NCBI GenBank assembly: GCA_015272195.1
Contig: JACYMC010000119.1
Span: 1-36,943, forward strand
Length of the DNA: 36,943 nt
Direction of reading: 5' to 3'
From: Candidatus Sericytochromatia bacterium
GTDB taxonomy: Bacteria; Cyanobacteriota; Sericytochromatia; UBA7694
Under the pieces are notes generated by a model that made no database searches, was not told where the DNA came from, and worked only from the letters and a program-made list of their open reading frames with translations. Positions 1 to 36,943 of the stretch are shown piece by piece. The first letter of the stretch is position 1. Each line of letters opens with the position of its first letter. A program made the position numbers and the translations under genes.

Positions 1-110
1 CGCTGTTCAAGCGCTGCATTGTACAGCTGCTGGCACAAATACAGCCAGCGTTCAGCATTCTGTGTTGTTATTTCGTTCGCAGTGGCTTTGAATTTGTAGG
101 TCTTGCGCAT
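1..110 (-). CDS. tnpB: TnpB (IS200/IS605 OrfB), N-terminal fragment cut by window edge
   Basis: Reading leftward from an ATG at 110, 36 codons stay open to the window edge. They begin M-R-K-T-Y-K-F-K-A and continue with W-L-Y-L-C-Q-Q-L-Y-N-A-A-L-E. This is the usual opening of the IS200/IS605 OrfB/TnpB family: a basic strand followed by a helix with LYNAALE. Known TnpB proteins are RNA-guided DNA endonucleases that keep the transposon in place. Only the first tenth of the protein is visible, so nuclease residues and the guide-RNA end cannot be checked. It is too short for a normal ORF search, and no tnpA is visible. Confidence 0.7.
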   Translation of the reverse strand, partial: MRKTYKFKATANEITTQNAERWLYLCQQLYNAALEQ

Positions 111-190
111 ATAAATAGCATACTTGGTTGATGAGCCATTTTCAATGGCTACACCTTATATCCCCGACCTGAAGGACGGGGTTTTACGGT
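1..190 (-). mobile_element. Partial IS200/IS605-family element, 5' end with subterminal hairpins
   Basis: The tnpB start is followed, on the side away from the gene, by two hairpins. One is a perfect 7-bp stem with a 3-nt loop at 134-150 (AGCCATT/AATGGCT). The other is a GC-rich stem at 162-181 (CCCCG/CGGGG with inner CC/GG pairs). IS200/IS605 elements carry hairpins at their ends instead of inverted terminal repeats, so this is probably the element's 5' (left) end. The outer boundary is not certain; the right limit given is only the end of the hairpin region. The ADP-ribosylglycohydrolase gene starts about 30 bp beyond it. Confidence 0.45.
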
Positions 191-218
191 GTGCTTGATA
201 AAGAGATTCAGGATGTGA

Positions 219-1184
219 TTGCCTTTATTCATACTCTCAAAAAAGACGCCGCAGACTGAGCGGTCTTTGCGCGCACCCTCTGAAAACGCTTACCGTGGCT
301 GCCTGCTGGGTCTGGCGCTCGGCGATGCGGCCGGCGCGCCTTATGAAGGCGGCCCCCTGGAGCGCGCCCTCTGGGGTCTGCTGGGCCACACCCGCACGGG
401 CAAACATCGCTGGACTGACGACACCCAGATGACCCTCGATCTGGGCGAGTCTTTGCTGGTCTGTCAGGGGCTGAACCCGGATCACCTCGCTGAAGCCTTT
501 GCCCGCAGCTACCGTTGGCACCGGGGGTATGGCCCCGGCATGGCCCGTCTGCTCAAGCGCATCCGCCGGGGAGAATCCTGGCAGCAGGCCAACCGGGCGG
601 TGTATCCAGATGGCTCTTTTGGCAACGGGGCCGCCATGCGCGCCCCTGTGCTGGCCCTGTTCTACTTTTCTCAGCCAGCGGAGCTGCTGGCAGCCGCCCG
701 CCAGTCGGCGGAGATCACCCATGCGCACCCCCTGGGTGTGGCCGGGGCCGTTTTGCTGGCCAGCGCCACGGCTGCACTGCTGCGCGGCAGCAGCGATCTG
801 GATTTTATCGCCCAGGCGGTCAAAGATGCAGCGGCACCGGTCTTTGAGACCCAGTGGCAAGAGATTCAGGGCTGGCAGGCGGCGGGTCATCTGCCCGAGG
901 CCCGTGAGCTGGCGCGCAGCCTGGGCAATGGCATGACCGCTGCCAGCTCTTGCATGACGGCGCTCTATCTGGCCTGGCGCTTCAGGGCTCTGCCCTTTGA
1001 AGACCTGCTGCATTTTGCCCGCCGGCTCGGCGGTGATGTGGACACCCTCTGTGCCATGTCCGGCGCACTCTGGGGCGCAGCCAACGGTGCTGAAGCTCTG
1101 CCGCAGGAACGTCTGCAGCGTCTGGAACAGCTGGAGCGCCTGCAGGCCCTGGCCGATGCGCTGTATCAGCAGGCCCAGCCCTGA
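219..1184 (+). CDS. ADP-ribosylglycohydrolase family protein (DraG/ARH type)
   Basis: 321 residues. The family removes ADP-ribose from proteins or related ADP-ribosyl compounds using two Mg ions. Visible hallmarks are the opening GCLLGLALGDAAGAPYEGG (residues 27-45), the metal-binding WTDDTQM near 65-71, HAHPLGVAGA near 168-177, and GGDVDT near 271-276 followed by SGALWGAANG. These match both acidic metal clusters of the family, and the length is normal. The start is uncertain. The TTG at 219 follows an in-frame TGA directly and has a weak AGGA at 210-213. A later in-frame TTG just before LRAPSEN would lose only non-conserved residues. No partner ADP-ribosyltransferase is in the window, so the substrate is unknown. 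Confidence 0.85.
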   Translation: MPLFILSKKTPQTERSLRAPSENAYRGCLLGLALGDAAGAPYEGGPLERALWGLLGHTRTGKHRWTDDTQMTLDLGESLLVCQGLNPDHLAEAFARSYRWHRGYGPGMARLLKRIRRGESWQQANRAVYPDGSFGNGAAMRAPVLALFYFSQPAELLAAARQSAEITHAHPLGVAGAVLLASATAALLRGSSDLDFIAQAVKDAAAPVFETQWQEIQGWQAAGHLPEARELARSLGNGMTAASSCMTALYLAWRFRALPFEDLLHFARRLGGDVDTLCAMSGALWGAANGAEALPQERLQRLEQLERLQALADALYQQAQP

Positions 1185-1241
1185 GCGCTGACGCGTTGCT
1201 GCAGATTGATGTATATGATCCCGCAAGGGCAGGGCCCGGCT

Positions 1242-1250
1242 TGGTATAAT
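1242..1250 (+). promoter_or_regulatory. Extended -10 promoter of rimO; predicts a leaderless transcript
   Basis: The sequence TGG-TATAAT has a consensus -10 (1245-1250) with the TGn extension at 1242-1244. No good -35 is seen. Transcription would start about 7 nt downstream (1257-1259), on or next to the rimO ATG at 1259. There is no Shine-Dalgarno between the -10 and the ATG. Confidence 0.55.
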
Positions 1251-1258
1251 AACAGTCT

Positions 1259-2704
1259 ATGAATCAACTCAAATCTTCTTCTCAAGACATTAAAAAAGTG
1301 GGCTTTGTCAGCCTCGGCTGCCCCAAGGCCCTGGTTGACAGCGAACGCATTCTGACGCGTCTGCGTTCAGAGGGTTATCAGATTGCCCAGACTTACGACG
1401 ATGCCGATACGGTGGTGGTCAACACCTGCGGTTTTATCAGCCCGGCGGTCGAAGAATCGCTGGATGCCATCGGCGAAGCCCTCGACGCCACCGGTGGCCG
1501 GGTGATTGTGACCGGCTGCCTGGGTGAACGCCCCGAAACCGTCAAAGAGCGTCATCCCCATGTGCACGCCATTACGGGCTCTGAAGACGTGGATGGCGTG
1601 ATGAACGCCATTCATGAACTGCTGCCCCCCGATAAAAACCCCTTTACCAGCCTGATGCCCGAGGCCGAGGTTGACGTCAAACTCACCCCGCGCCACTACA
1701 GCTACCTCAAAATTGCCGAAGGCTGCAACCACACCTGCTCCTTCTGCATTATTCCCAAACTGCGGGGCAAACAGGTCTCGCGTGACAGCGCCGATATTCT
1801 CAGCGAAGCCTGGCGGCTGGTGGCCACCGGCACCAAAGAACTGCTGGTGATTGCTCAGGATACCTCTGCTTATGGTGTGGATCTGCGCCACCGGAACAGT
1901 ACCTTTCGGGGCGAAGAGATTCCAGCCCATCTGGTCGATCTGGCCCGCAAGCTCGGCGAAACCGGTGCCTGGGTGCGCCTGCACTACGTCTACCCTTACC
2001 CCCACGTCGACAAGCTGGTTGAGCTGATGGCTGAGGGCTTCTTGCTGCCCTACCTCGACGTGCCCCTGCAGCATGCCAGCCCGGCTGTGCTGCGCCGCAT
2101 GCGCCGGCCCGGCCCCAGTCAGCAGCTGGAAGCCATTCAGCGCTGGCGTGCCATCTGCCCCGAGATTGTGCTGCGCTCGACCTTTATTGTGGGCTTTCCT
2201 GGCGAGACCGAAGCCGACTTTGAAGCCCTGCTGACCTTTTTAGAACAGGCCCAGCTCGATCGTGTGGGCTGTTTTACCTACTCTGAAGTCGAAGAAGCCG
2301 ACGCCACTCACTTTGGCGACCTTGTGCCCGAAGCGGTCAAGCAGGAACGCTACGAGCGCTTTATGGCCGTGCAACAGGCCATTTCAACTGCCAAGCTGCA
2401 GGCTCGCGTGGGTCAGGTGCTCGACGTGATCATCGACGATTACAACGACGAACCCGGCCAGCTGATTGGCCGCAGCAAGGCTGACGCCCCGGGCATTGAT
2501 GGCCAGGTTTTCTGCGTGCACGGCGAGCTGGCCGAAAGCAAGGCTGCCCGTGCCATTGCAGCCGGCAGCGTTAAAATCGGCGATATCGTGCGCGTGCAGA
2601 TCGAAGCCACCGACGAATACGATCTCTTTGGCGAGGTCATCGAAGTCTTGCCCTGGCAGCCCAAAGTCCCCCAGATTCGGCCTCGCCACGGGCACGCCCA
2701 CTGA
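1259..2704 (+). CDS. rimO: Ribosomal protein S12 methylthiotransferase RimO
   Basis: 481 residues. RimO is a radical SAM enzyme that adds a methylthio group to a conserved aspartate of ribosomal protein S12. The N-terminal methylthiotransferase domain has the three cysteines for its auxiliary Fe-S cluster: C21 ([12 protein letters not shown]), C57 (NTCGFI) and C87 (TGCLGER). The radical SAM cluster motif CNHTCSFC lies at 156-163 in the typical setting [20 protein letters not shown]. The C-terminal third is a TRAM RNA-binding domain. [12 protein letters not shown] separates it from the tRNA enzyme MiaB. It is about 40 residues longer than E. coli RimO, with extra residues at both ends. Its stop overlaps the next ATG by one base. 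Confidence 0.95.
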
Positions 2705-3237
2705 TGCGCACCGCCTTTTACCCTGTGCTGGGCGCGGTGCTGTTGACCGCCCTGCTTGGCCTGCCGGGCCAGCAGGCGCTGGCCCAGTCAGAACCTGCGC
2801 CTGCTGCAGAGAGTGCCGTCTCAGCTTACAGCGATCTGGCCCGCTTTCTGAATACAGACCAGGCCGCCCAGTTGCTCGACAGCGAGCCCCTGCGCAGCCA
2901 GCTGCAGGCCCTGCTCAGCATCCAGGCCCCGCTGTTTCTGAGCAGCCGGGCGCTGGCCGAACCCGTTACCCAGGTCAAGCAGGGCTATATTCTCAGTCCG
3001 GCGCGCAGTGCTGATGGTGAGGTCGCCTCGCTGGTGCTGCTGGATATTGAGCGCGAGATGCTGGCGGTGATTGTTTGCCAGCCGCAGCAGAAGACCTATG
3101 CTCTCAGCCTGCGCCTGGGCCAGGCTGATGATATGGCGGCTGTGGAGTTCAGCCAGTATGCCCTCAACTGGGTGCTGGGCGAGCTGGGGCTGTTACATGA
3201 ATCCCAGCTGCCCGGTGCGGACCTGCTGGCCCCCTGA
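2704..3237 (+). CDS. Secreted protein of unknown function
   Basis: 177 residues. It has a clear Sec signal peptide: MRTAF, a hydrophobic core (VLGAVLLTALLGL) and a likely cleavage site ALA-QS near residue 27. The mature part is mixed alpha/beta. It includes an aliphatic stretch (GEVASLVLLDIEREMLAVIVCQPQ) that looks like a compact beta sheet, and a single cysteine. I do not recognise a family. The start ATG overlaps the rimO stop (TGATG), so the two are probably translationally coupled. No functional link to S12 modification is evident. It ends 7 bp before the convergent MscS gene, with no obvious terminator between them. Confidence 0.7.
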   Translation: MRTAFYPVLGAVLLTALLGLPGQQALAQSEPAPAAESAVSAYSDLARFLNTDQAAQLLDSEPLRSQLQALLSIQAPLFLSSRALAEPVTQVKQGYILSPARSADGEVASLVLLDIEREMLAVIVCQPQQKTYALSLRLGQADDMAAVEFSQYALNWVLGELGLLHESQLPGADLLAP

Positions 3238-3244
3238 CCCCTGT

Positions 3245-4252
3245 CTAGCCCATGCGCAGCGGGCCGGTGACGCTCTGGCGCTGCAGCTGACGCGGTGGTA
3301 ACATCGCAGCTTCTTTTTCGGCGCTGCTGACTTGCCAGTGATGGGTTTTAATGCCGTGCTGTTGCAGGGTCTGCACAATCCGGGTGCGGCTGTAAGCCTT
3401 CCAGGACCAGGCGTCAGGCGGTGACTTGACCCAGGCCGCCAGATAACACTCAATGCTTTCGGGGCTCAGCTGCATGACCCACATCTCAGGCGGTTCATTG
3501 CCCTGGGTAAAGGGGTTCTCTTTGGCGATCTGCAGGGCCAGGCGCTCCATTTCGACCAGATCCGTATCGTAGGCCACCCAGAACGAAACCCAGGCCATCA
3601 GATAACCCTGACGGTGAGAGTGGTTGATCACCTCTTTGCTCAGCATGCGGTGATTGGGTACAACGTAGCGCCGCCAGTCCCAGAGCTTGATGGTGGTACG
3701 GGTCAGCGAAATATCTTCAATCGTGCCGTATTGCTGGTTGTCGAGGGTGACCGTGTCGCCGGTTAAAAAATGCTTTGAAAACAAAATCACCACGCCTGAG
3801 ATCAGGTTCTCAACAAAAGGGCGGGCGGCAATGCCCAGCACCACCGTGGAGCTGGCCACCAGCAGCGACACCATGGTGGCGGGCAGCTGGCCTAAAAAGG
3901 GCAGGCTGAGGGCTACCCCCCAGAGGGCAACAAAGGCCAGGGTCAGGGTTTTTCGAATAATGGTATAGCGCTTGGAAATGCGTTCCTGCAGCCGGTGCTT
4001 GATGGTGTAAAAAGGCAGTTTGAGCGGTGAACGGGTGCGCACCGGGTTCATGGTGGGCAGATCGCCCACATGGGCCAGACGCGATTGCTCCAGCTGATTC
4101 ACTTTGCGGCGAAAAACCACAAACAAAAGCGAGCCCAGCAGAAAAACAGCACCGAGATAAATCAGGGCCGGGTTCATATAAATGTACAGCAGGGCCTCTC
4201 TGATCGTGCTGATCAGGGGTCCCTGTAAAACAAAATGATTAAAGTCAAACAT
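3245..4252 (-). CDS. MscS-family mechanosensitive ion channel
   Basis: 335 residues, inner membrane. Channels of this family open under membrane tension to release solutes during hypo-osmotic shock. There are hydrophobic segments near residues 28-47, 105-125 and 128-160. The last corresponds to the pore helix (VVLGIAARPFVENLISGVVILF). The downstream beta domain, with FLTGDTVTLDNQQYGTIEDISLTRTTIKLWDWRRYVVPNHRMLSKEVINHS, is the family signature. A smaller alpha/beta C-terminal domain follows. An AAAGAG ribosome-binding site sits about 7 nt before the ATG. The short N-terminus (one extra helix before the core) places it among the simpler MscS-like channels. Confidence 0.92.
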   Translation of the reverse strand: MFDFNHFVLQGPLISTIREALLYIYMNPALIYLGAVFLLGSLLFVVFRRKVNQLEQSRLAHVGDLPTMNPVRTRSPLKLPFYTIKHRLQERISKRYTIIRKTLTLAFVALWGVALSLPFLGQLPATMVSLLVASSTVVLGIAARPFVENLISGVVILFSKHFLTGDTVTLDNQQYGTIEDISLTRTTIKLWDWRRYVVPNHRMLSKEVINHSHRQGYLMAWVSFWVAYDTDLVEMERLALQIAKENPFTQGNEPPEMWVMQLSPESIECYLAAWVKSPPDAWSWKAYSRTRIVQTLQQHGIKTHHWQVSSAEKEAAMLPPRQLQRQSVTGPLRMG

Positions 4253-4529
4253 ATTCAGCTCTTTAAATAATCAGCAGGTGGGATAGTTTATCGACACAAG
4301 CTTTGGCTGAATGTTTCAAATTAAGCGAAAAAAATCCGAAATTTATTTAAAAATTGTTTTATCTCATCCAGATAAACGCCTTGTCTCAGGTCTGTCTCAG
4401 GTTTGTGTTTTGCGTTGAAACCGCCTGAAATTTGCCCCGGATCCTGTTTAAGACCTGTTCATTTGGGGTACAAGGACAATAAATCAGGATCCGACCAAGC
4501 GAATAACACAAAAGGATGGATACACAGTC
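4253..4529. other. AT-rich divergent intergenic region with direct and inverted repeats
   Basis: These 277 bp separate the divergent MscS gene and the 1608-residue protein. A 10-bp direct repeat, TGTCTCAGGT, occurs at 4382-4391 and 4393-4402. A 9-bp inverted repeat, CGGATCCTG (4438-4446) and CAGGATCCG (4485-4493), has a 38-nt spacer and would lie in the leader of the large gene. The ribosome-binding site AAAGGATGG ends about 10 nt before the ATG at 4530. I could not assign a convincing sigma-70 promoter. Confidence 0.5.
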
Positions 4530-7500
4530 ATGGGTGATCTGAATATTAACCGTCAGATGTTACAAGCGCTCCAGGGGCAGGAAGTGCAGCGCCTGGCCAA
4601 CGATATTCTGGCCGACGGCAAAGTCGATGGGGCTGACAAAGACAACCTGAAAGCGTTGCGTGCGCAGCTTGAAACCGCTGCCAAAGCTGACGGCACCCTT
4701 GACGGTGATGAAGACTCTCTCATTGATGCGCTGGATTCCACGGGGATGTTTGGTACCAATGAGGAGGTGGTTAAGCAAAATTTGACCAATCTCACGCGTG
4801 CGCATGCTTCGAACCCGACCAATCTCACTTTTAATATTCAGACCCAGGATGGTGTGAGGGGCTTTTTTGGCGGTAAGCAGGAACGTACAGTTCAGTTGAA
4901 CCCTGATGAAGCCGGACCTGATCCTGTTTTAGAGGACGCCCTTGCAAGTGCTCAGCCCAGCTCAGGAGTATCGACTGGGGCAGGACAGCAGACCACGACG
5001 ACCACACCTGGGACATCTGCTCCTGCTGCGCCTGAGACTCCTTCGCTTCAAATGGATAATCTAAGCTCTATTGATGATATTAACAGCAATGTGGCCAGCC
5101 GAAACGATTCCGCTGAGATTGAGATCAAACGGGTTGCAGAGAATACAAACCAGTTTTTAGCTGCGGCTGAAGCAAGTGGTGCTTTTAGCCCTGAGCAATT
5201 GCAAAATGTACGTTCTCAACTCAATAATCTTGTGAGAACAGATGCGAATGGTGAAGTCACAGTTATTAAACCACTGACAGAATCCACGACGCAGGCGCTC
5301 AATGATTTAAGGTCTAGTTTGTCAGAAATTAATGCCACTATTGAGCAAAATGGTGGTTTTGAGCAGCTTGTGAGAGATAATGTGCCAGCACAAGGCACAT
5401 CTATACAGGCGCAGGTTCTTCAGCAAAACCCACAACTGGCCAGTTCTAACCATCTTGAGATATTAAATGAGATTCTTGAGAATCCAGCGAACGCAACCTT
5501 AAAAGAAGCGCTTGCAAATGGCGATATGGAAACGGTTCAGACTCTGGTGCAAGGTTACCATCAACACCGTCAAGACCAGATGAACCAATTTTTATCTTCG
5601 TTCAACCCGTTTTCATTTAGCCCCTTTGGTTGGGGCAGGCCGATAACAACCCCTTCATTGACTTATGGTCTATCTTTAGGCACCGGTTTTTCTTCATCAA
5701 GCGTAAATAGTACGTCTGGGGTCGGATTTGCAGGTCCTCTGCGCACGCCCAACACTAGTGGGCTTTCTCCTCTTTTGGCAACAGACCTTGGTGTGAGCGC
5801 TTTTAATGATCCATTTGTAAATAGCGGTACTTTTGATCTGGCAGCTCAAAGCACAGGTTCTGGTAATATTTTGGGTCTTCAAAACGAGCCGGCTTTTGAT
5901 GATTTTGGCACTTCATCTCTCTTTACAACAGATGCAGGGGTGGGTCCTTTATTTGAAGCGGGTTTGGATAGCCCTGCTTTTACTTCAGTTGTTCGCAACC
6001 CAGGTGCTAGCCTTAACCTCGGTTATCAAAGTCAGGCCAGTATTGACCAGACCATGCAAATTCTATCTGGCTTGTCCAACGAGCAAAGAGCAGCGCTTTT
6101 TAGTCAAAATCAGGGTCTGCTTTCCGAGCCTACTTTGGCACCCATTCAAAATTTATCAGAAGCGAGTGACGCTTTAAATGAGCTATTAGACCCTTCAAGT
6201 TATGCTTCTGGTGGTGTTACTAATGCAACCAGTAAAACCCAGCTTGCAGTAACTAACCGCGAAAATACACTCAGTGAATTGACGGAGGTACGAAATCAGG
6301 TTCAGAGAGCGATAACGGCCTCCGAAAATACAGCCACGCCGACGGTTAGGCAACAATTGGAAAACCAGTTGCGTTCAGTTGATGATGCTATTCAGCGCGT
6401 GCAAAACGGAGAGCGTATTGACAGTGACTCGGATTTAGAACAAGTGACGCGTGCCGTTAGCCGCTCCAATAGCCCTGAGAGTCTCGTAAGTAATTTAATT
6501 GCACAAGCAGGCGTTGCTTCTACCCAGGCAGAAACCGAAGCCGCTTTGACAAGAACGACTGAAGCACTGAGATCGATTAATCAATTGGCGCCTGAAGAGC
6601 GGGAGGCCGTGCTTTCTAAATTGCCAGAAGATCAACGAGCGCTTTTAAATGATCTTGCTTCAGGAAGCTGGGAGATAAGACAGTTAGAACAGAATGTTCG
6701 CGATTTGTTAGGCTCGGCTGAGTTGCCGGGAGAATATCGTAATCATATTGTGCAAACGCTCAACGGTGTCAGTGATTTGGTAGAAGCTGTTCAAAATCCT
6801 GAGAGTACACCTGAAGACATTCAGGCGCTTGCATCTACCGCACCAGCAGGAATGCGTCCCAATGATACACGCATTAATTTGCTAAGCGACCTAGCCTATT
6901 TAAATAACAATGTATCTAAATATAAGTGGTCCAATCTGGATGGAGACCCAGGTATTTATGCTGCGGGTTTAATGGCTTACACAGCGAGAGTCACTGCTGA
7001 AAATCCCGATATCAGCCGTTCAGAGCTGTATGGCTTAATTGGCGAGAATCAAGAGACAATCGCTCAACTTGCAGAAACAGAGGTTGCGAACCTTAGGAAC
7101 GAAAGGGTACAGCGTGCTAACGCTGCTTTGAATGCCCACGCGACAACGTTTAATACTCAAATAGAAGAATTTAACCGTTCTTTTGGTACTGAAAATCCAG
7201 TGGCCTTAAACAATGCATTGGAAAGTATCCGTCCGAGCGGTTTTACAGATGCGAGTGGGCGTGAAATTCCCATGACCGTACAAAATCTGAGGCTCATGAA
7301 TCCTCGGGAACTCAATCATCTTATCCAATCAATAGACAATGGCAGTTTTCCTGATGTTGCAGGAAGCATGCAGCAGATTAGAACCATTGCCCAGTCACTT
7401 ATACCGACAGCCCAGGCTGTAGGACGGTTCCGTTTAGAGTTTATAGAGCAAACCCGTCAGTTGGATGAAAGTCGGGATAAAGTGGTTGACACTGTGATGG

Positions 7501-9356
7501 CTGGTCTTGGTGACTCGCCTTTGGCATATGAGTTTAACAGATTGGCGGGAGGAAGCCCGCCACCTGCTGAAAACCTTGGACCTGAAGCCATTCAAGGCTT
7601 TTTAAACAGTCCTGAAGCTTCTGCGCTTCGGGAGTCTAACCCAACGCTTTACGCTCAGATGTCCAGTGCGCTGTATATGCGCTTAAGTATTGATGTTCAG
7701 GGTCTTACCGCTCATAGCGTACTGAATGGGCAGCCACTTGAAAACCCCAATTCCGCCCCTAACCTTGGTCTGGTTGGATCTGTTTATCAGATGATTAATG
7801 ACAGAACAACTGAAAGTCGTTCATCTGATTTAATCACTTCTTTTCAGGCGTTTATGGAGCAGCCTGGATTGGATATCAACAGCCCCGACTTTTTATCGCA
7901 GGTTGAACAATGGTTTAACCAACAACCACAGACAACGCGAAACTTGCTTGGAAATGACTTCAGAAGTTTACTTGCAGACACGCGTTCGCGTCAGGCTTTC
8001 TTGTCCAGCTATTCTGAAAGTGTTCAAAGCTTTACGTCTGCAGCATGTACAATAGACCCAAATAGTACCAGTTGTACGGTCCCTCCGCCAGGAGGGGATA
8101 TGGGTTCACTGAATTTACCGCCAGGCGGGGCCACTCTTCCTGACTCTGCTCCCAACCCTGGTTCAAGCGGAGGTGATGCTACCGATCCAAATAATTCCGG
8201 AACTGTTCCTGGCGATGGTCCTATTGTTCGAGATAATATGGCCATGCACACAGCTGCAGCAGTCAACTCTGGCTCAAATCTCTATGTTACGAATACTCCT
8301 ACGGGGCAACAAGTTCGGATAACAGGGGGTACTTTCTCTGAACCCGTTACTTTACACGTGCCCTCAGATGGTGGAACGGTAAGCTATGAAGGCTCACATG
8401 CTGCTTTGGGTGCTCTTGATGACCTTGGCACTGATTATATGCAGGTCATGGAGGAGTCGGGAGGTATTGAAGGGCTTACCAGCTCAGCAACCATTGCCCT
8501 GACAGAATCTCAGGGTGTTTTGAGAGATATGGCCGTTACAGCGGATGAGACAGGGGACTGGTCTCAATTCGATGCTCTGGCTGATTTTCAAAATAACTCC
8601 GTATTAGCACCTGTTAACACCGCATTTGATGCATCTTTTGAAAGCCTGCGAGATGTCGCAGAAAACTGGGCCTTGACAAATGAGCAGGCTTTGCCAGCCA
8701 TTGGAAACATGCAGGATAATATGGGGATTCCCAGAACGGCTGCGACTGCACAGATTAGTCCCCAGACACAGGCTTTAATTAATGAAGCAAATGCTTTGGG
8801 TGACAGCTTAATTCTTGCCCCTGTACCCAGTTCAGGTGGCGAAGAGTTTTTAAGCGACCTGATCAATGATTTCATTGATATCATACGGGACCTGGATTAT
8901 AAAACCCGTCAGCTGGTTTTACAGCAGTTGGCCCAGCAGATGACCAATAATGCCATTACCCAATTCTACAAAGACAAAGCGGATGAGGGCAATGACTACC
9001 ATCAGCAGGCTCTGGACCGCTTGTCTGAAAACTTCAGAGAGCAAATCGAGCGCATCATTGAAAGCAGTATGGCTTCACAGGCTGAAAGCAGCCAGGGTGT
9101 TGCCGCGGTTAGCGGTCAGGTAACGGGTGCGGCTTTGGCCAATGCGATTGAGAATGTGAGTGCAAGAGAAAATATTGCACAAATGCTTGATATCACCGCT
9201 CAGATGAATCCACCTTTGTCTCAGCAGCAGCAGCAACGGATTCTGGACGCTGTGACCCGGATTATGGAGGCAGGCGGTTCGTCTATGCTAACAGAATCAC
9301 AACTCGGTTTAGCTGGTCTGAGCAATCCTTTATTGCGTGATCAGGTTGTTTCCTAA
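4530..9356 (+). CDS. 1608-residue protein of unknown function, helical with Ser/Gln/Pro-rich linkers
   Basis: I do not recognise a family over most of this protein. The N-terminus (1-75) is helical with two ADG-x-[VL]-D motifs (ILADGKVDGADKD and AKADGTLDGDED), like TerB or EF-hand-type acidic loops. A Thr/Pro-rich linker follows (about 135-175), then helical stretches. A Gly/Ser/Phe/Asn-rich low-complexity section spans roughly 350-500, followed by long Gln/Glu/Asn-rich helices. A Pro/Gly linker at 1170-1235 holds the only two cysteines (CTIDPNSTSC). The C-terminus is helical, with a QQQQQ run near 1570. There is no signal peptide and no transmembrane segment. Codons from about 5.0 to 8.0 kb are visibly AT-richer than neighbouring housekeeping genes. 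Residues 5-50 resemble the N-terminus of the convergent protein at 9483-10109. It could be a surface, exported or scaffold protein; this is inference. Confidence 0.8.
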   Translation: MGDLNINRQMLQALQGQEVQRLANDILADGKVDGADKDNLKALRAQLETAAKADGTLDGDEDSLIDALDSTGMFGTNEEVVKQNLTNLTRAHASNPTNLTFNIQTQDGVRGFFGGKQERTVQLNPDEAGPDPVLEDALASAQPSSGVSTGAGQQTTTTTPGTSAPAAPETPSLQMDNLSSIDDINSNVASRNDSAEIEIKRVAENTNQFLAAAEASGAFSPEQLQNVRSQLNNLVRTDANGEVTVIKPLTESTTQALNDLRSSLSEINATIEQNGGFEQLVRDNVPAQGTSIQAQVLQQNPQLASSNHLEILNEILENPANATLKEALANGDMETVQTLVQGYHQHRQDQMNQFLSSFNPFSFSPFGWGRPITTPSLTYGLSLGTGFSSSSVNSTSGVGFAGPLRTPNTSGLSPLLATDLGVSAFNDPFVNSGTFDLAAQSTGSGNILGLQNEPAFDDFGTSSLFTTDAGVGPLFEAGLDSPAFTSVVRNPGASLNLGYQSQASIDQTMQILSGLSNEQRAALFSQNQGLLSEPTLAPIQNLSEASDALNELLDPSSYASGGVTNATSKTQLAVTNRENTLSELTEVRNQVQRAITASENTATPTVRQQLENQLRSVDDAIQRVQNGERIDSDSDLEQVTRAVSRSNSPESLVSNLIAQAGVASTQAETEAALTRTTEALRSINQLAPEEREAVLSKLPEDQRALLNDLASGSWEIRQLEQNVRDLLGSAELPGEYRNHIVQTLNGVSDLVEAVQNPESTPEDIQALASTAPAGMRPNDTRINLLSDLAYLNNNVSKYKWSNLDGDPGIYAAGLMAYTARVTAENPDISRSELYGLIGENQETIAQLAETEVANLRNERVQRANAALNAHATTFNTQIEEFNRSFGTENPVALNNALESIRPSGFTDASGREIPMTVQNLRLMNPRELNHLIQSIDNGSFPDVAGSMQQIRTIAQSLIPTAQAVGRFRLEFIEQTRQLDESRDKVVDTVMAGLGDSPLAYEFNRLAGGSPPPAENLGPEAIQGFLNSPEASALRESNPTLYAQMSSALYMRLSIDVQGLTAHSVLNGQPLENPNSAPNLGLVGSVYQMINDRTTESRSSDLITSFQAFMEQPGLDINSPDFLSQVEQWFNQQPQTTRNLLGNDFRSLLADTRSRQAFLSSYSESVQSFTSAACTIDPNSTSCTVPPPGGDMGSLNLPPGGATLPDSAPNPGSSGGDATDPNNSGTVPGDGPIVRDNMAMHTAAAVNSGSNLYVTNTPTGQQVRITGGTFSEPVTLHVPSDGGTVSYEGSHAALGALDDLGTDYMQVMEESGGIEGLTSSATIALTESQGVLRDMAVTADETGDWSQFDALADFQNNSVLAPVNTAFDASFESLRDVAENWALTNEQALPAIGNMQDNMGIPRTAATAQISPQTQALINEANALGDSLILAPVPSSGGEEFLSDLINDFIDIIRDLDYKTRQLVLQQLAQQMTNNAITQFYKDKADEGNDYHQQALDRLSENFREQIERIIESSMASQAESSQGVAAVSGQVTGAALANAIENVSARENIAQMLDITAQMNPPLSQQQQQRILDAVTRIMEAGGSSMLTESQLGLAGLSNPLLRDQVVS

Positions 9357-9369
9357 TCTGAAGTCTAAA

Positions 9370-9411
9370 ACGCTCACTGAAAACAAGTTCTGCTTTTAGT
9401 GAGCGTTTGGT
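9370..9411 (+). terminator. Rho-independent-like terminator after the 1608-residue protein gene
   Basis: A 9-bp perfect outer stem ACGCTCACT (9370-9378) pairs with AGTGAGCGT (9398-9406). It is extended inward by AAA/TTT pairs and followed by TTTGGTTGTT. It lies 14 bp after the stop. Confidence 0.65.
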
Positions 9412-9425
9412 TGTTGGTGTGATTT

Positions 9426-9469
9426 AATAGAAAAGCTCCTTTTTTTAAAAGGAGCTTTTCTATTTTTTC
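9426..9469. terminator. Bidirectional terminator between convergent genes
   Basis: A perfect 18-bp stem (9426-9443 with 9447-9464) has a 3-nt loop. It contains AAAAGCTCC/GGAGCTTTT and is followed by a T-run on the plus strand. It sits between two convergent genes and can serve both. Confidence 0.8.
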
Positions 9470-9482
9470 GCGTGTATTATCT

Positions 9483-10109
9483 TTACAAGTAGCCGCCCGG
9501 CCGAATCCAGTTATATAACATATCAGGAATTCTATCACCGGCCCGATTATCTACCATTTTCATGGCATTGTAGTACAGCCAGCGCCCATTGGTGTTGGTT
9601 TCCGGGTCACTGTTCTGTATGGCTGAATAAGCGTTAGATAAGGTTTCTCTCAAGGGAGCATACCCATTCGTAACAGAACTGCTGTTCCAGGACTGAAGAA
9701 ATTTACCGGCAACGAATTGGGTTACGGCCTGGCGCGTAGCAGGAGAAATGCTCGACAACTCGATCATTTCGGTCAATCCTTCAGACCCATTACTCCAAAG
9801 GCGATCGAGATTGATGGGTTGTTTTATGGTGTTTAATGTTGACTGCGCCTCTCCTTGAGCGGGCTGGAAGTTTAAGGCGCTCGGAGAAAAAGATGAGCTT
9901 GACTGTGCGTTAATTTGAATATTGCTGGTGTTGCTCGTCAGCTCATTTAAAAGGTCTCTTTCGGCAGCGTCAATTCCGCCATCTTTCATGATAGCTGAGC
10001 GTATATTTTTGGCGTCTTGTTCTGTCAGGCGGGCTGGATTTGCTACGTTTTGCAAAGCACTAAAAACATCCCGGTTCAGATTGTTAACCCGTCCGTCGAT
10101 TCCTGTCAT
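9483..10109 (-). CDS. Protein of unknown function sharing an N-terminal domain with the neighbouring 1608-residue protein
   Basis: 208 residues, no cysteine, no signal peptide, no membrane segment. The N-terminal 60 residues are helical and match the start of the convergent large protein in pattern: NLNRDVFSALQ against NINRQMLQALQ, then MKDGGIDAAERDLLNEL against LADGKVDGADKDNLKAL. A Ser/Gln/Asn-rich linker follows (about 60-90). The C-terminal globular part is rich in Trp and Tyr and ends DMLYNWIRPGGYL. The leader AAAGGATACCCACACAGCT before the ATG resembles that of the large gene. On the minus strand a possible promoter lies upstream (TATAGT at 10153-10158). The function is unknown; a partner or shortened paralogue of the large protein is plausible. 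Confidence 0.7.
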   Translation of the reverse strand: MTGIDGRVNNLNRDVFSALQNVANPARLTEQDAKNIRSAIMKDGGIDAAERDLLNELTSNTSNIQINAQSSSSFSPSALNFQPAQGEAQSTLNTIKQPINLDRLWSNGSEGLTEMIELSSISPATRQAVTQFVAGKFLQSWNSSSVTNGYAPLRETLSNAYSAIQNSDPETNTNGRWLYYNAMKMVDNRAGDRIPDMLYNWIRPGGYL

Positions 10110-10294
10110 AGCTGTGTGGGTATCCTTTCAGAGTTTTAAGGTGTCTGGGTTTACTATACCCGTTCAGCACGGCTTTCAATCAACTTTAAGGTTATATCTG
10201 AATTAAGGTTACGCCGGTTTTTAACAAAATGATGGCGCTGCAGACACAGTCAATAAAATACTTAAGGTCTGGCGCTGACCGGCGTATTTTGGGT

Positions 10295-10699
10295 TTACGT
10301 GACCCAGGATTCAGCCTGCAAGCCAGGCACACGCTGAAATTCTTTTAGATTGCGGGTAATGAGTTTGAGATTCAGGCTGAGCGCATGGGCTGCAATCATC
10401 AGGTCCATGGCGCCAATCGGTGTGCCTGCCCGTTCAAGCTCAGCCCGGACCTTACCGTAAGCCTGGGCAGCAGTGGCGTCATAATTCAGAATTTCAAGTG
10501 GCAACAGGAACTGCAGCAGGCTCTTGCGGTTTTGTTCAGGTTTTTGACTTTTAGCTGCGCCATACTCCATTTCAGACAGGGTAATGCTTGAAATAGCCAG
10601 TTCACCGGGCTGGTAAACCTCAAATCGGGCGCGTACTTCCGGGGGCCGTTGCCGAATGGTGTAAATACAGATACTGGTATCCAATAAAGCCCTGATCAT
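10295..10699 (-). CDS. vapC: VapC-family PIN-domain ribonuclease toxin
   Basis: 134 residues from the chosen start. PIN-domain toxins cut specific RNAs with an acidic metal site. Visible residues are D7 (LLDTSI), E43 (LSEMEYG), D99 (GAMDLMIAAHAL) and the closing LKLITRNLKEFQRVPGL, where an Asn stands at the usual fourth position, as in many VapC proteins. I chose the ATG at 10699 because it overlaps the vapB stop as ATGA, which is typical of translational coupling. An ATG six bases upstream (10705) is also possible. It forms an operon with vapB. Confidence 0.9.
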   Translation of the reverse strand: MIRALLDTSICIYTIRQRPPEVRARFEVYQPGELAISSITLSEMEYGAAKSQKPEQNRKSLLQFLLPLEILNYDATAAQAYGKVRAELERAGTPIGAMDLMIAAHALSLNLKLITRNLKEFQRVPGLQAESWVT

Positions 10700-10926
10700 G
10701 GCCATTCTTCGCGCTCTTGCAGGGGCGGTTGCTGGCGCTCGTTCATAAAATCTTCAGAAAAAGTATCCAGGCTGCTCCACAGGGTCTCCCAGGCCCCTTG
10801 CTTGGGAAGTAAAACCACGCTGTTGCCCATACGGCGAATATAGACTTCATCGCCATTGAAGCGGAATTCTTTAGGCAGGCGGATGGCCTGGCTTTGACCG
10901 TTCCGAAAGAGTTTGGCTGTTTTCAT
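10696..10926 (-). CDS. vapB: VapB-family antitoxin (AbrB/MazE-like DNA-binding)
   Basis: 76 residues. The N-terminal swapped-hairpin AbrB domain is recognisable: MKTAKLFRNGQSQAIRLPKEFRF, then GDEVYIRRMGNSVVLLPK. The acidic, Trp-containing C-terminal tail (ETLWSSLDTFSEDFM) is the part that normally wraps the VapC toxin. It overlaps vapC by four bases. VapB dimers usually bind their own promoter; a matching tandem repeat lies 20-45 bp upstream. A GGGAG lies about 13 nt before the ATG. Confidence 0.9.
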   Translation of the reverse strand: MKTAKLFRNGQSQAIRLPKEFRFNGDEVYIRRMGNSVVLLPKQGAWETLWSSLDTFSEDFMNERQQPPLQEREEWP

Positions 10927-10945
10927 GGCTTGTGAAGTGCTCCCA

Positions 10946-10971
10946 AAGTATATACTTTAAGTATATATTTT
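10946..10971 (-). promoter_or_regulatory. Tandem-repeat operator/promoter of vapBC
   Basis: Two 13-bp repeats lie head to tail: AAGTATATACTTT (10946-10958) and AAGTATATATTTT (10959-10971). Each contains the palindromic core AGTATATA(CT). On the minus strand they supply -10-like TATACT boxes. The position just upstream of vapB fits autoregulation by VapB/VapBC; this is inference from the family. Confidence 0.6.
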
Positions 10972-11014
10972 AAACATAAAAAACACAAGTCTTTTTGATG
11001 TGAAACAAGGTCTT

Positions 11015-11043
11015 TTGGTGCGTTTTCCTGTGTGTAGTATAGC
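11015..11043 (+). promoter_or_regulatory. Sigma-70-type promoter candidate for the 11157 gene
   Basis: TTGGTG (11015-11020), a 17-bp spacer and TATAGC (11038-11043) lie upstream of the acidic protein gene. They predict a leader of about 105 nt. The rest of the 10972-11156 gap holds only the ribosome-binding site. Confidence 0.4.
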
Positions 11044-11156
11044 CTGGGCAGTTAACAGGATTTTTTCAATAAAGAGACTGCTTAAAAGATCTGAAAATGG
11101 GGTATAAGAAACAAAATTGATGGTGTTTGTTTTAGCGTCTTAAAGGAGAGTTGTTT

Positions 11157-12734
11157 ATGCTTTCAGGCGATATGAGTGTCCCGCGTCCGGATCTTGCGAG
11201 CCTACAGCCTACCGCCGCTGTCAGCCCGCCTCCCCCTGAAGTTCAGTCCGAACCGCTTCAAGAAGCGTCACCAGTCGAGCAGCCTGACGCTGGAGCTGCA
11301 GATTTGGCGCCTGATGCCAATCGCGTGACCCTTCGCTCTGAGTTCTCCGCATTTGACCCTGTACAGAGTGATGGCGTCTTTAATTTGAATTTGCTGCAAA
11401 GTAGAGCGCTGACACCGGATCTTCTGTATGATGATTCTGAGATTCGCCTGAGTCCGCGTTTATCACCTGACCTTTTGGGTAGATCTGCTTTTGGCAGCAA
11501 CAATGGCTTTGGCCTCAACCTCAATGCCTTTGACTTCAGCCCTGCTGCCCTGCGTTTCAGCGCGCCTGCTGAGCCCGCTTCTGAAATACCGCAAGCGCCC
11601 GCACCCGAATCAGACAGTGGTGCCACCGCTGCGGTGCCCGAGCCCCTGGCGTCTCTGCCGGAGGCTGAAGGGCTAAGCTCCAGCCGGACCGTTTTGCGCG
11701 GAGAACAGTTAGAAGCCCGTATCGGCGAGATGCAAGGGCAGATCACTTCGGGTCTGGAGCGCCTGAGCCAGCTGCCCGAAGGTGAAGCGCGGAACGCCGC
11801 CCAGGAGCGCTTAACGGAACTGCAAACCTTGATAAACGAAAACGCAGCGTCGCCTGAGTTGGTGGCCCAACTGCAGCAACACCTTTTGTCCCAGGATACG
11901 ACATCAGAGAGTGAGGCTTCTTTTCATGAGCGCTTAACCGCGCCGCATACCGACAACGGGGAGCCTTTGTCAGAACCGGCCGACAACTTGTATGGCCGCC
12001 GCACCGATGCGGCGCTGCGAGAGTATATTGAGCGTCTGGCCAATACCGCTTCCGAAGCACCTGCACCTGTTGTACCTGAGCCTCAGCCTGAAGCAGCGGT
12101 CGAAAATCCCCCTGTTGAGGTATCTGAAGAGCCCATCGCTGAAATGCCAGACCCTGCTGAGCCTGTAGATGAAGCACCTGTGTCAGAGCCTGAGCCCGAA
12201 ACAGAAGTGGCAGAACCGGCTGAAGACGCTCCTGAGGCAGAGCCCGAATCAGGAAGCCCGCTTGCTTCGTTAACGGTGCAGGAAGTTGGTGACGCTCAGG
12301 ATATTCCCGCCCGTCTTGCGGCCATTGATCAAGCAATCGAAAGCCTGGGCGGCAGACCGCTGTTGCGGAAGTTCGCAGAAAATGATGATTTGATTATGGC
12401 CGCTTCACGGGTGAGGTCGGGGTTAACCCAGGCAGAGAATGAGCCGCTGTTGCAGCAGGCTGATGCCGTCTCTGATTTTCAGGACTGGATTCATTTTAAC
12501 GAAGGGTTTTTTGAGCAAAATCCGGAACATAGAGAGGCATTACAGGGTTTAATGACGGAGCGTATTCAGTTGATGCTGTCTCAACAACGCGAGCAAATCA
12601 GCGGTGAAGACGGGGCGTCTCTGGCGCAGATTTCCTTTGAGCCCTTTTCGTATCAGGCGTTTTTACAGCCCGCCACTTACATAGAATGGGGACCGGTCGA
12701 TTTGTTTAACGCTGATGTGACCATGATGGCCTAA
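11157..12734 (+). CDS. Acidic Pro/Glu-rich protein of unknown function
   Basis: 525 residues, no cysteine, no signal peptide, no membrane segment. I place the start at the ATG 11157 because AAAGGAG (11142-11148) is 8 nt before it; the TTG at 11151 is too close to that site. The order is a Pro/Ser-rich N-terminus (1-55), a segment with repeated SPDLL/TPDLL (about 85-115), and a helical segment (about 185-245: LEARIGEMQGQITSGLERL...). A very acidic Pro/Glu/Ala linker (about 295-370, PEPQPE, EPEPETEVAEPAEDAPEAEPE) and a helical C-terminal domain (375-525) follow. No family is recognised. The composition resembles extended or surface-exposed linker proteins. It stands alone between vapB and a convergent gene. 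Confidence 0.75.
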   Translation: MLSGDMSVPRPDLASLQPTAAVSPPPPEVQSEPLQEASPVEQPDAGAADLAPDANRVTLRSEFSAFDPVQSDGVFNLNLLQSRALTPDLLYDDSEIRLSPRLSPDLLGRSAFGSNNGFGLNLNAFDFSPAALRFSAPAEPASEIPQAPAPESDSGATAAVPEPLASLPEAEGLSSSRTVLRGEQLEARIGEMQGQITSGLERLSQLPEGEARNAAQERLTELQTLINENAASPELVAQLQQHLLSQDTTSESEASFHERLTAPHTDNGEPLSEPADNLYGRRTDAALREYIERLANTASEAPAPVVPEPQPEAAVENPPVEVSEEPIAEMPDPAEPVDEAPVSEPEPETEVAEPAEDAPEAEPESGSPLASLTVQEVGDAQDIPARLAAIDQAIESLGGRPLLRKFAENDDLIMAASRVRSGLTQAENEPLLQQADAVSDFQDWIHFNEGFFEQNPEHREALQGLMTERIQLMLSQQREQISGEDGASLAQISFEPFSYQAFLQPATYIEWGPVDLFNADVTMMA

Positions 12735-12750
12735 CGCTGACCGCACACAG

Positions 12751-12780
12751 AAAAAGCCGGGCATATGCCCGGCTTTAACT
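12751..12780. terminator. Bidirectional terminator
   Basis: A 10-bp perfect stem AAAGCCGGGC/GCCCGGCTTT (12753-12762 with 12767-12776) has an ATAT loop. On the minus strand it runs into TTTTT. It lies between convergent genes. Confidence 0.8.
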
Positions 12781-12796
12781 TTTAAACCGTTGGGAA

Positions 12797-13411
12797 TTAG
12801 AAGGTGGCGACCTGATGGTTCAGGGCAGCACCGCCTTCGAGAGCCACGATCTGGTTTTTCTGAGCGAACTCAGCAATGCGCTGAATGTCCTGGCTCAGTT
12901 TTTCCATATCGAGAGACTCGATGGAGGCCATTCCGGTTTTTTCCTGGTTCATGAAGTAGGCGTCAACGACGTTCCAGACATACACGGCCAGAGCCAGCAG
13001 GCCCAGGATGGTACCAATCAGAGGCAGAATGCCCACGATACCGGGATTGCTTGCAAACATGCTGACCAGAACACCGGTCACCACAGAAGCGGCAATACCT
13101 ACCAGGGTGGGGCCAAAGAAAAAGAGCAGGCCTTTAACCATGTCGCCCATCAGGAACTGACCGAGGCCAGGCACCACAATGGAGAGGGCCCAGAACCAGG
13201 GTTCAATTTTCATGCCACCAAAACCGGTAGCGCCCAGAAGTTGCAGATCGCTGTTCAGGGCAGCCAGCTGAGGGTTCTCAGCCAGTGCGATGACTTCAGA
13301 CTGTTGAAGCACGGTGGTGTCCTGTGCGTTGACCGCAGCAGCCCAGGCAGAAGCCTGGAAGGCAAACACCATGCTCAGCACAACCATAAAACCAGCAATG
13401 CGTTTAAACAT
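12797..13411 (-). CDS. Small exported membrane protein, PGLGQF-type (TM2/DUF5683-like)
   Basis: 204 residues. A Sec signal peptide is visible (MFKRIAGFMVVLSMVFAFQASAWA, cleavage near residue 24). After a short exported linker come membrane segments: EPWFWALSIVVPGLGQFLMGD, GLLFFFGPTLVGIAASVVTGVLVSMF and GILPLIGTILGLLALAVYVWNVVDAYFM. The S-x-x-x-PGLGQF-x-x-G-x-x-x-KGLLF pattern is typical of TM2-like/DUF5683-like membrane proteins of unknown function. The C-terminal 50 residues are soluble and helical. It has a good AAAGGA ribosome-binding site. The leader (AAAGGAAATAGATACACAC) resembles those of the genes at 4530 and 10109. Confidence 0.8.
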   Translation of the reverse strand: MFKRIAGFMVVLSMVFAFQASAWAAAVNAQDTTVLQQSEVIALAENPQLAALNSDLQLLGATGFGGMKIEPWFWALSIVVPGLGQFLMGDMVKGLLFFFGPTLVGIAASVVTGVLVSMFASNPGIVGILPLIGTILGLLALAVYVWNVVDAYFMNQEKTGMASIESLDMEKLSQDIQRIAEFAQKNQIVALEGGAALNHQVATF

Positions 13412-13749
13412 GTGTGTATCTATTTCCTTTCAGTTTTGGATGCATAGCTTATAGCTTAGAATGCATACTCTTCATAATAAGCGAAAATAAAAATTCCGCA
13501 AGTTTTGTATATCACAATCCCTGTGATTCAGATGAAGTTTCATGAAGGACTGTTGTGTTTTATAATGGAGACAAGGTGGGCGTACTTAACAAAAATTAAT
13601 CTTTGTACGGTGCAAACACGCATTATTTGATCCGATCCTGGGTATAAACCATAAAGAAGACTTAATATGGCTTTAATAACTGGCGCGTCAAATATTAAAG
13701 CCTGTGCTTCAGTGCCAATTGACTTTAACAATGAAAGGTGTGCTTTCAG
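13412..13749. other. AT-rich divergent intergenic region with operator-like repeats
   Basis: The region separates the divergent membrane protein and LysM genes. A 7-bp tandem repeat TAGCTTA (13445-13451, 13452-13458) is flanked by ATGCAT at 13440-13445 and 13461-13466. An inverted repeat ATCACA/TGTGAT lies at 13511-13527. TATAAT is at 13561-13566 and TATAAA near 13650, possible -10 boxes for the plus-strand gene without clear -35 boxes. No convincing gene is seen; the ORF opening at 13667 runs out of frame into the LysM gene. Confidence 0.4.
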
Positions 13750-15408
13750 ATGCCGAATGTGTCGAACAACACCCAACAGGTGCGTTTTACGCCTGTTCAG
13801 AACAAGGTTGCGGACCACGTCCTCAACCATCCTACCGCCAGCCCCTTTAAAACCCATAATATTTCCTTCCACATTCAGGGGCAGTATCTGGAAAACTTTT
13901 CAGAAAACAGCATCAAAGACTTTGTCAGACGCAACAACAGCAAACTCTCGCATCAGGAAGTCAGCAGTTTTGTGCAGTCTGCAGCGGCCAATGCGCCCCA
14001 GCTGGCTGGTGCCAGCTTTAACCTTGAAGACCCCCAGCTGGGTTTGTTTAAACGCGACAATATTAACCAGCAGCACATTGAAACTGGTTTTGTTTTAGAG
14101 ACCCGTTCAGGCACGCTGCCCTCCCAGGGTGTGGTTTTCTTTGATGCCGAAGCAGCCAGGTTTCCGCTCAAAGAAATCGAAGCCACCATTGAACGCGCCG
14201 AAGGCGAGCTCAAAATTGCCGAAAAAGGCTTTCGCAAAGCTGAAGATGGGGTTAAAAACGCCCAGTATCTTCAGCAGCGCCTGGTCGACTTTTTGGGCAA
14301 AGATTCTCAGACCAAACTGGCCAACAGCCAGTCTCAGGTCAGCACCCTGGCCCGGACCATTGAAGAAATGGAAACCGAAAAAGGGCAGTATGAACTGGAA
14401 CTGGCCGGTATTGACCGCAGCTCGCCCCGGGGTGTGGAGCTGCAGCGCGTCATTCGCGGGCTGGATTTTGAAATTCGCGATGCCCGCAGCCAGAAGCGCG
14501 AAGCGCAGCACAGCATCGATCGCAAACGCGGTCCGCTGAGCTTTATGAGCGTGGGCAACAGCCTGGCCGAGCTGCATGAGCGCAACCAGAATCTTGAAAA
14601 AGCCCAGACCCGCTTTCAGGGCGCCAAGCAGGAGCTGGACGCTGCCCGTCAGCAGCTCGACACCGCCAAATCGCTGCGCGAACGCATTCTGAATGGCGAA
14701 AGCCTGCAGCCCAACAAGCCCCAGGTGCCAGCTGCGCCGCAGCCGACACCGGCTGAACCGCCCAAACCGGCTCCGGCTCAGCCTGAGCCCGTTGAAGAAA
14801 TCCCGGTGATGCCCAAACCTCCGGCCCAGCTGCCCGCACCTGCTGTGCCCGATAATGAGCCTGAGCAGACCATTCCCATCCCCAGCCGGCCCAGCACGCC
14901 GGCTACGCCGCCGGCGCAGCCCCCTGCTGCACCAGCACAGCCGCCCGCACCGGCGCAGCCTGCTCAGCCGCCTGTGGCGCCGCCCAGTAACAGCAATGAT
15001 CCTGAAATCCGGATTATTCCTGGCCACCGGCCCAACCCACTGGTGACGATTGATCCTGGCCCCGGCCAGGGCAGCCGTCCGGTACAGCCTGCGCCCGCTC
15101 AACCGGCGCCTGTACAACCCGCTCCTGCGCCCCGCCCGGCTCAGCCCACAGCGCCGGTCAGACCCACCCCGGCACCCCGCCCCGTCAACGGTGGCAGCGG
15201 CATTGGTGAAGGCAGCGTCAGTAAAATTTTGTATACGGTCAAGCGCGGAGATACCCTCTCTTCCATCGCTCAGAAAGAACTGGGCACCTGGAAGCGCTGG
15301 CCAGAAATTGCCGAGATGAACCGTCAGGTGATTGGCAGTACCAACACCCACTGGATTTATCCTGGCCAGGTTCTGACCCTGCCGCCCTTAAGACCCGCTG
15401 CAAAGTAA
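13750..15408 (+). CDS. Coiled-coil, Pro-rich, C-terminal LysM protein
   Basis: 552 residues. LysM domains bind N-acetylglucosamine polymers such as peptidoglycan. A globular Asn/Gln-rich N-terminus (1-130) is followed by a long heptad-like coiled coil (about 135-315, with two helical arms around IDRSSPRGVELQRVIRGLD). A Pro/Ala/Gln linker spans about 320-480. One LysM lies at the end: YTVKRGDTLSSIAQKELG ... WIYPGQVLTLPP. There is no signal peptide and no cysteine, which is odd for a wall-binding protein. I chose the ATG at 13750 (AAAGG 11 nt upstream) over the GTG at 13738, which overlaps that site. It may be exported by a non-Sec route, or act as an assembly scaffold like phage or injection-system LysM proteins; both are inference. 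Confidence 0.82.
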   Translation: MPNVSNNTQQVRFTPVQNKVADHVLNHPTASPFKTHNISFHIQGQYLENFSENSIKDFVRRNNSKLSHQEVSSFVQSAAANAPQLAGASFNLEDPQLGLFKRDNINQQHIETGFVLETRSGTLPSQGVVFFDAEAARFPLKEIEATIERAEGELKIAEKGFRKAEDGVKNAQYLQQRLVDFLGKDSQTKLANSQSQVSTLARTIEEMETEKGQYELELAGIDRSSPRGVELQRVIRGLDFEIRDARSQKREAQHSIDRKRGPLSFMSVGNSLAELHERNQNLEKAQTRFQGAKQELDAARQQLDTAKSLRERILNGESLQPNKPQVPAAPQPTPAEPPKPAPAQPEPVEEIPVMPKPPAQLPAPAVPDNEPEQTIPIPSRPSTPATPPAQPPAAPAQPPAPAQPAQPPVAPPSNSNDPEIRIIPGHRPNPLVTIDPGPGQGSRPVQPAPAQPAPVQPAPAPRPAQPTAPVRPTPAPRPVNGGSGIGEGSVSKILYTVKRGDTLSSIAQKELGTWKRWPEIAEMNRQVIGSTNTHWIYPGQVLTLPPLRPAAK

Positions 15409-15431
15409 ACAGTTTTTAAGGCTTAACCCTT

Positions 15432-15467
15432 ACCGGTTCTCCACTTCGGTGACGGACCGGTTTTTTT
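15432..15467 (+). terminator. Rho-independent terminator after the LysM gene
   Basis: ACCGGT (15432-15437) pairs with ACCGGT (15455-15460 region). Inside is CAC-TTCG-GTG with a stable UUCG tetraloop, and a 7-T run follows. It starts 24 bp after the stop. Confidence 0.85.
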
Positions 15468-15537
15468 ATCGCCTGTACAAAAAGTGTTCAAAAGCCGTCA
15501 AAAAGCTGACAATTAAGGTTTTTACAGCCCCATGGTA

Positions 15538-15566
15538 TCCAGAAGACAGCTTTTGTTTTCTGGAGG
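15538..15566 (+). promoter_or_regulatory. Hairpin that pairs with the comEA ribosome-binding site
   Basis: TCCAGAAGAC (15538-15547) pairs with GTTTTCTGGA (15555-15564): ten base pairs including one G-T, with a 7-nt loop. The 3' arm covers the first three bases of the GGAGG ribosome-binding site (15562-15566), which is 7 nt before the comEA ATG at 15574. Folding would hinder translation initiation. Confidence 0.5.
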
Positions 15567-15573
15567 TTCTCAG

Positions 15574-16170
15574 ATGATTTCTTTTTTACGTTGGTTTGGT
15601 CTGACCACCGCTTTGACGGCGGTATTTACAGGTTGCAGTCTCTATCTGGAGCAGTGGCTGGAGCCACCGGTGGTGGCCCGGGCCGAAGTCAGTGGGCCCG
15701 TGATTCTGCAGCCGGGCTTTCAGGTGCTGGTCACCGGTGAAGTCAAAGCGCCTGGTAAGTATCAACTGAGTCAGGGCGCTTTGGTGGCCGATCTGGTGCA
15801 GCAGGCGGGTGGGCTGAAGCCCACCGCCCAGATTCATCCCCGTGAGCTGCTGCGTCAGCTCCGGCCCGGTGAAGTGCTGCATGTGCCGGCTGTGTCAGCG
15901 CAGCCTCAGGGGCTGATGCCTGCCGGGGTGGAGCTGGCCGCTGCGGTAAATACCGCTGCACCTCAGGGGGCTCAGACCATCCAAAAAATAGACCTTAATA
16001 CCGCCAGTGCTGCTCAGTTAGAGGCGATTCCGGGGATTGGGCCGGTGACAGCTGAGCGCATTATTGCGCATCGCCAGCAGTACGGCATTTTTCAGAGCCC
16101 GCAGGACTTGCTCAAGGTCAAAGGCATTGGTGCCAAGACCCTGGCCCGGATTCAAGGCTATTTGCAGTGA
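15574..16170 (+). CDS. comEA: ComEA-type competence protein, SLBB plus helix-hairpin-helix
   Basis: 198 residues. ComEA binds incoming double-stranded DNA outside the inner membrane and hands it to the ComEC channel. A short N-terminal membrane anchor (FLRWFGLTTALTAVFTGCSLYL) is followed by an SLBB-like domain (VTGEVKAPGKYQLSQGALVADLVQQAGGLK ... LRPGEVLHVP). After a linker comes a C-terminal double helix-hairpin-helix DNA-binding domain (KIDLNTASAAQLEAIPGIGP ... LLKVKGIGAKTLARI). The start at 15574 is chosen because GGAGG is 7 nt upstream; an in-frame ATG at 15532 has no such site. The anchor contains a Cys (TGC), so a lipoprotein is not excluded. Its stop overlaps comEC by four bases. Confidence 0.92.
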   Translation: MISFLRWFGLTTALTAVFTGCSLYLEQWLEPPVVARAEVSGPVILQPGFQVLVTGEVKAPGKYQLSQGALVADLVQQAGGLKPTAQIHPRELLRQLRPGEVLHVPAVSAQPQGLMPAGVELAAAVNTAAPQGAQTIQKIDLNTASAAQLEAIPGIGPVTAERIIAHRQQYGIFQSPQDLLKVKGIGAKTLARIQGYLQ

Positions 16171-18611
16171 GACGCTGGTTGCTGCTGCCGGGTGGACTGG
16201 CTCTGGGGACAGGTTTTCAGGGATTTGAGCTGCTCTCTCTCAGCGTTTTGATAATTGGCTGGGGTGTTGTTGCTGCAGCTGTAGCGGTGTTTTGTCCGCG
16301 CCGCTGGCGCTGGGTGCTCTGTCTTGCCTGTCTGAGCGGTCTCTGGGGAAGCTTCTGGGCCAGCTGGCGAGCGCCAGCGGCTGCGCCCTCTGATATTTCA
16401 CGCCTGGCTCCAGCCCCCCGGTTGCGCTTCAGCGGGCGGGTCTGCAGTGATCTGGAGGCGCTGGGGGCCGATCGCTGGCGCGTGGCTGTGGATCAGTTGC
16501 AGCTGGCAGATCAGACGGAGAGCCAGTTAACAGGCAAAACCCTGGTTTATTTCAAACAGACGGCGGCGGTCACTTATCGCATCGGGGATCGCATTCAGAT
16601 CAAAGGGCGTTTGGGTCAGGTGCCGGCAGCCCTGAATTTTGGGGCCTTTTCTTATCGGGACTATCTGGCCCGGCAGCAGGTTTTTAGTCTGGTGTTTGCC
16701 GATACCGTCAGTCTGCAGCAGGCGGCTACGGGCAGCATGCAGCCAGAGCGTCTGCTGCAGGGCCTGCGTCTGGATCTGGTCCGGCGCTTGGAAGCTCACT
16801 TGCCTCTGGGCAGTGCGCGCATTCTGGCCAGCCTGATTGTGGGCGAAAAAGCGGCCCCGGTGCCTGAGGAGATCAAAGCCGTGTTTCAGGCCGTCGGTCT
16901 GCAACATGTGCTGGCGGTGTCGGGCTTTCAGGTTCAGCTGGTGGTGCTGTCTTTGCTGGGGTTATGCCTGGCGCTGCGCCTGCCGCGCAGCCTGTGTTTT
17001 GGTCTGGCTTTGCTGGGGCTCTGGGGCTTTGTGGGCTTAACCGGCGGGCCCCCTTCGGTCTTGCGGGCGGCCTGTGTGGCCAGCCTGGGATTGCTGGGGT
17101 TTTTGCGTTTCCGCCAGGCCGATCCCCTCTGGGCCCTGGCGCTGGGGGGCAGTGCGCTGTTGCTCTGGCAGCCTGCGCTGGTGCAGGATATTGGTTTTCA
17201 GTTTTCGATGCTGGCCACGGCGGGACTCCTGCTCAGCACCCGGCGGCTGCTGGGGTATCTGGGGTTTTTACCTTTGCCCCTGGCGGGCCTGTGTGCGCCC
17301 GTACTGGCGGCCCAGATCTGGGTTTTACCAGCGCAATTGCTGCATTTTGGCAGCCTGTCCTGGCTGTTTTTGCCTGCGAATTTACTGGCCGGTCTGATCA
17401 CCACGGCCCTGACCTGGCTGGCGCTGGCGGGCATGCTCTGTGGCTATCTGTCGAGTACGCTGCAGGGCTGGGTGCTGCTGCCGGCCCATGCGCTGGTTAC
17501 GCTCCTGCTGCAAATGCTGGAGGCTTTATTGCAGCTGCCCTCGCCTCTGTGGCAGTTCCGACCCCTGCCTCTGGGTGCGGTGGTTCTGGCCTATGCCCTG
17601 CTGGGTTTCTGGATCGCTGGACATGGCCCCGCCGTTGGTCTGTCGCGTACACGCCGACAGCGCCTCTTGCTGGCGATGCTCCTGGCCCTGCCGCTGGTGC
17701 TGGCCGGACGCAGCTGGAGCGAAAGTCTGCGCTGCCCGGTCCGCGTGACCTATCTGGCCGTGGGTCAGGGTGACAGCACCCTGATTGAGGCCGCTGGCCA
17801 GGTGATTCTGATTGATGCCGGGCCGCGCTGGCCCTCTGAAACCCATCCTTCAGGCTTTCAGGATGCGGGTGAACGCCATATTCTGCCTTATTTGCAGCAG
17901 CGCGGGATTCGCAAAATCGACCTGGCGATTCTGAGCCATCCCCATCTGGATCATTACGGTGGTTTTTTTTCGCTGGCGGCGCAGCTGCCGATTGCCGAAT
18001 TTATGACCGTGGCATCAGAGGACTCGGCTTCAGAAAAGCGTCCTGATTCTGGTGGGACTTACCCGGCGCTGCTGAAGCATCTGAAAGCAAAAGGGACGCG
18101 GTTGACCCATGTGCCCCATGGTGGATGGCGTGAACTGGCATCGGGTTTGCGGCTGGTGTTCTGGCAGCCGCTGGCTGAAACGCAGACCGGGCACACACAC
18201 GCTGGTGAGGATGCTGAAGCAGCGGAATATGCCAGTCTCAACAACCGCTCGATGGTGGTACAACTGCGGCACCGGGATCTGGCCTTTTTATTCAGCGGGG
18301 ATCTGGAATCTGCCGGTGAGCAGCACCTGTTGGCCACACCCGGTTTTCAGGCGCGCCATCAGATTGTTAAAGTGCCGCACCATGGCAGCAAAACCTCTTC
18401 TACCCAAGCCTTTTTGGCGGCGGTACAGCCCCGTGAAGCGATTGTTTCGGTCGGGGAGCGCAACCGCTTTCAGCATCCGTCGGCTGATGTGCTGGCACGT
18501 TATCAGGCGCAGGGCAGCCGCGTCTGGCGCACAGATACCGATGGCGCTGTTTGTATCTGCAGCCAGGGCCAGGGCTATACGGTTCAGACGGCCCGCTCGG
18601 CCAGACTCTGA
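16167..18611 (+). CDS. comEC: ComEC/Rec2 DNA-uptake channel with metallo-beta-lactamase domain
   Basis: 814 residues, inner membrane. ComEC carries single-stranded DNA into the cytoplasm during natural transformation. The order is N-terminal membrane helices (1-65), an OB-like DUF4131 region (about 85-190), the competence membrane domain (about 215-500, with GSARILASLIVGEKAAPVPEEIKAVFQAVGLQHVLAVSGFQ) and a C-terminal metallo-beta-lactamase-like domain (about 525-814). The last has VGQGDSTLIE, ILIDAG, the metal motif SHPHLDHYGG and KVPHHGSKTSS. The usual SGLH is SGFQ here. The GTG start overlaps the comEA stop (GTGA), so the two genes are translationally coupled. Type IV pilus genes that would be needed are not in this window. 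Confidence 0.95.
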   Translation: MRRWLLLPGGLALGTGFQGFELLSLSVLIIGWGVVAAAVAVFCPRRWRWVLCLACLSGLWGSFWASWRAPAAAPSDISRLAPAPRLRFSGRVCSDLEALGADRWRVAVDQLQLADQTESQLTGKTLVYFKQTAAVTYRIGDRIQIKGRLGQVPAALNFGAFSYRDYLARQQVFSLVFADTVSLQQAATGSMQPERLLQGLRLDLVRRLEAHLPLGSARILASLIVGEKAAPVPEEIKAVFQAVGLQHVLAVSGFQVQLVVLSLLGLCLALRLPRSLCFGLALLGLWGFVGLTGGPPSVLRAACVASLGLLGFLRFRQADPLWALALGGSALLLWQPALVQDIGFQFSMLATAGLLLSTRRLLGYLGFLPLPLAGLCAPVLAAQIWVLPAQLLHFGSLSWLFLPANLLAGLITTALTWLALAGMLCGYLSSTLQGWVLLPAHALVTLLLQMLEALLQLPSPLWQFRPLPLGAVVLAYALLGFWIAGHGPAVGLSRTRRQRLLLAMLLALPLVLAGRSWSESLRCPVRVTYLAVGQGDSTLIEAAGQVILIDAGPRWPSETHPSGFQDAGERHILPYLQQRGIRKIDLAILSHPHLDHYGGFFSLAAQLPIAEFMTVASEDSASEKRPDSGGTYPALLKHLKAKGTRLTHVPHGGWRELASGLRLVFWQPLAETQTGHTHAGEDAEAAEYASLNNRSMVVQLRHRDLAFLFSGDLESAGEQHLLATPGFQARHQIVKVPHHGSKTSSTQAFLAAVQPREAIVSVGERNRFQHPSADVLARYQAQGSRVWRTDTDGAVCICSQGQGYTVQTARSARL

Positions 18612-20458
18612 GAGATAAACAGCGTGGCCTCCGTGCCTTCCGGGCTCAGGGGCGAGAGCAGCTCCCAGATCGCAATCGGGCGGGTGCGCTCACGCAATTG
18701 CTGAAACAGGCTTTCGTGGCTGACGTTCAGGGGATCGCTGACCATCAGTTTACCGGGGCCTTCGCTCAGCAGGGGCTGGCCTGAGCCGTCCTGCTGGTGG
18801 CTGGCATAGTAGCGCACAAAATCATGGGTGAGTCGCACCTGCAGTGGGTAATGCTGTGCTGCATGAGGCATGACGGCAACCTGAACCTCCAGAACCGTCT
18901 CCAGCGCGCTGTCATCGTGAACCTGAGGATAATGGGCCAGCGTAAAGGCTTTCAACTCCTGATAAAAGCTGCGCCAGGCGCTTTCTGCGCGCAGGGTTTC
19001 GCGCAGCGTGGGATGGGTGGTCAGCATATCGTGCAGGGGGGATTCCTGCTCCCAGAGCTGGGCCAGCCAGCCGCTGGTGTTTTGACTGAACTTTTGCAGG
19101 TCATCCAGATAATCAATCGGGTCGATGCCGTAATCCCAGTTCAGAAAACACAGCCAGTAGCGAAACATGCCATAGGTATGGGCGCAGCGAAACAGGCGGG
19201 CCAGTTGTTCAATCTGATCCAGTTCGTCACTGCTGAGCTGGGCAGTGGCGCGCAGCATACCGTTTTCGTCTACCGCTAACTGGTGCTCGGCCATATATTC
19301 AGGGGCTGCCATTGGGCTGTTGGGCAAGACAGCGGTTCTGAAGATCTGTACATCCAGGGTCTGGTTAAAAAAGAAGCGCAGATCGGCTTTAAAGGACTCG
19401 GGGGTGCTGCCGGGCAGGCCGATCATCAGCTGGGTGCTCATGGGCAGCTTGCGGGCTTCAAAGGCCTGGCGCAGGCGATCATACTCCCCGGTTTTGATAT
19501 TGCTGCGCTTGACGGCTTTGAGGGTGGCTGCATCACGGGTTTGCATGGAGACAATCCCTGTGCTGACCAGCCCGTGCTCGACCAGTAACTCAATAATCTC
19601 GATCAGGTGTTGTTTGGTATTTTTGGCGTAATTGGTGATCAGCAGCTTTGGAAAGCCATAGCGGGCTTTGGCCTCACAGACCATGCGAGCAATCTCAAGA
19701 TCCCGCTCAAAAATGCCAAAATTGCTGTCGGCAATCCAGAGTTTGGGAATTTTATGCCGGGCGATCCAGTCAATTTCAGCTTTGACCCGCTCCAGCTCAA
19801 AGAGCCGCATTTTTTGCTGGGTGGCCGAACCCCAGTCACAAAAGGTGCAGCCGTACGGGCAGCCTCGGTTGCTTTCGAGGGTCGCTGCTGACCAGTGCTG
19901 CCAGGGCAGGGTGTCAAAGACGCCGGTCAGATAAGGCGAAGGAAAACGGTTCAGATCCTGGCTGCGGGCGCGTGGGGGCGTTTTGATTACTTCGCCCGCG
20001 TAACGCAGACCCAGACCTTCTACTTCATGGGGAGACTGGCCTGCTGCCAGGCTTTGCAGCAGTGCCAGCAGGGTCTGCTCGCCTTCGCCGTGAATGCAGT
20101 AATCCACAAAGGGGTATTGTTCAAGGTAGGCGCTATTGGCGTGGGGGTAAGCGGGAGTATCCGGGCCGCCATGAATAATCACGCATTCAGGGGCAAAGGC
20201 TTTGATATCTGCTGAAATCTCCAGATTGGCCTTGCGGGTCCACATGTAATTCGAGAAGAGCACCACGCCCGGGCCGTGGGTCTGAACCTGTTCGCGCAAG
20301 TGTTCGCCTGAGCGGGCATAAGGGTAAATGGGCCGGTAGCTGTCGCCGGCTTCCTGGGCAATCCAGGCGGTCATCATGCCCAGCGCCAGGGGGGCCCAGA
20401 GCTCCACAGGATGCACTGCATAGACTGGCATGGGTTTGGGGCGCTGACTCAATACCAT
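18584..20458 (-). CDS. B12-binding-type radical SAM protein
   Basis: 624 residues. The N-terminal part (about 10-140) is a Rossmann-like cobalamin-binding domain, including IIHGGPDTPAYP and VDYCIHGEGEQTLLALL, without an obvious DxHxxG. The radical SAM motif is C200-x3-C204-x2-C207 (SNRGCPYGCTFCDWGS), followed by the core with LWIADSNFGIFERDLEI and STQLMIGLPGSTPESF. The C-terminal 200 residues are helical and of unknown role. The family contains methyltransferases acting on unreactive carbons and ring-forming enzymes; the substrate cannot be read from sequence. The ATG lies inside the end of the upstream Ntn-hydrolase-like gene (10-bp overlap), so the pair is probably co-translated. It overlaps the end of comEC by 28 bp in convergent orientation. 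Confidence 0.88.
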   Translation of the reverse strand: MVLSQRPKPMPVYAVHPVELWAPLALGMMTAWIAQEAGDSYRPIYPYARSGEHLREQVQTHGPGVVLFSNYMWTRKANLEISADIKAFAPECVIIHGGPDTPAYPHANSAYLEQYPFVDYCIHGEGEQTLLALLQSLAAGQSPHEVEGLGLRYAGEVIKTPPRARSQDLNRFPSPYLTGVFDTLPWQHWSAATLESNRGCPYGCTFCDWGSATQQKMRLFELERVKAEIDWIARHKIPKLWIADSNFGIFERDLEIARMVCEAKARYGFPKLLITNYAKNTKQHLIEIIELLVEHGLVSTGIVSMQTRDAATLKAVKRSNIKTGEYDRLRQAFEARKLPMSTQLMIGLPGSTPESFKADLRFFFNQTLDVQIFRTAVLPNSPMAAPEYMAEHQLAVDENGMLRATAQLSSDELDQIEQLARLFRCAHTYGMFRYWLCFLNWDYGIDPIDYLDDLQKFSQNTSGWLAQLWEQESPLHDMLTTHPTLRETLRAESAWRSFYQELKAFTLAHYPQVHDDSALETVLEVQVAVMPHAAQHYPLQVRLTHDFVRYYASHQQDGSGQPLLSEGPGKLMVSDPLNVSHESLFQQLRERTRPIAIWELLSPLSPEGTEATLFISQSLAERAV

Positions 20459-21606
20459 TGGTACACCTGGTGGGCCTGCTCGCAGGGCGTTTCAAGGGTG
20501 AGCCAGAGCCGCCGGCTCCGGGGTTGCATCAGGGCGGAGTAAGTGGTTTCATAATAGCTGCCGTGGCGGCAGATGGTGTTATCGCAGGCTTGTTGGATGT
20601 CGCCGTGATCCCGGGCGTAATCCAGCAGATCCTCAGCGTGAAAGTGTACGCGGGTGCCCATCAGCTGGGCAATCCGGTCCAGCCGTGATTCTGAGGCCTC
20701 GCGTACCCGCTTGCCGGCAAAGGACGCCAGGTTTTTACGCAGCGAAAAGTAAGCGTTAACGGGAATGTTCTCGGACAGCATTTCGGTGATTTGGTAGTGG
20801 TTGCTGACCATCAGCAGTTGGTCTTTGACCGGCCGCACGGCAAATTTACCGTTGGCGCTTTCCACCAGGGCCATATCACCCTGGCGATCCATCAGGGCTA
20901 CCAGGCCGCCGCCCTGATAGTCCTGGGTCTGCAGAGCACTGATGGCTTCAGAAACCTTTTCGCACTGCTGCAGCAGCTGCTGAATTTTGAGCGACAGTGG
21001 AAAGGGTGAGCTGTTGGCCTGCTGCTGAAAGCCGGCGTTGACCGCAATGGCCAGGCCCGCTTCATTCATGCCGGTATAGGTGCCGCTCATGGGCAGCAGG
21101 GTCATTTCCAGGGAGCGCAGGCCCTGGTCGGGCTCGCTCTGGCGAAAGAGGCCAAAGGCTTTGAGAAAATAAGGGTGGTCCAGATTGTGCAGCAGCATGG
21201 GCTCCTGCGTGGCGCTGAAGCGTGGCGGCACCATCAGAATCAGACCTGTGTGCATCTGAAAGTGCAGGCGTGAGAGCAAACGTTCAAACTGCAGCAAAAA
21301 GAAAAACAGGTTCTCGGGCAGTTCAGCGCCAGCGGCCAGACCCTGCAAATGGGCGGCAAAATCTGGGTGAGTTTTTTGCAAGGGGGCCTGAAACTGCAGG
21401 CGTGACTGCCAGAACAGCTGGCGTCGGGCCCAGCTTTCGGGCCAGAAGCGGGGCATAAACAGACGGGTGGTTTCAGATTGCAGCAGGGCGTTAAAACAAA
21501 GCTGCAGGGGTTTTTGAAAGCTGCTGCCTTGAATACGACCCCGCTCAAAGCCGCTGCCTTTGCAGATCAGCGGCTGAAAGGCCTGTTCCAGAGTGGGAAA
21601 GCGCAT
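20449..21606 (-). CDS. Acyltransferase/C45-peptidase-like Ntn-hydrolase fold protein
   Basis: 385 residues. It resembles the penicillin acyl-CoA:6-APA acyltransferase/C45 family: an N-terminal GFERGRIQG motif (19-27), LHNLDHPYF (139-147), TGMNEAGLAIAVNAG (178-192), VSNHYQ (267-272), TICRHGS (344-350) and TTYSALMQPRSRRLWLTLETPCE near the C-terminus. Active members cleave themselves to expose a Cys nucleophile about 20 residues before the HNLDHP-type motif. Here that position reads QMHTGLILM (118-125) with no cysteine, so it is either inactive or uses Thr120 instead. Transcription is probably from the palindromic divergent promoter at 21628-21646; AAAGG precedes the ATG. It forms a two-gene unit with the B12 radical SAM gene. 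Product and substrate are unknown. Confidence 0.75.
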   Translation of the reverse strand: MRFPTLEQAFQPLICKGSGFERGRIQGSSFQKPLQLCFNALLQSETTRLFMPRFWPESWARRQLFWQSRLQFQAPLQKTHPDFAAHLQGLAAGAELPENLFFFLLQFERLLSRLHFQMHTGLILMVPPRFSATQEPMLLHNLDHPYFLKAFGLFRQSEPDQGLRSLEMTLLPMSGTYTGMNEAGLAIAVNAGFQQQANSSPFPLSLKIQQLLQQCEKVSEAISALQTQDYQGGGLVALMDRQGDMALVESANGKFAVRPVKDQLLMVSNHYQITEMLSENIPVNAYFSLRKNLASFAGKRVREASESRLDRIAQLMGTRVHFHAEDLLDYARDHGDIQQACDNTICRHGSYYETTYSALMQPRSRRLWLTLETPCEQAHQVYQWY

Positions 21607-21627
21607 GAATGACCTGACCTTTGTTCG

Positions 21628-21646
21628 TGCTATAATCCAATTATAG
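21628..21646. promoter_or_regulatory. Face-to-face divergent -10 boxes in a palindrome
   Basis: The palindrome CTATAAT-CCA-ATTATAG occupies 21630-21646. On the plus strand it gives an extended -10 (TGC-TATAAT, 21628-21636) for the DUF433 gene. On the minus strand it gives TATAAT (21645-21640) for the Ntn-hydrolase-like gene. The two promoters therefore overlap, and the palindrome could also bind a repressor. Confidence 0.55.
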
Positions 21647-21674
21647 CTTAAGTAAAAAAAGAGAATCCAGCTTC

Positions 21675-21908
21675 ATGCGACAGATTATCAGTGATCCCAA
21701 CTTTCTGCACGGCAAACCCTATATCGGCGGGGTACGTTTGTCGATCGAACTGATTCTGGAAGAACTGATCAAGTTTCGCAACGTGCGCGATGTGGCCAAA
21801 AAATATCCCCAGATCACCGAAGATGACGTCATCACTGCTTTACAGTATGCCAGTCGGGTGGTCAATGCGCACCCTGAGTTTGCCGATATTCAGCGCGAAG
21901 AACGCTAA
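21675..21908 (+). CDS. DUF433 family protein (antitoxin-like)
   Basis: 77 residues. It matches the DUF433 pattern: ISDPNFLHGKPYIGGVRLSIELILEEL, then VRDVAKKYPQITEDDVITALQYASRVV. This is a winged-helix-like fold that often acts as the antitoxin or DNA-binding partner of a DUF5615 PIN-like toxin. The gene next door is not a recognisable DUF5615. An AGAGAA sits about 10 nt before the ATG, and an extended -10 promoter lies 40 bp upstream. The role is inferred from family context only. Confidence 0.85.
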   Translation: MRQIISDPNFLHGKPYIGGVRLSIELILEELIKFRNVRDVAKKYPQITEDDVITALQYASRVVNAHPEFADIQREER

Positions 21909-21920
21909 ACAGCCTTTGAC

Positions 21921-22229
21921 GTGATCACCTACCATGGCCTGAGTGTGTCCGTTCAGGTGGGTGACCATGTGCGTTTTAAAACCGGCTGGCTGTTCTGGCG
22001 TGGCTGGCAGGCTGGACGTGTTGAATATGTCCCCGGGCTTTCGCCACCGCATCCCCAGCTGGAACACAAGGGCCTGTGCTGGGTCTGTCTTCGGGGCGCT
22101 GATTTGCAGCTGGCTGTACTTGTCAATCCCGATAGTCGACAGCTGTCAAAATCCGTGCGTTTTGTGCAGCGCAGCGATGATGGCTTTTGCCAGATCCCTG
22201 CAGACTTTGATTTTCAGCCGGATAACTGA
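21921..22229 (+). CDS. Small protein of unknown function downstream of the DUF433 gene
   Basis: 102 residues from a GTG 12 bp after the DUF433 stop, so probably the same transcript. The sequence is rich in beta-type residues with Trp and Phe (VSVQVGDHVRFKTGWLFWRGWQAGRVEYVPG ... GLCWVCLRGADLQLAVLVNPDS) and looks like a small beta-barrel. It has three cysteines. No family is recognised and it lacks PIN or RelE signatures. The partner position behind an antitoxin-type gene makes a toxin role possible but unproven. No clear ribosome-binding site is seen, which may mean coupling to the upstream gene. Confidence 0.6.
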   Translation: MITYHGLSVSVQVGDHVRFKTGWLFWRGWQAGRVEYVPGLSPPHPQLEHKGLCWVCLRGADLQLAVLVNPDSRQLSKSVRFVQRSDDGFCQIPADFDFQPDN

Positions 22230-22245
22230 AGGCCCGCAGGGCCTT
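22229..22245 (+). terminator. Possible terminator hairpin
   Basis: A 7-bp stem AAGGCCC/GGGCCTT with a 3-nt loop begins at the last base of the stop codon of the preceding gene. No T-run follows, so this is weak. Confidence 0.3.
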
Positions 22246-22449
22246 GCATGCCGCTCAGCCTCAGTTGAAGCGTGTTGCCGGCCGGGCTGTATGGTGCCTG
22301 ACGTGCCGCAGCGGAATATATTTTAATATTTTAAAATAATTAAATTATTTACTTAATTAGCATTCTGTCGTGATGAGTGATAAAATGTTTTTAGATCACT
22401 GAACTGAAATCAACGCTAAAAAAATTCTGTTTTCAGCCATGATGACACC
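22246..22449. other. AT-rich stretch upstream of the groESL promoter
   Basis: No gene is seen here. From about 22315 to 22365 the sequence is almost only A and T, with runs of TTTTAA and AATTAAATTATT. It could act as an UP element or curved DNA for the strong groESL promoter 85 bp downstream; this is inference. Confidence 0.3.
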
Positions 22450-22479
22450 TTGACATTCTGATGAAGGATGCAATATAAC
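22450..22479 (+). promoter_or_regulatory. Sigma-70 promoter of groES-groEL
   Basis: A consensus -35 TTGACA (22450-22455), an 18-bp spacer and TATAAC (22474-22479) predict a start near 22486, just ahead of the CIRCE element. Confidence 0.8.
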
Positions 22480-22489
22480 GAATACAGGA

Positions 22490-22516
22490 TTAGCAATCCA
22501 TAACAGAGAGTGCTAG
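22490..22516 (+). promoter_or_regulatory. CIRCE operator (HrcA-binding inverted repeat)
   Basis: TTAGCAATC, a 9-nt spacer and GAGTGCTAG match the CIRCE consensus TTAGCACTC-N9-GAGTGCTAA with one change in each arm. It sits at the start of the groESL transcript. HrcA repressor binds such sites and releases under heat or protein-folding stress. A third half-site, TTAGTACTC, follows at 22519-22527. Confidence 0.85.
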
Positions 22517-22590
22517 CTTTAGTACTCAGGATCCGCTAACACATTACTGAGCGCTCTGCTCACACACAAATGGAGGTTGTAGAAAACCCT

Positions 22591-22890
22591 ATGGCTAAAA
22601 CGTTTCTGAAACCCCTCGGCGATCGCGTGGTCGTCAAGATTGTTGAACAGGAAGAAAAAACCAGCGGTGGCATCCTTTTGCCTTCTACCGCAAAAGAAAA
22701 GCCCCAGGAAGCTGAAGTTCTGGCTGTTGGCCCCGGCAAACTGCTCGACGACGGCAAGCGCTCCCAGATGGAAGTGCGTGAAGGCGATCGCGTGGTTTTT
22801 GCCAAGTACGCTGGAACCGAAATCAAAGCCCAGGGTGAAGAAGTCCTCGTGATTTCTGAAAAAGACATTCTGGCAATTGTGGAAAGATAA
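22591..22890 (+). CDS. groES: Co-chaperonin GroES
   Basis: 99 residues. GroES forms the heptameric lid of the GroEL folding chamber. Recognisable are [39 protein letters not shown] (mobile loop and strand) and [14 protein letters not shown] ... [12 protein letters not shown]. The usual GroES start M-A-K-T-F-L-K-P-L falls at 22591. A GGAGG lies 14 nt upstream, longer than usual. An in-frame ATG at 22570 overlaps that GGAGG and would add seven non-family residues. It is controlled by the CIRCE promoter and is 15 bp from groEL. Confidence 0.97.
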
Positions 22891-24564
<1,674 letters not shown>

Positions 24565-24600
24565 GCCAGGCCCCGCGCCCTGACTCCCTGAGTTAAATTT

Positions 24601-24635
24601 AAAGGTCCCGCTCAAACGAGCGGGGCCTTTTTCAT
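24601..24635 (+). terminator. Terminator of groESL (possibly bidirectional)
   Basis: The stem AAAGG-T-CCCGCTC pairs with GAGCGGG-G-CCTTT around an AAAC loop (24601-24630) and is followed by TTTTT. It lies 37 bp after groEL and just before the convergent AsmA-like gene. Confidence 0.85.
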
Positions 24636-24658
24636 GACCTTGTGTTGGTCAGATGCTG

Positions 24659-27600
24659 TCAGGGTGTGTCGGTACGGTAGGCGTAGCTGACCTCCACCCG
24701 ACCCTGGGAGCTCAGGCTGGCGTTGTTCAGTTTAATGCCGGGGTCTACCTGTTGTAGCAGGGCCTGCAGATCAATGCGGAAGATCCGGCCGGATTCCGGG
24801 TCGGCCTGACCCCGGCGGTTGCGGCGCTGGTAGCGCACTTCGTGCTGTGTCAACATGTTCTCGACTTCATCGGCCAGTTTATCGGGCGCACCGGCCACCT
24901 GGGCGATCAGGTTGAATAAGGCATTTTTGAGTTTGACTTTGTCGAGGCTGACTTCCAGGTGATTGTCAACAATGCGGGTGTTGATCTCCAGCTCAGCAGA
25001 AACGCCCAGACGTTTGCGCTTGTAGGTGGCGTTTTGGATTTCGAGCTTGCCGTCAGGGTGCAGCTGCAGTTGCACATCTTTGAGGCCGCTGTCTTCGAGC
25101 TGTTTTTTGACTTCGGCCACCAGCTGGCCGCGCAGCTCGTCGGTCAGTGAGAAGGCCAGCTGGCCTTCGGGAATGGTCACGCCAGCGGGCGTGCCCTGTA
25201 CGTCAGCCGTCCAGTTGACCGTGCCCATGGGCAGCAGGGTCTTTTTGCCGTTGAGATCCACGCTCATGCGGGCATTGTGAATTTCGGAGTTGTTTCGGAC
25301 CGAAAAGCGTTCCAGTTGCATGTTCTGGTCGAGCACCAGCTCCAGATCCTCAAACTGCAGCTGGGCCCCTTCAAAGTCTGCAAAAGCCTGATCCAGGGCC
25401 TGATTAACCTGTTGCAGGCCCTGCTGAAAATCACCGCCAAAATCTTCGCGGCCCGCCAGTTTGGCCAGCAGGGCCTGCAGCTCACCTTTCTGGCTGCCGA
25501 GCTGGCCCTGCAGGGCGATCGCGATTCCACCTTCTGGCGTGCTGCGCACCGTGCCCTGGCTGTTGACTTCAATATCATCCACGGCAAAACCAAAGTTTAG
25601 GTCCTGCAGCTCAAAGCCCGAGAAGTCGCGTTTCATGCTGAAGGTGCCTTCTGCGCCGGCCGGGCTGGCCAGCTCAAAGCCGTCGACCAGACCGGAAATC
25701 TGCAGGCCTTCGCCGCGAATCTGATAGTCCTGCCCGCGATCGTTGATCTGAATCTGGCCTGAGGAGCTGATTTTCAGCGGGTGGCCGTTAAAGCTGCCTT
25801 CCAGCTGCAGTCCCTGCCCTTCAGCACCTGCAAAGCGCAGGTTCTGGGTGCGCGGGTCAAAAATCACTTCGCCATTGGTTTTGATGTTTTCCAGGCGCAG
25901 ATCGCCCAGGGTGGCGTTGATCACGCCGTTGTCAGAGCGAAAGACCATCTCCTGTGAGGGCAGAATCTGAATACTGAGCGGGCCTTCGGTGCGCAGATCC
26001 TGAATGCCCTGGCGCGGCAGAGCAGCTTGTGTCGGACCATCCCAGGCGATGATCTGCTGCTGCAGATCGTAGCTGACGCTGCCGCTGCTTTCGAGGCCTT
26101 CAATGCGGACATCGTTCAGCTGGCCCGAAACTTTGAGCTGACCACCGCTTTCTGGTGAAAAGACCAGTTTGTTGGCTTTGTGTTCAATCTGCCCCTGCAA
26201 ACGCACATCCTTGAGTTCCAGACCGTCGATCCGGCCCTGATTCAGGCGCAGATCGCCGTTGGGCAGGCTGGCAAAGTGAACTTCGCCCGTGCTGGCATCC
26301 ACGCGCACCTGTCCCTGGACCTCGATGCCCTGAAGGTCAAGCCGCAGTTCAGGGTTGACCATATCAATATGGGCGGCTTTATTGCCCTGGGTCTGCAGCT
26401 GGATCTGGTTGCCATTGAGCTGGCCGCTGAAGTCACCTTTGAGTTTAAGCCCCAGATCCGTGTCCAGCTCCAGGTTGCGCACCGATTGCAGATTGACCTC
26501 ACCGCCGGGGCTGATCTGCAGATTGCCCTGCCCCTTGAGGCTATTGACTTTGATATCACCGACCTGGCCCTGGGTGCTGAAGCGCGCTTGCTGCAGGCTG
26601 ATGCCGCCGCTGCCGTCCAGGCTGAGTTTGCCGCTGCCCTGCAGCCACTGCAGGGTGACATCACCGGCTTTGGCCGCCAGACCAAAAGATTTTGCATCCA
26701 GTGCCACCGAGCCCTGATTGAGGTTGGCCTGCAGCGTACCTTGTAAGCGCAGATCATAAAGGGTGGCGTCAGGCAGTGTCAGGCGCTTGATGCGGGCATC
26801 CGGGGTCTGGCCATTTTGTGGCAGCAGGGCCAGCTCGCCTTTGCTGAGATCGGTTTGCAGCCGGGCCTGTTTCAGGCTGAGGTCCTGAATGCCGATGCGC
26901 TCGCTGCCCTGTTGCAGCTGGCCGCTGAAGCTGAGATGCTGGCCTGCGCCGATCTCAAAGCGCACCTGTTGGGGCTGTTTGTTGTCGTGCACCAGGGTGC
27001 CCGAAAAATCCAGATTCTGAATGTTTAAAGCGCCCTGGCCGTTGCTGAGATTGCCTTTGAGCTGAACGTCGTCGGCAGTCAAACGGCTTTGGCCGTTTTG
27101 GTGCTGCATTTCCAGACCGCCGCGCACCTCTGAAAAATTCACCTGATTGGGGCCCAGATTCAGGTTGAGATTCTCGGCCTCAATCTGTCCTCCGCTGGAC
27201 TCAACGCTTCGCACCTGGCCGTTGGCCGCTACTTTCGCATCTACCTGTAAGTTTTCAATGCGCAGCTCACCGCTGACCGGCAGGTCCTGTCCGGTCAGTT
27301 TTTTTAATCGCTGTTGCAGTCCGGCGCGCTCCTGGGCTTGAACGTTGAGGTCCAGATTGAGGGCAGAGCTGACATCGGCTGAAAAGTCAGGTTTTAAGGT
27401 GGCTTCGACCTGGATATCGAGCTGATCGGGTCCCTCGCGATCGGGCACAGCGCGTGCCGCGCCGGCCTGCGAGCTGGCCACGGCCTGAATTTTTTGCATG
27501 CGCACGCTCAGATTGCCCTGGGCGTCGGTCTGCATGTTGACCAGTGAGCCACTGCCGGGCGTGAGCGATTCCAGCTTCAGGCTCTCTCCCCCGGCCAGGG

Positions 27601-28282
27601 GAATCTCTTTGAATACCGGACTGTTGGCCAGATCGGGTGTGAGGATATAGCGGGTCATGGACTGGCTGCTGACTTTGAAGCCCATATCTTTACTGAGCTG
27701 ATTGACCAAAGCTTCGGTGGCTTCGCGGGCTTTGCCAAAACTCAGGGCATTGGCGACTCTGGCTGCGCCACCGGCCAGACCACCCACTTCGAGGTGCAGC
27801 TTGTCGCCTTTGGGCTGGAGGTAGACTGAGCCCAGGCCGACCCGACCCAGGCGGGTGGGGTACGACACCGCGATGCGGTATTGTTTCTGACTGTGGTCAT
27901 AGCTCAGTTTAAAGTCCAGATCGGGGGCCTGTTTTTTGGCTTCGTCCATGCTGTTTTCGAGCAGATCCCGGCTGATGCCCAGGTTCAGATCGACTTCGCC
28001 GTGTAAATCGCGGCTGCTGCGCTGATCCAGTCCGTCCAGATCGCGCAGGCGAAAGTGGGCATCAACCTGGGCAAAGGGTGCCGGTTCGTTGTCCAGCCAG
28101 TTGACGGTCTGCAGCGAAGCACCCTGGGGAGCAACCCGAACATTGTCACGGGGGGCCAGATTCTGAGCCGGCGGGTTAAAGGCAATCGATGTGGGCGGAA
28201 GCTGGGCGGGGGTATTGCGTGGGGTTGCGGTGGAACCCGTCTGATTGATGGGGTTACCGGAAGGGGGAATCTGTAAGGCCAT
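24659..28282 (-). CDS. Large AsmA/TamB-like beta-repeat protein without signal peptide
   Basis: 1207 residues, no cysteine. After a Pro-rich N-terminus (1-60) comes a module with GEVDLNLGISRDLLENSMDEAK. Then about 700 residues of repeated short beta strands follow, in the pattern [VI]-x-[LV]-[QEK]-[GN]-x-[LI] (LQGTLQANLNQGSVALDAKSFGL, LKGQGNLQISPGGEVNLQSVRNL and so on), typical of AsmA/TamB-like or other lipid-groove proteins. The C-terminal 200 residues resemble a lipid-binding DUF2993-like module (LTDELRGQLVAEVKKQLEDSGLKDVQLQLHPDGKLEI). Real AsmA/TamB proteins have an N-terminal membrane anchor; none is present. I prefer the ATG at 28282; the upstream ATG at 28333 has no ribosome-binding site and adds a non-conserved stretch. 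The family call is by pattern only. Confidence 0.75.
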   Translation of the reverse strand: MALQIPPSGNPINQTGSTATPRNTPAQLPPTSIAFNPPAQNLAPRDNVRVAPQGASLQTVNWLDNEPAPFAQVDAHFRLRDLDGLDQRSSRDLHGEVDLNLGISRDLLENSMDEAKKQAPDLDFKLSYDHSQKQYRIAVSYPTRLGRVGLGSVYLQPKGDKLHLEVGGLAGGAARVANALSFGKAREATEALVNQLSKDMGFKVSSQSMTRYILTPDLANSPVFKEIPLAGGESLKLESLTPGSGSLVNMQTDAQGNLSVRMQKIQAVASSQAGAARAVPDREGPDQLDIQVEATLKPDFSADVSSALNLDLNVQAQERAGLQQRLKKLTGQDLPVSGELRIENLQVDAKVAANGQVRSVESSGGQIEAENLNLNLGPNQVNFSEVRGGLEMQHQNGQSRLTADDVQLKGNLSNGQGALNIQNLDFSGTLVHDNKQPQQVRFEIGAGQHLSFSGQLQQGSERIGIQDLSLKQARLQTDLSKGELALLPQNGQTPDARIKRLTLPDATLYDLRLQGTLQANLNQGSVALDAKSFGLAAKAGDVTLQWLQGSGKLSLDGSGGISLQQARFSTQGQVGDIKVNSLKGQGNLQISPGGEVNLQSVRNLELDTDLGLKLKGDFSGQLNGNQIQLQTQGNKAAHIDMVNPELRLDLQGIEVQGQVRVDASTGEVHFASLPNGDLRLNQGRIDGLELKDVRLQGQIEHKANKLVFSPESGGQLKVSGQLNDVRIEGLESSGSVSYDLQQQIIAWDGPTQAALPRQGIQDLRTEGPLSIQILPSQEMVFRSDNGVINATLGDLRLENIKTNGEVIFDPRTQNLRFAGAEGQGLQLEGSFNGHPLKISSSGQIQINDRGQDYQIRGEGLQISGLVDGFELASPAGAEGTFSMKRDFSGFELQDLNFGFAVDDIEVNSQGTVRSTPEGGIAIALQGQLGSQKGELQALLAKLAGREDFGGDFQQGLQQVNQALDQAFADFEGAQLQFEDLELVLDQNMQLERFSVRNNSEIHNARMSVDLNGKKTLLPMGTVNWTADVQGTPAGVTIPEGQLAFSLTDELRGQLVAEVKKQLEDSGLKDVQLQLHPDGKLEIQNATYKRKRLGVSAELEINTRIVDNHLEVSLDKVKLKNALFNLIAQVAGAPDKLADEVENMLTQHEVRYQRRNRRGQADPESGRIFRIDLQALLQQVDPGIKLNNASLSSQGRVEVSYAYRTDTP

Positions 28283-28424
28283 CGCTGTGCTTTCTCTGAC
28301 TTTCTTTAAACTGCTGCCAGGGGGGCAGGGCATGGTTATGTGTTGTTATTATCGCCTGCTAATGCCTGCTTCTTGTCAGATGTCGCCAACTTCAGATCTG
28401 ACGGCCAGATATTTTTGCACGGGC

Positions 28425-28763
28425 TCAGGTCTGAATGCGCAAACGCAGGGCCTCAGCCCGGGCTGAATAAAGGCGCTGGGCCTGAACTGTGTTCAGCAGG
28501 GCCAGGGCATCTGCTGAACGCCCCAGGCGCCAGCTGATATAGGCCAGTGCCAGGTAAGGGGCCTCCAGATCGGGGCGAGCTTCAATGGCCTGATGAAAGC
28601 AGTCTATCGCACGGATGATGCTGGCCTGCTGAACCGGCTGGGCCTGCAGGGCTTCACGCATCAGCTGATCGCCGCGCTCAAACAGGCGCTGGGCCAGCTT
28701 TGCCTTGCGCTCCTGCTGACCCTGGCGATCACTGAGACGCTGGATTCTGGGGATTTCAGTCAA
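28425..28763 (-). CDS. TPR-like small helical protein
   Basis: 112 residues from a TTG at 28763 that overlaps the stop of the upstream gene. The frame stays open to 28811, where an ATG would give 128 residues but lies deep inside the upstream gene. Helices include AIDCFHQAIEARPDLEAPYLALAYISWRLGRSADALALLNTV, which fits one to two tetratricopeptide repeats (A-x3-[FY]-x2-A-[IL] and Y-x-L-A-x2-[YW]). TPRs mediate protein contacts. It sits between two large cysteine-free proteins on the same strand, so it may be their chaperone or partner; this is inference. Confidence 0.6.
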   Translation of the reverse strand: MTEIPRIQRLSDRQGQQERKAKLAQRLFERGDQLMREALQAQPVQQASIIRAIDCFHQAIEARPDLEAPYLALAYISWRLGRSADALALLNTVQAQRLYSARAEALRLRIQT

Positions 28764-30855
28764 TTTCGTGTACCTGAAACTGCCCTTCAATCCAGGCATG
28801 GCTGGCCGCACTGAGGTCTGTCTGGTAGTGATTTAAATTAATAAAGGCTGTGCCTGCACGCAGCGCGGCCAGATTGGTCTGGGTGGGCAGGGCCACTACC
28901 CGCAGCTCAATGGGCTGGGTTAAGGGCGCTAAATCCAGCCCGTTTTCGGCAATATAGCTGTTGAGCTGGGCTTGCTTCATTTCGGCAACCTGCTGCAGCA
29001 CGGGTAAAAACTGAATGGACTTTTCTGGTTCATCGACCACCGCGTTTAAGCGCGGGGGCAAGCCGTTTTCTGCGTAGGCTCCGGCCATGTTTTCGGTCGA
29101 GAAAGCCCTGTCAAAGAGCAGCGTCGCCAGCATGGCTTTGACCCCGGTTTCGCCGCGCCCTTCGAGGCCCAGAGCGGCAAAAATATCCTGCCTGCTGTTG
29201 TTGGGGCCTTCGACTTTGTCGAAGATCAGCTCGCCGTCCTGAATGTACTGCTGAAAATCTGCCGGGTTCTGACCAAAGGCTGTAATCAGTGCTTCAGGCC
29301 CCCCAAAAAATGTGCTGCCCGTGTTGAGCAAATCTTCATCGCTGATTTTGCGGTTGTTGACCGAAATGGTGTTGCTTTCAGCAAAAGTGTTTCTGGCACG
29401 CTCCAGATTAAAGCCGGTCTGGGCTTCGACCACCGTATTGGCATTGCTGGCCTTGCTGCCCGAAACATCGACGGTGAAGCGATCGCCGGGACGAAACATC
29501 TCATCAAAGGAGCGGACGGCCAGGTTGACCGGGCTAAAATGGGTTTCGCTGACGCTGGGAGGTGTGACCTCCAGGCTGGCGCCAAAAAAGCGGCGCTGCA
29601 TACTGGTGGCGCGGCCATCGGTGCCGTCACCCCGGCCAATAAACAAATCACCGTGCTGAAAGTAGTTCTGCTGCTCGCCGGGGTCCAGCCGGGCGTAGGC
29701 TTCTGGCGACAGGGCCGCCTGATGGCTTTGCATTTTGGTGTTGGTATCGCTGGCAGACTGCACCCTGGGTGAGAGCACGTTCAGCATACCCTGCAGCTTG
29801 TCAACAAACTGCGGATCCAGTCCACCGTTTTCATCCAGCAGGCTGGCGGGCAGCTCCCCCTGACTCATCTGATAAACCCCGGCGGCAATTTGCTCAAAGG
29901 CCTGGGTTTCAGCATAAGGGTTGCCTTCGGCCTGCTGATTGCGCTGCATGGCTTCGACAAACTGCACTTCGCTTACATTGCCCAGGCTTTGCTGGATATT
30001 AAATTCATAGGCCAGCATCTGGGTATACAGACGGGTACGATCGGCGGGGGCCAGGGCGTTGAATTGCGTGGCAAAGTTTGTTTCAGAGGCGCTGGGCGCG
30101 GTCACTTTGGGCGAAATCCAGAGTTGGGGTGCCCCGTTCTGAATCTGGACACCATTGGCAAAGCGGGGATCATGGCCGTCGGCTGTGGCCTGGCCGTTGT
30201 TAAACTGCCACATACGGCTTGAAAACTCTTCGACCGGCATCTCCAGCAATTGTTGCTGGATCTCCTGGGCTGTGCCTTGCAGGGGGGCCAGCTCAGCCTG
30301 TTGGGCATTGGCCTGGTTCACAATCGTCTGCTTGTCAGACAAACTGGCATCAAAGTGCAGTTGGCCCGGCGTGGTCTGGGTCAGGTTTTTTTCGCTGCCG
30401 AGCTGAAACTGGGTCTGGCCGTCCTGCTGCATGACTTGCAAATAGTCATCCAGCGCAAAGGGGGCGGCCTGATCCGGTGTGGCCAGCAGATGGCTTTTGA
30501 GCTGTTCGACCAGAGCGCCTCTTTGCTCCGGGTTCAGTTTTTCCAGCGATAAAAAGTAGTTGTCGCTGCCCTGCTCCAGCACCAGCACAGAGGCGCTTTG
30601 CAGGTCGTTGATTTCCTGCTCAAGGTTTTCAGGGCGGGTCAGATTGGCAATGCCGTCGTTTGCCAGATGGACTTCAGAGATATTCTGGCCCTGTCGGGTT
30701 TACTTGATCACTTCGGCGTTGGTTTTTCCGATTGCTGTGCTTTCAGTGTAGCTGGTGGACTGTTTGGCACGTACTCGGTTCTGGGAAACCACTCTGGATC
30801 TGGCGTCGTCTGCGTTCAGCTGATTGAGCTGAAACGGCCCCTGAAGATTTGGCAT
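28756..30855 (-). CDS. About 700-codon protein of unknown function, interrupted by an in-frame TAA
   Basis: From an ATG at 30855 the frame runs M-P-N-L-Q-G-P-F-Q-L ... E-V-I-K, meets TAA at codon 52 (30700-30702) and stays open in the same frame for 648 codons to the TGA at 28756. The remaining frame can only start at GTG 30588, which has no ribosome-binding site. The protein has no cysteine, signal peptide or membrane segment. It is Gln/Asn-rich with a helical N-half. Near the middle, RFTVDVSGSKASN recalls the D-x-S-x-S of von Willebrand A domains, and the end ELRVVALPTQTNLAAL recalls their last strand; this is only suggestive. It lies 57 bp downstream of the aldehyde dehydrogenase gene on the same strand. 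Confidence 0.65.
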
Positions 30856-30912
30856 GGTGGTGTACTCACTTTCTGCATCTCTGATGCAGGTTCTGCAGCG
30901 CTTATAGACCGT

Positions 30913-32316
30913 TTATTTCATTACCTGACGCAGTACTTTTTCTTTCCAGCCGTTATAAGGTGGGTAGCGCAGGGGCAGATCCAGCTTGAGCGGCCGCTTC
31001 ATGATGGCTTTGCGGTGAGAAAAGGTTTCAAAGCTGTAGCGCCCGTGATAGGCGCCCATGCCGCTGCCCCCGATGCCACCAAAGGGCAGGTAGGGTGTGG
31101 CCAGATGCACGATGGTGTCGTTGATACAGCCGCCGCCAAAGCTGAGACCGCCCATCACCAGCTCGTGGTGGGCCGGGTTTTCTGAGAACAGATACAGCGC
31201 CAGGGGGCGGGGCCGCTGGCGGATCTGCTCAACGGCTTCCTGTAGGGAGCGGTAGGTCAGCACCGGCAGCAGGGGGCCAAAGATTTCGTCCTGCATGACC
31301 GGATCTTCCCAGCTGACGGGCGAAAGAATCGTCGGGGCGATGTAGCGCTGGGTGGCATCGGTCTGACCCCCCACAATCACCTGTTCAGCGGGCATTAAGG
31401 CGGTCAGACGCTCAAAGTGTGCGGCATTGACAATACGGGCATAGTCCGGGCTGGCTTTGGGCTCCAGGCCATAAAAATCTTTCAGGGCCTGCTTCATGGC
31501 CTGAATCAGATCGACCTTCATTTCGGGCGGTACCAGCACATAATCGGGTGCCACACAGGTCTGGCCAGCATTCATAAATTTGCCCCAGACAATGCGCCGG
31601 GCCGTAACATCCAGCGGGACGCCCCGATCCACAATGCAGGGGCTTTTGCCGCCCAGCTCCAGCACCACTGGCGTCAGATGCTCAGCCGCCTGCTGCATCA
31701 CGATTTTGCCCACGCGGGTGCTACCCGTAAAAAAGATATGGTCAAAACGTTCAGCCAGCAGGGCCTGGTTCACGTCCAGGGCCCCTTCATAGAGACTGAT
31801 ATAGTGGGGATCAAAGGTTTTTTGAATCAGTTCTGCCATTAAGGCTGAGGTTGCTGGTGCCAGCTCTGAGGGCTTGAGTACCGCACAGTTGCCTGCGGCC
31901 AGTGCGCCCACCAGCGGTGCCACCAGCAGCTGAAAGGGGTAATTCCAGGGGGCCATGATCAGGCAGAGGCCATAAGGCTCATAAATCAGGTGGCTGCTGC
32001 CGGGCTGATGCACCAGCGGGGTTTTGACCTCTTCGATCGCCATCCATTCGGGCAGATGTTTGATCGTAAAGCGGATATCGTCGAGCACAAAGCCCACCTC
32101 AGCGGCATAGGCTTCAAAGGCGGGTTTGCCCAGATCCTGTTTCAGGGCGGCTAAAATGCGGGGCTCGTAGCGTTGAATGGCCTGTTGTAAAGCCTGCAAC
32201 TGGCCCAGACGAAAAGCCAGCGGGCGGGTCTGGCCGCTGGCAAAGTAGTTGCGCTGGTCTGCCAGACGCTCCGCCAGATGGCCGGGACGTATGGGGGTAA
32301 GGGCTGTTTCTGACAT
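30913..32316 (-). CDS. Aldehyde dehydrogenase, ALDH3-like
   Basis: 467 residues. NAD(P)-dependent oxidation of aldehydes to acids, typically fatty or aromatic aldehydes in this subgroup. Landmarks are APWNYPFQLLVAPLVGALAAGNCAVLKPSELAPATS, FFTGSTRVGK (cofactor site), LELGGKSPCIV (general-base Glu, about residue 218), NAGQTCVAPDYVL (catalytic Cys, about 250), EIFGPLLPVL and PFGGIGGSGMGAYHG. The short length (under 480) and LPFGGIGGSGMGAYHG place it in the ALDH3 branch. GGAGG is 6 nt before the ATG at 32316; the ATG at 32322 touches it and is unlikely to be used. Confidence 0.94.
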   Translation of the reverse strand: MSETALTPIRPGHLAERLADQRNYFASGQTRPLAFRLGQLQALQQAIQRYEPRILAALKQDLGKPAFEAYAAEVGFVLDDIRFTIKHLPEWMAIEEVKTPLVHQPGSSHLIYEPYGLCLIMAPWNYPFQLLVAPLVGALAAGNCAVLKPSELAPATSALMAELIQKTFDPHYISLYEGALDVNQALLAERFDHIFFTGSTRVGKIVMQQAAEHLTPVVLELGGKSPCIVDRGVPLDVTARRIVWGKFMNAGQTCVAPDYVLVPPEMKVDLIQAMKQALKDFYGLEPKASPDYARIVNAAHFERLTALMPAEQVIVGGQTDATQRYIAPTILSPVSWEDPVMQDEIFGPLLPVLTYRSLQEAVEQIRQRPRPLALYLFSENPAHHELVMGGLSFGGGCINDTIVHLATPYLPFGGIGGSGMGAYHGRYSFETFSHRKAIMKRPLKLDLPLRYPPYNGWKEKVLRQVMK

Positions 32317-32383
32317 GGGCATCCTCCGCTGTTTTTTTTATTGTAACCGATTTGGCATCAGCCCATTTGAAACGCTGTTCAGA

Positions 32384-32410
32384 AAGCCCCGGCGCGGACT
32401 ATGCTAAAAG
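32384..32410 (+). promoter_or_regulatory. Weak promoter candidate of the peroxidase gene
   Basis: TTCAGA and TATGCT are about 16-17 bp apart, roughly 35-60 bp ahead of the ATG at 32445. The match is only moderate. Confidence 0.3.
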
Positions 32411-32444
32411 CAGACGCAACAAAGAATATCTGTGGGTGAAAAAC

Positions 32445-33650
32445 ATGCAACACAAGGCCTGGCTGGCAGGTTTTATTCTGCTCCTGGGCTGTCAGCCACC
32501 AGGGCTTAACAAAGACGGCTCACCCCGTTTTGTGGCACAGGAACGTGATCTGATTTTTTCGCTCTCGCCTTTGGCTGAGCCGCCCGCCAACCCCAGTAAT
32601 CGCTGGGCCGACGACCCACAGGCCGCCCATCTGGGCCAGTATCTTTTTTACGAGCCGCGTCTGTCGGTCAATGGGCAGTTGAGCTGCGCCAGCTGCCACA
32701 ATCCGGGGCTGGGCTGGTCAGATGCCCGCCCGGTGGCTGTGGGGCTGGGTACTGGCACGCGCAACAGCCCCAGCCTCTGGAATGTGGCTCAGCAGCGCTG
32801 GCTGTTCTGGGATGGCCGCAGCGACAGTCTCTGGTCCCAGGCCATTCAGCCGCTTGAAAGCCCTCTTGAAATGGGGCATCCCCGTGCGGATGTTTATGCT
32901 CTGTTTCAGCGTGAGGCGGATTTAAAAGCGGGTTACGAGGCGGTGTTTGGCCCTCTGCCCCCCAATACACCCGCAGGCATTGACCGTTTTATCAGCCATA
33001 TGGGCAAGGCGCTGGAGGCCTTTCAGCGCCGCATTCGCAGCGGCGAGAGTCCGTTTGACCGTTTTGCGCGGGCGCTGCGTCAGCAGGATCTGCCGGCTGC
33101 TGATGCCGCACTGAGCGTGGAAGCCCAAAAAGGCTTACGCCTGTTTATTGGCCGCGGACAATGTATCCTGTGCCATTCGGGCCCACACTTCAGCGATGGC
33201 GAGTTTCATAATCTGGGCCTGCCCAGGCGGCCCGGCCAGCCGGAGGATCCGGGACGCTTTGCCGGTATCGCGGCCCTCAAACGTGACCCCCTGAACGCGC
33301 TGGGGGCTTACAGTGATTTGCCGGCCAACGATACCTGGGCCGACAAGCTGCGCTATGTGGTGCAGCAGCCCGAGAACCAGGGTGAGTTCAAAACCCCCGG
33401 CCTGCGCGAGGTTGCCCAGACCGGCCCGTATATGCACGATGGCCGTTTTGACACCCTGGAGCAGGTGATTGCCTTTTACAGCACCGTGGGCCGTGAGCCT
33501 GCTGCCCTGGGACGTCGTGAAGACACCCTGCAGCCGCTGAATCTGAACGCCGAAGAAATCGCCCAGCTGGCGGCCTTTTTACGCAGTCTCAGCAGCGGCC
33601 CGCCGGAGGCGGCCCTGACGCAGCAGCCCAAAAGTGTGGTTTTCGAATAA
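32445..33650 (+). CDS. Di-haem cytochrome c peroxidase / MauG family lipoprotein
   Basis: 401 residues from the chosen start. The family uses two c-type haems, in the periplasm or on the outer membrane, to reduce peroxide or oxidise proteins. Both haem sites are present: CASCH (81-85) and CILCH (240-244). Also present are RNSPSLWNVAQQRWLFWDGRSDSLWSQA, the interdomain region with FKTPGLREVAQTGPYMHDG, and LEQVIAFYSTVG. The N-terminus MQHKAWLAGFILLLGC has a lipobox, so it is probably lipid-anchored at C16. A TTG at 32352 in the same frame would add a non-signal stretch and is unlikely. Divergent from the aldehyde dehydrogenase gene. Confidence 0.92.
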   Translation: MQHKAWLAGFILLLGCQPPGLNKDGSPRFVAQERDLIFSLSPLAEPPANPSNRWADDPQAAHLGQYLFYEPRLSVNGQLSCASCHNPGLGWSDARPVAVGLGTGTRNSPSLWNVAQQRWLFWDGRSDSLWSQAIQPLESPLEMGHPRADVYALFQREADLKAGYEAVFGPLPPNTPAGIDRFISHMGKALEAFQRRIRSGESPFDRFARALRQQDLPAADAALSVEAQKGLRLFIGRGQCILCHSGPHFSDGEFHNLGLPRRPGQPEDPGRFAGIAALKRDPLNALGAYSDLPANDTWADKLRYVVQQPENQGEFKTPGLREVAQTGPYMHDGRFDTLEQVIAFYSTVGREPAALGRREDTLQPLNLNAEEIAQLAAFLRSLSSGPPEAALTQQPKSVVFE

Positions 33651-33662
33651 CCAGGCTTTGGC

Positions 33663-34388
33663 TTACGATGCCGCGCTGAGGTGAGAAGCGCCCAGTACCT
33701 GGTGATGGGCGCTGCAGCGAGGCTGGTACTCTTCATCGCCAATCAATACTGTGGGGCTGTCATAAGGGGCTGGCTGGCCGTTGATCAGGCGCTGGGTCAG
33801 GGTGGCAGGCTGACCACAGCTTTCGCAGCGGGCTTCACGGGCCATTTTTTTCTGACAAAAGCCAATCACGTCTTCCATGGAGAGCATGTCCTGGCCCAGC
33901 TGGCGCAGGGGGAAGTACTCCCCCCGGAAATCCCGGTCGAGCCCAGAAAGATACACAGAAACACCTGCCTGCATCACGCGCTGCAGGACTTTCAGCAGCT
34001 CGGCATCCAGTAAAAAAACCTCGTCAATCAGGCAGGCCCGCAGAGCTGAATCACAGCGGAATGTCTGGCGCAGTGGCAAAACCGAGCCTGTGGCAGAGGG
34101 TGACGCAAGGCTGGGCAGCTTGTCAAAAAAAGTCCGGGGTGTTTGCAGGGCCTGCTGAATCATGCGCCAGAGATCCTGTGAGCTGGCCACAGCGAGTGCC
34201 TGAATATGCTGGCTCTGGGGCTGACGTGAGCGGATAAAATGGCCGTCGCGGGTGTCTTGTACAGGTTTAAAGCTTAAGAAGCTGTGGTGCTGCTTCAGCA
34301 GCTGCTGTGATGTTTCAATCAGAAACAGGGATTTGCCACTTTTCATCGGGCCATAGCAGATTTCAGAGTGAACAGACAATTCGGGCAC
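33663..34388 (-). CDS. tdk: Thymidine kinase (type II), enlarged
   Basis: 241 residues. It phosphorylates thymidine for nucleotide salvage. The P-loop GPMKSGKS is at 13-20, FKPVQDTRDG at 40-49, the catalytic IDEVFLL at 121-127 (Glu123), and the thymidine lasso region at SGLDRDFRGEYFP (148-160). Zinc ligands are C188 and C191 (CESC) and RCSAHH (C225, H228 or H229). It is about 45 residues longer than usual because of an insertion between about 70 and 115. The GTG start has GAGGAG 8 nt upstream. It ends 12 bp past the convergent peroxidase gene. Confidence 0.92.
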   Translation of the reverse strand: MPELSVHSEICYGPMKSGKSLFLIETSQQLLKQHHSFLSFKPVQDTRDGHFIRSRQPQSQHIQALAVASSQDLWRMIQQALQTPRTFFDKLPSLASPSATGSVLPLRQTFRCDSALRACLIDEVFLLDAELLKVLQRVMQAGVSVYLSGLDRDFRGEYFPLRQLGQDMLSMEDVIGFCQKKMAREARCESCGQPATLTQRLINGQPAPYDSPTVLIGDEEYQPRCSAHHQVLGASHLSAAS

Positions 34389-34486
34389 CGGCTGGACTCC
34401 TCAACGGATGTGTGATCTCGGATCATCTTAACACGATTTTCGCAGGAACCCGAACCGGGCACCTGCGGAAATCAGAAGCAGATATC

Positions 34487-34507
34487 AGGTGTTGGCTGTC
34501 AACACCT
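34487..34507 (-). terminator. Possible terminator hairpin after the repeat protein gene
   Basis: AGGTGTTG (34487-34494) and CAACACCT (34500-34507) form a perfect 8-bp stem with a 5-nt loop, 12 bp past the stop of the minus-strand gene. There is no clear T-run. The rest of 34389-34519 holds nothing recognisable. Confidence 0.35.
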
Positions 34508-34519
34508 TCAGGGCCTGTC

Positions 34520-35696
34520 TTATTCGTTCCACCAGTTCACCAGGCTGTTCCAGCCTTCGCTGACAGTTTCTCTGGCGGTATTAATGCCCTGGCCGACGGT
34601 GCGGCCCACGGTGCTGTTGCGGACGTAGTCGACCCCTTCACTGACGGTTTCAGTCACATCGTCAGCAAATTCGCTGGCCGCATCAATTCCCCGGCCCACG
34701 GTGCGGCCCACGGTGCTGTTGCGGACGTAGTCGACCCCTTCACTGACGGTTTCAACCACATCGTCAGCAAATTCGCTGGCCGCATCGATGCCCCGGCCCA
34801 CGGTCTGACCGACGGTGCTGTTGCGCACATAGTCCACACCCTGGCCGATCGCTTCTGAAGCGGCGGCATAGCCGCGCTCGCCGATTTCATAGCCGACGAT
34901 ACCGGCTGTTTCAATGGCCTGCTCAAAAGAGGCCGCTGAGTTGCCAGAAAAGGGAATAAACTCAGCACCCGGTACCATCGCAATGGTGGGTAGCATCTCA
35001 GGCGCATTCAGCACCACATCGGTTAAGCCCGCCTCTGTATAGGCGCTGGGATGGGAATCAAAAGCAAACTCACGTAACTCTGCTTCACTCATCTCACCCA
35101 GGGTGCCTTGCTCATAACGCTCAACCAGAAAATCTGTCAGCTCACGCTGTAAAATGCGACCGGTGTTTTCGATCCAGCCACGGGTGACGTCGTTTTCCAT
35201 CAGGGTGTCATGGTTAATAAAGGCCCGGTTGTACTCTTTGCCATAGGCAATAGGGTAGCCTTCTTCGCCCCAGGGGCCGAGGTAGTTGTCCAGCTGCTCA
35301 TAAAATTCATAGGTGGTAGCGGCAGCCGGGCTATCAGACATATAGCCTTCCAAAAAATCCCGTAAGGCCTGGGCACCCTCTGGTGTCGGTGGTGCGTTGA
35401 GATCAGGTGGCTGAATACTTTGCTGCCGGGCCCGTGCCACAGGATCCGGCGTGAGGTCGGTATTCTCGCGGGGTGCCGCCGGTGTGCCACCAGGCGGAAA
35501 GCCCACAGACAGGGGCTCGATATCGGCGTCAGCATGAGACTGCCCACTGTAAGCGCTTTGTAAGGGCGCTGCAGGCGCCTGAGGCGGCGATGCCGGGGGG
35601 GCCTCTGGACTGGCGGGCGATGGGTTCGAAACGGGGGGGGGTAATCAACGGGGTGTAGGGGGTGATGGGCTCAGGGCCGGGCGTTAATCTGGGCAT
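34520..35696 (-). CDS. Pro-rich/34-residue-repeat protein, frameshifted at a C9 tract
   Basis: The best gene model starts at ATG 35696 (AAAAGG 9 nt upstream) and reads M-P-R-L-T-P-G-P-E-P-I-T-P-Y-T-P-L-I-T-P. It then enters nine C's (G9 at 35633-35641) and goes out of frame, ending at a TGA shortly after. With eight C's the frame joins the downstream one and gives about 390 residues. The intact downstream frame only offers a GTG at 35506 without ribosome-binding site. The protein has a Pro/Ala-rich N-terminus, a globular middle (EGYMSDSPAAATTYEFYEQLDNYL) and three near-identical 34-residue C-terminal repeats containing VRNSTVGRTVGRGIDAA. No cysteine and no signal peptide. The function is unknown. 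Confidence 0.65.
34596..34847 (-). repeat. 102-bp in-frame tandem repeats (two full, one partial)
   Basis: Units start at 34596, 34698 and 34800, each opening with ACGGT and followed by a shared ACGGTGCTGTTGCG block. The first two are almost identical over 102 bp; the third is partial and more diverged. Each encodes 34 residues of the amphipathic pattern VDYVRNSTVG-x-TVG-x-GI. Confidence 0.85.
35633..35641. repeat. Homopolymer tract G9 (C9 on the coding strand)
   Basis: Nine consecutive G's lie inside the 5' part of a coding region. Changing the number to eight restores one long frame, so the tract is a candidate contingency (slipped-strand) site or a sequencing error. Confidence 0.8.
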
Positions 35697-35836
35697 TTAA
35701 CAAAACCTTTTCTTTCAGGATGATGCGTGTGGTCAACAGGTTAAAACACGCCCACAAATGGCTGATGTATTTCATATACCCACCTGCAGTGCAAAACATG
35801 CAGCTGGCAAGCAAATCTTTCGGGATAGCTTCGTGT

Positions 35837-36743
35837 TTAAGTGCTGAAAGCTTCTGCCAGAACCAGAGAGAAGCGATCTACTTTGCCGTGATCCTCATAG
35901 GTCCAGCAAGCCGAAAGGACAGCCTGAATAAAGCCCCAGCCCTTCAGGATTTCAGCGTCAATCTGCAAGACTTCGCTGAAAAGATTGATCCGGTGCTGCA
36001 GTCTGGCCGGCAGCTGATTGCAGCGGCGCACGCGCTGGTCAGGATTGAGCAGATAGCTGCCCACTTCATAGGCAGCATCTCCCCAGAGCCCCTTGGGATC
36101 AATGGCCAGAAAACGAGGGGTAGGCTCAGCCTGGCTTAAGATATTGCCGTGGTGCAGATCGCCGTGCAGCAGCACCGCTGGCGTGCTGCCCAGCAGCTCC
36201 TGCAGCTGGGTCTGTGCCCGCAACAACAGGCTGGGGGGCAGGGGCTGGTCCTCTTGCTGCTGTAAGCGTGTCAGGCTTTGGGTCCACTGCTTCAGCGGCG
36301 TCAGTTCAGGCGGAGCCTGCTCCAGCCGGTGTGTATTTTGTCAGAGCTGTCGCATAAGCTGAGCGGCGATCCGGGTTTCCTGTGCTTCATCTTCCGGTTG
36401 GTTCAGGGGCGTACCCGGCAGACAGGCTTCCAGAAGCAGGGCCGCCTGATCGCCATCCCAGGCCAGCAGCTGGGCCGCACCCTGACCAGCATAATGCTGC
36501 AGGGCGCAGGACTCTGCCAGCGCTTCAGGGTCCTGGTGGCAAAAGCTTGAGAATGGCCTGGCTGCCATCGTGCTGGCGGACCCACAGGACAGGATGATAA
36601 GACAGCTGCTCTGCCCAGCCCAGCAGCTCCAGCTGCCACTGTTTCAGACAGTGCTCAAGTTGCTGGGGCCAGCGGGCCAGCCAGTTGTCGGCCTGTGGGT
36701 AGCAGTCGCGCAGGTGCCGGGCCAGATCAGAAGGAATTTGCAC
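35837..36743 (-). pseudogene. Aminoglycoside/hydroxyurea phosphotransferase family (APH(6)/StrB-like) pseudogene
   Basis: Three pieces in order make one kinase of about 302 residues, the usual family length. From GTG 36743: M-Q-I-P-S-D-L ... SQAILKLLPP. After a one-base shift near 36530-36540: DPEALAESCALQHYAGQGAAQLLAWDGDQAALLLEACLPG to RQL. Then an in-frame TGA at 36341-36343 (probably once TGG), followed by QNTHRLEQAPPELTPLKQW to the end. The last piece holds the kinase catalytic loop LLHGDLHHGNIL and the metal site AIDPKGLWGDAAYEVG. Members phosphorylate streptomycin-like drugs or unknown sugars. As written no full-length product can be made. Removing one G of CCAGGACC would repair the shift. 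Confidence 0.82.
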
Positions 36744-36846
36744 GATGCAGGCGACGGTGCTGACGCTGTAAAAGTTCCCGCTTGAAGCCCTTACCAGGCT
36801 GCCTCTGTGTTTTTGTCAGGGCTCTCCAAAAGTCGTGAAAGGGCAT
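36727..36846 (-). CDS. Possible small basic protein (39 residues)
   Basis: An ATG at 36846 opens a 39-codon frame (M-P-F-H-D-F-W-R-A-L-T-K-T ... R-R-L-H-R-A-N-S-F) whose TGA lies 17 bp inside the start of the phosphotransferase pseudogene. It is rich in Arg, Lys and Gln. No ribosome-binding site is obvious and no family is recognised; it could be a chance frame. Confidence 0.2.
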   Translation of the reverse strand: MPFHDFWRALTKTQRQPGKGFKRELLQRQHRRLHRANSF

Positions 36847-36854
36847 AAAATAAA

Positions 36855-36881
36855 CCTCACCAGGTTAAAAACCTGATGAGG
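36855..36881. terminator. Hairpin near the right edge
   Basis: CCTCA-c-CAGGTT and AACCTG-a-TGAGG form an 11-bp stem with one mismatch and a 3-nt A loop. It may end a gene beyond the window or belong to a mobile-element end. The remaining 36882-36943 shows no clear gene. Confidence 0.4.
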
Positions 36882-36943
36882 ATTATATGAAATGCACCAC
36901 TGTACACCGCTTTTGAAGATTTGGGAAGGTATTCCCGAGTACC

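Follow-up and report, generated by a model that had tools for sequence, protein, structure and literature searches.

In Neisseria meningitidis, intragenic poly-C and poly-G contingency loci have been shown to vary between strains and within colonies and to be over-abundant (PMC5084427). Length-expanded tracts in this species are mainly tied to surface functions, and homopolymers of at least eight bases are predominantly variable in meningococci (PMC5084427). The locus compared here with these systems lies in a window that spans contig C2 (36,943 b) from end to end, in a draft genome, G000 (4.17 Mb, 273 contigs, 91% complete). Photosystem reaction-centre genes were found neither in this genome nor in 17 relatives of the same class; they are present in other classes of the phylum. 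This absence from the genome and its class relatives indicates a non-photosynthetic organism within the Cyanobacteriota. The following features of the window are relevant to the analysis.

34520 to 35506, minus strand: gene body, 328 amino acids from GTG, with an unnamed conserved domain at about residues 33 to 200 and C-terminal repeats
34568 to 34873, minus strand: 102-nt (34-aa) repeat in three tandem copies, two of which match the reference copy at 91% and 67% identity
35529 to 35696, minus strand: proline-rich open reading frame of 55 codons from ATG 35696, with its end out of step with the gene body
35595 to 35601, minus strand: second C run, C7 (G7 on the plus strand), within the same proline-rich segment as C9
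35633 to 35641, minus strand: C9 homopolymer (G9 on the plus strand), separating the two reading frames
35706 to 35709, minus strand: AAGG, 9 nt ahead of ATG 35696, a candidate ribosome-binding site; AAGGTTTT and the spacing are common to this site and the intact homologue of a related genome (G001)
35837 to 36743, minus strand: neighbouring gene for an APH_6_hur-type phosphotransferase, broken into three frames (36743-36525, 36568-36341 and 36340-35837)
36817 to 36943, no strand assigned: terminus of a multicopy insertion sequence, within which the contig ends

The C9 tract is the longest homopolymer of the window and its sole C/G run of at least eight bases. The N-terminal sequence of the proline-rich 55-codon frame is MPRLTPGPEPITPYTPLITPP...; this frame crosses the tract and ends at 35529. 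The frame of the gene body stays open upstream of GTG 35506 for 46 codons, to 35644, and its upstream limit is a TGA codon (35645-35647), 3 nt beyond the tract. The sequence confirmed that the nine C's put ATG 35696 out of frame with the 34520 gene, as stated in a preliminary description of this DNA, and the warning given there that such a tract is an error-prone site was upheld. Because the tract lies in a proline-coding stretch, C runs are expected at this position.

Whether the gene is broken at all depends on its start codon. The 34520 gene might be an ordinary gene translated from GTG 35506, with the C9 tract in an untranslated leader and nothing switched off. The conserved domain is complete when read from GTG 35506, and the N-termini of the homologues are variable, low-complexity sequence. 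In G000, Shine-Dalgarno matches are commonly weak: of 279 long frames, 177 have a match of 3 nt or less at their first ATG, so a missing Shine-Dalgarno sequence leaves room for a start at this codon. However, GTG 35506 is preceded by GAG only, its frame stays open above it to a point 3 nt past the tract, and about 32 residues precede the domain in the GTG form, compared to about 80 in the homologue. In the G001 homologue, AAGG precedes the initial ATG by as many bases as at ATG 35696, and at both starts the octamer AAGGTTTT is followed by 5 nt and then by the ATG. Among the first ATGs of long frames that were sampled, this arrangement occurred at 0 of the 279 others in G000 and at 1 of 202 in G001, although the comparison was made after the similarity had been noticed and is therefore suggestive rather than strong. 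Codon-usage scoring of the proline-rich leader did not distinguish a coding frame. Judged by these sequence features, ATG 35696 is probably the true start of the gene, which supports the choice of start codon in the preliminary description, and translation of an intact gene from GTG 35506 is rather unlikely. With ATG 35696 favoured, the gene as assembled appears broken.

The deduced protein consists of a low-complexity proline-rich N-terminus, the conserved domain (about residues 33 to 200 in the GTG form) and the three tandem 34-aa repeats. Its homologous central domain places it in an unnamed proline-rich/YGxxY family, which was present in 4 of the 18 genomes examined of this non-photosynthetic cyanobacterial class (the window gene and loci L010, L028 and L029). 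The G001 homologue, from another genus of the same taxonomic family, has 304 aa, is 50% identical (E 2e-67) and is intact from its ATG. The distant homologues in G007 (256 aa, profile E 5.3e-7) and G012 (224 aa, profile E 1.5e-5) are likewise intact. In all of these homologues a low-complexity N-terminus precedes the domain. Searches of Pfam, NCBIfam and the PDB revealed no family that explains the domain; matches to GPD_NAD_C_bact, Tim44 and perilipin were rejected as not credible because they are positioned on the low-complexity repeats. No relative of the protein emerged from two genome-contig scans or from one viral-contig scan, and when viral contigs were scanned for a 17-base sequence flanking the tract, two exact matches were obtained. 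The body keeps its coding bias, with 0.195 per codon in frame and negative values in the other two frames.

The preliminary description likened the gene to surface-protein genes. No signal peptide, lipobox or membrane segment was found in the body, in the N-terminal open reading frame or in the N-termini of the homologues, and the window protein has no Pfam or NCBIfam domain of a surface or secreted kind. The maximum 19-residue hydropathy was 1.07 for the body and 0.63 for the N-terminal open reading frame. Since no member of the family has a signal peptide or a membrane segment, and the window protein itself is devoid of a signal peptide or hydrophobic segment, the surface assignment is unsupported.

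We consider it somewhat better than an even chance that the tract is a chance proline-coding C run with a length off by one, as a consensus error or a neutral allele, and not a maintained switch. The C9 tract would have arisen by chance from CCC codons in the low-complexity proline-coding linker of a gene starting at ATG 35696. Its length in this single draft genome would be off by a frame-breaking amount, and the cause may be either a consensus error or a neutral allele produced by replication slippage. We infer such an error or neutral slip from what was observed, namely, the tract, the two frames, the tract-free intact homologues and other frame-breaking C runs. In favour of a chance slip, the homologues in G001, G007 and G012 are all intact, the next gene is also frame-broken, and C runs break frames where a switch makes little sense (C18 in a histidine-kinase HATPase_c domain and C13 in a hexapeptide-repeat enzyme). 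The other frame-breaking runs with an assigned locus are as follows.

Contig C134, locus L017 3046-3063: C18/G18 run within the HATPase_c domain of a histidine kinase; the contig ends 323 b away
Contig C206, locus L025 3028-3040: G13 (C13) run, with a hexapeptide-repeat transferase split into two frames
Contig C165, locus L021 2871-3601, tract at 3029-3038: C10/G10 run just after a lipoprotein signal peptide, with DUF6935 out of frame

Tracts longer than nine bases mostly break the frame. The C18 run splits the HATPase_c domain exactly at profile position 55, with positions 7 to 55 in the upstream frame and 55 to 90 in the downstream frame, and a C10 run on contig C174, near the 3' end of an NmrA-like gene, is accompanied by an apparent frame shift. 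Breaks inside catalytic cores look more like length noise than like designed switches. On contig C151, a short-chain dehydrogenase match ends about half way, near a C10 run (locus L020 408-417); the sequence beyond the run looks unrelated, and a mis-join is possible. The lipoprotein of contig C165 is the sole case with a classic switch layout and a better switch candidate than the C9 gene. Its signal peptide, with the lipobox LLGACA, is parted from the DUF6935 domain by the C10 run, and its orthologues in G001 and G004 are intact, tract-free lipoproteins.

Two observations argue against a chance C run with a length off by one: most coding C9 tracts keep the frame, and the contig end lies in a repeat and not plainly at low coverage. 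The seven other C9 tracts that are frame-keeping lie on contigs C1, C7, C16, C27, C56, C137 and C194, and the C6 to C8 runs sampled showed no convincing frame break. Since most coding C9 tracts read in frame, homopolymer errors at length nine are uncommon in this assembly, and an error is a possible cause rather than a proven one.

In the preliminary description, the tract had been read as a possible phase-variation device of the kind known from surface-protein genes. Slipped-strand mispairing at C9 would then reversibly switch the gene, and the assembly would have caught the OFF state. C9 is placed in the 5' portion of the gene, with ATG 35696 and its good ribosome-binding site on one side and the body on the other; such a slippable tract in an open reading frame or promoter marks contingency loci. 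As meningococcal homopolymers of at least eight bases are mostly variable (PMC5084427), nine C's are long enough to slip. The out-of-frame C10 just after the signal peptide of the C165 lipoprotein, in the same genome, is a further point in favour. However, contingency loci are also marked by a tract that is kept in homologues, and the N-terminal part of the G001 homologue is devoid of any C/G run of at least five bases. The window protein lacks an export signal, several tracts of a comparable kind are found in the cores of enzymes, and such tracts are not enriched in G000.

The abundance of such tracts was compared across genomes. G000 contains 17 C/G runs of at least nine bases in 4.17 Mb. 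The exact-9-type pattern gave 9 matches in G000 (2.2/Mb), 36 in G001 (6.3/Mb), 45 in G004 (6.9/Mb) and 14 in G002 (3.4/Mb); the fourth family member, G003, had 5 in 6.2 Mb, fewer than G000. Tract density in G000 is thus below that of three of the four family relatives, and the lower counts than in these relatives indicate that C9 is not an enriched motif in this genome. One of the 17 tracts is intergenic, and the remainder lie mostly within enzymes (HMG-CoA reductase, alpha-amylase, NAD-dependent epimerase, methyltransferase, PRK-type kinase, glyoxalase and histidine kinase), with one lipoprotein among the hosts. The over-abundance and surface linkage of contingency tracts were therefore not seen in G000. 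C/G runs of at least nine bases lie somewhat closer to the ends of contigs than would be expected (one-sided KS P = 0.03). Given a tract-free homologue, a protein with no export signal, no enrichment and disrupted enzyme cores, the phase-variation proposal for a surface protein is unsupported, and we regard an OFF-state switch at C9 as distinctly unlikely. We give a still lower probability to a reading in which a C tract reversibly switches a cytoplasmic protein with repeats in this non-photosynthetic cyanobacterial relative, with the C10 lipoprotein of contig C165 as a second locus. If such a switch were true, the range of contingency loci would widen to include a little-known class of non-photosynthetic Cyanobacteriota.

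The 34520 gene could also be a fixed pseudogene in a decaying region beside an insertion sequence, where it and the phosphotransferase gene have both lost their frames. The phosphotransferase gene is broken at two places, neither at a homopolymer of at least six bases, and its homologues in G003 and G004 are intact. The end of the insertion sequence lies about 75 nt beyond this gene, and the contig end is 1.3 kb from the C9 region. Against decay, the body of the 34520 gene is without a stop across 328 codons and has kept its coding bias, so any loss would be very recent. We consider a fixed pseudogene improbable, to nearly the same degree as an OFF-state switch.

Low coverage was rejected as the cause of the contig end because the end is the terminus of the insertion sequence. 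The same terminus recurs in at least 12 other contigs, located at their ends or close to them, and the copy on contig C81 adjoins the end of a DDE_Tnp_1_4 transposase. An HMM frameshift scan, which has low power for short arms, gave 8 candidates in 339 kb of G000 and 1 in 283 kb of G001. On inspection, most of the 8 candidates in G000 turned out to be gene junctions. The two clear frameshifts are in the phosphotransferase gene and in an MgtE gene on contig C7; both are less than 1 kb from the end of a contig, and no long homopolymer coincides with either. The MgtE-type gene (Pfam MgtE_N) has its clear frame break near the contig start, at about position 833, away from any homopolymer.

C-rich proline codons are slip-prone, and slippage of the ribosome or RNA polymerase on the C run could yield some full-length protein from the nine-C gene, but such recoding is hardly credible, as the overlapping-frame arrangement occurs in no homologue (G001, G007 and G012).

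A chance C run with a slipped length, which is the reading we prefer, calls for caution, because an isolated long run of C's in a draft genome is readily mistaken for phase variation. The annotation of the N-terminus of the 34520 gene should be treated as uncertain.

Compared with the N. meningitidis loci (PMC5084427), the window tract is alike in being a C/G homopolymer of at least eight bases in the 5' part of an open reading frame, where a one-base change switches the frame. It differs from them in that such tracts are not enriched here, the homologue is tract-free and the protein lacks an export signal. An error in homopolymer length, as occurs in draft assemblies, would resemble this locus in its one-base frame break at a long run of C's; the draft has 273 contigs and contains other frame-broken genes. 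A point of difference is that most C9 runs in this assembly keep the frame, which indicates a low rate of errors for runs of nine. By sequence, the window protein belongs to the unnamed family with a proline-rich N-terminus and a domain carrying the motifs YG-K-Y and FA-(S/T)HP-AY. In contrast to the rest of this family, only the window copy carries the C9 tract, has a broken frame and shows expansion of the 34-aa repeats.
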